From: Candidatus Sphingobacterium stercorigallinarum
GTDB taxonomy: Bacteria > Bacteroidota > Bacteroidia > Sphingobacteriales > Sphingobacteriaceae
Reading direction: 5' to 3'
DNA: 56,958 nucleotides
Assembly: GCA_019115805.1 (NCBI GenBank)
Contig: DXCW01000006.1
Span: forward strand, 1 to 56,958
Shown: positions 1-56,958 of the stretch, one piece after another
Layout: every line of letters begins with the position of its first letter
Numbering within the stretch: position 1 is the first letter of the stretch
Made by a program: the position numbers and the translations under genes
The notes under the pieces: generated by a model
What the model was told of the DNA's origin: nothing
Databases searched by the model: none
What the model saw: the letters and a program-made list of their open reading frames with translations, nothing else

Positions 1-263
1 TCGAAAACACTTTACAAAGAAGCGGGAGGGACATCATAGCCATTAGTGAGGAGCAAATGGGAAGTTTTGCCGGGAATGTATTAGCCTTGAAAACTTTGGT
101 GGGCGACCCGCTCATTTGCATGAGCACACAGGCTTACGAATCCCTACAGGAGCAACAAATTAAGCGTTTAAAAAAGCATGGTAAACTTATTTATAACCAA
201 CTTTACAGCATAGAGCGCTACGGAGGTGGAGGGGCAAGATGCATGATGGCTGAGCTGTTTTAA
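1..263 (+). CDS. ctlX: C-terminal part of a CtlX-type citrulline/arginine-deiminase-like hydrolase (partial)
   Basis: The reading frame is open from base 3 to the TAA at 261-263, so the gene enters from the left edge and only its last 86 residues are seen. The end, GGGGARCMMAELF, is the usual C-terminus of the amidinotransferase/arginine deiminase-like fold, in which the Cys of a GGG-x-x-R-C motif is the catalytic nucleophile (visible residue 80). The fit is best to the citrulline-utilisation hydrolase (CtlX) subgroup, where a GGGG/S-ARCM ending is common, but another deiminase-like hydrolase cannot be excluded from this fragment. It converges on the Crp-like gene, with 17 bases between the two stops. 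The ATG at 57 is internal and not a start. Confidence 0.72.
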   Translation, partial: ENTLQRSGRDIIAISEEQMGSFAGNVLALKTLVGDPLICMSTQAYESLQEQQIKRLKKHGKLIYNQLYSIERYGGGGARCMMAELF

Positions 264-280
264 TACCGGGGTCTATAGGA

Positions 281-886
281 TTAGAAACTCCCTCCTTTAG
301 CGATTTCGCGTCGCACCCGGCTTAAACTCTCTGGAGTCACCCCCAAATACGCGGCGATCATCCATTGTGGGACACGCAGAAGCAACTCTGGATATAGCTC
401 CATAAACTCGAGATACCGTTGTTTGGCACTCATGCCCAGCAGAGACTGGATACGTCGTTGTAAAAAATAAATGCTTCGGTGCAATGATGTTTCCGTAAAA
501 CACGAGAATTCAAAGCGAAGTCGTGAGGCTTCGGAAAAGAACTCCGGGTCGAGGAAAACCACACGACTCGGCTCTATTGCTTTGATATAATATAACGAAG
601 GTTCATCGAAAAACATACTGGAGCGATCAGACACCAACCAATTTTCAGGTGCGAATTGCAAAATATGTTCATCGCCCTTTTCATCCAAGGAAACAAATTG
701 CAACAAGCCTTCATCCACGAACAAAAAGTGCCGGCACACCTCCCCCGCCCGTAAAATATATTGATTATGCTCGAGGGTTCTAAATTCAATATGGGAAGCC
801 AACACGTCAAAATCGCTGTCTTCCAATCCGGCTTTTTCGGAGTAATACCGATAAAAATTAGTGTCCTTTAAGCTTTCTTCAAACAT
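281..886 (-). CDS. Crp/Fnr-family transcriptional regulator
   Basis: This 201-residue protein has the layout of small Bacteroidota Crp/Fnr regulators. An N-terminal cyclic-nucleotide-binding-like beta-roll lies at about residues 25-115 (ILRAGEVCRHFLFVDEG, then LQFAPENWL). A long connecting helix follows, then a C-terminal helix-turn-helix at about 170-193 (VPQWMIAAYLGVTPESLSRV). The Arg-rich recognition helix is intact. The beta-roll lacks the Arg-Ala signature expected for cAMP binding, so its ligand is unknown. The ATG lies one base after the bshC stop, so the two are probably co-transcribed. Targets cannot be read from the sequence; a role linked to thiol or redox state is only a guess from the neighbour. 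Confidence 0.88.
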   Translation of the reverse strand: MFEESLKDTNFYRYYSEKAGLEDSDFDVLASHIEFRTLEHNQYILRAGEVCRHFLFVDEGLLQFVSLDEKGDEHILQFAPENWLVSDRSSMFFDEPSLYYIKAIEPSRVVFLDPEFFSEASRLRFEFSCFTETSLHRSIYFLQRRIQSLLGMSAKQRYLEFMELYPELLLRVPQWMIAAYLGVTPESLSRVRREIAKGGSF

Positions 887-887
887 A

Positions 888-2480
888 TCAGTACAAGATG
901 GTGAATTTAAAATCCAAAGGGTTAAAACTTTTCATCAACTCAGGAATCAGATCTACGCCATGTTTTAAGTACAGCTCGGCAAAATTGTCCGTGCGCTCCT
1001 GTAACGCCCCTCCGGGAAATAATTTGTCTTTTAACCGTTGAATCTGTATCAATGCCTCCTGATGGTTACGTTTTTCGGCTTTTAATAGCTTTTTCTCCAG
1101 ACTATTCAACGCTTTTTTCAAACGCGCTTTAACCGCTTCGGTGCTCGGACCCAAACTCGGATCTATTTTGTGCGTGCGCAACTTAATCTTCGCGAAAACA
1201 GCATTTAACTCCATGCGCTCATCCTGCAAATTTAGGCGGTGCTTGGTTTGCCGTTTTACGAAATCATTTTTCAACGTATCGGCTGGCTTGAAGATACTTT
1301 TAAAGGTTAGGTCCAATCGATACACTTTTCCTGCAGTCTGATCGTCGGTAATCAAAGCCGAATTTCGCGGTATTAACACCGGAAAAGCTTGTCCATAATG
1401 GTCAAAGCAAGCTTTAAGCTGCAACCAGTAAGAAATTTCTGCTCCGCCGCCTACATAGGCTAAATTGGGTAAAATCATCTCCTGATATAAGGGCCGTGTC
1501 ACCACATTTGGGCTGAACCGTTCGGGATGTTGTTGTATTTCTTTAATCAACTCGGCCTTATTCCAACGTATGGGTTGGTGAAGCACCTCATAATCCCCAT
1601 CATCGGTCTGGACAATACGCTCTCGAAATTGATCGGTCAAATAAAAGAAGTTGATTTCCCTGGGATGTACCTGGGAGGAGAAACCCAAGTCTCCCAACGC
1701 TTTCGAGGTCGTGCTGATCGTACGATAACTATGCTGGTTGATGATGTCGTCTTGAATAACGGGCGAAAAGATCTCCTTGAGGCTGCGCTGATCCGCGTCT
1801 AGGACGATTAAACCATATTGTTTAAACAGGGAGTTTACGAAATAACGCGTGGCGTCTGCTAAATTCGGGCTGTGTAGGTAGGCTCGATGAACCAGCTCTG
1901 TCAATTGGCTTGCATTTTCGGACAAACCAAAGGTATTGCAATATTCCTTAACCGTTTCGGTGATTGTTTCGGTGGAAATGCGTCCCGTCGCCGCCGTATC
2001 TGGCACCTGCCAGGAAATGGTTTTTCCGAACACCTTCGTATGATTAATTTCTTGAAAATCGTGGTCTTCCGTTGCCATCCAGTACACCGGAACAAATTCG
2101 TACTCGGGAAATTGCTCTTTTAAATCTTGAGCCAGACGGATAGTAGAAACAATTTTAAATATGAAATAAAGAGGCCCTGTGAAAATATTCAGTTGATGCC
2201 CAGTGGTGACGGTGAACGTTTGTGGGTCTTGTAATCTGCTGATATTCTCCGCGACTTCTGGAGAGCTGGATAACAACTCTTCCCCGTACTGCTCCCTAAG
2301 ACTGCGAACTAAAAGTGCCCTGTGTGCAAAGGCAGCTTTACTCTTTATTTGGCTTTCCAGCCCCTCCCGATCCGGGCGATGACCAAAAAAAGGTTGTAAA
2401 ACGGGATCATTATTTAAGTATGCCAGAAGATTTTTTGAAAAACTCTGGGTGTCTTTATACTCAATATAGGTGGCTTTCAT
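888..2480 (-). CDS. bshC: Bacillithiol biosynthesis cysteine-adding enzyme BshC
   Basis: BshC adds cysteine to glucosaminyl-malate, the last step of bacillithiol synthesis in the cytoplasm. From the chosen start the protein has 530 residues, the normal length. Family landmarks are VTTGHQLNIFTGPLY at 91-105 and PVYWMATEDHDF at 131-142, the nucleotidyltransferase-like core. A Lys-rich helical coiled-coil stretch follows at roughly 425-505. A longer frame begins at 2534, but homologues usually start at MKAT, so 2480 is preferred; no strong ribosome site decides it. The gene sits 90 bases after rimO and one base before the Crp-like gene. bshA and bshB are not in the window. Confidence 0.93.
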   Translation of the reverse strand: MKATYIEYKDTQSFSKNLLAYLNNDPVLQPFFGHRPDREGLESQIKSKAAFAHRALLVRSLREQYGEELLSSSPEVAENISRLQDPQTFTVTTGHQLNIFTGPLYFIFKIVSTIRLAQDLKEQFPEYEFVPVYWMATEDHDFQEINHTKVFGKTISWQVPDTAATGRISTETITETVKEYCNTFGLSENASQLTELVHRAYLHSPNLADATRYFVNSLFKQYGLIVLDADQRSLKEIFSPVIQDDIINQHSYRTISTTSKALGDLGFSSQVHPREINFFYLTDQFRERIVQTDDGDYEVLHQPIRWNKAELIKEIQQHPERFSPNVVTRPLYQEMILPNLAYVGGGAEISYWLQLKACFDHYGQAFPVLIPRNSALITDDQTAGKVYRLDLTFKSIFKPADTLKNDFVKRQTKHRLNLQDERMELNAVFAKIKLRTHKIDPSLGPSTEAVKARLKKALNSLEKKLLKAEKRNHQEALIQIQRLKDKLFPGGALQERTDNFAELYLKHGVDLIPELMKSFNPLDFKFTILY

Positions 2481-2570
2481 CTCGCTAAGATTTCGCAATT
2501 TGTAAACGTAAATGTTTTCCAAAATACGAAACAAATAACAATGCCTGCATCAGAACCGGTAATTTTTCCG

Positions 2571-3905
2571 TTATTTTACGATATCACCATATAAGTCAAA
2601 ATCCTCTGCTCGATTCACGCGCACATGGATAAAGCCGCCCACTGATGCATAATTCGTCTTGGCGTCTAAGATCACCTCATTATCGACTTCTGGAGAATCC
2701 TGCTCTGTTCTACCGATCCAATAATCTCCGTCCATCCGATCAATAAGCACTTTGAATTCCTGACCAACTTTCTCTTGATTGATCTCATAGGAAATCCCTT
2801 GCTGCAATTCCATAATCTGTTCGACACGATCTTGCTTTATTTCCTCAGGTACATCGTCCTGTAAATTGTAAGCGTGTGTCTTTTCCTCATGTGAATAGGT
2901 AAAACAACCTAGTCGATCAAATCGGGTCGTTTCCACCCATTCCGACATTTCCTGGAAATCGGCTTCCGTTTCACCTGGGTACCCACAAATTAAGGTCGTG
3001 CGTAGCGCGATATCGGGCACTTTATCGCGAATCTTATTCACCAAATCAATCTGCTTTTGTTTCGAAGTACCCCTACGCATAGATTTCAGCATGTGATCTG
3101 AAATGTGCTGAAGCGGCATGTCTAAATAGTTGCAAATATTCGATCGCTCATTCATCGCGTCCAGAATATCCATCGGAAAGCCAGAAGGGTAAGCGTACTG
3201 CAGGCGAATCCACTCGATGCCTTCTACATCAGAAAGATGCCTTAACAAATCCGCTAGATTACGCTTGCCATATATATCTAAACCATAATACGTCAGATCT
3301 TGAGCAATCAGGATAAGCTCCTTGGTCCCGCCAGCGGCAAGAAATCTAGCCTCTTTCACCAGCTCGTCAATAGGCTTCGATACGTGTTTCCCGCGCATCA
3401 GAGGAATAGCACAGAATGAACAAGGACGATTACAGCCTTCGGCTATTTTAAAATAGGCGAAATGAGAAGGAGTGGATAACAGGCGTTCGCCAATGAGTTC
3501 GTGCCGATAATCCGCTCCGATAGAACTCAACAGATCTGGCAAGTCATTGGTTCCGAAATACGCATCAACGCTGGAAATCTCCGTTTCCAACTCTGGTTTA
3601 TAGCGCTCCGAGAGACAACCCGTCACAATCACCTTTTTTAATTTCCCTTGATCTTTGAGTGCCGCGTATTGCAATATGGTATCAATGGACTCTTGTTTGG
3701 CGTTATCTATAAAGCCACAAGTATTGATGACAACTATATCATCGGACTGAATGTGGTCCGATTCATGAACGACATCAATCTGATTGCCTTTCAATTGCCC
3801 CATTAACACTTCGCTATCGTGGATGTTCTTCGAGCAACCTAAGGTAACGACATTGACTCGGCCTTTTTTCGGTTGACCTACCGATTGAACTTGTTTCGTT
3901 TTCAT
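2571..3905 (-). CDS. rimO: Ribosomal protein S12 methylthiotransferase RimO
   Basis: RimO is a radical-SAM enzyme with two [4Fe-4S] clusters. It methylthiolates the conserved aspartate of ribosomal protein S12. The 444-residue protein shows the three N-terminal cluster cysteines (C24 in TLGCSKN, C63 in NTCGFID, C97 in TGCLSER) and the radical-SAM CxxxCxxC in EGCNRPCSFC (C158, C162, C165). A C-terminal TRAM-like RNA-binding domain lies at about 375-440. The SKN after the first Cys separates RimO from MiaB, which has a different local motif. It starts 10 bases after ftsY, in the conserved L28-L33-DUF4295-FtsY-RimO order of this phylum. Confidence 0.97.
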   Translation of the reverse strand: MKTKQVQSVGQPKKGRVNVVTLGCSKNIHDSEVLMGQLKGNQIDVVHESDHIQSDDIVVINTCGFIDNAKQESIDTILQYAALKDQGKLKKVIVTGCLSERYKPELETEISSVDAYFGTNDLPDLLSSIGADYRHELIGERLLSTPSHFAYFKIAEGCNRPCSFCAIPLMRGKHVSKPIDELVKEARFLAAGGTKELILIAQDLTYYGLDIYGKRNLADLLRHLSDVEGIEWIRLQYAYPSGFPMDILDAMNERSNICNYLDMPLQHISDHMLKSMRRGTSKQKQIDLVNKIRDKVPDIALRTTLICGYPGETEADFQEMSEWVETTRFDRLGCFTYSHEEKTHAYNLQDDVPEEIKQDRVEQIMELQQGISYEINQEKVGQEFKVLIDRMDGDYWIGRTEQDSPEVDNEVILDAKTNYASVGGFIHVRVNRAEDFDLYGDIVK

Positions 3906-3915
3906 GTAATTTTCC

Positions 3916-4878
3916 CTACTTGAACAGCGACTCTACAAAGTCTTTTTTATTAAAAAGCTGCAGATCACCTATCTTCTCTCCCACCCCAATATATTTGACT
4001 GGAATTTTAAACTGGTCCGAAATCCCTATAACCACTCCTCCCTTGGCCGTCCCGTCTAGTTTGGTGAGTGCGAGCGCATTTACATCCGTGGCTTGCGTAA
4101 ACTGAGTGGCTTGCTCGATGGCATTTTGTCCAGTTGATGCATCAAGGACGAGCAAGATCTCGTGAGGTGCATCAGGGACAACCTTTTGCATCACGTTTTT
4201 TATTTTCGTCAACTCATTCATCAACCCCACTTTATTGTGTAACCTACCAGCGGTATCGATGATGGCCACGTCGTCCCCATTAGAAACCGCAGACTTGACG
4301 GTATCGAATGCAACTGACGCTGGGTCCGATCCCATCGGTTGAGCCACGACACGCACGCCAGCTCGTTCCCCCCAGAGCTGAATCTGATCGACAGCGGCAG
4401 CCCTGAACGTATCGGCTGCTCCCAATACAACAGCGTTTCCGGCGGCTTTTAATTGATGAGCCAATTTACCTATGGTCGTTGTCTTTCCTACGCCATTAAC
4501 CCCCACAACCATAATCACATAGGGCTTATGGTTTCCGTATTCGAAGTTCTCAAAATCGTTGCTATTATTTTCGGCAAGGAGTCCTTGTATCTCGTCCTTT
4601 AACAGACTATTTAAATCGTCCGTGGTCACATATTTATCCTGCGCGGCACGTTGTTGAATACGCTCTACGATCTTCAGAGTCGTACTTACTCCTACGTCAG
4701 AGGTGACCAACACTTCTTCTAGGTTATCTAACACATCATCGTCAATGGTCGACTTTCCTACGACAGCTTTCGTAATTTTGGAAAAAAAGCCTTCTTTTGT
4801 CTTTTCCAACCCCTTGTCTAGCGCTTCTTGCGCCTCTGGAGTTTCTTGCTTCTTTTTAAAAAAATCAAATAGTCCCAT
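3916..4878 (-). CDS. ftsY: Signal recognition particle receptor FtsY
   Basis: FtsY is the membrane-associated SRP receptor GTPase that docks ribosome-nascent chains at the translocon. The 320-residue protein has a short N-terminal region, an NG-type helical bundle and the GTPase domain: GVNGVGKTT at 126-134 (P-loop), DTAGR at 208-212 and TKLDG at 272-276. It lacks the long acidic A domain of the E. coli protein, as is usual in Bacteroidota; membrane targeting probably relies on the N-terminal amphipathic MGLFDFFKKK. It follows a terminator-like hairpin after DUF4295, so it probably has its own promoter or is reached by read-through. Confidence 0.97.
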   Translation of the reverse strand: MGLFDFFKKKQETPEAQEALDKGLEKTKEGFFSKITKAVVGKSTIDDDVLDNLEEVLVTSDVGVSTTLKIVERIQQRAAQDKYVTTDDLNSLLKDEIQGLLAENNSNDFENFEYGNHKPYVIMVVGVNGVGKTTTIGKLAHQLKAAGNAVVLGAADTFRAAAVDQIQLWGERAGVRVVAQPMGSDPASVAFDTVKSAVSNGDDVAIIDTAGRLHNKVGLMNELTKIKNVMQKVVPDAPHEILLVLDASTGQNAIEQATQFTQATDVNALALTKLDGTAKGGVVIGISDQFKIPVKYIGVGEKIGDLQLFNKKDFVESLFK

Positions 4879-4940
4879 ACTGGATGTGTTATAGCTATTG
4901 GAATCCTCAAACGCCCAAATATACTGAAATACCGAATACT

Positions 4941-4972
4941 AAAAAAGCCCCTTTGGATACACCAAAACGGCT
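4941..4972 (-). terminator. Rho-independent-type terminator after rpmB-rpmG-DUF4295
   Basis: On the minus strand an 11-bp imperfect stem (arms at 4946-4956 and 4962-4972, two mismatches, 5-base loop) is followed by a run of T. It lies between the DUF4295 stop and the ftsY start, so it would end or attenuate the ribosomal-protein transcript. Confidence 0.6.
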
Positions 4973-5022
4973 ATTTATAAGGTTTTTAAAGAAAAACTTT
5001 AAAAAAAGGAATATCGACCCGC

Positions 5023-5184
5023 TTACTTAGTAGCAGAAGCAATCGCCTCTTTTACTTTATCGTTGTGTACCATACTCTCTTTGAAAGTATAGGCGCCGGT
5101 TTTCTCAGATCTAGCAGAGATGATAACCTTTGTAAATTCTTTACCACCACCTTTTTGTAATGATGCTACTGATTTCTTTGCCAT
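5023..5184 (-). CDS. DUF4295 family small basic protein
   Basis: This 53-residue ORF starts MAKKSVASLQKGGGKEF and ends IASATK. It is translated from an ATG 42 bases after the rpmG stop. It matches the DUF4295 family, a small Lys-rich protein found almost only in Bacteroidota and nearly always next to ribosomal proteins L28 and L33. Its function is not established. Size, charge and operon position suggest a ribosome- or RNA-associated role, which is inference. Confidence 0.88.
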   Translation of the reverse strand: MAKKSVASLQKGGGKEFTKVIISARSEKTGAYTFKESMVHNDKVKEAIASATK

Positions 5185-5226
5185 GGTATTGTATTTTTAA
5201 TCGAACCGTTAAGCCGGCTCAAATGA

Positions 5227-5409
5227 TTACTTAATTTCTTTGTGAACGGTTACTTTTCTCAAGACTGGGTTGAATTTCTTAAACTCTAAACGTTCTGTCG
5301 TGTTCTTTTTGTTTTTGGTGGTAATGTAACGAGACATTCCTGGAAGACCACTCTCTTTGTGCTCAGTACATTCTAAGATAACCTGTACTCTATTTCCTTT
5401 TTTTGCCAT
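5227..5409 (-). CDS. rpmG: 50S ribosomal protein L33
   Basis: This 60-residue basic protein starts [17 protein letters not shown] and contains [20 protein letters not shown], the diagnostic L33 core. It is a component of the large ribosomal subunit. Only one Cys is seen (ECTEH), so it is the zinc-free form without the CxxC pairs of zinc-binding L33. It lies between L28 and DUF4295 with 73- and 42-base gaps. Confidence 0.97.
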
Positions 5410-5482
5410 TGCCTTACTTATTTTAGACCCTCACGGGTGAATTTCATGATTCTTTTTTATGCTGATAAACAGGCTTCAACAA

Positions 5483-5716
5483 CTAAATACGACCTCTTTT
5501 TACGAATTTATCAATAACCGCAGAGATTCCGTTTTTGTTGATCGTTTTTATCGCTGAAGTAGATACTTTCAACGTAATCCAAGTGTCTTCTTCCGGGATA
5601 TAAAAACGTTTAGTCTGTAAATTAGGATAAAATTTACGCTTTGTCTTAACGTTCGAGTGAGATACGTTATTTCCTTTTAATGCCTTTTTGCCTGTTAAAT
5701 CACAAATTCTTGACAT
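5483..5716 (-). CDS. rpmB: 50S ribosomal protein L28
   Basis: This 77-residue protein starts MSRICDLTGKKALKGNNVSH and ends with the Bacteroidota-type VIDKFVKRGRI. L28 binds 23S rRNA in the large subunit. The N-terminus has a single Cys rather than the full zinc ribbon of some paralogues. It is the first gene of the leftward L28-L33-DUF4295 set; its promoter should lie in the 207-base gap to 5924, where I could not find a convincing TAnnTTTG box. Confidence 0.97.
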   Translation of the reverse strand: MSRICDLTGKKALKGNNVSHSNVKTKRKFYPNLQTKRFYIPEEDTWITLKVSTSAIKTINKNGISAVIDKFVKRGRI

Positions 5717-5923
5717 GATATTCGATTTTTAATGTTGTTCGCTATGTTTTTCGTTTCTTAGAAACGAGTGTGCAAATATCTATATTTCTTTTGGGAAATA
5801 CAATAACAATTGTCGAATATTTTTAAGAAATATTGCAGGAGTAATGCAGAAGTAGACAAAAATACAGTATTTTGCATAGGTTTATAAATTTACATTGACA
5901 ATAGTTTTCAACAATTCACATCA

Positions 5924-6151
5924 ATGAACAAATACCTTTGGAGAGGACTCTTAGCCATCGGTTTAGGGATGGCAGGAATCTACTGGGGCATCCAACTCAT
6001 GGAGCAGGAAGAAGGCTGGTATAAGCTGGCGTTAACCTTGGGCGTGATCTTATTTGGCGTGGGATTCATAACCCTGATGTACCGACTGTTCCGATCGATT
6101 GACCGAAGCACGCTCTTAGAAAAGCGAAAAACACGACAAAAGGAAAAATAG
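5924..6151 (+). CDS. Small two-helix membrane protein, unknown function
   Basis: This 75-residue protein has two hydrophobic segments (about 7-25 and 34-56) and a strongly basic tail (EKRKTRQKEK) that should face the cytoplasm. No catalytic motif is visible. It ends 9 bases before recO and is probably co-transcribed with it. I do not recognise the family; support is the clean start after an AT-rich gap, the hydrophobicity pattern and the tight spacing. Confidence 0.7.
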   Translation: MNKYLWRGLLAIGLGMAGIYWGIQLMEQEEGWYKLALTLGVILFGVGFITLMYRLFRSIDRSTLLEKRKTRQKEK

Positions 6152-6160
6152 GAGCGAGGC

Positions 6161-6880
6161 ATGTTGCAACAGACTAAGGGTATTGCGCTAAAAGTAACAG
6201 ATTATTCGGAGAGCAGTGTGGTGGCACAAATTTATACCGAGACATTTGGTCTGCAATCGTATCTCATTAATGGCGCGAAAAAGCCAAGGGCCAAAATATC
6301 CACCCGAATGCTTCAGCCTTTTCACCTTTTAGAGCTAACCGTGTATCATAAAGAGACGGGAAATCTGCAACGAATCAAAGAGGCGAGTCAAAGTCCTGTA
6401 CTTCGGCGAATTCCACTAGATATCGTCAAGAGTTCTTTGGCGATTTATATCAATGAGGTTTTATATAAAGTGCTCCGCCACCAGCAAGCCGATCCACTGC
6501 TATACCAATTCCTAGAACATGCCATTATATGGCTGGATGAAGCCGAAACCGGATTGGCTAATTTTCATTTAGTTTTTTTAGCAAAGCTTACCCATTTTTT
6601 AGGGTTCAAACCCCGGCTATCTCATCACCGCTACTTTAACTTGATGGAGGGAGAGTTTAGCCAACAAATGCCGCCTCATGTGTTTATGATGGATCAGCCT
6701 TATAGTGATATACTTCGGCTGATCTTTGAGAGCAATTTTTCAGATTGTAACAAAATTAAACTCTCCACGAATGACCGCAGCTATCTTCTGGAAAAAATCA
6801 TCGATTTCTACCGGTTGCATACCGAGAACTTCGGTCAGCTAAACTCCACCGCTATTTTAGAACAGGTTTTCGAGTTCTAG
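6161..6880 (+). CDS. recO: DNA repair protein RecO
   Basis: RecO helps load RecA on SSB-coated single-stranded DNA in the RecFOR gap-repair pathway. The 239-residue length is typical. The N-terminal OB-fold is recognisable (TKGIALKVTDYSESSVVAQIY, here cut to the first strands; TETFGLQSYLINGAKKPRAK with the basic DNA-binding loop), followed by the helical domain. The zinc cysteines of some RecO proteins are absent, as is common in Bacteroidota. It shares the downstream hairpin at 6908-6936 with the converging cold-shock gene. Confidence 0.93.
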   Translation: MLQQTKGIALKVTDYSESSVVAQIYTETFGLQSYLINGAKKPRAKISTRMLQPFHLLELTVYHKETGNLQRIKEASQSPVLRRIPLDIVKSSLAIYINEVLYKVLRHQQADPLLYQFLEHAIIWLDEAETGLANFHLVFLAKLTHFLGFKPRLSHHRYFNLMEGEFSQQMPPHVFMMDQPYSDILRLIFESNFSDCNKIKLSTNDRSYLLEKIIDFYRLHTENFGQLNSTAILEQVFEF

Positions 6881-6907
6881 ACCGAAGCAGCCGCCTGATA
6901 AACGTCA

Positions 6908-6936
6908 AAAACCCGCTGACGAGGTCAACGGGTTTT
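6908..6936. terminator. Bidirectional terminator between recO and the cold-shock gene
   Basis: Two 13-base arms (6908-6920 and 6924-6936) pair with one mismatch around a GAG loop. The arms begin with A and end with T runs, so the hairpin can act on both strands. It lies between the stops of two converging genes. Confidence 0.8.
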
Positions 6937-6961
6937 CCACAATAAATATATTGATCTAATC

Positions 6962-7153
6962 TTAGATAAGTTTTACATTTACCGCGTTAAGGCCTTTTCT
7001 GCCTTGTTGGACTTCGTACGATACATGGTCGTTCTCACGCACCTTGTCTACTAACCCCGAAACGTGAACAAAAATCTCACTTTCGCCTGAATTTGGAATG
7101 ATGAAACCGAAACCTTTGGCTTCATTAAAGAATTTTACTACTCCTTCTTGCAT
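6962..7153 (-). CDS. Cold-shock domain protein (CspA family)
   Basis: This 63-residue single cold-shock domain binds single-stranded RNA/DNA and acts as an RNA chaperone. RNP1 is KGFGFI (13-18) and RNP2 is IFVHVS (27-32), both intact. The N-terminal MQEGVVKFFNEAKGFGF is standard for the Bacteroidota form. About 150 AT-rich bases lie between its start and the divergent SIMPL gene and could hold a structured 5' leader, but I could not define one. Confidence 0.95.
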   Translation of the reverse strand: MQEGVVKFFNEAKGFGFIIPNSGESEIFVHVSGLVDKVRENDHVSYEVQQGRKGLNAVNVKLI

Positions 7154-7305
7154 AACTGTTTTACTATAATTTTTCTAAAGATATCATATTTTTTTGAATA
7201 CAACTTAAAAAAATAATAGATCGTAAATTAAACATTTTGGAACTGTTCTTGTCTATCTATTGTCAATCGAAAGAATCAAATTGACCTTTTGAAAAAAGAA
7301 AAATT

Positions 7306-8034
7306 ATGAAGAACATTTTTACACTCATGGCGCTAATTGGCCTGTTAAGCATGGCAAATGCACAAACTACAACTATGGAAAACACGCGAAGAATCGCTAC
7401 TCGCGGTTATGCTGAAAAAGAAGTCACACCTGATATTATTTATTTGTCCATCTCGTTACGAGAATACTACGAAAAGGGAAATGTTAAGAAAAAAGTGACA
7501 ATCGATAAATTGGAAAAAGAACTGTTTGACGCGGCAATGAAGTATGGGGTCAAAAAGGAAGACTTTACCGTGCAGAATATTTATAGTTACAACGTTCGAG
7601 ATGAAGAAAAGAAGAAGACAGACGAGCTACTACAAGGGCGCCAATACCGCATCAAGGTAACCAACTTGAACAACCTCAATCCAATGATGGCGGAATTGGA
7701 CGCGGAAGGATTACAAAGCACCTCCGTGGGGGGCTACGATCATTCCCAGAAGCGTGAAATTGAAAAACAATTAAAAACAACCGCAGTGAAGGATGCACGT
7801 GCAAATGCGGAAATTTTAGCTGCTGCCGATAGCGAGCAAGTCGGGCAATTGATTATGATAAACGATAACAGTAATTTGAACTGGAACGATATCATGCCAC
7901 AACCACGGGCATATGCGATGGCTGCTAAAACAGCAAGTGCAGATGCTATCGGGGGTACGGCCGAAAGTCTTAATCTTGAGGTACGCCCTATTAAACTAAC
8001 CTGTAATATCGATGCGGTCTTCGAGATCAAATAA
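7306..8034 (+). CDS. Secreted SIMPL (DUF541) domain protein
   Basis: This 242-residue protein has a signal peptide (residues 1-19, cleaved near MANA-Q) and a SIMPL/DUF541 domain. It starts with the typical ATRGYAEKEVTPDIIYLSIS (about 31-50) and includes the conserved region NNLNPMMAELDAEGL. These periplasmic or outer-membrane proteins form oligomeric rings in some species; no enzymatic role is established. The family normally binds no cofactor and none is visible here. The 3' end overlaps the DUF4112 gene by 23 bases in another frame, which suggests translational coupling. Confidence 0.88.
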   Translation: MKNIFTLMALIGLLSMANAQTTTMENTRRIATRGYAEKEVTPDIIYLSISLREYYEKGNVKKKVTIDKLEKELFDAAMKYGVKKEDFTVQNIYSYNVRDEEKKKTDELLQGRQYRIKVTNLNNLNPMMAELDAEGLQSTSVGGYDHSQKREIEKQLKTTAVKDARANAEILAAADSEQVGQLIMINDNSNLNWNDIMPQPRAYAMAAKTASADAIGGTAESLNLEVRPIKLTCNIDAVFEIK

Positions 8035-8515
8035 CATTCAAGAGCTCAGCAACAATAATTTTAACCGTGAAGCGGGATTACGGTGGGTACAACGACTGTC
8101 CATTTTGATGGACAGTCGTTTTCGTATAGGCCAATTCCGTTTTGGCCTAGATCCGCTTTTGAATCTCATCCCGTTTGCCGGACAAATCCTGTCTTGGCTC
8201 ATCTCAATCATGCTTGTAGGAATCATTATGCGTTATGGCGCTAGCAAGCAACTGCTGATTCGGATGATTTGGAACATAAGCTGGGACGCTATTCTGGGAG
8301 CCATTCCTGTATTCGGACACGTGTACGATTTCTTTAATAAAGCCAATCAAAAGAATGTAAAGCTGCTCACTGAACATTACCAGGAAAACAAGTACCAGGG
8401 CAGTGCTTGGCCATTGATCATCGGGATCTGTGCCCTGATTACGCTATTGATACTGCTGGTCTTCATTCTAGTCTACTTCCTTTTCTCTTGGGTATTCGAC
8501 GCACTCTTTTTGTAG
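8012..8515 (+). CDS. DUF4112 domain membrane protein
   Basis: This 167-residue protein carries the DUF4112 pattern LSILMDSRFRIGQFRFGLDPLLNLIPF (diagnostic parts LMDSRFRIG and GLDPLLNLIPF, about 32-52). Membrane segments follow at about 55-72 and 85-102, with a third at about 134-163. The middle PVFGHVYDFFNKANQKN is also characteristic. The function is unknown. The ATG at 8012 is inside the SIMPL gene; the nearest later in-frame Met would cut into the domain, so the overlapping start is kept. Confidence 0.85.
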   Translation: MRSSRSNNIQELSNNNFNREAGLRWVQRLSILMDSRFRIGQFRFGLDPLLNLIPFAGQILSWLISIMLVGIIMRYGASKQLLIRMIWNISWDAILGAIPVFGHVYDFFNKANQKNVKLLTEHYQENKYQGSAWPLIIGICALITLLILLVFILVYFLFSWVFDALFL

Positions 8516-8541
8516 CCTTTGTATTTTAAATCTTATTTTTG
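8509..8541 (+). promoter_or_regulatory. Bacteroidota-type promoter for the DUF4359 gene
   Basis: The -33-like TTTG at 8509-8512 and the -7 box TATTTTTG at 8534-8541 match TTTG/TAnnTTTG with 21 bases between them. The next gene starts at 8546, so its leader would be almost absent. Confidence 0.55.
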
Positions 8542-8545
8542 TCCG

Positions 8546-8914
8546 ATGAGTAAGACCAGAATAATTGCGCTTTTAGGCGTCGCTATTCTTTTGGGGGCGA
8601 TACTATCCAATCCCTCGGAAGAGAAAATAAAGGAGGAGCTGATCCACCAGGCCAAAGTCATTTTAAAAAAGCAGTTGGATGAAGAAAACCAAGATGTTGT
8701 GGCCTTTGGCATGGCCATATTCGGTGATCAAGTCGCTCAAGAGTTTCTCAGCACCTATACCTATACGCAAAACTATTACGTTTTTTCTCAAACCAAGATG
8801 AACGTGAACGGCCAAGAGCTTGTCATTGCAACGGGGATATTCAATCAAATCTGGGTCAACCCCAATCTCGAGGAAAAAGGCGGCCAAATATTGAAAGCAT
8901 TAAAAGATCGATAA
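8546..8914 (+). CDS. DUF4359-like membrane-anchored protein
   Basis: This 122-residue protein has one N-terminal hydrophobic segment (about 4-21, IIALLGVAILLGAILSNPS) that could be a signal anchor. A soluble domain follows with YTQNYYVFSQTKMN and LVIATGIFNQIWV, resembling the DUF4359 family, of unknown function. The frame is open from 8519, but MSKTRI at 8546 gives the natural short positively charged N-terminus and sits just after a good TAnnTTTG box. Its TAA shares a base with the ATG of the next gene, so the two are coupled. Confidence 0.75.
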   Translation: MSKTRIIALLGVAILLGAILSNPSEEKIKEELIHQAKVILKKQLDEENQDVVAFGMAIFGDQVAQEFLSTYTYTQNYYVFSQTKMNVNGQELVIATGIFNQIWVNPNLEEKGGQILKALKDR

Positions 8915-9603
8915 TGCTCCAGATTTTATATCAAGACGACGATATCATTGCGGTTAATAAACCTCACGGCATGCTCGTTCATCGCTCCCCAATTGCTGCG
9001 GACGTAGAAGTCTTTGCATTGCAAACGTTAAAAGAACAGCTCGGACACATGGTTTACCCCGCTCATCGTATAGATCGAAAAACCGGCGGTGTTTTGCTTT
9101 TCGCTCGACGTAAAGAATTGGATAGGGATCTGCAAATGCTATTCGCTGAAAACAAGATTGAGAAACAATATTGGGCTTTGGTCAGAGGCTTTACTTCAGA
9201 TCATGGAAAAATTGATTATCCCCTGAAGAAAGAAAATGGAGTTTTGCAAGAGGCCCTGACTTACTATGAAACGATACAACGTGCGGAAATCGATTTACCC
9301 TTTGGGAAACACCGAACCTCAAGGTATTCCTTAGTTGTTGCTAAGCCGCAAACCGGAAGGATGCATCAATTGCGTAGGCATTTCGCTCATATTTCACACC
9401 CCATTATTGGTGATCGCCCACACGGTTGCAACAAGCAAAATAAACTGTGGAAAGAAACCTTTTCGCATGATACGATGCTCCTGCACGCACGTTCCTTGTC
9501 TTTTATGCATCCAGCAACACAGCAACGCATATATATTGAAGCGAGCGTCTTACCGGAATTTTCCCGAGCGTTGGATCTTTTGAATATGCGGCTGACCCAG
9601 TAG
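8914..9603 (+). CDS. RluA/TruC-type pseudouridine synthase
   Basis: This 229-residue enzyme isomerises uridine to pseudouridine in tRNA or rRNA. The RluA-family catalytic motif is HRIDRKTGG at 51-59, with catalytic Asp54. The C-terminal KPQTGRMHQLRRHFAHI and HPIIGDRPHG blocks match the TruC subgroup, which modifies U65 of some tRNAs in E. coli. There is no S4 domain. The precise target here is inferred. It starts on the last base of the DUF4359 stop codon. Confidence 0.9.
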   Translation: MLQILYQDDDIIAVNKPHGMLVHRSPIAADVEVFALQTLKEQLGHMVYPAHRIDRKTGGVLLFARRKELDRDLQMLFAENKIEKQYWALVRGFTSDHGKIDYPLKKENGVLQEALTYYETIQRAEIDLPFGKHRTSRYSLVVAKPQTGRMHQLRRHFAHISHPIIGDRPHGCNKQNKLWKETFSHDTMLLHARSLSFMHPATQQRIYIEASVLPEFSRALDLLNMRLTQ

Positions 9604-9680
9604 CTGATCTTACAGTCCCTTGTAGCACGACAAGCTGAACATAAATAACGGCTGATTAACAATGCCCATATGCGGTATAA

Positions 9681-9714
9681 TTGGGCGCTTTTCTCGTTTA
9701 AATTGTTATTTTTG
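9681..9714 (+). promoter_or_regulatory. Bacteroidota-type promoter for gcvT
   Basis: TTG at 9681-9683 and a perfect TATTTTTG at 9707-9714 (TAnnTTTG) are 23 bases apart. They are followed by a leader of about 20 bases to the gcvT ATG. No glycine riboswitch fits in so short a leader. Confidence 0.55.
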
Positions 9715-9736
9715 TAATAGTTAAATCAAAATCAAC

Positions 9737-10816
9737 ATGAAGAGTACCGCGTTAACAAACGTTCATATTGCTTTAGGAGCCAAGATGGTTCCATTCGCTG
9801 GGTTCAACATGCCCGTACAATATACCGGAATCAACGATGAGCACGAAACGGTGCGCCAAAATGTCGGCATTTTCGATGTCAGCCACATGGGTGAATTCAT
9901 CGTCAAAGGGCCCGGAGCATTGGAGCTTCTGCAAAAAGTATCTTCCAATGATGTCTCAAAATTATATAATGGGAAAATCCAATACGCATATCTCCCCAAC
10001 GAGAATGGCGGTATTGTAGACGATTTCCTGACCTATCAGATTGATGAACAGACCTATTTATTGGTGGTGAATGCTTCGAACATCGAGAAAGATTGGAACT
10101 GGATTCAGCAGTACAACCAACAAAAAGTAGAGATGACGGATATTTCCGATAAAACCTCTCTTTTCGCTATTCAAGGGCCCAAGGCTGCTGATGCGTTGCA
10201 GACGTTGACGGAAATGGAGTTAGCAACTATGGGGTATTACTCGTTCGAAAAAGGTGTGTTTGCGGGTGTTGAAAATGTCTTGGTATCTGCTACGGGATAT
10301 ACTGGAGCCGGCGGTTTTGAGATTTACGTGGCCAACGAACATGCGCAACACGTTTGGGATGCGATCATGCAGGCAGGTGAGGCGTATGGTATTAAGCCGA
10401 TCGGGCTAGGAGCGAGAGATACTTTACGTCTAGAGATGGGATTCTGTCTTTACGGAAATGATATTGACGATGAAACATCTCCACTTGCTGCGGGTTTGGG
10501 TTGGGTAACTAAATTCACCAAAGACTTTGTAAACGCGGACAACCTGAAAGCGGAAAAAGAAAAAGGGCTCGCGCAGAAGCTTGTGGGTTTCGAAATGATC
10601 GATAGAGGTATCCCTCGTCACGATTATCCTATTTTGGACGCAGATGGAAACACCGTGGGCAGGGTCACCTCCGGTACGCAATCTCCAACGTTAAAAAAAT
10701 CAATTGGGTTAGGATACGTCGACACTGCTTTTTCTAAAGAAGGAACGGAACTGTTTATTTCGATCCGGGATAAGGCGATCAAAGCGGTCGTTAAGCGCCC
10801 GCCATTTGTAAAATAG
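9737..10816 (+). CDS. gcvT: Aminomethyltransferase GcvT (glycine cleavage T protein)
   Basis: GcvT transfers the methylene group from the lipoyl arm of H protein to tetrahydrofolate and releases ammonia. The 359-residue length is standard. N-terminal PFAGFNMPVQY and VGIFDVSHMGE (about 46-57) are family signatures. The GCV_T folate-binding core (SATGYTGAGGFEIYV; GLGARDTLRLEMGF) and the C-terminal barrel (GRVTSGTQSPTLKKSIGLGYV) are all present. It appears to be a single-gene unit, with its own promoter and a strong hairpin after it. gcvH and gcvP are not in the window. Confidence 0.97.
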   Translation: MKSTALTNVHIALGAKMVPFAGFNMPVQYTGINDEHETVRQNVGIFDVSHMGEFIVKGPGALELLQKVSSNDVSKLYNGKIQYAYLPNENGGIVDDFLTYQIDEQTYLLVVNASNIEKDWNWIQQYNQQKVEMTDISDKTSLFAIQGPKAADALQTLTEMELATMGYYSFEKGVFAGVENVLVSATGYTGAGGFEIYVANEHAQHVWDAIMQAGEAYGIKPIGLGARDTLRLEMGFCLYGNDIDDETSPLAAGLGWVTKFTKDFVNADNLKAEKEKGLAQKLVGFEMIDRGIPRHDYPILDADGNTVGRVTSGTQSPTLKKSIGLGYVDTAFSKEGTELFISIRDKAIKAVVKRPPFVK

Positions 10817-10832
10817 CTTCCAGATAAGTACA

Positions 10833-10879
10833 AAAAACAAAACAGCTGTAAATATGTAGTTTACAGCTGTTTTGTTTTT
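10833..10879. terminator. Strong bidirectional terminator after gcvT
   Basis: Perfect 20-base arms at 10833-10852 and 10860-10879 surround a 7-base loop, with A-rich outer left and T-rich outer right ends. It separates gcvT from the converging small membrane-protein pair. Confidence 0.92.
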
Positions 10880-10896
10880 GACATCTTTGTATTCGT

Positions 10897-11142
10897 TTAT
10901 TTTCTGTTTTTCTTTTGGTATTTTTTCGCAGCACTTTCTCTCGCCTTTTCCACTTGTCGAGCTTGAGCCTCTCTACTCACTTGTTTCAACAATACTATCT
11001 TTAGATAAATCAACACCACTAACAGCGCGATGGAAATACCTAAATACAGCACCTGTCCGCTGTTATATCCAGCCCACGCACTTAATACCAGGAACACAAT
11101 TCCTAGATTCAATACGATATTTAATACAAATTTTTTCGTCAT
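10897..11142 (-). CDS. Small membrane protein with basic tail, unknown function
   Basis: This 81-residue protein has two hydrophobic segments (about 5-23 and 31-52) and a long charged C-terminal helix rich in Lys, Arg, Glu and Ala that should be cytosolic. It resembles small proteins with two membrane helices common in Sphingobacteriaceae, possibly DUF6358, but I am not certain of the family. Its ATG overlaps the stop of the preceding gene by 4 bases (ATGA), so it is the second gene of a two-gene unit. Confidence 0.7.
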   Translation of the reverse strand: MTKKFVLNIVLNLGIVFLVLSAWAGYNSGQVLYLGISIALLVVLIYLKIVLLKQVSREAQARQVEKARESAAKKYQKKNRK

Positions 11143-11444
11143 TTCGTCCCGATTTTTTTTATCCCGGTTACCCGCTCTCTAAGAAAATAAAAATAGATTA
11201 ATCCCGCAACGATATTCGTTACAATAACAAATATAAGGAGCAGAAGCCGCTCCGAATTAGAAATTCGAACCGATTGCATGATTTCCATCAAAACCAGTAT
11301 CACCCATACCAAGGATACCAACAAGGCAATACTCAACAGAATAGGGGCGAAGCCTATCTTAAGCCATAGCAGCAAGATAGACAGTGCATAAAAAGCTAAA
11401 CTGAAATAAAATGCTTGTTGCGTTTGATGATAAAAACGGTGCAT
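11139..11444 (-). CDS. Small multi-pass membrane protein, unknown function
   Basis: This 101-residue protein has three or four hydrophobic helices (about 12-27, 31-52 and 67-89), with few charges between them and a basic C-terminus (RERVTGIKKIGTK). No family is recognised. It is coupled to the following small membrane protein by a 4-base overlap and lies 31 bases from the end of the glutamate dehydrogenase gene on the same strand. Confidence 0.7.
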   Translation of the reverse strand: MHRFYHQTQQAFYFSLAFYALSILLLWLKIGFAPILLSIALLVSLVWVILVLMEIMQSVRISNSERLLLLIFVIVTNIVAGLIYFYFLRERVTGIKKIGTK

Positions 11445-11475
11445 TACGCAAATTTACCGACAAAATCCGACATTC

Positions 11476-12900
11476 CTATGGGAAAATACCAAGCTCCTCA
11501 TAGGCTTCTCCGATTTTATTAATCGCGCAAACGAATGCTGCTGTCCGAAGATCTGAAACGCCAGCAACGCGTTCTCTGATGTCGCGGATTTCTTGATACG
11601 CTCCAATCATGGTGTCCTCCAATCCGGAGTAGACCAAATCGACTTCATCGGGACCTCGGAGAATGATTTTCTTCTCTATTTTCGAAATTTTTTGATTACT
11701 GGTGGACTCTATTAAACGCAGAATTTCGGCATACATATCGTCGGAAAAACGCTTTTCCAGACGTCCATAACGTACATGGCTTAAGTTCTTCAACCATTCA
11801 AAATAGGAAACGGTAACCCCTCCCGCGTTCAAATAAATATCAGGAATGATCAGTACCCCGCGATGATTTAAAATCTCGTCGGCCACAGCCGTGATCGGAC
11901 CATTGGCCGCCTCACCAATAATCTTTGCCTGAATTTTTTCGGCGTTCCCTTCGTGAATAACCGATTCTAAAGCCGCCGGGATTAAAATATCACAGGGATA
12001 TTCCAGGGCTTGGGCCGAATCAAGAATCGTTTCTGCTCCCGCGAAGTGATGAATCGACCCCGTCTGCTTCCGGTGTGCCACCACCGCATCCAAGTCGAGA
12101 CCGGATGGGTTATACACCGCGCCCTCGTACTCGATTAGTCCGACTAATAGCGCTCCAGCATCCTGAAAAGCTTTAGCTGCATGATAACCGACATTCCCTA
12201 AACCTTGAACGATAACGCGCTTACCTTCGATTCCTGCTGACAAGCCGAGGGCCTCCATATCTGCAGCGATCTTACACGCTTCCCGAACGCCAAAAAAGAC
12301 CCCTAAACCTGTGGCTTCCGTTCTCCCTCTAACGCCTCCTTGTGAGATCGGTTTACCCGTTACACAGGCTTGTGCATTCACCTCATTGGGATTTAATGTG
12401 GTATAGGTATCTACAATCCAACTCATTTCTCGAGCACCGGTACCGTAATCCGGAGCGGGCACATCGGTTCCGGGTCCAATGAAATTCTTTTTAACCAATT
12501 CCGTTGTATATCGGCGAGTAATTTTCTCCAATTCATACTCGCTATACTGTTTCGCATTGATCTTTATTCCACCTTTTGCCCCCCCGAAAGGGACGTTGAC
12601 AATGGCACACTTGTAGGTCATTAGGGCCGCCAAAGCCATCACTTCGTCCTGATCAACCTCCATGCTGAAGCGAATTCCACCTTTACACGGTAGTTTGTGG
12701 TGCGAATGTTGCACCCGATATGCTTCAATAACCTCTACATCGTCACCGATTTTCACTGGAAAGCGAACACGAAGAATGGAGTTACATGCTTTGATTTGCT
12801 CCAGAATCCCAGATGGATAGTTTGTAAAGGCTGCTGCTTTGTCAAAGTTTCTAGAGACTCCTTCAAAAAATGAATAGTCGTTGGATGATTCGTTGCCCAT
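11476..12900 (-). CDS. gdhA: Glu/Leu/Phe/Val dehydrogenase (probable glutamate dehydrogenase)
   Basis: This enzyme performs reversible oxidative deamination of an amino acid, most likely glutamate to 2-oxoglutarate. The 474-residue protein has the dimerisation/catalytic domain with KGGIRFS (73-79), MTYKCAIVNVPFGGAKGG (94-111, Lys97 and Lys109) and PAPDYGTGAREM (148-159, catalytic Asp151). The Rossmann motif VQGLGNVG follows at about 230. The acidic residue after the second Rossmann strand (LIEYEG) is more usual for NAD than NADP, but that is only suggestive. The length is somewhat above the 420-430 of many members, mainly at the C-terminus. A terminator separates it from the upstream rhodanese gene, so it has its own promoter. 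Confidence 0.93.
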   Translation of the reverse strand: MGNESSNDYSFFEGVSRNFDKAAAFTNYPSGILEQIKACNSILRVRFPVKIGDDVEVIEAYRVQHSHHKLPCKGGIRFSMEVDQDEVMALAALMTYKCAIVNVPFGGAKGGIKINAKQYSEYELEKITRRYTTELVKKNFIGPGTDVPAPDYGTGAREMSWIVDTYTTLNPNEVNAQACVTGKPISQGGVRGRTEATGLGVFFGVREACKIAADMEALGLSAGIEGKRVIVQGLGNVGYHAAKAFQDAGALLVGLIEYEGAVYNPSGLDLDAVVAHRKQTGSIHHFAGAETILDSAQALEYPCDILIPAALESVIHEGNAEKIQAKIIGEAANGPITAVADEILNHRGVLIIPDIYLNAGGVTVSYFEWLKNLSHVRYGRLEKRFSDDMYAEILRLIESTSNQKISKIEKKIILRGPDEVDLVYSGLEDTMIGAYQEIRDIRERVAGVSDLRTAAFVCAINKIGEAYEELGIFP

Positions 12901-13040
12901 AATGATTTATTTTTTATCTGGATAAACCTAAAGTTAGCCCTTTTATTAAATAAAATCAGTCTTATGCCACCCCGAAGTTTACTTTTAAAGTATTAACAAC
13001 TGAACGCCGCTTTATTTGTCTTTTTTTTAAAAAGAGGTCG

Positions 13041-13070
13041 AAAAAATAAAAAGCCCGAATTATATCGGGC
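13041..13070 (-). terminator. Terminator after the rhodanese gene
   Basis: The 6-bp GC-rich stem GCCCGA/TCGGGC (13053-13058 and 13065-13070) is followed on the minus strand by a T-rich run. It lies between the rhodanese stop and the start of the glutamate dehydrogenase gene. Confidence 0.8.
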
Positions 13071-13086
13071 CTCGTTATGCTGTGGA

Positions 13087-13401
13087 TTAATACACATCCA
13101 TTTCCGGATCGAACTCCTCCTTCCAAGCTAGGATTCCTCCCTGTAGATTGGAAAGATTAGTATAGCCTTCTTGTTCTAACAGTAAAATGGCTTGTGCACT
13201 GCGTTTGCCAGAACGGCAATGAATCACCACAGGCACATCTTTTTTGATTTTATCCGATTCGATAATCACACCGGAAAGTGGAATATTAATTCCATCTAAA
13301 TGGGAAACCTCATATTCGAACGGTTCCCGAACATCAATCAGTTGGAATTCGGCATTCTGATCTTTTAGTTCTTTTAATTCTTGAACGCTAATTTCTTTCA
13401 T
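13087..13401 (-). CDS. Single-domain rhodanese-like protein
   Basis: This 104-residue single rhodanese domain has the sulfur-carrying Cys62 in an intact active-site loop, CRSGKRS (62-68), preceded by VPVVIH. It also has the usual IDVREPFEYEVSHLDGINIPL. The six-residue loop fits sulfurtransferases rather than phosphatase-like relatives. Sulfur donor and acceptor are unknown. The frame extends to 13680, but that extension runs through the divergent peptidase gene; MKEISV at 13401 is the natural start and lies just after a TATATTTG box. Confidence 0.93.
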   Translation of the reverse strand: MKEISVQELKELKDQNAEFQLIDVREPFEYEVSHLDGINIPLSGVIIESDKIKKDVPVVIHCRSGKRSAQAILLLEQEGYTNLSNLQGGILAWKEEFDPEMDVY

Positions 13402-13415
13402 ACTGTTCTTTTTCT

Positions 13416-13468
13416 CAAATATAACTATTTTTAGTTCGAATTTCTTTGCGTTAAGTTTGCTAATTTTG
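13416..13468. promoter_or_regulatory. Divergent -7-like boxes between the rhodanese and M28 peptidase genes
   Basis: On the minus strand TATATTTG occupies 13416-13423, pointing to the rhodanese start at 13401. On the plus strand TAATTTTG occupies 13461-13468, pointing to the peptidase start at 13487. Both match TAnnTTTG; the -33 elements are weak. Confidence 0.45.
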
Positions 13469-13486
13469 TGTCTAGGCTTACTCGTT

Positions 13487-14809
13487 ATGAAAAACCCACT
13501 ATTTGTTTTATTATTTTTTCTTGCCTGCGGCATGATATCTCCTGCACAGGGCCAAGCACTTGGTGCCGCATCGGACACAAGCGACCATGTGCACCGCATC
13601 ATCGAGACACTGGCTTCAGATGATATGCGAGGACGCTCCGCCTTATCCATTGCGGATATTACGAAGGCCGCAGACTTCATCGCAGGGGAGTTTCGTGAAA
13701 TTGGATTGGTTCCCTATGCAGAAGACGATTACCGACAGTCATTCCAAACCAGCCGATCTAAGCTTCTCCATCAAACTGTTCGATTGGCCGATACGGTCTT
13801 ACAAGCCAATCAGTATCTCATAGTGGGAGACGGCCCCAATGAAAGTTGGTCACAAAACGACTCCGTTAAGAGTATAACTATTGGCTCACAAGAAGATTTT
13901 TCACAAGCTTTTCGCAACATACTACAACAAACCGAAGGCAACACCGTCGTATGGGTGGATCCTATACACGCCACTTACCTGGCCCGGTTTAAGCAAATAT
14001 TCAGCCGTGAATCTATAAAAATAGTAGGGGAGGACGCGAACACCTCACCAAACACCAAAGTGTTTATCGTGGCCCACCAAGAGCCCAAGCAGTTCCTCAT
14101 TGAGATCGAACGCGAGAAAACGGAGTTCCCAATGTTTAACGTGGCGGGCATACTGCCCGGAAAATCTAAACCGAACGAGTATGTCGTTTTCTCTTGTCAT
14201 TACGACCATATTGGTATTATTGATGCGGTTGGAACGGACTCGATCGCCAACGGAGCCGACGACGACGCCTCCGGCACAACAGCTATGATTGAACTCGCTC
14301 GTTATTTTCAACAACAAGACATCAATGAGAGAACTTTGATTTTCGTGGCCTTCACCGCAGAAGAAATCGGCATGTTTGGATCAAAATACTTCTCCCATCA
14401 GATTGATCCAGATTCGGTGATCGCTATGATCAATATAGAGATGATTGGTAAAGATTCTAAATTTGGGCCCAATAGCCTTTACATCACTGGATACGATGCG
14501 TCCGACCTGGGATCCATTATGCAACAAAATGTACAGGGTTCGAACTTTTCCTTTCATCCGGACCCCTATCCCACGCAAAATCTCTTTTATAGAAGTGATA
14601 ATGCCGTTCTTGCCGCGCTCGGGGTACCCGCTCATACCTTTTCTACCTCACAGATTGACAAAGACAGTTATTACCACACCGTAAAGGACGAGGTCTCTAC
14701 ATTAAATATAGACCATATTCGATCCAGTATTGAAGCCATAGCGTTGGGGGTTAAGGGCATCGTAAACGGTAGTCAAACACCCAGCCGCGTGGAAAAACTA
14801 CGCGATTAA
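13487..14809 (+). CDS. Secreted M28-family zinc metallopeptidase
   Basis: This 440-residue protein has a signal peptide (MKNPLFVLLFFLACG..., about residues 1-23). A variable N-terminal region holds a PA-like insert, and the M28 catalytic domain follows from about 215. Visible motifs are VVFSCHYDHIG (first His ligand and its Asp), GADDDASGTTAMIEL (bridging Asp), VAFTAEEIGMFGS (catalytic Glu and Glu ligand), MINIEMIGKD and a late DSYYHTVKD His ligand. The usual Asp in the N-x-D-M-I-G motif is Glu here, which is seen in some Bacteroidota members. It is probably an aminopeptidase of the periplasm or outer membrane. The frame opens at a TTG at 13457, but the ATG at 13487 starts the signal peptide. 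Confidence 0.92.
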   Translation: MKNPLFVLLFFLACGMISPAQGQALGAASDTSDHVHRIIETLASDDMRGRSALSIADITKAADFIAGEFREIGLVPYAEDDYRQSFQTSRSKLLHQTVRLADTVLQANQYLIVGDGPNESWSQNDSVKSITIGSQEDFSQAFRNILQQTEGNTVVWVDPIHATYLARFKQIFSRESIKIVGEDANTSPNTKVFIVAHQEPKQFLIEIEREKTEFPMFNVAGILPGKSKPNEYVVFSCHYDHIGIIDAVGTDSIANGADDDASGTTAMIELARYFQQQDINERTLIFVAFTAEEIGMFGSKYFSHQIDPDSVIAMINIEMIGKDSKFGPNSLYITGYDASDLGSIMQQNVQGSNFSFHPDPYPTQNLFYRSDNAVLAALGVPAHTFSTSQIDKDSYYHTVKDEVSTLNIDHIRSSIEAIALGVKGIVNGSQTPSRVEKLRD

Positions 14810-15286
14810 AGGTTTTCTCATAACGAAATCATCTAATAGATAGCCGTGATAGGGGATATCTACCGTGCGGTGCAGGGAAAAGCCTACCTTCTGATAAAAA
14901 TGAAATGCGGGATTTCGACGGTTGACATTCAATTCCAAATAGGGACAGGATTCTTGAAGGCCGATTTGCTGAGCATGGGCGATCAATTCGCGTCCGTAAC
15001 CCTTACCTCGAGTCTCGGGAAGTAGGTACAGACTTTCAATGCGTAAACCGTCTGATTTTAGCCGCATGGCCATAAAACCCACTGGGTTTGTTTCTTCCAG
15101 AGCGAGTACATAACATTGTCCTTGCGACATGAATTCGGTAATAGCGCTAATGGTATATGCTTTTTCCAACATAAAGTCGATCTGCTGGCTCGAGAGGATG
15201 TTACTATACGCTTCCGGCCAAATAGCATGGGCTAAGCGGTGGATGAGTTGAACATCGTCCAAGCTGGCTTTCACAATTTGAATCAT
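14798..15286 (-). CDS. GNAT-family N-acetyltransferase
   Basis: This 162-residue protein shows the acetyl-CoA-binding motif A of the GNAT fold, LYLLPETRGKGYGRELIAHA (around 93-112, with the R/Q-x-x-G-x-G/A pyrophosphate loop). The C-terminal NVNRRNPAFHFYQKVGF is the usual N-x-x-A-x-x-F-Y-x-K-x-G-F signature. The substrate is unknown. Its stop lies inside the converging peptidase gene (12-base tail-to-tail overlap) and its start overlaps the upstream gene by 4 bases. Confidence 0.9.
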   Translation of the reverse strand: MIQIVKASLDDVQLIHRLAHAIWPEAYSNILSSQQIDFMLEKAYTISAITEFMSQGQCYVLALEETNPVGFMAMRLKSDGLRIESLYLLPETRGKGYGRELIAHAQQIGLQESCPYLELNVNRRNPAFHFYQKVGFSLHRTVDIPYHGYLLDDFVMRKPLIA

Positions 15287-15852
15287 AGCTCTTCTGTAAG
15301 ATAAAAAAAGGCGGATTGCTCGGGGATATCCACCAAGCCATCTTCTAAGACGATTAAGGTGCCAGATGGTATCATTTTCACATTTCTTAACTCACCGGAT
15401 AAAACCGTATTTACACGCAACACAGTATCTTTTGTGAGCCATTTGGAATACCGTTTGACCGGAATACTTCGGCTAACGCCATGCAGTAGGTTAATGGTGA
15501 ACTCTGCCGCATACGGCAACACCTCTGCCTTAGGTTTGAATCCGACCAGATAGACCGCAGTGTTATTCGCGCGCTTCAGGCATTCAAAAAGCGTAGCTAT
15601 ATAATCATCTGAATAGTACACACGCTGCACGTGAGGCTGAAGCGGTGCTTCCTGGTCATGGTCAGCTGTACACAATAATATGTCAATCTTAATGCCTCTG
15701 GTTTGCAACCAATCTAGGTTTGACGCCAACGCAATAACCGTCGGGCTCCATTCCAACAGCTGTCCTAGATACTTCTCTGAAAAATGAGAATCTACATCCA
15801 CTATACATACTGCAGGCTCTTGATTATCTCTTACGATATGATGAGAGGACAT
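15283..15852 (-). CDS. Thiamine pyrophosphokinase-like protein
   Basis: This 189-residue protein has the start MSSHHIVRDNQEPAVCIVDV, typical of a Sphingobacteriaceae family usually named thiamine diphosphokinase. The first half could be the TPK catalytic fold (ALASNLDWLQTRGIKIDILL resembles the segment that ends in the G-D-F-D-S motif), but that motif reads LCTADHDQE, so substrate binding is uncertain. The second half could be the small beta domain. I am confident it is a real gene (4-base overlap with the next gene, 6-base gap to the previous) and moderately confident of the family; catalytic activity is open. Confidence 0.6.
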   Translation of the reverse strand: MSSHHIVRDNQEPAVCIVDVDSHFSEKYLGQLLEWSPTVIALASNLDWLQTRGIKIDILLCTADHDQEAPLQPHVQRVYYSDDYIATLFECLKRANNTAVYLVGFKPKAEVLPYAAEFTINLLHGVSRSIPVKRYSKWLTKDTVLRVNTVLSGELRNVKMIPSGTLIVLEDGLVDIPEQSAFFYLTEEL

Positions 15853-15858
15853 ACGCGA

Positions 15859-17049
15859 TCATTCCAATAAATGCCGAAGCGTAATGTAGGACATTAAACC
15901 TATGCTCACTTGCAAGGCCTCTTCGTCAATATCAAAGTCGGGCGTATGCACGGGCGATGAAATCCCTTTCTCCCGGTTTCCGGTTCCCAATCGATAAAAG
16001 CACGCGTCGGCCACTTGCGAATAATATGAGAAATCTTCCGCCGCCGGCCATAAATCTAGATCGACGACTTGCTCAGCCCCCAAATAATCTTCAGCGTAAC
16101 TTCTTACCTTTCCCGTTAGCACGGGCTCATTGCTTAAGAATGGGTAGCCTTTGCGAACCTCGAATTCACAATCTGCTCCAAAACTTTCAGCAATGCCTTC
16201 TGCAAGCTTCTGCATCTTCACATGAGCTTGCGCACGCCATTCCTCATCGAATGTTCTAAAAGTGCCTTCTAAATAAACCTCATTGGGAATCACGTTCGTC
16301 GCGCCTTCGCCAATAATCTTTCCCCAAGAAAGTACGGTTGGAATCCGTGGATCGGCCTGACGGCTCACGACCTGTTGCATGGCCGTAATAATCTGCGCAG
16401 TAATCACAATCGGGTCAATATTTTGGTGCGGGTGCGCCCCATGACCTCCTTTACCTTTCACACGCATAAACAGTTCATCACAGGACGCCATATATTTCCC
16501 GGAACGAAATCCGACTTTTCCGGTTTCGATAAAGGGCATTACATGTTGTCCGATTACGCCAGCAGGACGAGGCCGTTCCAATACCCCTTCTTTAATCATG
16601 AGCGAGGCACCCCCTGGCAATCTTTCTTCTCCAGGCTGAAAAATCAACTTTACCCTTCCTCCGAAAACCGGTCGTAGCTCCTGCAAAATCTTAGCGACGC
16701 CTAAGAGGGAGGCCGTGTGTACATCGTGACCACAGGCATGCATCACGCCTTCATTTTTGGACCGATAACTTCTGTTTTCTACCTCTGTAATCGGTAGCGC
16801 ATCCATATCTGCTCGTAAAGCTAATACGTTATCGGAGGGCAATTCACCCTCAATAATCGCGACAACGCCGGTATTGGCCACAGTCTGGTGATCAATACCG
16901 AGTTCATCTAATCGCTGCTTGACAAAAGCAGATGTCTGGTATTCCTCAAAAGATAACTCGGGATGCTGATGTAAAAAACGTCGAGTATGAACAGTTTCTT
17001 GAAAATAGGCTTTGGCTAATTCCTGAACTTTATATTTAATATCTGACAT
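15859..17049 (-). CDS. M20-family metal-dependent amidohydrolase
   Basis: This 396-residue protein belongs to the M20D amidohydrolase/N-acyl-amino-acid hydrolase group. Metal-binding blocks are MHACGHDVHTASLLG (Cys and His ligands, about 104-118), GEERLPGGASLMI and the late SSPVHTPDFDID. A dimerisation insert with GKGGHGAHPHQNIDP lies between. Homologues hydrolyse hippurate, N-acetyl amino acids or auxin conjugates; the substrate here is unknown. The start at 17049 is chosen over 17076 because GGGAGG lies just upstream. It lies between the SPOR and TPK-like genes. Confidence 0.92.
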   Translation of the reverse strand: MSDIKYKVQELAKAYFQETVHTRRFLHQHPELSFEEYQTSAFVKQRLDELGIDHQTVANTGVVAIIEGELPSDNVLALRADMDALPITEVENRSYRSKNEGVMHACGHDVHTASLLGVAKILQELRPVFGGRVKLIFQPGEERLPGGASLMIKEGVLERPRPAGVIGQHVMPFIETGKVGFRSGKYMASCDELFMRVKGKGGHGAHPHQNIDPIVITAQIITAMQQVVSRQADPRIPTVLSWGKIIGEGATNVIPNEVYLEGTFRTFDEEWRAQAHVKMQKLAEGIAESFGADCEFEVRKGYPFLSNEPVLTGKVRSYAEDYLGAEQVVDLDLWPAAEDFSYYSQVADACFYRLGTGNREKGISSPVHTPDFDIDEEALQVSIGLMSYITLRHLLE

Positions 17050-17060
17050 GGGATCCTCCC

Positions 17061-17513
17061 TTATCGCCAAATCCAAACATCTTCAACGAACACAAATACG
17101 TTACGGTATTTGTCACGGAGCGTACGCATGTATTCGTTCGCGGCTGATCGGCTGGTGAAATCGCCGACCTTAACCCGGTAGTTGGGTTCCACATAATCTA
17201 AATACGCTCCTATATCTGGATTTTGTCGAATAAATGAATTCTGTACGTTTGAGGCTTCTCCTCTCGAGGTGCCCGAATAGATCTGAACTCTAAAGCCTCG
17301 AACTTTAACCCGAGTGGCTTTGGACTTATCGATAGGTTTGGGCTCTAAACTCACTTTGGCGGCAGAAGCAGGGTTTATAGCGTAATACGCACGGTATTGT
17401 TGTAACAGACTGATCAACGTATCTTTCTGAACGACGACATGCTGCTGTGCCTGAGATAATGAAACCCAGGCAAAAAAGAATACAACGGTAGCTATAAACC
17501 CTCTGTTCCTCAT
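17061..17513 (-). CDS. Secreted SPOR-domain protein
   Basis: This 150-residue protein has a signal peptide (about 1-22, ending SLSQA-QQ) and a C-terminal SPOR domain at about 75-150 (VRGFRVQIYSGTSRGEA ... YRVKVGDFTSRSAANEYMRTL). SPOR domains bind denuded peptidoglycan at division sites. A disulfide or enzymatic domain is not visible. The ATG at 17513 follows the secA stop by two bases and is preferred over an in-frame Met at 17537 inside secA, because it gives a proper signal peptide. Co-transcription with secA is likely. Confidence 0.87.
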   Translation of the reverse strand: MRNRGFIATVVFFFAWVSLSQAQQHVVVQKDTLISLLQQYRAYYAINPASAAKVSLEPKPIDKSKATRVKVRGFRVQIYSGTSRGEASNVQNSFIRQNPDIGAYLDYVEPNYRVKVGDFTSRSAANEYMRTLRDKYRNVFVFVEDVWIWR

Positions 17514-17515
17514 TT

Positions 17516-20500
17516 TTATGCTTGTTTGCCGTGACAATTTTTATATTTCTGACCGGAACCGCAAGGACACTCGTCATTCCGACCTACAGCCTGTTCTTTG
17601 CGAATAGGTTGCGTGACCTGTTGTTCTTGGGTATGGAGATCCTCCTCCGTGACACCCGTCGGGGAAGTAATCTCTTCCTTCGTTTCTTTTACCTGTACTT
17701 TGGCTGGCTCTGGACGAGCGGCCTGCACATTTTGTGGCTGCTGTTGTTGTCCCGGGATCTCTCCTTTTAACAAGAAGCTTACGATGTCTTTATTCATACT
17801 TGCCAACATCGCCTTAAAGAGGTTGTAAGCCTCCATTTTGTAAATAATCACCGGGTCTTTTTGTTCGTACACCGCATTCTGTACAGATTGCTTCAAATCG
17901 TCCATTTCCCGTAGATGCTCTTTCCAAGCTTCGTCAATAAGGGCCAAAACAACTCCCTTTTCAAAAGACCGGAACACTTCTCTTCCCTCCGTTTCTACCG
18001 CCTTCACTAGGTTTGTAGCAACTTGAATGCCACGAATCCCATCCGTAAACGGAACAACGATGTTTTCAATCATTCCTCCTCGCTCAGCTAAAACGTTGGT
18101 AAGTACTGGAAGCGTTTGCGCTGCTATTGCCTGCGATTTATTGTGATATTGCGTAATGATCTGTTCAAAAACACGATCGGTCAATGCTGCAGTAGAGCCG
18201 TTGGTAAACTCATCCTCGGAAAGTTCCGGGTTCACGGCGAATACCCGAATCATTTCAATCTGAAAATCATCGAATGAATTACTCTCTTTCGCTTCCAATA
18301 CGACATCTTCGACCACATCGTAAATCGTGTTATTTAAATCCACATCCAAACGCTCTCCAAACAAGGCGTTCTTCCGTTTTTTGTAGATGACGGTACGCTG
18401 AGAGTTCATCACATCATCATACTCCAACAGACGTTTACGGATACCAAAGTTATTCTCCTCCACTTTCCGTTGCGCTCGTTCGATGGATTTGGTCAGCATG
18501 CTATGTTGCATAACCTCTCCATCCTCAACACCCATTTTAACCATTAAATTGGATATTCTCTCTGAGGCAAATAAGCGCATCAATGGATCTTCCAATGAAA
18601 CGAAAAACTGGGATGAACCCGGATCTCCTTGTCTCCCGGCACGACCGCGTAACTGACGGTCTACACGACGCGATTCGTGGCGCTCCGTACCGATAATAGC
18701 CAATCCACCGGCATTGATCACCTCTTCGGATAGTTTAATATCGGTACCGCGACCAGCCATATTCGTCGCGATAGTCACCTGTCCAGGACGTCCCGCTTCG
18801 GCTACAATGTCCGCCTCTTTCTGATGCAGCTTCGCGTTCAATACATTATGTCTCACTCCTCGAAGTTTCAACATTCGGCTTAACAATTCGGAGATTTCGA
18901 CCGAGGTCGTACCTACCAGTACCGGACGTCCGGCTTCCGTTAGGTTTTGAATCTCCTGGGCTACCGCATTGTACTTTTCTCTTGCAGTTCGGTAAATTAA
19001 ATCTTGTTTATCATCACGTTGAATAGGGCGGTTAGTTGGGATCTCCACCACGTCGAGTTTATAAATTTCCCAAAGCTCTCCTGCTTCAGTAGATGCTGTA
19101 CCCGTCATACCAGATAGTTTATGATACATCCGGAAATAGTTCTGCAGGGTAATGGTCGCATAGGTTTGCGTCGCATCTTCTACTTTCACATTCTCTTTGG
19201 CTTCAATGGCCTGGTGTAAACCGTCTGAGTATCTCCGGCCGTCCATAATCCGACCCGTCTGCTCATCCACAATCTTCACCTTGCCTTCGTCCACAATGTA
19301 TTGATCGTCCTTTTCAAATAATGTATATGCTTTTAATAATTGATTAATTGAGTGTATCCTTTCGGCTTTTACCGAGTAATCGCGCATCAACTCCTCTTTT
19401 TTCTCTGCCTTTTCTTCCAACGGAATATCTGAATTCTCGATTTCCGCAATCTCTGTTCCCACATCCGGTAGGATGAAAAAATTAGCATCTTCTCCAGAAG
19501 TTGTAATCAGTTCAATACCTTTATCGGTCAGTTCAACTTGGTTGTTTTTTTCATCAATCACAAAAAACAATTCCGCATCGGCTTTCGGCATATGACGGCT
19601 CTGCTCTTGCATATAGTAGTTTTCTACTTTTTGCAACACTTGTCTGTGATTGGATTCCGAGAGGTATTTAATTAACGCTTTGTTTTTAGGAAGTCCTCTA
19701 TACGCTCTAAAAAGTGCCAATCCCCCTGCTTCCACATCCGTGTCGCCAGCAGCAACAGCCTTCTTCGCCTGATTAAGCACGGTATTCACATAAGCCTTCT
19801 GTGCTTGCACCAAACGCTCGATGCGTGGTTTAAGATCATAAAACTCATGCTGATCGCCCTTTGGAATCGGTCCTGAAATAATCAACGGGGTCCGCGCATC
19901 GTCAATTAAAACAGAGTCGACCTCATCAATCATAGCGAAATGTAATTTCCGCTGTACCATGGCTTCCTTGGTGCTGGTCATGTTATCCCGCAGGTAATCG
20001 AAGCCAAACTCGTTGTTTGTGCCGTAGACAATATCGCTCAAATAAGCTTGGCGTCTCTGTGGCGAGTTGGGCTGATATTTATCAATACAGTCGACACTAA
20101 GTCCATGGAATTCAAATATCGGACCGTTCCACTCCGAGTCACGACGTGCAAGATAATCGTTGACGGTCACGATATGCACACCCTGACCGGAAAGTGCATT
20201 CAAATAGGTTGGAAGCGTACCCACTAAGGTCTTTCCCTCACCTGTGGACATTTCCGCAATTTTACCTTGATGGAGCACCACACCACCGATTAACTGCACG
20301 TCATAATGCACCATATTCCAGGTGACTTCGCTTCCTGCAGCCAACCAGGTGTTTTTCCAAATGGACGTCTCACCATCTATTTCAACATTTGGTTTTCTGG
20401 CCGCGAGGTCTCTATCAAAATCCGTCGCAGTAACCCGGATCTCCGTATTCTCAGAGAATCGTCGAGCCGTGTCTTTAACCACCGCAAAAGCCTCCGGTAA

Positions 20501-20815
20501 AATTTCCAATAGAATTTCTTCAAGTTTCTTGTCGCGATCCTTTGTCAGTTTGTCAATGCTATCATAGTGCGCGGTTTTAAGCTCCATGTCTTCTGTACCG
20601 TCCGCTTCAAGCTTGATCTCATTAATTTCATCATCTATCTCCTTGAGGTAATCAGCAATCCTCTGTTTGAACTCGCTCGTCTTTGCCCTCAGCTCATCAT
20701 TCGTCAGGCCGGATAGCTTCTCATATTCTTCTTTTACTTTATTAACAAGTGGCTGTACGCTTTTGATATCCTTTTCAGACTTACTGCCAAATAATTTGCT
20801 TAAAAACTTCAACAT
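17516..20815 (-). CDS. secA: Preprotein translocase ATPase SecA
   Basis: SecA is the cytosolic motor that drives proteins through SecYEG. At 1099 residues it has the long form usual in Bacteroidota. Visible parts: Walker A MSTGEGKT at 189-196, DEVDSVLIDDARTPL (Walker B/DEAD region), the second nucleotide fold with NMAGRGTDIKL and QLRGRAGRQGDPGSS, the helical scaffold, and a C-terminal linker ending in the zinc-binding CPCGSGQKYKNC near 1083-1095, which binds SecB or ribosomes. The extra length comes mainly from insertions in nucleotide-binding domain 1 (about 60-110 and 320-400). It heads the SecA-SPOR-M20-TPK-GNAT run. Confidence 0.98.
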   Translation of the reverse strand: MLKFLSKLFGSKSEKDIKSVQPLVNKVKEEYEKLSGLTNDELRAKTSEFKQRIADYLKEIDDEINEIKLEADGTEDMELKTAHYDSIDKLTKDRDKKLEEILLEILPEAFAVVKDTARRFSENTEIRVTATDFDRDLAARKPNVEIDGETSIWKNTWLAAGSEVTWNMVHYDVQLIGGVVLHQGKIAEMSTGEGKTLVGTLPTYLNALSGQGVHIVTVNDYLARRDSEWNGPIFEFHGLSVDCIDKYQPNSPQRRQAYLSDIVYGTNNEFGFDYLRDNMTSTKEAMVQRKLHFAMIDEVDSVLIDDARTPLIISGPIPKGDQHEFYDLKPRIERLVQAQKAYVNTVLNQAKKAVAAGDTDVEAGGLALFRAYRGLPKNKALIKYLSESNHRQVLQKVENYYMQEQSRHMPKADAELFFVIDEKNNQVELTDKGIELITTSGEDANFFILPDVGTEIAEIENSDIPLEEKAEKKEELMRDYSVKAERIHSINQLLKAYTLFEKDDQYIVDEGKVKIVDEQTGRIMDGRRYSDGLHQAIEAKENVKVEDATQTYATITLQNYFRMYHKLSGMTGTASTEAGELWEIYKLDVVEIPTNRPIQRDDKQDLIYRTAREKYNAVAQEIQNLTEAGRPVLVGTTSVEISELLSRMLKLRGVRHNVLNAKLHQKEADIVAEAGRPGQVTIATNMAGRGTDIKLSEEVINAGGLAIIGTERHESRRVDRQLRGRAGRQGDPGSSQFFVSLEDPLMRLFASERISNLMVKMGVEDGEVMQHSMLTKSIERAQRKVEENNFGIRKRLLEYDDVMNSQRTVIYKKRKNALFGERLDVDLNNTIYDVVEDVVLEAKESNSFDDFQIEMIRVFAVNPELSEDEFTNGSTAALTDRVFEQIITQYHNKSQAIAAQTLPVLTNVLAERGGMIENIVVPFTDGIRGIQVATNLVKAVETEGREVFRSFEKGVVLALIDEAWKEHLREMDDLKQSVQNAVYEQKDPVIIYKMEAYNLFKAMLASMNKDIVSFLLKGEIPGQQQQPQNVQAARPEPAKVQVKETKEEITSPTGVTEEDLHTQEQQVTQPIRKEQAVGRNDECPCGSGQKYKNCHGKQA

Positions 20816-20945
20816 AATTTTCTATTTCTCTATTCGCTTGTGCAATAATGACTCCAAATGACTTCGGCAGACATTTTGACACTAATGGGGCCAAATTTAA
20901 TTATTACCGCTGACAACTAGGTCCTTCAATATCCTTTTTTCTGAA

Positions 20946-21836
20946 TTATTTTCCTAAAAAGAGCTTTTGTGAGGTTGTAGGAATCAAATTCAGTTCTCGG
21001 GCTTTTTCAAACATCGTTTCCACTGCCTCACGACCTTTTTCTCCGAGTTCTTGTGAATACGCATTCACGTATAACTCTATGTGCTTGTACATCACCTCTG
21101 GATCCATTTCTTGTGCATGAGATCGAATATAATCCAGTCCAGACTTCGGGTTGGAAAACGCAAAGTTTACACTTTCTCGTATCAATTGATTGACTTGATG
21201 TTTTACCGCTTCAGGCAGACTCCGTTTGATAACAATGCCACCAAGGGGGATAGGACAGGAAGTTGTTTGCTCCCAAAAATCACCGAGATCTGTGATTTTA
21301 TGCAGTCCTTTTTGCTGATACGTAAACCGATTCTCATGAATAATCAAACCCAAATCGATTGCTCCCTGCTGTAACCCCTCTTCAATTTCCGAAAACAACA
21401 TTTCTTGTTTATTTTGAAGACCGGGGTAAGCCAAGCCCAATAGGAAGTTTGCGGTGGTATATTTTCCTGGAATGCCAATTTTCAAATTGTTCCATTTTCC
21501 GAGATCGGTTTGGCCGGTCCTGTCGGCCAATTCCTCCGCCAACGTTGAATCCTTACAAATGAGTAAAGGGCCTACACCGAAACCCAATGCGCTTCCGGAA
21601 TCTAAGAGCTCATACTCCTCGACGGCATAGGCAAACGTATGATAACTTAATTTAGTCACATCCAAGTCCCCATTGAATGCCCTATGGTTCAAGGTTTCTA
21701 CATCGTGATATTCCACGTGAAACTGAAGTCCATTGGTAGGGATCTTCTGATGAACTAGCGCATCAAAAATAAACGTATCGTTGGGGCAGGGTGAAAATCC
21801 TAAAGTCAATTCCATTTCATGTTTGTTTTTATCCAT
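20946..21836 (-). CDS. mqnD: 1,4-dihydroxy-6-naphthoate synthase MqnD
   Basis: MqnD converts cyclic de-hypoxanthine futalosine to 1,4-dihydroxy-6-naphthoate in the futalosine route to menaquinone. The 296-residue protein shows LGFSPCPNDTFIF (12-24) and the periplasmic-binding-protein-like fold typical of the family (GDLDVTKLSYHTFAYA; LGLIIHENRFTYQQKGL with the catalytic His). An alternative start at MELTLG, seven residues later, is possible. It follows the small membrane-protein gene by three bases. Other mqn genes are not in the window. Its coding DNA contains a partial parS-like sequence at 21711-21723. Confidence 0.94.
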   Translation of the reverse strand: MDKNKHEMELTLGFSPCPNDTFIFDALVHQKIPTNGLQFHVEYHDVETLNHRAFNGDLDVTKLSYHTFAYAVEEYELLDSGSALGFGVGPLLICKDSTLAEELADRTGQTDLGKWNNLKIGIPGKYTTANFLLGLAYPGLQNKQEMLFSEIEEGLQQGAIDLGLIIHENRFTYQQKGLHKITDLGDFWEQTTSCPIPLGGIVIKRSLPEAVKHQVNQLIRESVNFAFSNPKSGLDYIRSHAQEMDPEVMYKHIELYVNAYSQELGEKGREAVETMFEKARELNLIPTTSQKLFLGK

Positions 21837-21839
21837 GCA

Positions 21840-22115
21840 TTACAGATCTATTGCGATACTTTTAGTCACCACTAACGTGACCATCGCTAAAAAGGTGGCC
21901 AAGATAAAACCATTTCCCGTGGCCGATCGGTCCTTTTTGTAGCAAACCCAACAAACCACCATATTTATCCCGGCCGCTAGTATATAAAAACCAGCAGGCT
22001 TATCCGAAAACAACTGCCCTTGTAATGTCGTGTACTGGGTAAGTAAATAAGCCAAAAGAGGACTTACAAAACCAGCTACTGTCCCCGTCCATAGTGTGTC
22101 TTTCATTCGATTCAC
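21840..22115 (-). CDS. Small membrane protein, unknown function
   Basis: This 91-residue protein has three hydrophobic segments (about 9-25, 41-57 and 70-88) and a short positively charged loop, CYKKDRSATGNG. The family is not recognised. It overlaps the surE stop by 4 bases (ATGA) and ends 3 bases before mqnD, so the three genes probably form a translationally coupled unit. Confidence 0.75.
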   Translation of the reverse strand: MNRMKDTLWTGTVAGFVSPLLAYLLTQYTTLQGQLFSDKPAGFYILAAGINMVVCWVCYKKDRSATGNGFILATFLAMVTLVVTKSIAIDL

Positions 22116-22888
22116 TTGTCAAAAGACCACGTATTGAGTTCCGGTATGACGTGGTGAGCGGTCATGTCAAATTGAGTGGGAACCACCGATACATACCCAT
22201 GGGTTAACGCATGCACATCTGTATCCTCTCCCTTATCTTTCAAGTCAAAGTTTCCTGTCATCCAGAAATATTCTCGCTGGTAGGGGTCCAATCTCTCGTC
22301 AAATTCCTCAAACCATTTTGCGTTCGCCTGCCTACAGATTTTTATTCCTTTTATTTTTTCTGTCGCATTTGGAAAATTCACGTTTAATAAAGAATTTTTT
22401 GGCAAACCGTTTTTTAAGACTTGCTCAGCAACAGTTTTCACGTACGGTCGCGTATGGGAAAAATCAGCATGATGCGAGAAGTCATCGAGCGAATATCCAA
22501 TGGATGGGATCCCTTCTATAGCCCCCTCGACCGCGGCAGACATCGTGCCCGAATACAAAACATTGATGGAGTAATTTAATCCATGATTAATCCCCGACAC
22601 ACAGAGGTCTGGCTTTCGCCCTTTAAAAATCTTATGAACGGCCAATTTGACACAATCCACCGGTGTCCCAGAACATTTATACATTTCGACGCCTTCATAG
22701 AGATCAATTTTATCCAATCGAAGAGGCCTGCCAATAGTAATAGCGTGTCCCATTCCTGACTGCGGACTGTCAGGTGCGACGACAATCACATCACCAATCT
22801 CTTGCATCACTTCTAGTAATACTTTTATCCCCGGTGCGGTGATGCCATCATCGTTCACGACCAGTATAGTGGGTTTCTTTGTTGCCAT
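22112..22888 (-). CDS. surE: 5'/3'-nucleotidase SurE
   Basis: SurE is a metal-dependent phosphatase of nucleoside monophosphates (and, in some species, exopolyphosphate), linked to stationary-phase survival. The 258-residue length is typical. The metal-binding NDDG (12-15), the substrate loop SGINHGLNYSINVLYSGTMS and the anchor APDSPQSGMGHAIT (about 38-51) are all intact. It is the first gene of the surE-membrane protein-mqnD unit. Confidence 0.96.
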   Translation of the reverse strand: MATKKPTILVVNDDGITAPGIKVLLEVMQEIGDVIVVAPDSPQSGMGHAITIGRPLRLDKIDLYEGVEMYKCSGTPVDCVKLAVHKIFKGRKPDLCVSGINHGLNYSINVLYSGTMSAAVEGAIEGIPSIGYSLDDFSHHADFSHTRPYVKTVAEQVLKNGLPKNSLLNVNFPNATEKIKGIKICRQANAKWFEEFDERLDPYQREYFWMTGNFDLKDKGEDTDVHALTHGYVSVVPTQFDMTAHHVIPELNTWSFDK

Positions 22889-22963
22889 TCGACTAAGTTA
22901 AGAATTAATCACTGAAATGATACGTTATGAAGCCTATCAACCCACGTACTCGGCCAAAAAAGA

Positions 22964-22993
22964 AAGGGTCGCTGTGTGAACACAACGACCCTT
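22964..22993 (-). terminator. Terminator after the CsbD gene
   Basis: A 13-bp stem with one mismatch (22964-22976 and 22981-22993) has a TGAA loop. On the minus strand it is followed by a T-run, as expected for the end of the leftward CsbD gene at 23013. Confidence 0.85.
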
Positions 22994-23012
22994 AAGCGAT
23001 TATCTTAGAAAA

Positions 23013-23201
23013 TTACCCTAAACCTTTCAGCCAATCGACTACTTCCTCTCTCGTCTTACCCATTTTCTGTTGAAGGCGTCCTACTAATTCATCTTCTTTC
23101 CCTTCTTCATAGGTCAAATCGTCATCGGTCCAATCGGCATATTGTTGTTTGATTTTTCCTTTAACTTCATTCCATTTTCCTTTTAAATCCAATTTATCCA
23201 T
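23013..23201 (-). CDS. CsbD-family stress-response protein
   Basis: This 62-residue protein starts [20 protein letters not shown], the classical CsbD beginning, and continues [22 protein letters not shown]. CsbD-like proteins are small, charged, helical and induced by general stress in other bacteria; their molecular role is not known. The frame extends to 23240, but the ATG at 23201 fits the family and has a perfect AGGAGG eight bases upstream. It is a single-gene unit with its own terminator. Confidence 0.92.
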
Positions 23202-23209
23202 GGTATAAT

Positions 23210-23215
23210 CCTCCT
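23210..23215 (-). promoter_or_regulatory. Perfect Shine-Dalgarno AGGAGG for the CsbD gene
   Basis: AGGAGG on the minus strand is separated by 8 bases from the ATG at 23201. It decides the start. Most genes in this window have no such site, as is usual in Bacteroidota. Confidence 0.8.
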
Positions 23216-23281
23216 GTTTATTTACACTTATTAAACCCACAGGGATTGCAAAATGTTTTACTTTGACGATAAAAAAGAGCG

Positions 23282-23317
23282 ATAAAACATATAATCAATT
23301 GATTGTCAATGTTTTAT
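23282..23317. terminator. AT-rich inverted repeat after nadD, possible terminator
   Basis: Arms ATAAAACAT (23282-23290) and ATGTTTTAT (23309-23317) flank a segment that itself contains the palindrome AATCAATTGATT (23293-23304). Seven or so bases past the arm on the minus strand there is a T-run. It lies 3 bases after the nadD stop. The stem is AT-only, so its strength is doubtful. Confidence 0.45.
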
Positions 23318-23319
23318 TT

Positions 23320-23895
23320 TTACTGGTATAATCCCTTTTTATCCATAAAATCAATAACCGAGTCGGGCGTGAAAAACCGGACCGAGTTGCCCGATTTAAG
23401 CGAGTTCCGGATGAAGGTTGAAGAAATTTCCATCAGCGGCGTATCGGTGAGGCTGACCGAGGGGTGATCCCCTAGTGCCGCCTGTTCATATCCGGGTCTT
23501 GGATACACCACAATCTTATAATCCCTAAGCAGAACCTCTACATTTTTCCATTTGCCCAGTCCCTGCAAGTTATCTGCCCCCATAATTAGCGAAAAGGACT
23601 TTGCAGGATACTTTTCACTCAGGTGGGCTAAGGTATCTATGGTATAGGAGGGTTGAGGTAAATGAAATTCAATATCACTGGCGTGCAACTTTTCGCTCCC
23701 TGCAATCGCTAAGTTCACCATCTCCAAACGGTCGTACATATTAGCAAGCGATTTTTTTTCTTTGAACGGGTTTTGTGGTGAGACCACAAACCACACTTCA
23801 TCCAGCTCTGTATAATTCGCCATATAATTGGCGATAATCAAATGCCCGGTGTGTATAGGGTTAAACGAACCAAAAAAAAGCCCGACTTTATTCAT
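23320..23895 (-). CDS. nadD: Nicotinate-nucleotide adenylyltransferase NadD
   Basis: NadD makes nicotinate adenine dinucleotide from nicotinate mononucleotide and ATP, a step shared by the de novo and salvage routes to NAD. The 191-residue protein has the nucleotidyltransferase signature GSFNPIHTGH (9-18), with the H-x-G-H pair intact. The late EISSTFIRNSL matches the ISSTxIR motif. Start 23895 is preferred over 23907 because it begins immediately after the gmk stop and matches homologues (MNKVGLFFG). NadA and NadB of the same pathway are encoded 20 kb further on. Confidence 0.96.
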   Translation of the reverse strand: MNKVGLFFGSFNPIHTGHLIIANYMANYTELDEVWFVVSPQNPFKEKKSLANMYDRLEMVNLAIAGSEKLHASDIEFHLPQPSYTIDTLAHLSEKYPAKSFSLIMGADNLQGLGKWKNVEVLLRDYKIVVYPRPGYEQAALGDHPSVSLTDTPLMEISSTFIRNSLKSGNSVRFFTPDSVIDFMDKKGLYQ

Positions 23896-23896
23896 G

Positions 23897-24466
23897 TTAT
23901 TCCTCAATGAACGCCTTGACTAAACGCTCCGCTTCAGCGCAGGCCTCTTCCAATCGGTTGTTTTCCAATATCACATCGAATTGGTTTGCATAACTCAATT
24001 CGAGCTCAGCTTTGGCAAATCGCTCTTGAAGTTTCTCGGGGGAGTCAGTGCCTCGTCCAGCCAAACGTTCTTTTAACACCTCTAGAGAAGGCGGGTTCAC
24101 AAATATGGCCAAAGACTGTTCCGGGAACTTAGACTTCAACCGTAGTCCCCCTATCACATCGATATCGAAAATTACATGTTTCCCTTCATTCCAGATACGT
24201 TCGACTTCAGCACGCAATGTACCGTAAAAAGTGCCGGCGTAAACCTCCTCAAATTCAACAAACTCATGTTTTGCGACACGGTGCAAAAAGTCTTCTTTAG
24301 ATATGAAATAATAATCTTTACCATCAACTTCGTTGACCCGGGGTTCACGGGTGCTGGCAGAAATCGAAAACGAAACCTGATGGGATAGTTTTTCTAATAT
24401 CCGTTTCACTATCGTGGTTTTACCCGCCCCCGATGGCGCAGAAAAAATTAAAAGTTTTCCGCTCAT
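23897..24466 (-). CDS. gmk: Guanylate kinase
   Basis: This enzyme phosphorylates GMP to GDP with ATP. The 189-residue protein has the P-loop SAPSGAGKTT (9-18), the GMP-binding region SISASTREPRVNEVDGKDYYF and the lid segment. Length and order are standard. It starts on the last base of the yicC stop and is followed directly by nadD, so yicC-gmk-nadD form one tightly packed unit; yicC-gmk adjacency is widespread in bacteria. Confidence 0.97.
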   Translation of the reverse strand: MSGKLLIFSAPSGAGKTTIVKRILEKLSHQVSFSISASTREPRVNEVDGKDYYFISKEDFLHRVAKHEFVEFEEVYAGTFYGTLRAEVERIWNEGKHVIFDIDVIGGLRLKSKFPEQSLAIFVNPPSLEVLKERLAGRGTDSPEKLQERFAKAELELSYANQFDVILENNRLEEACAEAERLVKAFIEE

Positions 24467-25338
24467 TATAACACGTTTAAAAGTTGTTCCTTGATTTTCT
24501 CTAACTCGTCCTTCATTTTTACTACAATCTGCTGGATGACGGCATTATTCGCCTTAGACCCCAACGTATTGATTTCCCGCCCCATTTCCTGAGAGATAAA
24601 TCCCAGCTTCTTTCCATTTGAAGATTCACTATTTACCGCCTCGATAAAATACGTACAATGGCTGCGCAATCGTACTTTCTCTTCTGTAATATCGAGTTTT
24701 TCAATATAGAATACTATTTCTTGCTCAAAACGGTTCATATCGACGTTCTCTCGTCCCACCGCATCATCCATATATTGATTGATGCGTTCGCGGATAAGTG
24801 GGATGCGACTGCTTTCCACTGATTCCACTTCATGGAGATAAGCCAATATCAAATTGACCCGGTTTTCTAGGTCTTGTCTTAACACTTCGCCTTCGTGTTT
24901 TCTAAACTCAGCAAACTGCTCAACAGCGGAATGAAATGCGGACAGCAATAACGCACCCTCTTCCTGATTGATTTGTTCATCATGACTAATAACCTCAGGC
25001 ATGTTCAAAGCAAGCTCGAACATATTGGCTTTCGTATCGCCCAATTGAAACGCAATATCTTGCAGTTGTTTATAATACGCTTTTAGCAACTCGGCGTTGA
25101 TCGTTGCCGCTTTAGCCGTTTGATCGAGGTATTCCGTTGAAATATTCAAACTCACTTTACCGCGCTCAATCAACTTACTACAAGCGGATCGAAGTTGTAG
25201 CTCCTTATCCGATACCACTTTAGGTAATCTCAAGTTCAGTTCTAAAAACTTCGAATTGAGCGATTTAATTTCAACGGTATATTTAACGGACGGGTTCTCC
25301 GCATGACCAATCCCATAGCCTGTCATCGATTTTATCAT
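24466..25338 (-). CDS. yicC: YicC-family endoribonuclease
   Basis: This 290-residue protein starts MIKSMTGYG, the near-invariant N-terminus of the YicC/YloC family, and ends with the conserved GREINTLGSKANNAVIQQ block (DUF1732 part). E. coli YicC has been reported to act as an endoribonuclease on some small RNAs; whether this one does is inferred. The frame is open to 25371, but the family start at 25338 is used. It is coupled to gmk by a one-base overlap. Confidence 0.94.
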   Translation of the reverse strand: MIKSMTGYGIGHAENPSVKYTVEIKSLNSKFLELNLRLPKVVSDKELQLRSACSKLIERGKVSLNISTEYLDQTAKAATINAELLKAYYKQLQDIAFQLGDTKANMFELALNMPEVISHDEQINQEEGALLLSAFHSAVEQFAEFRKHEGEVLRQDLENRVNLILAYLHEVESVESSRIPLIRERINQYMDDAVGRENVDMNRFEQEIVFYIEKLDITEEKVRLRSHCTYFIEAVNSESSNGKKLGFISQEMGREINTLGSKANNAVIQQIVVKMKDELEKIKEQLLNVL

Positions 25339-25375
25339 ACGCAAAGGTACAAAACTCCGGCAAAACACCACTCCT

Positions 25376-25954
25376 CTACCAGTCGTGTTTCGCGATCAAT
25401 ACACAGAGATAACTCTTGTAACGAGCGCCTTTGGGAACACGAACGAAACCTATTCCTATATCTTTCAATGACCCGTTCCAATCGTCCATCCCCAATACGT
25501 GTCGTCTATGCATAAATCCAGGCGAACCTTTTCCTATAATAAAAGCTTGCACGCCCTCTATAGCTGAATTGTGGTTCGCCCCAATCGATTCAAAATTGTT
25601 CGTCCTTCTGTTTTTCACCCAATCGGGGTTTAATACGTAACCACCGGTATGAATGTGGTAATTCGGACCGTAACCATCGGGATCGACATGATCGAAATAG
25701 TCTCGACGTGCCATATCAACAGCTCGTTCCTCCGCAATTCTGGCTAGGGTATTATTCCATCTCAAAGGCGTCCTAGAGACCCCAGATAATCCAGACAAAC
25801 CTAACTCCTTCGCATGCTTCTCAGGTTTTGCTCTAAATGCATTGATATATTGGAAGGCTTGCTTCGCTTCTTTCCGGTGCACATGCGTCTTTGGCGAGAT
25901 AACTGGGACAACAGTCAGCCAAAGTATAAAAATGCCACTTAACCAGCTCATCAT
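25376..25954 (-). CDS. Secreted CAP (SCP/PR-1)-domain protein
   Basis: This 192-residue protein has a hydrophobic N-terminus (about 3-20) that could be a signal peptide and a CAP domain. Recognisable parts are LRWNNTLARIAEERAVDMA (about 64-82), YFDHVDPDG (the first CAP His), FESIGAN and the late GFMHRRHVLGMDDW (second His), then DIGIGF. CAP proteins are extracellular and of varied or unknown function. The putative CAP-site pair of His and Glu is present. It lies 37 bases before yicC and 12 bases after the second DedA gene. Confidence 0.88.
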   Translation of the reverse strand: MMSWLSGIFILWLTVVPVISPKTHVHRKEAKQAFQYINAFRAKPEKHAKELGLSGLSGVSRTPLRWNNTLARIAEERAVDMARRDYFDHVDPDGYGPNYHIHTGGYVLNPDWVKNRRTNNFESIGANHNSAIEGVQAFIIGKGSPGFMHRRHVLGMDDWNGSLKDIGIGFVRVPKGARYKSYLCVLIAKHDW

Positions 25955-25966
25955 AAATTTAGATCT

Positions 25967-26602
25967 CTAACGCCGAAAACCTTTTTTATTCCAGATCTCG
26001 ATGAGTGCTGGAATGAACGAAAACAAAATCACAACCAGGACAACCAAAGAAAAATTCTGCTCAACAAATGGAATTTGACCAAAGAAGTAGCCACCGATTA
26101 AAAATAGACTAATCCACAATAGGGCTCCGAAGATGTTATATTTACCGAAAATGGTGTAGCTCATGCCAGCAATCCCGGCTACAAATGGCGCGAAGGTTCT
26201 CACAATTGGAATAAAACGGGCATATACGATGGTTTTCGGGCCGTGCTGTTCATAAAATTGCTCCGTTTTTTGCAGATGCGATGGTTTGAACAGCTTTAAA
26301 TTACTGCTGAACAACCGTCTACCATAGCGCTTGCCAATTCCGTAATTCAAAAAATCTCCTGTCACCGCAGCTAAAGCAAGCAATATATACATACCGCTTA
26401 AAGAGAGTCCCGTTTCGGGTTTAGCAATCAGTGCGCCGACAGCAAATAGCACGGAATCCCCGGGAAGAAAAGGCGTGACCACTAGGCCCGTTTCCGCAAA
26501 AATAACCAGGAATAAAATCAGGTAGGTCCATGCTTGATAGACGTGGACAATTTCAACGAGATATCGATCGATATGAAAAATAAAATCAATTAGCGAGGCC
26601 AT
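25967..26602 (-). CDS. DedA-family membrane protein (second copy)
   Basis: This 211-residue inner-membrane protein of the DedA/SNARE-associated family has [14 protein letters not shown] (about 37-50), NYGIGKRYG and the R-F-x-P-x-x-R motif in [16 protein letters not shown], which carries residues essential in E. coli DedA proteins. Members act in membrane lipid (undecaprenyl phosphate or phospholipid) translocation and envelope homeostasis. Start 26602 is chosen over 26629 because MASLIDF aligns with the paralogue next door. The two DedA proteins are tandem duplicates, about half identical by eye. Confidence 0.93.
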   Translation of the reverse strand: MASLIDFIFHIDRYLVEIVHVYQAWTYLILFLVIFAETGLVVTPFLPGDSVLFAVGALIAKPETGLSLSGMYILLALAAVTGDFLNYGIGKRYGRRLFSSNLKLFKPSHLQKTEQFYEQHGPKTIVYARFIPIVRTFAPFVAGIAGMSYTIFGKYNIFGALLWISLFLIGGYFFGQIPFVEQNFSLVVLVVILFSFIPALIEIWNKKGFRR

Positions 26603-26680
26603 AGTATACACTCCAAACGACCATTTCACAGCAACAATTGAACCGAATCGATAATCCGGATGTGTGATCAGAAAAATAAA

Positions 26681-27334
26681 TTAGCCTTCCTGTCGCTTTT
26701 TATATTTTTCTCTAATGACCTCAATAAGCGGAGGAAGGACCGAGAGAATGATAATTCCAAATACGACAAGGGTGAAATTGTCTTTGATTACGGGAAGTCC
26801 GCCAAAGAAATAACCAATGAACAAAAAGGAACTCACCCAAACAATCGCACCGATTACGTTATAGGATGCGAACTTTCCATAAGACATGGAACCTACTCCA
26901 GCCACAAAGGGTGCGAAAGTCCGTATAATAGGAACGAAGCGGGCATAAATAATCGTCTTGCCGCCGTACTTCTCGTAAAAGCTCTCGGTTTTCTCTAGGT
27001 ACTCTTTCTTCAACAGCCGATACCTTCCCGAAAAAGCTTTAGGGCCAATATATTTACCAATATGATAGTTTACCATATCACCCAATATCCCCGCAACAAT
27101 CAACAACCCACACATGATCATAATATTGAGATCGGTCTCGGGTTTTGCGATGATAGCTCCAGCAGCGAATAATAAGGAATCTCCTGGTAAAAAAGGGGTG
27201 ACTACTAATCCGGTTTCCGCAAAGATAATCAGGAATAAAATCAGGTATGTCCAGGTTTGATAATTGTTAACAATTTCCACCAAATGTTCATCAATATGGA
27301 GGATAAAGTCAATAAGGGCATAAATTAAATCCAA
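26681..27334 (-). CDS. DedA-family membrane protein (first copy)
   Basis: This 217-residue protein has the same signatures as its neighbour: [24 protein letters not shown] and [16 protein letters not shown]. Several membrane segments are seen, with a charged cytosolic tail ([10 protein letters not shown]). It lies 10 bases after dnaN and 78 bases before the second DedA gene, so dnaN-dedA-dedA are likely co-transcribed. Its function should be envelope lipid transport, as for the family; the reason for two copies is not visible. Confidence 0.93.
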
Positions 27335-27344
27335 CGCTGTATTT

Positions 27345-28466
27345 TTAAATATTATTTAACATTACCGGCATCACCAACATCAAAATGTCTTCGTGTTCTT
27401 CTTTCACCGCCGGCACCAATAGTCCGGCACGATTAGGAGTACTCATTTCCAACATGACTTCCTCGCAACCTAGATTGCTCAGCATTTCTACTAAAAACTT
27501 CGCGTTGAAACCAATCTCCATATCTTCACCCTCAAATTGACAACTCAACCGTTCATGAGCTTCATTTGAAAAATCCAAATCCTCGGCTGAAATATGCAGC
27601 TCACTTCCTGAAATTTTCAAACGAACTTGATGGGTGGTTTTGTTTGCAAAAATAACGACACGACGAAGTGTATTGAGAAACAATTGCCGGTCTACCGTCA
27701 ATCGGTTTGGATTTAGTTGAGGAATAACCGCCTCGTAGTCCGGATAACGTTCGTCAATCAAACGACAGATCAAATGAATATTACCGAATTGAAAGAATGC
27801 ATTGGTATTGTTATATTGAATACTGACCGGTGTCTCTTCTGAGGGAAGTGACGATTTCAATAGCGTCAATGCTTTCTTAGGTAAAATAATCGTTGTTGCT
27901 TTTTCAACAGACAAATCGGTCCGACGATAACGGACCAACTTATGTGCGTCAGTCGCGACAAAAGTGATCGATTCCTCGGCCAACTGTACATATACACCCG
28001 ACATCGCAGGACGAAGTTCATCGTTACTCACCGCAAAAATTGTCTTATTGATGGCCTCTTGCAGCGTAGCGGCAGCCATTTCCACTTTCGATGTCTGCTC
28101 GACTACTGGAATTTTAGGAAAATCGTCCGCATTCTCGCCGCTGAGCTTATATTTTCCATCGCCCGCACTGATCTCTATGGCCAGAGTTTGCGTATCTACG
28201 GAGAACGCAACCGGTTGGTCGGGTAACGTTTTAAGTGTCTCTATCAAAATTTTAGATGGCATAGCCACTCTTCCTTCTTCTTTTGCTTCAATAGGTAGAG
28301 TCGTGACCATACTTGTTTGCAAATCCGTTGCGGAAATCGTCAGTAGGTTATCCTTAATCTCGAACAAAAAGTTCTCTAAAATAGGTAACACCGTACTGGA
28401 ACTGGAAGCCCCACTAATCGCCTGCAATTGCTTTAATAATGTAGAGGTTGATACGATAAATCTCAT
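27345..28466 (-). CDS. dnaN: DNA polymerase III beta subunit (sliding clamp) DnaN
   Basis: DnaN forms the ring clamp that holds replicative polymerase on DNA. The 373-residue protein shows the three clamp domains in order: N-terminal [19 protein letters not shown], the middle GEYKL-like [18 protein letters not shown] and AATDAHKL-like [12 protein letters not shown], and the C-terminal LVMPVMLN, matching the usual YLVMPM(R) end with a slight change. It diverges from holB. It lies about 5 kb from dnaA rather than next to it, as is common in Bacteroidota. Confidence 0.97.
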
Positions 28467-28570
28467 TTGCTCTAGTTAATAGATTCTAATGCAATTATAC
28501 AGAAAAGAATCTAATTTTTCGCAATGTGAGTGTCCTTTGATAAGGGAGTTCTTTTTCTAAGCACACCGTA

Positions 28571-28578
28571 TAATTTTG
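28571..28578 (+). promoter_or_regulatory. -7-like box upstream of holB
   Basis: TAATTTTG matches TAnnTTTG and ends 20 bases before the holB ATG. I do not see a good -33 element at the right distance, so this is a partial match. Confidence 0.4.
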
Positions 28579-28598
28579 TACATTTGTCAAGATAAGCT

Positions 28599-29741
28599 AT
28601 GCAATTTAAAAATATTGTCGGTCATCAACAGCTGAAAGAAAGGCTACAGGCTACAGTCGATGAAAATCGAGTGAGCCACGCGCAATTATTTTTGGGTCCG
28701 GAAGGCTCTGGCAGCCTGGCTTTAGCGGTCGCTTATGCACAATATTTAAATTGTCAGAACAAACGTCACGACGACAGCTGCGGACGTTGCTCTTCTTGTG
28801 TAAAATATGAAAAACTGATTCATCCTGACTTACACTTCTCTTTTCCGTTTTTTGCTAAAAGAAAAGAAGATACCGCCGCTTTATATATGGAAGAATGGCG
28901 AAAAGCTTTTTTGATGAACCCGTATATGGGACTCGGCTTTTGGCGAAATCAACTCGACGCGGAAAATAAACAAGCCAATATCAATATTGCCGAAGCTCAT
29001 GATATCATCAAGAAACTAAGTTTAAAATCATTTGAATCGGATTATAAAGTTTTGATCATGTGGCTCCCTGAATATTTGGACACGCAGGGAAATGCGCTGT
29101 TAAAGCTGATCGAGGAACCCCCGGCTAAAACGTTGTTCTTATTGGTCTGCGAAAATCAAGACAAGATACTGAATACCATTATCTCTAGAACTCAGCTTGT
29201 CAATGTGCACAAGTTGCCCCATCAGCAAGTGGTGGATTTTCTGGTCACCGAAAAACAATTAGATTCTAAACGGGCCAACGAAATCGCCTTTATCGCCGAC
29301 GGCAATCTCCAATCCGCTTGGGATCAGCTGAACGAAGAGAATAACGCAAATTTCGACCTTTTGATCCGATGGCTGCGACGAATCGTAACAGATTCGGGTT
29401 TGCAAATAATCGAGCTGATAGAGTCAGATTTCAGCAAGTTGGGTCGCGAAAACCAAAAAACATTTTTGATTTATACGATTAATATGTTTCGGCAGATCCT
29501 CCTGCTTCAACAACATCTTGGCCAAATGGTCTTCATACAAGGAGAGGAGCGCACCTTCGCTCAGAAATTCGCCGAAATTACGTCTTTAGAGAAACTGCAA
29601 GTGGCAATCGAATTATGTGAAAAAACACATTATTCTGTCGAAAGAAACGCAAATCCTAAAATATTATTTTTAGATTTATCTTTGCAGTTAGTTTTATTAT
29701 TTAAATACAATACGTTCCCACAGGGAACTCAATATATATAA
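28599..29741 (+). CDS. holB: DNA polymerase III delta' subunit (HolB)
   Basis: The delta' subunit is the stator of the clamp loader that places DnaN on DNA. The 380-residue AAA+ protein starts MQFKNIVGHQQLKERL. Its P-loop position reads GPEGSGSLALA (33-43), without the Lys-Thr needed for ATP, as expected for delta'. The zinc module has C52, C61, C64 and C67, and the LLKLIEEPPAKTLFLL sensor region is intact. It diverges from dnaN, the gene of its clamp partner, with 132 bases between the starts. Confidence 0.92.
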   Translation: MQFKNIVGHQQLKERLQATVDENRVSHAQLFLGPEGSGSLALAVAYAQYLNCQNKRHDDSCGRCSSCVKYEKLIHPDLHFSFPFFAKRKEDTAALYMEEWRKAFLMNPYMGLGFWRNQLDAENKQANINIAEAHDIIKKLSLKSFESDYKVLIMWLPEYLDTQGNALLKLIEEPPAKTLFLLVCENQDKILNTIISRTQLVNVHKLPHQQVVDFLVTEKQLDSKRANEIAFIADGNLQSAWDQLNEENNANFDLLIRWLRRIVTDSGLQIIELIESDFSKLGRENQKTFLIYTINMFRQILLLQQHLGQMVFIQGEERTFAQKFAEITSLEKLQVAIELCEKTHYSVERNANPKILFLDLSLQLVLLFKYNTFPQGTQYI

Positions 29742-29750
29742 CAGACAAAT

Positions 29751-31121
29751 ATGGGATGTGGTAGTTGCTCATCCGGTGGTGGTTGCGGGAGCAAATCATT
29801 GGGTACAGTACCGGCTGGTTGTAATAACAACGGTACTTGTATGACCAGCGGGTGTAATAAATTAGATGTATACGATTGGCTTGTCGACATGGACTTGCCT
29901 TCAAACTATAAACCTTTTGACATTGTAGAAGTTCGTTTCAAGGGTTCTCGAAAAGAGTTTTTTGTCAATTCAGACAATCTCTATCTAGAAATGGGTGAAA
30001 TGGTCGTCGTCGAACCGAATACCGGAGGCTACGATATCGGTCACGTATCGCTTACAGGTGAATTGGTGCGATTGCAGTTAAAAAAGCATCGTATAAAAGC
30101 GGAAGACGTTTCAAAGAAAGTCTATAGAAAAGCGAGTGAAAACGATGTTGCTAAATACAATTTGGCAAAGGGTTTAGAGTGGGAGACCATGCATAGAGCA
30201 CGTAATTTAGCTCTAGAATTAGGTTTGTCGATGAAAATATCCGATGTCGACTATCAAGGTGACAAAACCAAAGCTACGTTTTACTATACGGCGGAAGGTC
30301 GTGTCGACTTTCGAGAATTGATTAAAAAAATGGCTGAAGCGTTTCGTATTCGTATTGAAATGCGACAAATTGGTATGCGGCAAGAGGCCAGTCGACTAGG
30401 AGGGATCGGCTCCTGTGGCCGAGAGTTATGCTGTTCCACCTGGCTAACCGAATTCAAGACCGTATCCACCTCTGCAGCACGGTACCAAAATCTCTCGTTA
30501 AATACATTGAAATTAGCCGGTCAATGTGGAAAGTTGAAATGCTGTCTCAATTACGAATTAGATAGTTATTTGGATGCATTGAAAGACATTCCCAACAACA
30601 TCGACCGTATTGAAACGGAGTCCGGTACAGCCTATTTACAAAAAACCGACATTTTCAAGAAAACGATGTGGTTTTCGTATCCGAAAGCGGAAAATTGGAT
30701 TCCTATACCAGCAGATCAAGTTCGGGAAATAGCCGCGCTCAATGCGCAGGGTAAAAAGGCAAAAGATCTTGTGAGTCCAGAAAAAGAAGAAACGGCAGAA
30801 AATGCAGATCCGGATTATGAAAACGTAGTGGGACAAGACAGCCTAACCCGCTTAGATGATCGAAATCGCAAAAAGAAAAAACGAAAACCAAAGAGAAATA
30901 GGGGCGAAGGGGCTACTGCTCAAAGTCAATCCGGCCCAAGAAACCAACAAGTTAGGTCCGACAAGACAGAGGATAAAGCCGCTTCAGGAAATAAGCCAAA
31001 AAGAACGGCAGACTCGAAAAATCAAGAAGGACAAACTGGAAGAAATCCTCGCCGTCGTCCCACAGGGCGCAACAGACGAGGTCCCAGAGGAAAAGACGAA
31101 AACGGCAAAGCGGACAGTTAA
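29751..31121 (+). CDS. ricT: RicT-like PSP1-domain protein with basic tail
   Basis: This 456-residue protein carries the PSP1/RicT core, including the cysteine pairs GSCGRELCC and GQCGKLKCC that bind [4Fe-4S] clusters in B. subtilis RicT. There RicT works with RicA and RicF in RNase Y-dependent RNA maturation; partners in Bacteroidota are not known. Odd points are a Cys- and Gly-rich N-terminus (GCGSCSSGGGCG, then GTCMTSGC within residues 2-35) and a 95-residue low-complexity Lys/Arg-rich tail after about 360, probably RNA-binding. It follows holB by 9 bases, an order (holB-PSP1) seen in many bacteria. Confidence 0.9.
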   Translation: MGCGSCSSGGGCGSKSLGTVPAGCNNNGTCMTSGCNKLDVYDWLVDMDLPSNYKPFDIVEVRFKGSRKEFFVNSDNLYLEMGEMVVVEPNTGGYDIGHVSLTGELVRLQLKKHRIKAEDVSKKVYRKASENDVAKYNLAKGLEWETMHRARNLALELGLSMKISDVDYQGDKTKATFYYTAEGRVDFRELIKKMAEAFRIRIEMRQIGMRQEASRLGGIGSCGRELCCSTWLTEFKTVSTSAARYQNLSLNTLKLAGQCGKLKCCLNYELDSYLDALKDIPNNIDRIETESGTAYLQKTDIFKKTMWFSYPKAENWIPIPADQVREIAALNAQGKKAKDLVSPEKEETAENADPDYENVVGQDSLTRLDDRNRKKKKRKPKRNRGEGATAQSQSGPRNQQVRSDKTEDKAASGNKPKRTADSKNQEGQTGRNPRRRPTGRNRRGPRGKDENGKADS

Positions 31122-31136
31122 TCGACCAGTTAAAGC

Positions 31137-31598
31137 ATGCGGATCACTTGTGTTATAATCAGTTTCGTTTTGCTGCTGTCTTCCTGTCAGACGGGACCGT
31201 TTTTCGAAAAAAACAGCATCATTCCAAGTCAGGAGTGGGAGAAGGCATTCCAACCTGAATTTCAATTTGAAGTTCAAGATACCACTGCCCTGTATGACGT
31301 TTTTCTCAATATCCGACACAGTCCCTATTATCGATATACTGACCTGTTTTTATCGACAAGCGAATTGCGGCCTGATAGTACCGAAATCATCGACTCGGTT
31401 CGGGGCATTTCGTTAGCAGACCCAGAAGGAAAATGGTTGGGCAAATCCTCGGGTCACCTATACGAGCGAACGGTTATATGGGGAGCGGACTATCGGTTTC
31501 TTGACACCGGTATCTACACCCTTCAAATAAGGCATCAAATGGATGATCCTGTGTTGATTGGGATTAACGACATTGGGTTCAAGATTGTGAAAAAGTAA
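31137..31598 (+). CDS. gldH: Gliding-motility lipoprotein GldH
   Basis: This 153-residue lipoprotein has a signal sequence with lipobox LLSSC (lipid-bearing Cys17). The mature part includes YDVFLNIRHSPYYRYTDLFL and the late GINDIGFKI, typical of GldH. In Flavobacterium johnsoniae GldH is needed for gliding and supports the type IX secretion machinery, but it also occurs in non-gliding relatives. It lies 15 bases after ricT and 6 before lpxK. The ricT-gldH order is conserved in the phylum. Confidence 0.9.
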   Translation: MRITCVIISFVLLLSSCQTGPFFEKNSIIPSQEWEKAFQPEFQFEVQDTTALYDVFLNIRHSPYYRYTDLFLSTSELRPDSTEIIDSVRGISLADPEGKWLGKSSGHLYERTVIWGADYRFLDTGIYTLQIRHQMDDPVLIGINDIGFKIVKK

Positions 31599-31604
31599 TG
31601 CAGC

Positions 31605-32825
31605 ATGAAAAACACGAGATCAACGATACTAACGGCTATCCTGATCCTGGTGCTGATCGCTCTATCGATTTGGTTCAGAGCACATATTACGGTGATGTTT
31701 TCACTGGGTGTATCGCTGCTGACCCTTGCCTTAATGACCTACAAAAATGCATCGTTTAACTTCCGAAAGATGTTATCGATCCTGTCTATTTTACGGTGGC
31801 TATTGTTACCATTTAGCCTAACTTACGGCGCGATTATCTGGTTTAGAAACCAATGCTACGATTGGGCTTTATTTTCAACTAACCGTTTTCCTGTTCGCAG
31901 CATTGTAATCGGCAATTTGGTCATCGGAGGTGCCGGAAAAAGCCCATTGACCCAAAAGCTAGTCCAACATTTCAAAGCGGATTGGCGAACGGCTACGTTA
32001 AGCAGGGGATACGGGAGAGCAACCAAAGGGTTTCGGCTCGTTCAATTAACTGATTCAGCCAACGATGTGGGTGACGAGCCACTTCAATTCAAAAAAAATC
32101 ATCCCGAGATCACCGTCGCTGTTGATGAAAACCGAACACGCGGAATAGAGATTCTCCAGAAATCCCACGATCTTATCGTATTGGATGACGCTTTCCAGCA
32201 TCGAAAGATTACCGCTGACTGTTATATTCTATTGTTCGATTACGAATCTATTACTCACCGACTGTGGATGTTACCAACGGGTGATTTACGGGATACACTG
32301 GATCAAATCAAACGTGCTTACATTGTTTTAATTACCAAATGTCCGAAAACGATCCCCCCTGCAGAACGTCTGAAAATCGAACGTAAAATTCGCCGAAGAA
32401 ATAAAAAGTGTACTATTCATTATAGTCAAATTGCCTACCACCATCCCATACACATACCTACCCAAAATCCATTTCCCATCAAGCAGCTTGCGGATCCTTT
32501 TATACTGATTACCGGTATTGCTAATCCCAAGCCACTATTGAGGTATCTCCAAGATCTAAATCTGGATTTCGAACATTTGGCTTACCCGGATCATCACCGC
32601 TTCAGTAACGAAGATTATATATTTATCCGCAAAAAAGTAGATAGCGAGACTCAGCCAAAGGTTATTCTAACCACGGAGAAAGATGCGCAACGACTTGATT
32701 TAAAAAAGCTGGATAACATCGCGATATATTATATACCAATTGCTATTGCTTTGGAAAATGACGCTAAATTCTTCAATGATATCAACGGCATATTGCAAAA
32801 AAAGCGGTCCCGTATCGAAGAATAA
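31605..32825 (+). CDS. lpxK: Tetraacyldisaccharide 4'-kinase LpxK with extra membrane N-terminus
   Basis: LpxK phosphorylates the 4' position of the lipid A disaccharide at the inner membrane. The catalytic part has its P-loop in GNLVIGGAGKSP (103-114), plus LSRGYGRAT and the Walker B-like LDDAFQHRK. The C-terminal ITGIANPKPLLRYL and LTTEKDAQRL are also typical. Unusually, 55 residues with two hydrophobic segments (about 8-25 and 30-46) come before the normal start-like MLSILRWLLLPF region at Met56 (base 31770). If the true start were 31770 there would be a 170-base gap after gldH; the open hydrophobic frame and 6-base spacing favour the long form, without proving it. Confidence 0.9.
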   Translation: MKNTRSTILTAILILVLIALSIWFRAHITVMFSLGVSLLTLALMTYKNASFNFRKMLSILSILRWLLLPFSLTYGAIIWFRNQCYDWALFSTNRFPVRSIVIGNLVIGGAGKSPLTQKLVQHFKADWRTATLSRGYGRATKGFRLVQLTDSANDVGDEPLQFKKNHPEITVAVDENRTRGIEILQKSHDLIVLDDAFQHRKITADCYILLFDYESITHRLWMLPTGDLRDTLDQIKRAYIVLITKCPKTIPPAERLKIERKIRRRNKKCTIHYSQIAYHHPIHIPTQNPFPIKQLADPFILITGIANPKPLLRYLQDLNLDFEHLAYPDHHRFSNEDYIFIRKKVDSETQPKVILTTEKDAQRLDLKKLDNIAIYYIPIAIALENDAKFFNDINGILQKKRSRIEE

Positions 32826-33004
32826 GAATTTAAGCTAATTATTTAATTTACAACACATTACCTATACAGCGTAATTTCGTGTCCAGTTAATAAATGTTAA
32901 AAAGTAACAAATATGATACAATGATATAATAAAGTAGACAATTTCATGGTTATTATAGTACAGAAACGGAGTAAACAATACATGTTAAACAAAATTTGAA
33001 TACC

Positions 33005-33391
33005 ATGAAAAAGTTATTTTTAAGCATCTCTGCTTTTCTTTTCGCAATGAGTTTATCATTCGCACAAGAGGTAAGCGCAGAAGACAAAGCAAAAGAAACG
33101 GTTACTGAATGGACTACTCAGTTGAACCTAACAGAGGAACAGCAAGCAAAAATATACGATATTGTATTGGAACATAAAAAAGCGAAGCTGGCTCTAAAAT
33201 CAGATACCAACACAGCAGAAGAAGGTAAGGCGCAACAGATAGATGCATTGAACGCGAACTTGGATCAAAATGTGGCCAATGTGCTTACTGATGAACAAAA
33301 GCCATTGTACGCTCAGATCGTAGAATCTAGAGCTTCAAAGAAATCTGCAGCACCGATGGGGAACCGTCTTCCGGAACCTAAGGTACAGTAA
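33005..33391 (+). CDS. Small secreted Spy/LTxxQ-like protein
   Basis: This 128-residue protein has a signal peptide (about 1-20, cleaved SFA-QE) and an all-helical, charged mature part with two L-T-x-E-Q stretches (LNLTEEQQAKIYDIV and LTDEQKPLYAQIV). They recall the repeated LTxxQ motif of Spy/CpxP periplasmic chaperones, although similarity is too low to call function. It has its own long AT-rich upstream gap (180 bases) and a strong hairpin after it, so it is likely a single-gene unit. The frame opens at a TTG nine bases earlier; the ATG is used. Confidence 0.8.
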   Translation: MKKLFLSISAFLFAMSLSFAQEVSAEDKAKETVTEWTTQLNLTEEQQAKIYDIVLEHKKAKLALKSDTNTAEEGKAQQIDALNANLDQNVANVLTDEQKPLYAQIVESRASKKSAAPMGNRLPEPKVQ

Positions 33392-33414
33392 TCGCTGAAA
33401 TAGGTGTTAACATT

Positions 33415-33450
33415 AAAAAGCGGCTGTCTACTATTGGACAGCCGCTTTTT
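33415..33450. terminator. Strong terminator between the secreted protein gene and dnaA
   Basis: Perfect 14-base arms (33415-33428 and 33437-33450) with an 8-base loop begin with A5 and end with T5. They can stop transcription from both converging genes. Confidence 0.92.
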
Positions 33451-33496
33451 CTATTTCTTCAGTATTTCGATATAGATCCTGAAAATTTACTCGAGA

Positions 33497-34924
33497 TTAA
33501 GAGGATTTCAACTTCTTTTGAATGTCTTGGACGTAGGTCTTGAATTTCTTATCGGTTTCGATTAAGTCCTCAACGGTTTGACATGCATAAATAACCGTAG
33601 AATGGTCTCTTCCACCAAAAAAGTTCCCAATGGATTTCAAAGAGGATTTGGTATGATTCTTTGCCAAATACATCGAAATTTGCCGTGCTTGTACGATTTC
33701 CCGTTTTCTAACTTTCGATTTCACCATTTCAACCGGCACTTCAAAATATTCGCAAACAAGTTTTTGAATGTACTCCATGGAGATCTCTTTGTGTGTATTC
33801 TTCACAAAGTTCTTTAACATGGATTTTGCTAAATTGAGATCGATTTCCCGCTTGTTTAGTGTGGATTGCGCGAGTAAAGAAACCATAGCTCCTTCCAATT
33901 CACGGACACTATTATCAATCTGGTTGGCGACATATTCAACGACGTTTTCGGGTAGCTCGATACCATCGGAATACATTTTTTTCTTTAGTATCGCCATACG
34001 TGTTTCCAAGTCAGGTATTTGGATGTCCGCTGATAAGCCCCATTTAAACCTGCTCAACAGCCGCTCTTCCAAACCCGATAAGTCTTTTGGCGCCTTATCG
34101 GAAGTAAGAATGATTTGTTTTCCCGTCTGATGGAGATGATTAAAGATATGGAAAAAGATGTCCTGTGTCTTCTCTTTACCGGAAAAGTTGTGCACATCAT
34201 CCATAATGATCACGTCCATGGCCTGGTAAAAATTTACGAAATCGTTAATCGTATTATTTTTCAAGGAGTCTACAAACTGCTGACAAAACTTTTCGCAGGA
34301 CACATAAATCACTAATTTATCGGGGAGGTTTCGTTTGATTTCGTTTCCGATAGCCTGTACCAAATGCGTCTTCCCTAATCCTACATCACCATATACCATC
34401 AGTGGATTAAAGGAGGTTCCTCCAGGCTTGTTTGCTACAGCAAATCCAGCTGATCGCGCCAAGCGATTGCATTCCCCCTCTATAAAGTTATCAAACGTAT
34501 AATTTTGATTTAATTGAGGGTCTACCTGTAATTTTTTTAAACCCGGTATGACAAAAGGGTTCTTAATATTCTTATTTAAAGCAACCGGAACGGGTATGGA
34601 TTGTTTCTTTCCTTCGGCTCCATTTCCATTCGAAGGTATATTTGTCGTATAGGGTGGATTAGCTGAGGATTTCTCTACAACAATATTATATTCCAGACGG
34701 CCCTGCTCTCCCAAAAACTTTTTAACTGTCTTTCTTAGAATGCCAACGTAATGCTCTTCCAACCACTCATAGAAGAACAAGCTCGGCACTTGAATAGTTA
34801 AAACGTTTCCTTCTAGACGTACAGCTTTAACGGGTTCAAACCATGTTTTAAAACTTTGTGTTGGTATGTTGTCTTTGATGACCGCCAAACAACTTTCCCA
34901 TACACTTGTACACGTTTTTTCCAT
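33497..34924 (-). CDS. dnaA: Chromosomal replication initiator DnaA
   Basis: DnaA binds DnaA boxes and opens the replication origin. From MEKTCTSVW (34924) it has 475 residues: domain I (about 1-85), a short linker, the AAA+ domain with Walker A GDVGLGKTH at 179-187 and a Walker B region (VIIMDDVHNF), and the C-terminal helix-turn-helix domain with the box-binding signature GGRDHSTVIYA near 445. The frame opens 31 residues further upstream, but homologues begin near the chosen Met. It is not next to dnaN. The upstream gap has three relaxed DnaA-box matches, which suggest autoregulation. Confidence 0.98.
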   Translation of the reverse strand: MEKTCTSVWESCLAVIKDNIPTQSFKTWFEPVKAVRLEGNVLTIQVPSLFFYEWLEEHYVGILRKTVKKFLGEQGRLEYNIVVEKSSANPPYTTNIPSNGNGAEGKKQSIPVPVALNKNIKNPFVIPGLKKLQVDPQLNQNYTFDNFIEGECNRLARSAGFAVANKPGGTSFNPLMVYGDVGLGKTHLVQAIGNEIKRNLPDKLVIYVSCEKFCQQFVDSLKNNTINDFVNFYQAMDVIIMDDVHNFSGKEKTQDIFFHIFNHLHQTGKQIILTSDKAPKDLSGLEERLLSRFKWGLSADIQIPDLETRMAILKKKMYSDGIELPENVVEYVANQIDNSVRELEGAMVSLLAQSTLNKREIDLNLAKSMLKNFVKNTHKEISMEYIQKLVCEYFEVPVEMVKSKVRKREIVQARQISMYLAKNHTKSSLKSIGNFFGGRDHSTVIYACQTVEDLIETDKKFKTYVQDIQKKLKSS

Positions 34925-35202
34925 TCTTATTTTGTTAATAACTTGAAAACCAATATTTGACAATTTTTTTGTGTATAACTTTTGCCTACAACGAATATGA
35001 CAAAAATAATTGATCAAAAAAATTAAAACACTAAAAAAAACTTAACAAACTGATTATTAGGTATTTAATTGTAATTTTAAGCTTTATTCACACTATAATC
35101 TACAACAAAATTTTTTTATTAACAACAGAAAAATAGGAATAGATTTTATTCAATTTTGCACGATGTAAAATGAGGTGTTATTAAAAATGTGGAAAACTTT
35201 TA
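34925..35202. promoter_or_regulatory. dnaA upstream region with three DnaA-box-like sites
   Basis: This AT-rich gap holds three matches to TTWTNCACA: TTATACACA on the minus strand at 34970-34978, TTATTCACA on the plus strand at 35084-35092 and TTTTCCACA on the minus strand at 35188-35196. A minus-strand TATTTTTG (35001-35008) fits TAnnTTTG and would direct dnaA, with the first box inside the leader. No gene is present. The simplest reading is a self-regulated dnaA promoter; an origin function is the alternative. Confidence 0.55.
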
Positions 35203-35228
35203 ATAAAAAAAGAAGCCTCTCGGCTTCT
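35203..35228 (-). terminator. Terminator after dxs
   Basis: The minus-strand hairpin AGAAGCC/GGCTTCT (35211-35217 and 35222-35228, 4-base loop) is followed by a T-run toward 35203. It lies 49 bases past the dxs stop and separates dxs from the dnaA upstream region. Confidence 0.82.
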
Positions 35229-35276
35229 CTAATACACTTGATTATGAGCAGCACTGGGTCTGCTATCATACAGCAA

Positions 35277-37205
35277 TTATCCGACCAAAGTTTCCGTTTT
35301 TCTACCACTGGTCAGCTTTCTCGCTGCCGCTTCAATTCCACTGGAATCTATACCACAAATTTTCCACAGTTCAGCTTGTTCGCCATGTTCGATTATTTCA
35401 TCGGGGATTCCTAAGCGAACTACTTCAGCATTATATTTATGATCCACCATAAATTCGAGAATGGCCGCTCCGATTCCGCCTGGCAAACATCCATCCTCTA
35501 CGGTAAGCACCTTCTGATATTTACGAAATACTTCGTGTAAAAGGGTTGTATCTAATGGCTTTGCGAATCGTAAATCGTAATGACCAACGTGAATGCCGTC
35601 TTCTGCTAGCTGCAACATAGCCTTGCTAACCTCATTCCCGATATGTCCGAATGAAAGAATAGCCAGGTCTTCACCATCTTGCAATTTTCGCCCCGTTCCT
35701 ATTGGAATTTCCTTAAATGGAAGCTTCCATTCAGGCATCACTCCTTTTCCCCTAGGATAACGTATGACAAACGGACCTTTATTTTCCTGTTGTGCACTAT
35801 ACATGAGGTTTCGTAATTCCACCTCATTCATCGGTGATGCAACAACCATATTTGGTATACATCGCATGAACGCGATGTCGTATGCTCCATGGTGTGTTGG
35901 TCCATCTGCACCCACCAACCCTGCGCGATCCAGACAAAAAACTACCGGCAAATGCTGTAGCGCCACATCATGAATCACTTGGTCGTATCCCCTTTGCATA
36001 AAAGAGGAGTAAATGTTACAAAAAGGAATCATCCCTTGTGCTGCAAGACCGGCACTAAAGGTGACCGCGTGTTGCTCCGCTATCCCCACGTCAAAAGCGC
36101 GGTCCGGCATCGCCTTCATCATAATGTTAAGCGAAGATCCACTTGGCATGGCTGGGGTTATACCCATTATCTTCTCATTTTTCTCTGCCAGTTCGACTAG
36201 GGTATGACCAAATACGTCTTGATATTTTGGTGCTTGTGGTGTATCCGATATCGATTTTTTTATTTCACCGGTTATCTTATCAAAAAGACCGGGTGCATGC
36301 CATTTGGTTTGATCTTTTTCGGCCAGTGCATATCCCTTTCCTTTTACAGTGACGACATGTAAGAGTTTCGGACCACTGATGTGCTTTAAATCTTCTATGG
36401 TCTTGACCAATTTCTTAACATCGTGCCCGTCAACTGGACCAAAATATCTAAAATTTAAGGCTTCAAATAAATTGGAATTCTTCAATAACGTTCCTTTGAC
36501 GCTTTGTTCCAATTTCTTTGCCCAGCCATATGCATCGGGACCATTCTTCGATATCTTCGCCAGGACAGCAATTAAGTCGTCTCGGAATCTATTGTAGCTT
36601 TTAGAGGTTGTTATGCTCGTCAAATATTCTTTCATCGCCCCTACGTTGGGATCGATAGACATGCAGTTATCATTCAGAATGACCAGTAAATTCGATTTTT
36701 CAATACCGGCATGGTTAAGCGCCTCAAAAGCCATTCCTCCGGTCAATGCACCGTCTCCAATAACTGCGACATGCTGACGATCATTCTCGCCTTTATAAGC
36801 CGAGGCAACAGCCATACCTAATGCTGCCGAAATCGACGTCGAGGAATGTCCGACACCAAAAGCGTCATACTCGCTCTCGGCACGCTTTGGAAATCCAGAT
36901 AAACCTCCCAATACGCGATTGGTATGGAAAAGCTCCCTTCTTCCAGTCAATATCTTATGACCGTAAGCTTGATGCCCTACATCAAATATAATCTGATCAT
37001 ATGGTGTATTTAGTGCGTAATGTAACGCCACGGTAAGTTCAACAACGCCAAGGCTAGCGGCGAAATGCCCGCCATTTACAGAAACGATATCGATTATATA
37101 TTGTCTCAGCTCATTACAAAGTGTTTCCAGTTCTGTTTCATTAAGATGTCGCACATCTACTGGAAACTGAATCTTCTGCAATAGCGGTCCAGCTTCTACC
37201 TGCAT
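35277..37205 (-). CDS. dxs: 1-deoxy-D-xylulose-5-phosphate synthase
   Basis: Dxs joins pyruvate and glyceraldehyde 3-phosphate, the first step of the MEP isoprenoid pathway. The 642-residue length is typical. The thiamine-diphosphate site is complete: GDGALTGG at 150-157 and the Asn in LNDNCMSID near 180. GVGHSSTSISAALG and the late DRAGLVGADGPTHHG match the family. It is followed by its own terminator. It diverges from scpA, with 135 bases between the starts, and no thiamine riboswitch is visible in that short gap. Confidence 0.97.
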   Translation of the reverse strand: MQVEAGPLLQKIQFPVDVRHLNETELETLCNELRQYIIDIVSVNGGHFAASLGVVELTVALHYALNTPYDQIIFDVGHQAYGHKILTGRRELFHTNRVLGGLSGFPKRAESEYDAFGVGHSSTSISAALGMAVASAYKGENDRQHVAVIGDGALTGGMAFEALNHAGIEKSNLLVILNDNCMSIDPNVGAMKEYLTSITTSKSYNRFRDDLIAVLAKISKNGPDAYGWAKKLEQSVKGTLLKNSNLFEALNFRYFGPVDGHDVKKLVKTIEDLKHISGPKLLHVVTVKGKGYALAEKDQTKWHAPGLFDKITGEIKKSISDTPQAPKYQDVFGHTLVELAEKNEKIMGITPAMPSGSSLNIMMKAMPDRAFDVGIAEQHAVTFSAGLAAQGMIPFCNIYSSFMQRGYDQVIHDVALQHLPVVFCLDRAGLVGADGPTHHGAYDIAFMRCIPNMVVASPMNEVELRNLMYSAQQENKGPFVIRYPRGKGVMPEWKLPFKEIPIGTGRKLQDGEDLAILSFGHIGNEVSKAMLQLAEDGIHVGHYDLRFAKPLDTTLLHEVFRKYQKVLTVEDGCLPGGIGAAILEFMVDHKYNAEVVRLGIPDEIIEHGEQAELWKICGIDSSGIEAAARKLTSGRKTETLVG

Positions 37206-37321
37206 AACTCAAAAATTATCACAAATAAGATACAAAGTAACAATTAATTCTCCTAAGTATATAATATATGAACATTTTTATGGGTAGGAATGTTTTCACC
37301 GCCATTGTCCAACAAATTCTC

Positions 37322-37329
37322 TATTTTTG
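37322..37329 (+). promoter_or_regulatory. -7-like box upstream of scpA
   Basis: TATTTTTG fits TAnnTTTG and ends 11 bases before the scpA ATG at 37341. No clear -33 element is seen. Confidence 0.4.
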
Positions 37330-37340
37330 ACTCAGAAGTT

Positions 37341-38093
37341 ATGGATGCTAAAAATTACGAAATAAAGCTAGCGGAGTTTGAAGGCCCATTTGATTTGCTA
37401 TTATTCTTTATCGAGCGGGACGAACTCAACATTCACGATATTCCCATTTCTAAAATCACGGATGATTTTCTGGGATATATTCTGCATATGCAGTCTCTCA
37501 ATATAGAATTAGCTAGTGAATTTATTTTTGTAGCGTCGACACTCATGCGAATTAAAGCAAAAATGCTCTTGCCTAAACCCGACGATGAGGATGAAGGTGA
37601 TGAAATCGATCTGAAGAAAGAGCTGGAACAAAAATTAGTTTTATACAAACAATTCAAGCAAATTTGTGACGAATTACGCGTACTAGAAGAACAGCGTGCT
37701 CGACAGTATTGGAGAGGAAATAACGCCACGGATATTAAACAACTTCGGCAATATACTAGCTCCCAATTGGATGAAGATTTATCCACATTCGATCTGTATA
37801 AATTGATGCTGTTGTATGAAAACGCCATGCAAAATTATAAGGCACGTCCAAAAGAAATTAAACATACCGTTGTAAAGCATCCGTACAGCATTGATCAACA
37901 AAAAAAGACAATTAGCAAACTGCTATCGATTAATCGCTCCTTAGACTTCTCTGATTTAACTAAACACTCTGAAAACAAGGTGCAATTTGTCTTCAATTTT
38001 ATTGCGGTGTTAGAAATGCTTCAGCAACAACTAATCGATATTCAAACCGGTTTAGGATTTAATAATTTTCGTGTCGAAGCAAAAACCAGTTAA
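37341..38093 (+). CDS. scpA: Segregation and condensation protein A (ScpA)
   Basis: ScpA is the kleisin that bridges SMC heads in the bacterial condensin. The 250-residue protein starts MDAKNYEIKLAEFEGPFDLLL, the standard kleisin beginning. EFIFVASTLMRIKAKMLLP follows, then an acidic linker (DDEDEGDEIDLKKELE, about 97-112) and a C-terminal winged-helix region. The frame extends to 37290, but the start at 37341 matches homologues and sits behind a TAnnTTTG box. SMC and ScpB are not in the window. Its position near probable parS sites is in keeping with its role but could be coincidental. Confidence 0.94.
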   Translation: MDAKNYEIKLAEFEGPFDLLLFFIERDELNIHDIPISKITDDFLGYILHMQSLNIELASEFIFVASTLMRIKAKMLLPKPDDEDEGDEIDLKKELEQKLVLYKQFKQICDELRVLEEQRARQYWRGNNATDIKQLRQYTSSQLDEDLSTFDLYKLMLLYENAMQNYKARPKEIKHTVVKHPYSIDQQKKTISKLLSINRSLDFSDLTKHSENKVQFVFNFIAVLEMLQQQLIDIQTGLGFNNFRVEAKTS

Positions 38094-38836
38094 GATTTCT
38101 TCAACGTCTGGTTCACTCGTATCTTAACATCTGGCATTGTTTTCAATTCCTCTAAACGAGTCAAAAGATACCGGTATTGGTCTTCTGTTTCCATTGTCCG
38201 AATCGCTCGCTTCGCTTTCATCGCACTTTCCAACATCGCTACATTTGTATGCGAAAAACTCGAAATTATCTTTTGGATCTCCGCATCCGATGCCAACCCA
38301 TCTACTACACCATACGCCATCGCCTTTTCCATATCAAATGGTTCAGAATCCAAGCACAGTTGAAAGGCTTTTTTTTCTGGCAAAATTCTACAAAGACCAG
38401 GAAGGACTTGGAAAGGGAAGATTCCCAAATCTACTTCGGGTAAACGAAACGTGACGTTTTCCTCCGCCAAGACATAGGTACAACCCAGCAGAAACAAGAA
38501 ACCACCCGCAATAACCGGCCCGCGTACAATTGCTAAAGAAGGCTTGTTTAAACTTTCCATCACGAATCCTAATGATGTGTCCGCTTTTCCAATTCGGGAA
38601 TGGGCGATATCTTGCTCAGGATCTTGATAGGTTTTTAAATCCATTCCGGCACAAAATACCGGTCCTTCAGCTTGAAACACCACCAGTGCAATATTCGAAG
38701 ATTCATTTGCTTCAGCTATCGCTTGCGCAATCTCATCCACCATGCCAGGCGTAAATGCATTTCTTTTCTCCGGACGCGCTAGCGTCAAATAATATACATG
38801 GTCTCGGCACTCGGTTTTTATATAATTATACTTCAT
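38090..38836 (-). CDS. Enoyl-CoA hydratase/isomerase family protein (methylglutaconyl-CoA hydratase-like)
   Basis: This 248-residue crotonase-fold protein has the acyl-CoA site LARPEKRNAFTPGMVDEI, the oxyanion segment VFCAGMDLKTY and RGPVIAGGFLFLLGC. The glutamate at the second catalytic position appears to be present (RLPEVDLGI), but the first (in the usual G-G-x-x-E) is Leu/Phe here, as in several atypical crotonases. Next to an HMG-CoA lyase-like and a carboxyltransferase gene, a hydration step of leucine/isovalerate breakdown is the best guess. It overlaps the upstream gene by 11 bases and the converging scpA by 4 bases. Confidence 0.85.
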   Translation of the reverse strand: MKYNYIKTECRDHVYYLTLARPEKRNAFTPGMVDEIAQAIAEANESSNIALVVFQAEGPVFCAGMDLKTYQDPEQDIAHSRIGKADTSLGFVMESLNKPSLAIVRGPVIAGGFLFLLGCTYVLAEENVTFRLPEVDLGIFPFQVLPGLCRILPEKKAFQLCLDSEPFDMEKAMAYGVVDGLASDAEIQKIISSFSHTNVAMLESAMKAKRAIRTMETEDQYRYLLTRLEELKTMPDVKIRVNQTLKKS

Positions 38837-39683
38837 GTTTCAATAGTTGTCGAAATCCACTCTTTAACGTCTTAATTTTTGAGTCGTTTCCCGTTGTGAA
38901 ACGTTCCACCAGCATTTCTGAAGGGATATTTCCTACCAATTCGTCTTGAGCAAACGGACATCCGCCATACCCGAGCATCGCACCTTCAAAACGCCGGCAT
39001 CCCGCATCGTAAGCCGCGTTTACTTTAAGCAATGCATCGTCTACGTGCGCATGTAAATGAACGCTAAATTGGAGATCAGGATAGGTAAGAATCACCCTAT
39101 TTACGATCTCAAAAATCAACCCTGAGGTCGCCTGAGAGGTCGTATCGGAAAGCGAAAAGCGGCGTACACCTAAAGCGGCCAGTTGATCAATCCACTCCAT
39201 AAGCAGATCAACACTCCACGGATCCCCGTAGGGATTTCCGAAGGCCATCGACAAGTAAACGATCAAACTGGTCGTCTCTTGTCGGCATATTTGCTGCTCA
39301 ATGTCTCTAACTGTCGTTTTAGCTTCATCAAGAGTAGATTTCGTATTCTTTTTTTGAAACGTTTCGGCAATCGAAAATGGGTAACCAATATAGTCTAGCT
39401 TCTCCGTATTAATGGCTTGTTCCGCCCCCCTTAAATTGGCCACGATAGCTAACAATTTCGTGTCGTTATCTCGATTAATACCTGCTAATACTTCTGCAGT
39501 ATCCTGCATCTGTGGCACCCATCGAGGCGATACGAAACTGCCAAAGTCAATACATGCAAACAAATCGCTTTCGAGAACCTGATTGATGTATTTGATCTTT
39601 TTACTAGTGGCTATAAAAGGTAATATGCCTTGTATGGCATCTCTCGGGCAATCCACTAATTCCACGTTGTCTTTACTCTGCAT
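38826..39683 (-). CDS. Hydroxymethylglutaryl-CoA lyase-like protein
   Basis: This 285-residue HMGL-like TIM-barrel protein has the catalytic Arg-Asp in ELVDCPRDAIQG, the metal-binding His pair in SVHLHAH and the flexible-loop Cys in GAMLGYGGCPFAQD. HMG-CoA lyase splits HMG-CoA to acetyl-CoA and acetoacetate, the last step of leucine breakdown. An earlier Met at 39704 is in frame; 39683 fits the family length better. The gene overlaps acyl-CoA dehydrogenase by 11 bases and the hydratase by 11, so the three are translationally coupled. Confidence 0.9.
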   Translation of the reverse strand: MQSKDNVELVDCPRDAIQGILPFIATSKKIKYINQVLESDLFACIDFGSFVSPRWVPQMQDTAEVLAGINRDNDTKLLAIVANLRGAEQAINTEKLDYIGYPFSIAETFQKKNTKSTLDEAKTTVRDIEQQICRQETTSLIVYLSMAFGNPYGDPWSVDLLMEWIDQLAALGVRRFSLSDTTSQATSGLIFEIVNRVILTYPDLQFSVHLHAHVDDALLKVNAAYDAGCRRFEGAMLGYGGCPFAQDELVGNIPSEMLVERFTTGNDSKIKTLKSGFRQLLKHEV

Positions 39684-40827
39684 TCTTTTTAATTTCACGA
39701 GCAATTACCATTTTCTGAATGGCACTCGTACCTTCACCTATTGTGCATAACTTAGCGTCTCGAAAATATTTTTCAGCTGGATAATCCTTTGTGAAACCAT
39801 ATCCACCTAATAGTTGGACAGCCTCATTTGACGCTGATACAGCGACTTCCGAAGCATATAATTTTGCCATTGCACCTTCTTTGGTCACCTTTTTATTTTC
39901 ATCTTTAAACTGAGCAGCTCGTCGAACCAACAACTCCGCGGCGTCAATTTGTGTAGCCATATCGGCTAGTGTAAAACCCACAGATTGGAAATCAAATAAC
40001 TTGGAATCAAATTGCTTTCGTTGATTTGTGTACTGTAAGGCACACTCATAAGCTCCCTTCGCAATGCCAAGCGAAAGTGCAGCAATGGATATACGTCCAC
40101 CATCCAATAATTTTAATGCTTGTACAAAGCCCTCACCCACATTACCGATCAATTGATTTCGATGAACACGGCATTGATCAAAAAACAACGATGCGGTTTC
40201 CGAAGCGCGCATCCCTAATTTATCCAATTTTGATCCAGAAGTAAAACCGGGTGTCCCTTTTTCTACAATAAAGGCTGATATTCCTTTTTTATCGCCTTTT
40301 TTTCCCGTGCGAGCCATTACTACTGCCACATCCCCAGAAATAGCGTGGGTGATAAATGTTTTGTCGCCATTAAGTATAAAATAGTCTCCATCTGCTTCAG
40401 CAGTGGTGGAGAGCCCCCCTGCATCGGAACCGGATCCCGGTTCGGTCAATCCCCAAGCGCCGATCCATTCACCAGATGCCAGTTTTGGTAAATATTTCGC
40501 TTTTTGATCCTCATTTGCGAAACTAAGTATATGATTACTGCACAAGGAATTATGGGCAGCAACAGATAAACCTATCGAACCGCATACTTTAGAAATTTCC
40601 ACTAGTATACTCACATATTCTTGATAACTTAGTCCAGAGCCTCCGTATTTTTCAGGAACGATAATTCCCATAAATCCGTGATTTCCCAGTTTACGAAATA
40701 ATTCTACCGGGAAAATTTGGCTTTCGTCCCACTCCATAATCTGTGGCTTGATAAAACTTTTAGCGAAATCCCGGGCACTTTGAGTCAAGAGGCTCAATTG
40801 CTCTTCAGTATTGAGGTAATACATCAT
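39673..40827 (-). CDS. Acyl-CoA dehydrogenase
   Basis: This FAD enzyme oxidises an acyl-CoA at C2-C3 and passes electrons to an ETF. The 384-residue protein has the standard three domains, with GAWGLTEPGSGSDAGG (FAD/substrate) and the C-terminal LLGGYGFTKDYPAEKYFRDA. The catalytic base appears as Glu in TIGEGTSAIQK, the position used by short-chain enzymes, whereas isovaleryl-CoA dehydrogenases have their base in the helix-G region, which here reads LDGGRIS and has no Glu. So the name isovaleryl-CoA dehydrogenase, which the neighbours suggest, is not supported by this residue. Confidence 0.93.
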   Translation of the reverse strand: MMYYLNTEEQLSLLTQSARDFAKSFIKPQIMEWDESQIFPVELFRKLGNHGFMGIIVPEKYGGSGLSYQEYVSILVEISKVCGSIGLSVAAHNSLCSNHILSFANEDQKAKYLPKLASGEWIGAWGLTEPGSGSDAGGLSTTAEADGDYFILNGDKTFITHAISGDVAVVMARTGKKGDKKGISAFIVEKGTPGFTSGSKLDKLGMRASETASLFFDQCRVHRNQLIGNVGEGFVQALKLLDGGRISIAALSLGIAKGAYECALQYTNQRKQFDSKLFDFQSVGFTLADMATQIDAAELLVRRAAQFKDENKKVTKEGAMAKLYASEVAVSASNEAVQLLGGYGFTKDYPAEKYFRDAKLCTIGEGTSAIQKMVIAREIKKNAE

Positions 40828-40961
40828 ATTATTCTAAAATGTTTATATATTGGTTATAAATATTTATTACAAATATCATAAAAAACAAATAATATTTTAC
40901 CATATTTAAAAAAATAGATCGATAGATACCCTTGTAAATTATAAATTTCTTAAATTAAGAT

Positions 40962-42569
40962 ATGCATCAGTTACTCGAAGAACTCCGACAAAAGCAACAA
41001 AAACTACTTTTAGGGGGTGGGCTTGACAAACTTCAAAAGCAACATGAAAAAGGTAAACTAGGCGTATGGGAGAGAATACTGTACCTAATAGACGAAGGCA
41101 CGGATTACATAGAGATTGGAAGTTTTGCTGGTGATGGACAATACGAAGAACATGGCGGCTGTACGAATGGCGGCGTTGTCATCGTGTTAGGCTATATCAA
41201 AGGCAGGATGTGCGTAGTGGTTGCAAATGATGCGACTGTTAAAGCCGGCGCGTGGTTTCCGATTACCTGTAAAAAGAATTTGCGTGCGCAAGAAATCGCC
41301 ATGGAAAACAATCTTCCTATTGTTTATTTAGTGGATTCCGCTGGGGTATTTTTACCTATGCAGGACGAAATTTTTCCAGATAAAGAGCATTTTGGCCGCA
41401 TCTTCAGAAACAATGCTAAACTATCTTCAATGGGCATACCTCAAATAGCGGCCATCATGGGATCATGTGTAGCGGGTGGCGCGTACCTGCCTATTATGTC
41501 AGATTATGCATTGATTGTCCAAGATACGGGGTCGGTATTTCTAGCCGGTTCGTATCTGGTGAAATCTTCCATCGGTGAAGTCATCGATAACGAAGCCTTA
41601 GGGGGTGCGAAAACACATTGTGAAATATCAGGTGTTACTGACAACCAGTATCCAGACGATGAAAGCTGTTTAGATGCGATTAAGAACATCATCGATAAGT
41701 TTGCTGGTGTCGATCGGTTCCCTTACTCAAGAACAACAAGTATACCTCCCGAAATGGCGCCCGAAACGATTTACCAAATCCTGCCCGTGGATCGGTTAAA
41801 GCCTTATAATATGGAAAACATATTGAAAGCTATTGTAGACGAAGGTAGTTTGGAAGAATATAAAAAAGACTACGGAAAAACGCTTATATGTGCATTGGCC
41901 AGAATTGATGGTTGGGCCGTAGGGATTGTTGCCAACCAACGCCAAATTGTAAAAGCATCTAAAGCTGGAGGATCAACAGAAATGCAAATGGGTGGGGTGA
42001 TTTATTCGGATTCTGCAGACAAAGCTGCTCGTTTCATAATGAACTGTAACCAACAAAAGATCCCCTTAGTTTTCTTTCAGGACATCACAGGATTTATGGT
42101 AGGTTCACGATCCGAGCAGGGAGGAATTATTAAAGATGGTGCTAAAATGGTGAACGCAATGGCGAATTCTGTAGTGCCAAAATTTACGTTTATTATTGGC
42201 AATAGCTACGGTGCCGGAAATTACGCGATGTGTGGTAAAGCATATGACCCAAGGCTGATCTACGCATGGCCCACCGCACAGATAGCGGTAATGAGTGGCG
42301 CAGCAGCTGGCAAAACCTTGCTTCAAATCCATGAATCAGCCCTCAAATCAAAAAACATTTCTCTAGTAGACTCCGATAAGAAAGAGCTTTTAGAAAAAAT
42401 GGAGAAACAATATAATCAACAGCTTAGTCCGTATTATGCCGCTTCCAGGCTATGGGTTGATGGTGTAATCGATCCCGTGGAGACCAGAAAAATCATATCC
42501 TTAGGAATCGCTGCAGCAAGTCATCAACGCGATCTGCCTCGATACAATGTAGGCATAATACAGACTTAA
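40962..42569 (+). CDS. Acyl-CoA carboxylase carboxyltransferase (beta) subunit, MccB-like
   Basis: This 535-residue carboxyltransferase transfers CO2 from biotin to an acyl-CoA. The crotonase-type domains are VVVANDATVKAGAWFP, YLVDSAGVFLPMQ, AIMGSCVAGGAYLP (oxyanion and biotin-binding) and, in the second half, FFQDITGFMVGSRSEQ and GNSYGAGNYAMCG. These fit the methylcrotonyl-CoA carboxylase beta branch. A biotin carboxylase/BCCP alpha gene would be needed and is not in the window. It diverges from the acyl-CoA dehydrogenase gene over an AT-rich 134-base gap and converges on thiL. Confidence 0.93.
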   Translation: MHQLLEELRQKQQKLLLGGGLDKLQKQHEKGKLGVWERILYLIDEGTDYIEIGSFAGDGQYEEHGGCTNGGVVIVLGYIKGRMCVVVANDATVKAGAWFPITCKKNLRAQEIAMENNLPIVYLVDSAGVFLPMQDEIFPDKEHFGRIFRNNAKLSSMGIPQIAAIMGSCVAGGAYLPIMSDYALIVQDTGSVFLAGSYLVKSSIGEVIDNEALGGAKTHCEISGVTDNQYPDDESCLDAIKNIIDKFAGVDRFPYSRTTSIPPEMAPETIYQILPVDRLKPYNMENILKAIVDEGSLEEYKKDYGKTLICALARIDGWAVGIVANQRQIVKASKAGGSTEMQMGGVIYSDSADKAARFIMNCNQQKIPLVFFQDITGFMVGSRSEQGGIIKDGAKMVNAMANSVVPKFTFIIGNSYGAGNYAMCGKAYDPRLIYAWPTAQIAVMSGAAAGKTLLQIHESALKSKNISLVDSDKKELLEKMEKQYNQQLSPYYAASRLWVDGVIDPVETRKIISLGIAAASHQRDLPRYNVGIIQT

Positions 42570-42592
42570 AATTCAATTAACCGGAACGCGCT

Positions 42593-43645
42593 TTAATCTT
42601 TCTTTGAAAAAGCGTTCCATCCCTGAGCTTTTATCTCATGGACCTTGCCACTTTTAGAAATCATCTGACATCCTTCGTTCGCGTCGGTAATATGTCCGAT
42701 GATAGAAATATCCATTTGATTTTTTAATTTATCATAGGCATCTTGCGGAACGGTAAACAGCAATTCGTAGTCTTCGCCTCCAGACAAAGCACAAACCGTA
42801 GGATCTAAACCAAATTCCCGAGCGGTGTCGTAGGTCATTTGATCGATGGGAATTTTCTCTTCATATAATTTACATCCTACCTTAGAATTCCCGCAGATAT
42901 GCAATATTTCCGATGCCAAGCCATCTGAAATGTCAATCATAGCATGGGGGATAATGGCTAAATCTGCCAATAATTGGATAATATCCTTCCGAGCCTCTGG
43001 TTTCAATTGCCGTTCCAAAATATAGTCTTTTCCCTCCAAATCGGGTTTTATATCTGGATTTTCCAAAAATATCTTCTTCTCGCGCTCAAGCAATTGAAGC
43101 CCCACATATGATCCACCCAAATCACCGGATACGCACAGCAAATCATTAACCTGTGCGCCTGATCTGTAAACTACTTTATCGCTATCGGCATGTCCAATAC
43201 TGGTAACTGACAACACCAGTCCTTGTGCCGAACTGCTGGTATCACCACCAACTAAATCGACGTTGTAGTTTTTACAAGCCAACAAGGCTCCTTCATAAAT
43301 TTCTTCTACTGCCTCCAAGGGGAATTTAGACGAGAGTCCCATGGAAATAGTCACCTGAGAGGCTATTCCATTCATGGCATAAATATCGCTTAAATTTACT
43401 TGTACAGCTTTATAACCTAAATGCTTGAGCGGTACATATCTTAAATCGAAATGTACATTTTCAAGCAGTAAATCTGTCGAAATAAGCACCTGCTTGTCTT
43501 TGAAATTTAACACTGCTGCATCGTCACCAATTCCGGTAACCGTACTAGGCTGAGTTAATTCCACAGCTTGGGTAAGGTGGGCTATCAGACCAAATTCTCC
43601 AAATTCTTTTAATTCCGTTTTGCTACTGTTTTCGAACATGCTCAT
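42593..43645 (-). CDS. thiL: Thiamine-monophosphate kinase ThiL
   Basis: ThiL phosphorylates thiamine monophosphate to the diphosphate cofactor. The 350-residue protein has GIGDDAAVL (about 42-50), LVGGDTSSSAQG, ISDGLASE and ALSGGEDYELLF, the AIR synthase-like ATP and metal-binding motifs, all intact. It follows nadA by 3 bases and is likely co-transcribed. A thiamine link runs through the window (ThiL, Dxs and the TPK-like protein), but the genes are not clustered. Confidence 0.97.
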   Translation of the reverse strand: MSMFENSSKTELKEFGEFGLIAHLTQAVELTQPSTVTGIGDDAAVLNFKDKQVLISTDLLLENVHFDLRYVPLKHLGYKAVQVNLSDIYAMNGIASQVTISMGLSSKFPLEAVEEIYEGALLACKNYNVDLVGGDTSSSAQGLVLSVTSIGHADSDKVVYRSGAQVNDLLCVSGDLGGSYVGLQLLEREKKIFLENPDIKPDLEGKDYILERQLKPEARKDIIQLLADLAIIPHAMIDISDGLASEILHICGNSKVGCKLYEEKIPIDQMTYDTAREFGLDPTVCALSGGEDYELLFTVPQDAYDKLKNQMDISIIGHITDANEGCQMISKSGKVHEIKAQGWNAFSKKD

Positions 43646-43648
43646 TTT

Positions 43649-44647
43649 TTACAATCCTAATTTCGCTGAGATTTCCAACATTCTTTCAATCGGCTTTTTA
43701 GCCCGGTTGATCACATCGAGTGGAAGAACGATTTCCGGCTGCTCATGGTACAAACAATTATATAGCTTCTCTAAGGTATTTAACTTCATATGCGGACAAT
43801 CGTTACACGCACATAAATTATTCGGTGGAGCAGGTATAAAGGTCTTACTGGGACTTGCTTTCTGCATCTGATGCAAAATACCAGATTCGGTTGCAACGAT
43901 GTATACTGGACTAGGATCTTCAATAGTGAATTTCAGCATCCCGGAAGTAGAACCAATAAAATCGGCCTGATCTAAAATGTGATCTTCACATTCGGGGTGT
44001 GCAATAAATTTGGCATCGGGGTAGGCCATTCGAAGTGCATCGATTCGTTCTTGAGAAAAAATTTCGTGGACCATGCAAGCGCCGTTCCATAACACCATTT
44101 CTCGCCCTGTTTTCTTCTGTACATAAGCGCCTAAATTCCGATCAGGGCCAAAGATTATCTTTTGGTCCTCCGGCAGACTTTCTACAATCTGCACGGCATT
44201 ACTGGACGTACACACAATGTCTGACAACGCCTTCAACTCAGCGGTACAATTCACATAGGTGATAACCAGATGATCCGGATATCGCTCTTTAAACTTAGCA
44301 AACAAATGCGGTGGGCAACTATCCGATAATGAACATCCTGCTTTCAAGTCAGGAAGCAACACTTTTTTATCGGGTGACAGTATCTTGGCTGTTTCGGCCA
44401 TGAAATGCACGCCGGCAAACACGATAACTTCAGCATCCGTTTTTGCTGCCTGCTGAGACAGTCCTAAACTATCTCCAATGTAATCGGCGAGATCTTGTAT
44501 TTCAGATTCCTGGTAATAGTGAGCGAGAATAACCGCATTTTTCTCTTTCTTTAATCTCTCGATTTCCTCCACAAGATCCAATTCTGGATCAATGGCTGCA
44601 TCGATATACCCTTTGGACGCTATATCTATTTCAAACGTTGTATTCAT
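43649..44647 (-). CDS. nadA: Quinolinate synthase NadA
   Basis: NadA condenses iminoaspartate and dihydroxyacetone phosphate to quinolinate. The 332-residue protein has the three cluster cysteines in [28 protein letters not shown] and [10 protein letters not shown]. Substrate motifs [20 protein letters not shown] and [14 protein letters not shown] are intact. The divergent nadB makes its substrate. The 570-base gap between them is far longer than a shared promoter needs. Confidence 0.98.
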
Positions 44648-45217
44648 TTGGTCAAAAAATATTTCCTATTGCTTGGACGAATCAGGAACACAAAGGTAAA
44701 GAAAGAAATTGAAACGAATTCCACATTCCCTTTTTTCAATAAATAATAAGTTCTTTATTTAAAGAAGAGTCTTATGGTTTATTAGTCTGTGGAAAATGGG
44801 GAAAATTAGTTCTTTTTTTATTTTGCTTAATGGATGCTGTTGATTTATCCACAGGTTATCCACAACCGGAAAGTTCTTATGTGTTGATTTACAAGCCTGT
44901 CATTTTTCAGCATTTATTTTTTCCATATTTACTTGTGAAATGTTCATCTCTTAAAGATTGTTAATATTGACGTGATTTTATCTTCATATTCAGTTCATAT
45001 TTGTGTATAGAAATAGTGAAATGTGAATATACGGCGAGTTTTCCTTTTTATTCCACGAGTTATATACACGTTTTGCACATATTTTGTTAATTTGTTGATG
45101 GCCTATTCGTTGTTTGAGTTTTCGAAATGCATCTCCAATGATAGCGAAGAAGTTGATGGATTTTAAACGATACATAAAAGATATGGCCGATGGATAGTTA
45201 ATTCTCTGGTTTCTCTT
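44648..45217. other. Candidate chromosomal replication origin (oriC) between nadA and nadB
   Basis: This 570-base gap has no convincing gene. It contains two perfect DnaA boxes in tandem (TTATCCACA at 44845-44853 and 44856-44864). There are also relaxed matches TTTTCCACA (minus strand, 44788-44796) and TTTTGCACA (plus strand, 45071-45079), and a one-mismatch site at 45022-45030. A very AT-rich stretch at about 44801-44830, next to the perfect pair, could be the unwinding element. dnaA, dnaN, mnmG and two parS sites lie within 18 kb. The call is inference from motif content and context. Confidence 0.68.
44845..44864 (+). promoter_or_regulatory. Tandem perfect DnaA boxes
   Basis: Two copies of TTATCCACA in the same orientation are separated by two bases (GG). 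They give an 11-base phase, close to one helical turn, as for cooperative DnaA binding. This is the strongest DnaA-box pair I found in the window. Confidence 0.8.
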
Positions 45218-46810
45218 ATGAGCGATAGACAAGTAGATTTTTTAATAGTGGGGTCCGGAATTGCCGGCCTGAGTTTTGCATTAAAAGCGGCTCATTTGGG
45301 TAAAGTATTGATTGTAACGAAGTCTAATGAAGATGAGTCGAATACGAAATATGCGCAAGGCGGTGTCGCGGTAGTTACACAGAACAGTGATAGCTTTGAA
45401 AAGCATATTGCAGATACCTTAGTCGCCGGGGATGGCTTATGTGATCCCATGGTGGTGGAGCATGTGGTGAAAGAGGGGCCGGATCGGATTGCGGAGTTGA
45501 TTTCCTACGGGACGAATTTTGATAAAGAGGCGTCTGGGGGATACGATTTGGCCAAAGAAGGTGGGCATTCGGAGCATCGAATTTTGCATCATAAGGACAT
45601 TACGGGATACGAAATCGAACGGTCTTTATTGGCAAAGGTTCACGAAAATCCTAATATCGAGATTCGAACACATTATTTTGCTGTGGATTTAATTACGCAA
45701 CATCACCTGGGTGAATACGTTGATCGGAAACGGGATGATATTACGTGTTTTGGTATTTATGCATTTAATACGGAAAATCAAAAGGTCGAGCGCATTTTGG
45801 CTAAAGTGACCTTGATGGCTACGGGTGGCGCGGGTCATATTTATAGCAGTACCACGAATCCCACAATTGCTACTGGAGATGGAATTGCAATGGTTTATCG
45901 GGCGAAAGGAAAAGTTAGGAATATGGAGTTTATCCAGTTTCATCCGACTGCGCTTTATAACCCCCAAGAGTATCCGGCATTTCTCATTTCGGAAGCTGTT
46001 CGTGGTTTCGGGGGCATATTGAGACGACACACTGGGGAGGCATTTATGGAAGAGTATGATGCCCGCGGCGCGCTAGCACCTCGTGATATTGTCGCACGAG
46101 CAATTGACGCTGAAATGAAGAAATCGGGTTTAGATTTCGTTTATCTCGACATTACTCACCGATCTAAGGAGGATATACTGCAACATTTCCCGAATATTTA
46201 TGAGAAGTGCGCAAGTATAGGCCTGGACATGGCTACGAGTTTTATTCCCGTTAGTCCGGCAGCACATTATCTTTGCGGAGGAATTATGGTGGACGCCCAC
46301 GGTGCTACCTCTATTAAGGGATTATACGCCTGTGGGGAGTGTGCGTCAACTGGTCTTCACGGTGCCAATAGGCTAGCCTCTAATTCATTATTAGAGGCTG
46401 CGGTATATGCCCATAGAATTTACGAAGCTGCATCCAGTACATTTGAGGAGGCGGTGTTTCAAGAGGGGGTTCCAAAATGGGATGAATCGAATACCTATTT
46501 GTCGAACGAAGACATATTGGTCACACATAACTTGCGGGAGACTCAGAAAATCATGAGCGATTATGTGGGGATTGTACGTTCGGATTTCCGGTTAGAACGG
46601 GCGCTTAGGCGGCTTCATTTCCTTTATGAAGAAACGGAATCCTTTTACAAGAATACCAAGTTATCAGTTAAGTTGTGTGAGTTGCGTAATGTAATTCAAA
46701 TTGCGTATTTAGTGGTGCGATCAGCTATGGATCGTAAAGAGAGTAGGGGGTTGCATTATACCACGGATTACCCGATTCACGCAGAGCAATTGACAGACAC
46801 TATTTTATAG
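45218..46810 (+). CDS. nadB: L-aspartate oxidase NadB
   Basis: This FAD enzyme oxidises L-aspartate to iminoaspartate, which NadA uses. The 530-residue protein begins with the FAD-binding VGSGIAGLSFALKAAHLG. It shows GGHSEHRILHHKDITG (active-site region), MEFIQFHPTALY and the C-terminal GLYACGECASTGLHGANRLASNSLLEA. The length is typical. It diverges from nadA across the candidate origin, so the two NAD genes may share it as a promoter region. The coding DNA is noticeably richer in G than that of rightward genes further left. Confidence 0.97.
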   Translation: MSDRQVDFLIVGSGIAGLSFALKAAHLGKVLIVTKSNEDESNTKYAQGGVAVVTQNSDSFEKHIADTLVAGDGLCDPMVVEHVVKEGPDRIAELISYGTNFDKEASGGYDLAKEGGHSEHRILHHKDITGYEIERSLLAKVHENPNIEIRTHYFAVDLITQHHLGEYVDRKRDDITCFGIYAFNTENQKVERILAKVTLMATGGAGHIYSSTTNPTIATGDGIAMVYRAKGKVRNMEFIQFHPTALYNPQEYPAFLISEAVRGFGGILRRHTGEAFMEEYDARGALAPRDIVARAIDAEMKKSGLDFVYLDITHRSKEDILQHFPNIYEKCASIGLDMATSFIPVSPAAHYLCGGIMVDAHGATSIKGLYACGECASTGLHGANRLASNSLLEAAVYAHRIYEAASSTFEEAVFQEGVPKWDESNTYLSNEDILVTHNLRETQKIMSDYVGIVRSDFRLERALRRLHFLYEETESFYKNTKLSVKLCELRNVIQIAYLVVRSAMDRKESRGLHYTTDYPIHAEQLTDTIL

Positions 46811-46814
46811 CGAT

Positions 46815-47333
46815 ATGGCAATTATATTATCAGTACGTGGCAATACACCTGTTTTCGGAGCAGATTGCTTTATTGCTCCCAATGCGACTTTAGTGGGGGA
46901 TGTGGAAATCGGATCGCATTGTTCGGTATGGTTTAATGCGGTGGTTAGAGGAGATGTCAATTTTATTCGGATTGGTGATTATACCAATATACAGGATAAC
47001 GTTACCATTCATGGGACTTATGAAAAGAACGGTACGGCAATAGGCGGGCATGTGAATATTGGCCACAATGCGATTGTCCACGGGTGTCAGATAGATGACT
47101 CGGTGCTCATAGGAATGGGAGCGATAGTAATGGATCGGGCACACGTCCAATCCAATGTTATTATTGCTGCCGGTGCCGTGGTTTTAGAAAATACGGTTTG
47201 TGAATCAGGATTTCTTTATGCTGGTGTTCCGGCAAAAAAGATCAAACCATTGACGTCTGATCAAATTGGATTATTACAAAATTTACCCCATAATTATGTA
47301 CTGTATAGTTCCTGGTTCTTGGACGAGGAGTAA
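46815..47333 (+). CDS. Gamma-class carbonic anhydrase-like protein
   Basis: This 172-residue left-handed beta-helix protein of the gamma carbonic anhydrase/YrdA group has hexapeptide repeats throughout. Zinc-binding His positions are visible in TIHGTYE and IGHNAIVHGCQ. The family trimer binds zinc at subunit interfaces; many members have little carbonic anhydrase activity, so the actual role is open. It starts 4 bases after nadB. The end YSSWFLDEE converges on the Ig-like lipoprotein gene, 13 bases away. Confidence 0.92.
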   Translation: MAIILSVRGNTPVFGADCFIAPNATLVGDVEIGSHCSVWFNAVVRGDVNFIRIGDYTNIQDNVTIHGTYEKNGTAIGGHVNIGHNAIVHGCQIDDSVLIGMGAIVMDRAHVQSNVIIAAGAVVLENTVCESGFLYAGVPAKKIKPLTSDQIGLLQNLPHNYVLYSSWFLDEE

Positions 47334-47346
47334 GTCAGTGCGTACC

Positions 47347-49029
47347 TTAGCGTTTGAAATCGACTTCGATGGTTTCATTTTGTTCCCAATTGGCCCTAAT
47401 GGTAAATGTACGATCTAAATACCAAATCGGCTCGGGTTGTCGAAGTGTATAGACATCTCCAGCGTCCCATTTTCCGTTTTTGTTGTCATCTTGTATCAAT
47501 CGGATCGCGTATTTTCCGCCTGGGAATTTAATATAACTTAATTGATGGTTATCGGGTAGGACCTGAATATCGAATATTTTTTCTTTTGCTTCGTCGATTA
47601 ATTCGACGATATACTGTGTTGTGGAGTCTAAACCGTTAAAGGTGAGGTTAATATCACCATAATTCTCTGTTTCGTTTAACGTAAATTGGCTTTTGAATTC
47701 TTGATTGTGTTCACCGAACGGGCCAATTAAAGCACCTTCTTCCAAAACCAGTTCGTAATTGATTTTTGGTTTCCAATTGTATCGTATGTGATATAGTTCT
47801 TTTTTTACACTATCCTGTTGTAGTTGAAAATTACGTCGTGAAACAGAGTCTTCTAATAGCAGGACCTTTGATTTGTCTATGCGAGAAACGGGATAGTTGG
47901 CGGTTAATTCGATATGTTTAATTCGATCAACCTGGTTAGTGATATTTAATCTTGGAATAATAGTGGCGTCTATTTTGACGTTTCTGGCTTTCCGTAGCTC
48001 CAATGTATCTAATATCTCTTGTTGTTCAAAAAGCGCGATTTTTAAGGAGTCGAATTCTAAGTTTTCCACATAGATTTTCGCGGTATCTGCGGTAGGAGAG
48101 AGGCGCACAATTTTGTTTTGATCGAGATCTTCGGGATCAATAATGGTGAATTTCGGTGCTTCCAATGGCCGATTAAACGTAAATAAAAGGCTACCATCGG
48201 AATCCACCTTCTTCTCCAAGTTTCTAAACGTCTGTGGTTTGCCAGGAGTATATTCCAGATGAATTCCACTTACGTTTTCTTGGAGAACGATGCTATCCTG
48301 GAGGAAGCCAATCCATTCATCGTTTCCGTTGAATATCTTATCGTTATTCACATCTTTTAGTGCATACACGCGGTAGGTATCTTCTCTGAGGTTATTGAAC
48401 TGAAAGTTGCCCGATGAATCGACGTTCGTATAATACGATGCTTTTTTCTTACCGAATATACTGTCTTGACGGGTAGGAATAAGCAGTGCTATTACTTCTT
48501 TGTCTTTATCTAAATCAAATTCCTTGGTATATCCGTTTTGGACCTTTCCGGATATGGATAGGGAGTCTAAAACATCACCTGTAGCAAACACGTAATTGTA
48601 GTTGATAAACGGATTGCCTTCGTTAAAATCTACCAAGCCTTTTCCAAAGTTGATCGTGTAAGTGGTGTTCTCTTCTAGAGAATCGGGCAATTCAATAATA
48701 AATCTTTTCTTTCTGACTTTATAAAGGGGTTGTGTAGGTACATCTGGTGAAATGTTGAATTCTTTCCCTGGATTTTCTGTTTTTATAAACTCATCGAAAG
48801 TGAGAATGATTTCTTTGTCTTTAAAATTTCTAGATAGATTTTCAGGAGTAACATCTAGCAATTGTGGCGGGATGGAATCTTTTGGACCGCCAGTGGGGCG
48901 TTGCATATTTGCACACTGCAAAAAGCTACTAACTAAAATGGTTAATCCAATAAAAAACGCACACCTTTTAAATAATGTGTTTTTTAGGCGATTTGGGAGA
49001 CTTTTTGTTTTTCCGGACCCTAAGTTCAT
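47347..49029 (-). CDS. Ig-like domain lipoprotein
   Basis: This 560-residue protein has a 20-residue positively charged N-terminus, a hydrophobic segment (about 24-38) and a possible lipid-attachment Cys in FLQCANMQ. The lipobox is weak (Gln before Cys). The start of the mature part, RPTGGPKDSIPPQLLDVTPEN, is the hallmark of a Bacteroidota family with an N-terminal SbsA-type Ig-like domain (about 50-155). Several beta-rich domains follow and the end has IRLIQDDNKNGKWDAGDV, resembling a dockerin-like calcium motif. The function is unknown; it is likely on the cell surface. Confidence 0.83.
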   Translation of the reverse strand: MNLGSGKTKSLPNRLKNTLFKRCAFFIGLTILVSSFLQCANMQRPTGGPKDSIPPQLLDVTPENLSRNFKDKEIILTFDEFIKTENPGKEFNISPDVPTQPLYKVRKKRFIIELPDSLEENTTYTINFGKGLVDFNEGNPFINYNYVFATGDVLDSLSISGKVQNGYTKEFDLDKDKEVIALLIPTRQDSIFGKKKASYYTNVDSSGNFQFNNLREDTYRVYALKDVNNDKIFNGNDEWIGFLQDSIVLQENVSGIHLEYTPGKPQTFRNLEKKVDSDGSLLFTFNRPLEAPKFTIIDPEDLDQNKIVRLSPTADTAKIYVENLEFDSLKIALFEQQEILDTLELRKARNVKIDATIIPRLNITNQVDRIKHIELTANYPVSRIDKSKVLLLEDSVSRRNFQLQQDSVKKELYHIRYNWKPKINYELVLEEGALIGPFGEHNQEFKSQFTLNETENYGDINLTFNGLDSTTQYIVELIDEAKEKIFDIQVLPDNHQLSYIKFPGGKYAIRLIQDDNKNGKWDAGDVYTLRQPEPIWYLDRTFTIRANWEQNETIEVDFKR

Positions 49030-49095
49030 TTTTTTATAAATAATGCCGTATAAGGCTTTAAAAAATATAGAGTTAATATATTGAAAATTAAGTAG

Positions 49096-50955
49096 TTACG
49101 TTAAATGTACCATAAGAACGCTGATATCCGCCGGCGAGACGCCTGAAATGCGCGATGCTTGTCCTAGTGTCCGCGGTTTTACTTTCAGTAATTTCTGTCT
49201 CGCTTCTGTAGATAATGAAGTTAGGGAATTATAATCGAAATCAGGGTTAATTTCTCGGTCTTCCATTTTTTTCATTTTATTAACAATCTCCATTTCCTTT
49301 TCAAAATAGCTTTCATACTTGACCTTGATCTCGGCCTGTTCTATCGTGTCAGCGTCGAATTGTTTTACGAAGTCACCGAAATCGGGATTTCCTTCAAAAA
49401 GATCTTCTATGACAATCTGCGGTCTGGATAGTATATTAAACAGTTTTGTTTTCTGATGGATAGGGCTTGATCCGCGATCGACTAAAATCGGATTCATTTG
49501 CTCTAAGCTCACGGAATACTTTTTCAAGTAGTCGATTATATGTTTGGAGTTTGCGATTTTGTCATTTACTTTTTGCAGCCGTTCATCCGAAACCAATCCC
49601 AGTTTGTGTGCTAGTGGCGTTAAACGGATGTCCGCATTATCTTGTCGTAAAAGTAAACGGTGCTCTGCTCGAGACGTAAACATGCGGTAGGGTTCATCCG
49701 TTCCTTTAGTAACCAGGTCGTCGATCAATACGCCGATATAGGATTCGGATCTTTTTAGTATCAATTCCTGATCATCGTTGATGCGTTGGTGTGCATTTAT
49801 TCCAGCCATCAACCCTTGTGCTCCGGCTTCCTCGTAACCCGTAGTGCCGTTAATTTGTCCAGCAAAAAATAGATGTTTTATTTTTAACGTTTCTAGGGTT
49901 AAATCTAACTGCATAGGAGGGAAGTAGTCGTATTCTATCGCATAACCGGGACGGAACATATTGGCTTGCTCGAAACCTGGAATCAAACGCATAGCACGGA
50001 GTTGTACATCTTCAGGAAGAGAAGTGGAAAAGCCATTTACGTAAATCTCCACCGTTCGAAATCCTTCCGGTTCTACAAAAATTTGATGTCGATCTCGTTC
50101 GGAAAAGCGATTGATTTTATCTTCAATTGACGGACAGTAACGCGGACCTAATCCCTTTATTCGCCCAGTAAACATAGGGGATTGTTCAAATCCTGTTTTT
50201 AAAATTTCGTGAACTTCGGGGTTCGTATAAGTAATCCAGCAACAACGTTGTTCAGTAGGGGTTTTAGTATCAGTGAAAGAAAAGCGTCCGGGATTTTCAT
50301 CGCCCCATTGTTCTTCCATAGCTTCATAGTTTAAACTTCTGCCGTCGACCCGCGGGGGCGTCCCGGTTTTCATCCGACCCGATTCAAAGCCTAAAGTAAT
50401 CAGTTGTTCGGTAATGCCAGTAGCAGCGCGTTCACCCGTTCTCCCCCCGCCGAATTTCTTTTCTCCGACATGGATGACACCATTCAAGAAGGTGCCGTTT
50501 GTCAATATTACAGCATCACTCTCAATGCGGAGACCCATGGTAGTAACCACACCTTTAGCTTGGTCGCCATCGATAATGATTTCCTTAACCGTGTCTTGCC
50601 ACATGTCTAGGTTGGGCAAAGCTTCCAATTGTAGTCGCCACTCTTCCGCAAATCGCATGCGGTCGTTTTGTGTACGCGGACTCCACATGGCCGGCCCCTT
50701 CGATCTATTTAACATACGGAATTGCAGCGTTGATTTGTCGGCAATGATTCCCGTATATCCACCCATCGCATCAATTTCTCTTACGATTTGTCCCTTCGCT
50801 ACTCCACCGATTGCGGGATTGCAACTCATCTGTGCAATCACTCCCATATTCATCGTAATTAGAAGAACCGATGATCCGAGGTTCGCAGCTGCAGCCGCGG
50901 CTTCACATCCTGCATGGCCACCACCAACTACTATTATATTATATTTTTTAAACAT
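49096..50955 (-). CDS. mnmG: tRNA uridine-5-carboxymethylaminomethyl enzyme MnmG (GidA)
   Basis: MnmG, with MnmE, makes the cmnm5 modification of the wobble uridine in several tRNAs. The 619-residue protein has the FAD motif [19 protein letters not shown] (about 9-27), [37 protein letters not shown] and the C-terminal region with [14 protein letters not shown]. It is often next to the replication origin in bacteria. Here it is about 4 kb from nadB and directly adjacent to two parS-like palindromes that lie just upstream of its start. Confidence 0.97.
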
Positions 50956-50970
50956 ATTTTTTTATTTTAG

Positions 50971-50984
50971 GTTTCACGTGAAAC
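50971..50984. other. parS-like ParB-binding site 1
   Basis: The perfect 14-base palindrome GTTTCACGTGAAAC matches the core of the parS consensus TGTTNCACGTGAAACA at every core base; the outer bases differ (G on the left, G on the right). It lies 16 bases upstream of the mnmG start, in a 55-base intergenic gap. ParB binding would mark the chromosomal centromere. ParA/ParB are not in the window. Confidence 0.88.
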
Positions 50985-50996
50985 GCTGAGTTAAAA

Positions 50997-51010
50997 GTTT
51001 CACGTGAAAC
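50997..51010. other. parS-like ParB-binding site 2
   Basis: This is a second perfect GTTTCACGTGAAAC, 12 bases after the first. It abuts the stop codon of the ABC-F gene (51011). Two copies of so rare a palindrome in one 55-base gap are very unlikely by chance. The flanking bases (A left, T right) also form a palindrome, giving 16 symmetric bases. Confidence 0.88.
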
Positions 51011-52891
51011 TTATGCGAATTCAGAAAGCACTAACCATCGGTCGGTTTTTTTATCGAGTGTGTTTTTTAGTTCTTCGATGACTTTTGCAAGTTCTGTAAG
51101 CTTAAGGTGGTCATCTGTCTCGGATAGTTTATAGGTGTGCATTTCAATGGATCGTTCTAGAAATTCGATTTCTGTTCCCAGATCTTTGAATTCTATTTGT
51201 TCTTTATAAGTGAGGGTTTTTTTTGATACCGTCTTCTCTGGCGCTGTGTTTTTAGGCTCAGACTCTTTTACACTTTTAATTGACTGTTCTTGTTCTAATT
51301 TGAAGTCGGCGTAGTTCCCGTTGTAGATGGTGATGTCACCACTTCCGGTGAAAATAAAAAGTTGGTCGGTCAATTTATCTAAAAGATAGCGGTCGTGTGA
51401 GACCAGTATCAACACCCCCGGAAATTCCTCAAGGAACTCTTCAAGGACATTCAAAGTGTCTATATCTAAATCATTAGAAGGCTCATCTAAAATCAAAAAA
51501 TTTGGATTAGCCATTAGTATTCGCAAGAGGTGCAAACGCTTTTTTTCGCCACCACTGAGTTTTTCCACCAAGCCAAACTGCTTATTTGGAGGAAAAAGAA
51601 ACTGGGTCAGCAGTTGGGAAGCGGTTATTTGCTCTCCATTTTTAAGTTCAATATACTCCGCCACATTTTTGACAATATCAATAACACGGTCTTGGGAATT
51701 GAATTGTAGGCCCTCCTGTTTGTAATAACCGAACCGAGTGGTTTCCCCTAAATCGACAGTTCCTGAACTTGGCGGTAGCGCGCCGGTAATCAAATTAAGA
51801 AATGTTGTTTTACCACTGCCGTTTTTTCCCGCCAAACCGATACGATCGGATTTTTTAAAGACGTATGAGAATGAGGAAATAATCTCTTTATTTTTCGTCC
51901 GGAAGGAGATGCCCATTAGTTCCAGTATCTTTTTTCCTTGCCGGGTCATATCAACGGAAAGGGAAAGTTTTTCTTTCGCCATCGGCCCTTTCGATTTCTC
52001 TTCGAGATCATAGAAACTCTCGATACGAGCTTTCGCTTTGGTCCCCCGTGCCTGCGGTTGTCGGCGCATCCATTCCAATTCCTTTCGCCATAAATTTCTC
52101 GCCTTATCAGCAGAGGCGATTAACATTGTTTCCCGCTCGTTCTTTTTCTCTAAAAAATACGCATAGTTTCCTCGATAGTTGTATATTTTTCCTTGATCTA
52201 GTTCGCGAATTTCGGTGCAGACTTGATCGAGAAAATACCGGTCGTGGGAAACAACAATAACGGTCCTATTTTTACTTATCAGCAGTTTTTCCAACCATTC
52301 AATCGTCTCTATATCTAAGTGGTTAGTCGGTTCGTCTAATATAAATACATCGGGTTCGTCGATCAGTAGTTTGGCTAACGCAAGCCGCTTCCGTTGTCCA
52401 CCACTGAGTGTGCCGATCGTCTGGTGTAGATTTTCAATTTGAAACCGACCCAGAATTTGTTTAAATGACTGTTCGTATTCCCAAGCATCCAAATGGGTTA
52501 ACTTAGCGGTCAAGTTATGAAAATTATCGGAAGTAAAATCCTGATTATCAACTAGTTGATCGTATTCTCGTATCAATTGTTGGCGTTCGTCGTCTGCCGA
52601 GTATATGTAATCGCGTATGGCCTGGTCGTAGTTGAATTCCGGTTGTTGGGGTAGGTAGCCGATCTGAATCCCTCGTTCTTTTACTACTCTCCCTTCTTGT
52701 GGTTGCAATTCCTCTGCCAATATCCTTAACAGGGTTGATTTTCCTGTTCCATTAACACCGACTAACGCAACGCGATCGCCTTTTTGTACAGCGAAATGGA
52801 TTTCTTTAAACAACCAACGGTCGTTAAAGGCATGACTAACTTTTTCTGTGCTTAAAATACTCACCTGTTCATCCTTAAAATACGAGTACAA
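51011..52891 (-). CDS. ABC-F family ATPase (Uup-like)
   Basis: This 626-residue soluble protein has two ABC domains. First half: VGVNGTGKST, LSGGQRKRLALAK and ILDEPTNHLD. Second half: AGKNGSGKTT, LSGGEKKRLHLLR and ILDEPSNDLD. A linker (about 245-290) and a C-terminal coiled coil (about 560-626) resemble Uup. ABC-F proteins work on ribosomes; Uup-like members also affect DNA rearrangement. No membrane domain is seen. A GTG at 52864 (VSILSTEKVSHAF) could be the real start; the ATG at 52891 is kept. Its stop touches a parS-like site. Confidence 0.93.
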   Translation of the reverse strand: MYSYFKDEQVSILSTEKVSHAFNDRWLFKEIHFAVQKGDRVALVGVNGTGKSTLLRILAEELQPQEGRVVKERGIQIGYLPQQPEFNYDQAIRDYIYSADDERQQLIREYDQLVDNQDFTSDNFHNLTAKLTHLDAWEYEQSFKQILGRFQIENLHQTIGTLSGGQRKRLALAKLLIDEPDVFILDEPTNHLDIETIEWLEKLLISKNRTVIVVSHDRYFLDQVCTEIRELDQGKIYNYRGNYAYFLEKKNERETMLIASADKARNLWRKELEWMRRQPQARGTKAKARIESFYDLEEKSKGPMAKEKLSLSVDMTRQGKKILELMGISFRTKNKEIISSFSYVFKKSDRIGLAGKNGSGKTTFLNLITGALPPSSGTVDLGETTRFGYYKQEGLQFNSQDRVIDIVKNVAEYIELKNGEQITASQLLTQFLFPPNKQFGLVEKLSGGEKKRLHLLRILMANPNFLILDEPSNDLDIDTLNVLEEFLEEFPGVLILVSHDRYLLDKLTDQLFIFTGSGDITIYNGNYADFKLEQEQSIKSVKESEPKNTAPEKTVSKKTLTYKEQIEFKDLGTEIEFLERSIEMHTYKLSETDDHLKLTELAKVIEELKNTLDKKTDRWLVLSEFA

Positions 52892-52960
52892 AATTATTAA
52901 ATATTTGTCACTCTAAACGGATTATGCTGAAAAGAAGACACCTAGTTGACTGCGCCGTGA

Positions 52961-53347
52961 TTAGTTGAGGCGGTAATCGGCGATGAGTTGAAATCTCGGA
53001 ATATGAACATGGAATATAGAGTTATCTAGCTCACGTATCATTTCGTAATAGCCTTCCATAAACCCCATATCACTCTTTAAATTGCATCCCGACATATATT
53101 GGTGAACATCCCCTGGAGCCAATACGGGCTGTTCGCCGACGACACCTTCGCCATCGACCTGCTTGTTGCTGCCTATAGAATCATAAATATTCCAATGACG
53201 TCGTACCAGTTGAATGGTGTAGTCGCTCAGGTTTTCAATTGTTATGCGGTAGGCGAACATGAAATGCTCGCTATCCGGATTGGAGTATTCCGGTTGATAC
53301 CGAGTAATTACTGATATTTTTATTCCAGACGTGATTTGTGTCGTCAT
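52961..53347 (-). CDS. apaG: ApaG (DUF525) domain protein
   Basis: This 128-residue single ApaG fold has ITIENLSDYTIQLVRRHWNIYDS (diagnostic part LVRRHWNI, about 47-54) and VGEQPVLAPGDVHQYMSGCNL. It was first linked to cobalt/magnesium sensitivity in Salmonella. It is fibronectin-III-like and its role is not well defined; in eukaryotes the fold is a protein-interaction domain. It ends 69 bases before the ABC-F gene on the same strand. Confidence 0.93.
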   Translation of the reverse strand: MTTQITSGIKISVITRYQPEYSNPDSEHFMFAYRITIENLSDYTIQLVRRHWNIYDSIGSNKQVDGEGVVGEQPVLAPGDVHQYMSGCNLKSDMGFMEGYYEMIRELDNSIFHVHIPRFQLIADYRLN

Positions 53348-53573
53348 AGTCCGCCAATATTATTATTTCCTGTGATTTAGACAACTGTGGGCCCATTTAG
53401 TTTCCTGAAATTTACATTTAAAGGACAGAAAATATGTGGTTTCACGAAATTTAAAATAACAAACAAATTGATGAATTACCAAAAAATAATTCAAAAACGC
53501 AAAGTAGGAGATAAGCGGTTAAATATTACGGGTGCTTAGCTGGCATTCACTAGAAATTAGGCATATTTGTATA

Positions 53574-54287
53574 ATGGCGAAAGGTACACTTTTTTTAATA
53601 CCCGTCCCGTTGTCGGATGATGCGGCCGCTGGATCGTTCACACATTTATATGCCCAGGTAATAAATGAAATAGACGAATACATTGTCGAAAATAAAAAAA
53701 CGGCACGGAAGTTTCTAAAACAGGGAGGTTTGACGACCGCTCAAAGTGATTTGATCCTGCATGATTACGGCAAACACAATCGTTCGGCTATAAACTATGG
53801 AGAGATGTTCGCTTCGCTTTTAAAGGGTAAAGACGTGGGATTGATGTCCGAAGCGGGTTGTCCGGGTGTGGCGGATCCGGGTGCTGATATTGTAGCCGAG
53901 GCACACAGAAAGGGGATTCGCGTGGTGCCTTTAGTTGGACCGAGTTCCATTCTTTTAGCATTAATGGGCTCTGGTTTTAGTGGACAAAACTTTAGTTTTC
54001 ATGGATATTTACCCATTCATAAAAGCGAGCGAGCAACAATGATTAGAGCGTTGGAGCAACGTAGTGCAAAGGAAGGGAGTACGCAGTTATTTATTGAGAC
54101 GCCTTTTCGTAACAATCAGTTATTTAGCGATCTCTTAAAGTATTGTAAGGCACAAACGAAATTATGTATCGCAAGCGAATTGACCTCAGCGGACGAATTT
54201 ATTGTCACTAAAGAAATGGGTGCTTGGAAAACCAGTGTGCCTGACTTGCATAAGAAGCCGACTATTTTTTTACTTTTTGCTCGCTAA
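53574..54287 (+). CDS. RsmI-like SAM-dependent methyltransferase
   Basis: This 237-residue protein of the tetrapyrrole methylase superfamily has GTLFLIPVPLSDDAAAG, VENKKTARKFLKQ, the nucleotide/SAM loop LMSEAGCPGVADPGAD and VPLVGPSSILLALMGSGF, close to RsmI, which 2'-O-methylates C1402 of 16S rRNA. In this phylum there is a separate group with this shorter, different N-terminus, so I do not give the rsmI name. The frame extends to 53532; start 53574 gives the family N-terminus MAKGTLFLIP. Confidence 0.87.
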   Translation: MAKGTLFLIPVPLSDDAAAGSFTHLYAQVINEIDEYIVENKKTARKFLKQGGLTTAQSDLILHDYGKHNRSAINYGEMFASLLKGKDVGLMSEAGCPGVADPGADIVAEAHRKGIRVVPLVGPSSILLALMGSGFSGQNFSFHGYLPIHKSERATMIRALEQRSAKEGSTQLFIETPFRNNQLFSDLLKYCKAQTKLCIASELTSADEFIVTKEMGAWKTSVPDLHKKPTIFLLFAR

Positions 54288-54304
54288 TGTTGTAATTTTA
54301 AGCA

Positions 54305-55054
54305 ATGAAGAAAACTTGGTTTAGCATTTTTATCCTCTTGTATTTAGGATTATGTACTGGCCTTGCGAAACAACCCGTCTACGTGATGGTACACGGTGCT
54401 TGGGGAGGTGCGTGGCAATTTGCTGCGGTCGACCGGATGATGGAAGATAGTGGAGTTGTTGTGCATCGCGTTCAATTAACGGGGCTAGGCGAACGCTACC
54501 ATCTTGCCCATCGCGGAATTGATTTGGATCTGCATATAGAGGATGTGATAAATACGATCTTGTTCGAGGGATTGGATGCTGTGGTTCTAGTGGGTCATAG
54601 CTACGGCGGCATGGTGATTACGGGGGTAGCTGATCGCATCCCCGAAAAGATACAGAAACTGATATACCTGGATGCGTTTTTACCTGAAAACAATCAGAGT
54701 GTATTTGATTTAGTGGATGAAGCCGAGCGGGCGAGTCTGGAGAATAATGCGAGAGATGGTTTTGTGATTCCAGAATGGGCGAAACAGGAAACCATTGTCC
54801 CTAGAGATATGCCGCAGCCGCTGGCAACGCTTACACAGCGTATTTCTTTAACGAATTCGGAGAAACGTCTGGGGATTCCAAGTATGTATATTTTGACTGT
54901 AGATCAGATCGAATCGATTGAGGAAGATGCATTCTTTCCTTTCTATGAACGGGCGAAAACGTACGGCTGGACCACTGGTTTGATGGTGGCCGACCATAAC
55001 CCTCAACGGAGTAAACCAGAAGAATTGGCAACTATGTTACTAAATGAGCGATAG
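54305..55054 (+). CDS. Secreted alpha/beta hydrolase
   Basis: This 249-residue protein has a signal peptide (about 1-21, MKKTWFSIFILLYLGLCTGL) and an alpha/beta-hydrolase domain. The oxyanion region VMVHGAWGGAWQF, nucleophile motif GHSYGG (Ser98) and final VADHNPQ (catalytic His) fit the hydroxynitrile-lyase/methyl-esterase-like group. The catalytic Asp should be in the ILTVDQIES stretch. The substrate is unknown. It is followed directly by the next gene (TAG, then ATG, no gap). Confidence 0.88.
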   Translation: MKKTWFSIFILLYLGLCTGLAKQPVYVMVHGAWGGAWQFAAVDRMMEDSGVVVHRVQLTGLGERYHLAHRGIDLDLHIEDVINTILFEGLDAVVLVGHSYGGMVITGVADRIPEKIQKLIYLDAFLPENNQSVFDLVDEAERASLENNARDGFVIPEWAKQETIVPRDMPQPLATLTQRISLTNSEKRLGIPSMYILTVDQIESIEEDAFFPFYERAKTYGWTTGLMVADHNPQRSKPEELATMLLNER

Positions 55055-55546
55055 ATGAATGATGTAATTTCTCCAGAGTTAGCCGCGGAGTTGACGCGGA
55101 TAGGTATTTTCTTTTTTATAGTCCTATTGGTGATTTGGTTGTTTTTTGCCAATACGATTCGAAGCACGTTAAAATTGATTGCTAAGGAGAATCAATGTAT
55201 ATTGCCTAATCAGGCCTGGTTCTTAGCCATTCCCTTTTTTAATATATATTGGAATTTCGAGGTAGCGAGGCGTCTCAGTTATTCGTTGAATAATGAGTTT
55301 TACGACCGCAAGATTGCCGTAGAAGAACAGCCTACATTGCGAGCGGGCTTAACTTACGCATGGTCATATTTGGTGTATAACTTTCCACTTCCAGCGTTTT
55401 GGCGTATGTTGGGAATGATTGTTAGTTTGGTCTATTTTATCACCTATTGGTTTAAAATAAATCAGTATCGCGTGTTATTGATAGAACACAACAAATGGTT
55501 GGAGTCAGAGCAAAACAATTTGAATAGAGATGCAGATGAAAATTAG
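55055..55546 (+). CDS. Membrane protein, unknown function
   Basis: This 163-residue protein has three hydrophobic segments (about 16-34, 54-68 and 114-133), with a conserved-looking PNQAWFLAIPFFNIYWNFEV region and LSYSLNNEF. A Bacteroidota membrane family with the same 'IPFFN...W.F' pattern exists but I cannot name it with confidence. It overlaps the Nif3 gene by 11 bases and adjoins the hydrolase gene with no spacer, so the cluster is co-transcribed. Confidence 0.75.
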   Translation: MNDVISPELAAELTRIGIFFFIVLLVIWLFFANTIRSTLKLIAKENQCILPNQAWFLAIPFFNIYWNFEVARRLSYSLNNEFYDRKIAVEEQPTLRAGLTYAWSYLVYNFPLPAFWRMLGMIVSLVYFITYWFKINQYRVLLIEHNKWLESEQNNLNRDADEN

Positions 55547-56633
55547 CGAGATTACGGGGTATTTGGAAGAATTGGCCCCGCTTCATTATCAAGAATCCTA
55601 TGATAACTCCGGTTTGATAGTCGGGGATGCCAATCGGGAGGTCAGCAAGATCTTGATTTCATTGGATTGTACAGAAGCCGTCGTTCAGGAAGCTGTAGAG
55701 AAGGGATGTAATTTAATTATATCGCACCATCCCATTGTGTTTGCAGGATTGAAAAAAATAACCGGCCGAAACTATGTGGAACGGACGATTATCGCTGCTA
55801 TAAAAAACGATATCGCGTTATATGCTATCCATACAAATTTAGATAATATTGTCGGAGGAGTAAGTTCGAAAATGGCGGAACGACTCGGTTTGGAGCATCC
55901 CGCTATTTTACGACCGAAGTCGAATGTTTTGAAACGCTTAGTGGTGTACACACCACGAACACACGTCGAGTCGGTTCGGCAAGCCATGTTTGATGCCGGG
56001 GCAGGGGGAATCGGTCGTTATGATCAATGCAGTTATAATACGGCGGGGTATGGCACATTTAGACCGTTGGCAGGTTCTGCGCCGACTATAGGCCGCGAGA
56101 ATGAACAGGAACGAGTGGAAGAGACTAAAATAGAAGTGATTTTCCCGGCACCCATCGAGCGTAAGGTTTTGATCGCAATGTTAGCAGCGCATCCTTATGA
56201 GGAGGTCGCGCATCATGTACTTACCGTTGAGAACACGAACCCCTATGTAGGATCTGGTGTGATAGGAAATCTGAGTACGCCCATGCAAGAGCAAGAGTTT
56301 TTGGCCTTCTTGAAAGAAAGATTTAACCTGCAAGTCATTCGTCATACGAAGCAATTAGGTAAACCCATTGAACGCGTGGCCTTGTGTGGAGGAGCTGGCG
56401 GATTCTTGTTAGAAGACGCGAAGCGATCTGGCGCTGATATATTTATTACCGCTGATTACAAGTATCACGAATTTTTCGATGCGGAAGGTAAGTTGATGAT
56501 CGCAGATATTGGACATTTTGAAAGTGAGCGATTTACGCAGGAATTATTGTTAGAGCTAATTACGAAAAAATTTGCTAACTTTGCTGTCCTATTGACGGAG
56601 AAAGACACAAATCCAATAAAATACTACAGTTAA
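55536..56633 (+). CDS. Nif3-like dinuclear metal-center protein
   Basis: This 365-residue NIF3/YbgI-family protein has the metal-binding NLIISHHPIVFAGL (His pair), AIHTNLDNIVGGVS, DIFITADYKYHEFFDA and IADIGHFESERF. The middle has an inserted PII-like domain (about 130-240), as in the long bacterial form. The function is unclear; in some bacteria it acts as a GTP cyclohydrolase I type 2 or a metal-related hydrolase. Start 55536 is preferred to 55530 since homologues begin MKI. Its last A is the first base of the next gene. Confidence 0.93.
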   Translation: MKISEITGYLEELAPLHYQESYDNSGLIVGDANREVSKILISLDCTEAVVQEAVEKGCNLIISHHPIVFAGLKKITGRNYVERTIIAAIKNDIALYAIHTNLDNIVGGVSSKMAERLGLEHPAILRPKSNVLKRLVVYTPRTHVESVRQAMFDAGAGGIGRYDQCSYNTAGYGTFRPLAGSAPTIGRENEQERVEETKIEVIFPAPIERKVLIAMLAAHPYEEVAHHVLTVENTNPYVGSGVIGNLSTPMQEQEFLAFLKERFNLQVIRHTKQLGKPIERVALCGGAGGFLLEDAKRSGADIFITADYKYHEFFDAEGKLMIADIGHFESERFTQELLLELITKKFANFAVLLTEKDTNPIKYYS

Positions 56634-56958
56634 TGGAACAAACCGTAGAACAGAAACTAAAAGCTTTATGGGCGTGGCAATCGATTGAAACAAAAATCGA
56701 TAAGATCCGCCAAATACGCGGGGAGTTACCTATAGAGGTAGCAGACCTGGAAGATGAGATCGCTGGTCTCGACACTCGAATAGAAAAAATTCGTAATGAG
56801 CTGGATGAATTGGAGGATTCTATCGTTACACGTCGTAACATGATTAAAGACTCACAGACAGCCATCAAGAAATACGAGGCGCAACTGAACGAGGTTAAAA
56901 ATAATCGTGAATACGATGCCATTTCTAAGGAAATTGAAATTCAAGGACTTGAAATTCA
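56633..56958 (+). CDS. C4-type zinc-ribbon protein, N-terminal part (partial)
   Basis: The ATG at 56633 overlaps the Nif3 stop by one base and the frame is open to the right edge, giving 108 residues. The visible part is a long charged coiled coil and ends in NNREYDAISKEIEIQ. This is the hallmark of the bacterial family with an N-terminal coiled coil and a C-terminal four-cysteine zinc ribbon; the cysteines lie beyond the window. Pairing with Nif3 is common in this phylum. Confidence 0.88.
   Translation, partial: MEQTVEQKLKALWAWQSIETKIDKIRQIRGELPIEVADLEDEIAGLDTRIEKIRNELDELEDSIVTRRNMIKDSQTAIKKYEAQLNEVKNNREYDAISKEIEIQGLEI

Follow-up and report, generated by a model that had tools for sequence, protein, structure and literature searches.

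A predicted chromosomal replication origin between nadA and nadB, remote from dnaA, in Sphingobacterium and related Sphingobacteriaceae

Introduction

Does chromosome replication in Candidatus Sphingobacterium stercorigallinarum start beside dnaA, or in a gene-free gap between nadA and nadB at some distance from it? The question arises on a single contig (C158, 56,958 nucleotides) of a 243-contig, 3.14-Mb assembly, which is referred to here as the window; its NadB is 82% identical to that of Sphingobacterium faecale, which is among the nearest named relatives. From strand asymmetry, DnaA boxes and conservation, we predict with high confidence that oriC, the origin of the chromosome, is located in the nadA–nadB gap. 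Among the papers searched, we found neither a published nadA–nadB origin nor an oriC of Sphingobacterium or Pedobacter; the origin may already figure in DoriC as a prediction. The gap had been proposed as oriC in the initial annotation of this DNA, to which the present analysis adds its fixed position across the family and a drift of box letters at constant spacing, the latter read with the reserve given below.

Results

The genes and sites that bear on the question are the following.

27345–28466: dnaN
33497–34924, minus strand: dnaA, encoding the initiator (TIGR00362; recognition helix GGRDHSTV)
34925–35276: dnaA–dxs upstream region, with register-conserved boxes of its own
43649–44647, minus strand: nadA (NF006878/TIGR00550)
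44648–45217: predicted oriC, the gene-free gap between the divergent nadA and nadB; skew breakpoint, kept in the genus and the family
45218–46810, plus strand: nadB (TIGR00551)
49096–50955: mnmG
50970–51011: two parS-like palindromes, GTTTCACGTGAAAC, on the upstream side of mnmG and 6 kb from the predicted oriC

The order dnaN–dnaA–oriC–mnmG–parS given in the initial annotation is true of the 56,958-nt window, and so are the distances that accompanied it, with dnaA about 10 kb from the gap and the parS pair (palindromes starting at 50970 and 50996) about 6 kb to its right. A single parS-like site is found near mnmG in each of three genus relatives (G132, G179 and G197).

Strand asymmetry places the replichore boundary at the gap

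The raw cumulative GC-skew minimum of the window lies at 44737, inside the nadA–nadB gap. Because gene orientation may move such a minimum by kilobases, we did not use it as sole evidence, and fitted the third-codon-position GC skew of each gene with a term for gene strand and a term for the side of a breakpoint that was scanned along the window. The corrected breakpoint is 45217, at the nadB start; it surpasses the neighbouring gene boundary by 3.3 logL units and the dnaA site by 12. A skew minimum at about 45 kb had been predicted for the chromosome and was obtained in the window itself, and the accompanying claim that the dnaA locus is not the origin is borne out by the poor fit of that site. 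The effect at the gap survives the omission of nadA and nadB (0 of 2000 permutations). The skew minimum and replichore boundary looked for in an origin are found at the nadA–nadB gap.

The same break recurs in the genus. With the window counted, the breakpoint is at the gap or at most 1 logL unit away in seven of nine genomes: the gap is the best corrected breakpoint in G147, G215 and G221, and is within 1 unit of it in G174, G197 and G112. In G147, a single contig of 4.03 Mb, the dnaA site is 6.6 logL units worse than the gap, and the skew of 20-kb samples stays negative as far as 0.62 Mb, is positive between 0.8 and 2.6 Mb apart from a single weak exception, is close to zero at 2.8 Mb and is negative again from 3.0 Mb onward. 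The negative-to-positive flip of this chromosome is at nadA–nadB and the reverse flip is about 2.0 Mb, or approximately half a chromosome, away, which fits an origin located at 0.779 Mb with the terminus opposite. Raw cumulative minima are off the gap by 4 kb in G147 and G174 and by 18 kb in G221, offsets that are probably effects of gene orientation.

Three relatives are natural experiments in which dnaA was relocated and the skew break stayed at nadA–nadB. The distance between dnaA and nadA–nadB is 24 kb in G221, 49 kb in G112 and 58 kb in G197; in the same order, the dnaA site is 27.0, 9.4 and 28.8 logL units below the best breakpoint, and the gap surpasses it by 27, 8.5 and 28.6 units. In the remaining two genomes, G132 and G179, the break was not placed at the gap, both the gap and dnaA being poor fits, and a run of opposite skew extends between nadA and dnaA, which probably reflects an inversion that occurred recently in the vicinity of the origin.

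The dnaA locus

The dnaA reading frame is open upstream (33497–35017), and complete relatives begin at the Met of 34924, which is likely the true start rather than the TTG at 35017. The dnaA–dxs gap (34925–35276) holds three relaxed boxes. Two boxes upstream of dnaA are fixed in nine genus genomes, TTATTAACA (minus strand) at +9 and TTTTCCACA (minus strand) at +264 from the start, and at +192 TTTTCCACA and TTATTAACA swap between species, which suggests that TTATTAACA is a variant DnaA box. In G132 (L157–L170) and G179 (L177–L186), dnaA is parted from dxs by about 56–105 kb, and the run of opposite skew falls in between.

Because the dnaA–dxs region has a box count comparable to that of the nadA–nadB gap, boxes alone cannot decide which of the two is the origin; skew and comparison decide. 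An oriC in the dnaA–dxs region, with the nadA–nadB boxes as accessories, would conform to an arrangement found in many bacteria and would account for the three relaxed boxes of this region in the window and for those that keep their positions in all nine genomes. However, across the seven informative genomes the dnaA site is 4.5–29 logL units below the best breakpoint, the decisive evidence coming from the genomes with dnaA 24–58 kb away, and in G029, from outside the genus, dnaA lies within one replichore, with the same skew sign on both sides. We consider an origin at dnaA very unlikely, and the conserved boxes there probably serve autoregulation. The predicted origin flanks neither dnaA nor dnaN: dnaA is 10 kb from the gap in the window, some members of the genus have 24–118 kb between the two, and in several further genera the separation reaches hundreds of kb.

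Elements within the gap

The elements recognized in the gap are listed from left to right.

44691–44698, minus strand: candidate −7 element of the nadA promoter, TACCTTTG; consensus CACAAAAGTA kept in the genus
44717–44725, plus strand: near DnaA box AATTCCACA (AAATCCACA in relatives), kept in 24 non-redundant genus gaps
44726–44787: candidate DNA unwinding element, AT-rich, from nearest-neighbour stability and genus conservation
44788–44796, minus strand: DnaA box R1, TTTTCCACA, relaxed; identical in 24 of 34 genus gaps, TTATCCACA in 5 of 34
44845–44853, plus strand: DnaA box R2a, TTATCCACA, perfect; TTATTAACA or TTATCAACA in register in some relatives
44856–44864, plus strand: DnaA box R2b, TTATCCACA, perfect, 11 bp after R2a; identical in 24 of 34
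44919–44927, plus strand: near-box TTTTCCATA, conserved in the genus
45071–45079, plus strand: DnaA box R4, TTTTGCACA, relaxed; TTTTCCACA in most relatives
45080–45096, plus strand: TATTTTGTTAATTTGTT, adjoining R4 and almost invariant in the genus; putative role discussed below

Every element of the initial description of this 570-base gap, namely two perfect tandem boxes, two relaxed boxes, one near-box and an AT-rich stretch adjoining them (at about 44726–44787), was located. The cluster exceeds chance. The 3.14-Mb genome contains 47 perfect and 351 relaxed boxes, slightly more than the 39 and 290 matches to reversed-pattern controls; four relaxed boxes are observed in the 570 bp, compared to 0.064 expected, and by our own arithmetic the chance of four is about 7e-7 per window of this length and about 0.004 genome-wide. 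The tandem perfect pair R2a/R2b occurs once in the whole genome. Within the gap, nearest-neighbour stability is lowest for the 50-mer 44735–44784, less stable 50-mers being present elsewhere in the window; the AT-rich stretch reads TTATTGTTTATTAG in relatives, ends beside R1 in a block conserved in the genus (TTGTTTATTAG), and is still recognizable in Pedobacter and Mucilaginibacter.

We compared 34 nadA–nadB gaps of the genus (473–570 bp). The R1–R2a–R2b–R4 register is 57/11/215 bp in 27 of them, and in the remaining gaps no interval differs by more than 1 bp (R2b–R4, 215–216 bp in all 34), so that the comparison with related species called for in the initial annotation found the arrangement kept; the 57-bp register is also present in several gaps of the wider family. 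The letters are mostly TTATCCACA, TTATTCACA and TTTTCCACA, with TTATTAACA, TTATCAACA and TTACCAACA in addition at R2a. G038 (L083) departs from this register: its gap has expanded to about 1.6 kb and retains the tandem boxes, but its R2b–R4 spacing is 151 bp. About 85–90 bp beside nadB (45115–45217) are missing from all other genus gaps examined (473–508 bp); this stretch is single-copy in the genome and contains a 19-codon ATG reading frame.

At the left edge, the CACAAAAGTA block contains, on the minus strand, TAnnTTTG, which we take to be the −7 consensus of Bacteroidota promoters; with its TACCTTTG version on the nadA side, it is probably the nadA promoter and outside the origin proper. 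The TATTTTGTTAATTTGTT block by R4 could be either a T-rich strand motif, and thereby a second candidate unwinding element, or the nadB promoter. Could the whole gap, then, be merely a conserved two-way promoter bound by DnaA or another regulator? The genes are divergent, the −7-like element is kept, and an Rfam search of the gap gave a chance match only and no riboswitch, so that regulation would require proteins. Such a promoter leaves unexplained the replichore skew break, which persists when nadA and nadB are omitted, the rigid register of four DnaA boxes, and the break that remained at the gap after dnaA was relocated; we regard this explanation as extremely improbable.

A site that titrates or reactivates DnaA (datA/DARS-like), with the origin a few kb off, for example near mnmG and parS, would suit the parS pair, which lies 6 kb to the right, and skew by itself resolves to approximately one or two genes. 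Nonetheless, the corrected fit falls within 1–2 kb on either side, both in the window and in the pooled family data below, and the only other comparable box cluster of the window is the one upstream of dnaA. We assign this possibility, too, an extremely small probability and retain the gap itself as the predicted origin.

The wider family

In the genomes of other genera for which the distance was taken, nadA usually lies far from dnaA, in many cases hundreds of kb away or on a separate contig. The pooled test covered 19 loci (319 genes) from Pedobacter, Mucilaginibacter, Parapedobacter, Daejeonella and other genera of the family. Its optimum falls on the gap itself, with a logL gain of 26.8 (0 of 2000 permutations), and each of the other positions scanned gave a smaller gain (15.7 at −1 kb, 11.5 at +2 kb); when nadA and nadB are left out, the gain is still 10.9. 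Among individual genomes, the skew sign changes across the nadA–nadB flanks and not across the dnaA flanks in G029, and flips at the nadA flanks in G052 too; in G111, the skew of the flanks favours no site.

The gaps outside the genus have few classical boxes. The related motif TTAYYAACA occurs in them 32 times, versus 1.4 in shuffles, and where both members of the minus/plus pair are found, their register is about 57 bp (62→119, 108→165, 109→166, 186→243 and 59→116). Five Pedobacter and Mucilaginibacter gaps (L003, L006, L008, L011 and L021) have 245–249 bp between the R2a position and the distal box, compared to 226 bp in Sphingobacterium, the excess being approximately two helical turns. 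The DnaA recognition helix is identical among the compared genera, with GGRDHSTVIYACQTVEDL invariant in six sequences.

One reading of these data, to which we give an even chance, is that the origin of the family is fixed between nadA and nadB and that its DnaA boxes have drifted in sequence, from TTATCCACA to TTAYYAACA, at constant spacing and with the recognition helix unchanged. Such a drift is plausible because boxes of the type TT(T/A)TCAACA are on record in mollicutes and phytoplasma (PMC3322544), and TTATCAACA-type boxes on the linear chromosome of Cyanothece (PMC4674748).

Discussion

Judged by its sequence features, the predicted origin appears to be of the ordinary DnaA-dependent type; it is remote from dnaA and keeps its place throughout the family. 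Under the mechanism that we propose, DnaA would bind the inverted R1, the tandem R2a/R2b and the distal R4, all at fixed spacing. The resulting complex would melt the AT-rich stretch 44726–44787 and capture one of its strands through TTATT/TTGT-type motifs, as described for the Escherichia coli oriC (PMC10316083); the T-rich block beside R4 is the second candidate for the opened stretch. Loading of DnaB would follow, and firing would presumably be bidirectional, with one fork moving leftward past dnaA and the other rightward past mnmG and parS.

The gap resembles the E. coli oriC (gidA/mnmG–mioC) in having DnaA boxes in both orientations and an AT-rich region, tens of kb from dnaA, and in the TTGT/TTATT-type motifs of the presumed unwinding strand (PMC10316083). 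It differs in its location between nadA and nadB, with mnmG 4 kb away instead of adjacent, and in the 11-bp spacing of R2a and R2b, and we claim no sequence homology. With the bipartite dnaA–dnaN origin of Bacillus subtilis it shares TTATCCACA-type boxes; unlike that origin, it does not adjoin dnaA, and a search by eye beside each box for a DnaA-trio (TAG/TAA repeats) found no convincing repeat. The origin versions of Pedobacter and Mucilaginibacter have the same sixth-base change as the TTATCAACA-type origins of mollicutes/phytoplasma and Cyanothece, but here, in contrast to those unrelated taxa, the change is inside one family and at a conserved register. If the drift is real, either the DnaA of this family tolerates a base at position 6 that most bacteria refuse, or Pedobacter and Mucilaginibacter use weak boxes.

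Genomes of this family are often rotated to dnaA, the assumed marker of the origin. The nadA–nadB gap provides a precise and testable origin for the whole family, and is the fragment on which oriC plasmids could be built in Sphingobacterium, Pedobacter and Mucilaginibacter. As the predicted origin, it would also be the correct zero point for metagenomic estimates of replication rate. Finally, the gaps of the family form a natural series of DnaA boxes in which the letters vary and the spacing is constant.
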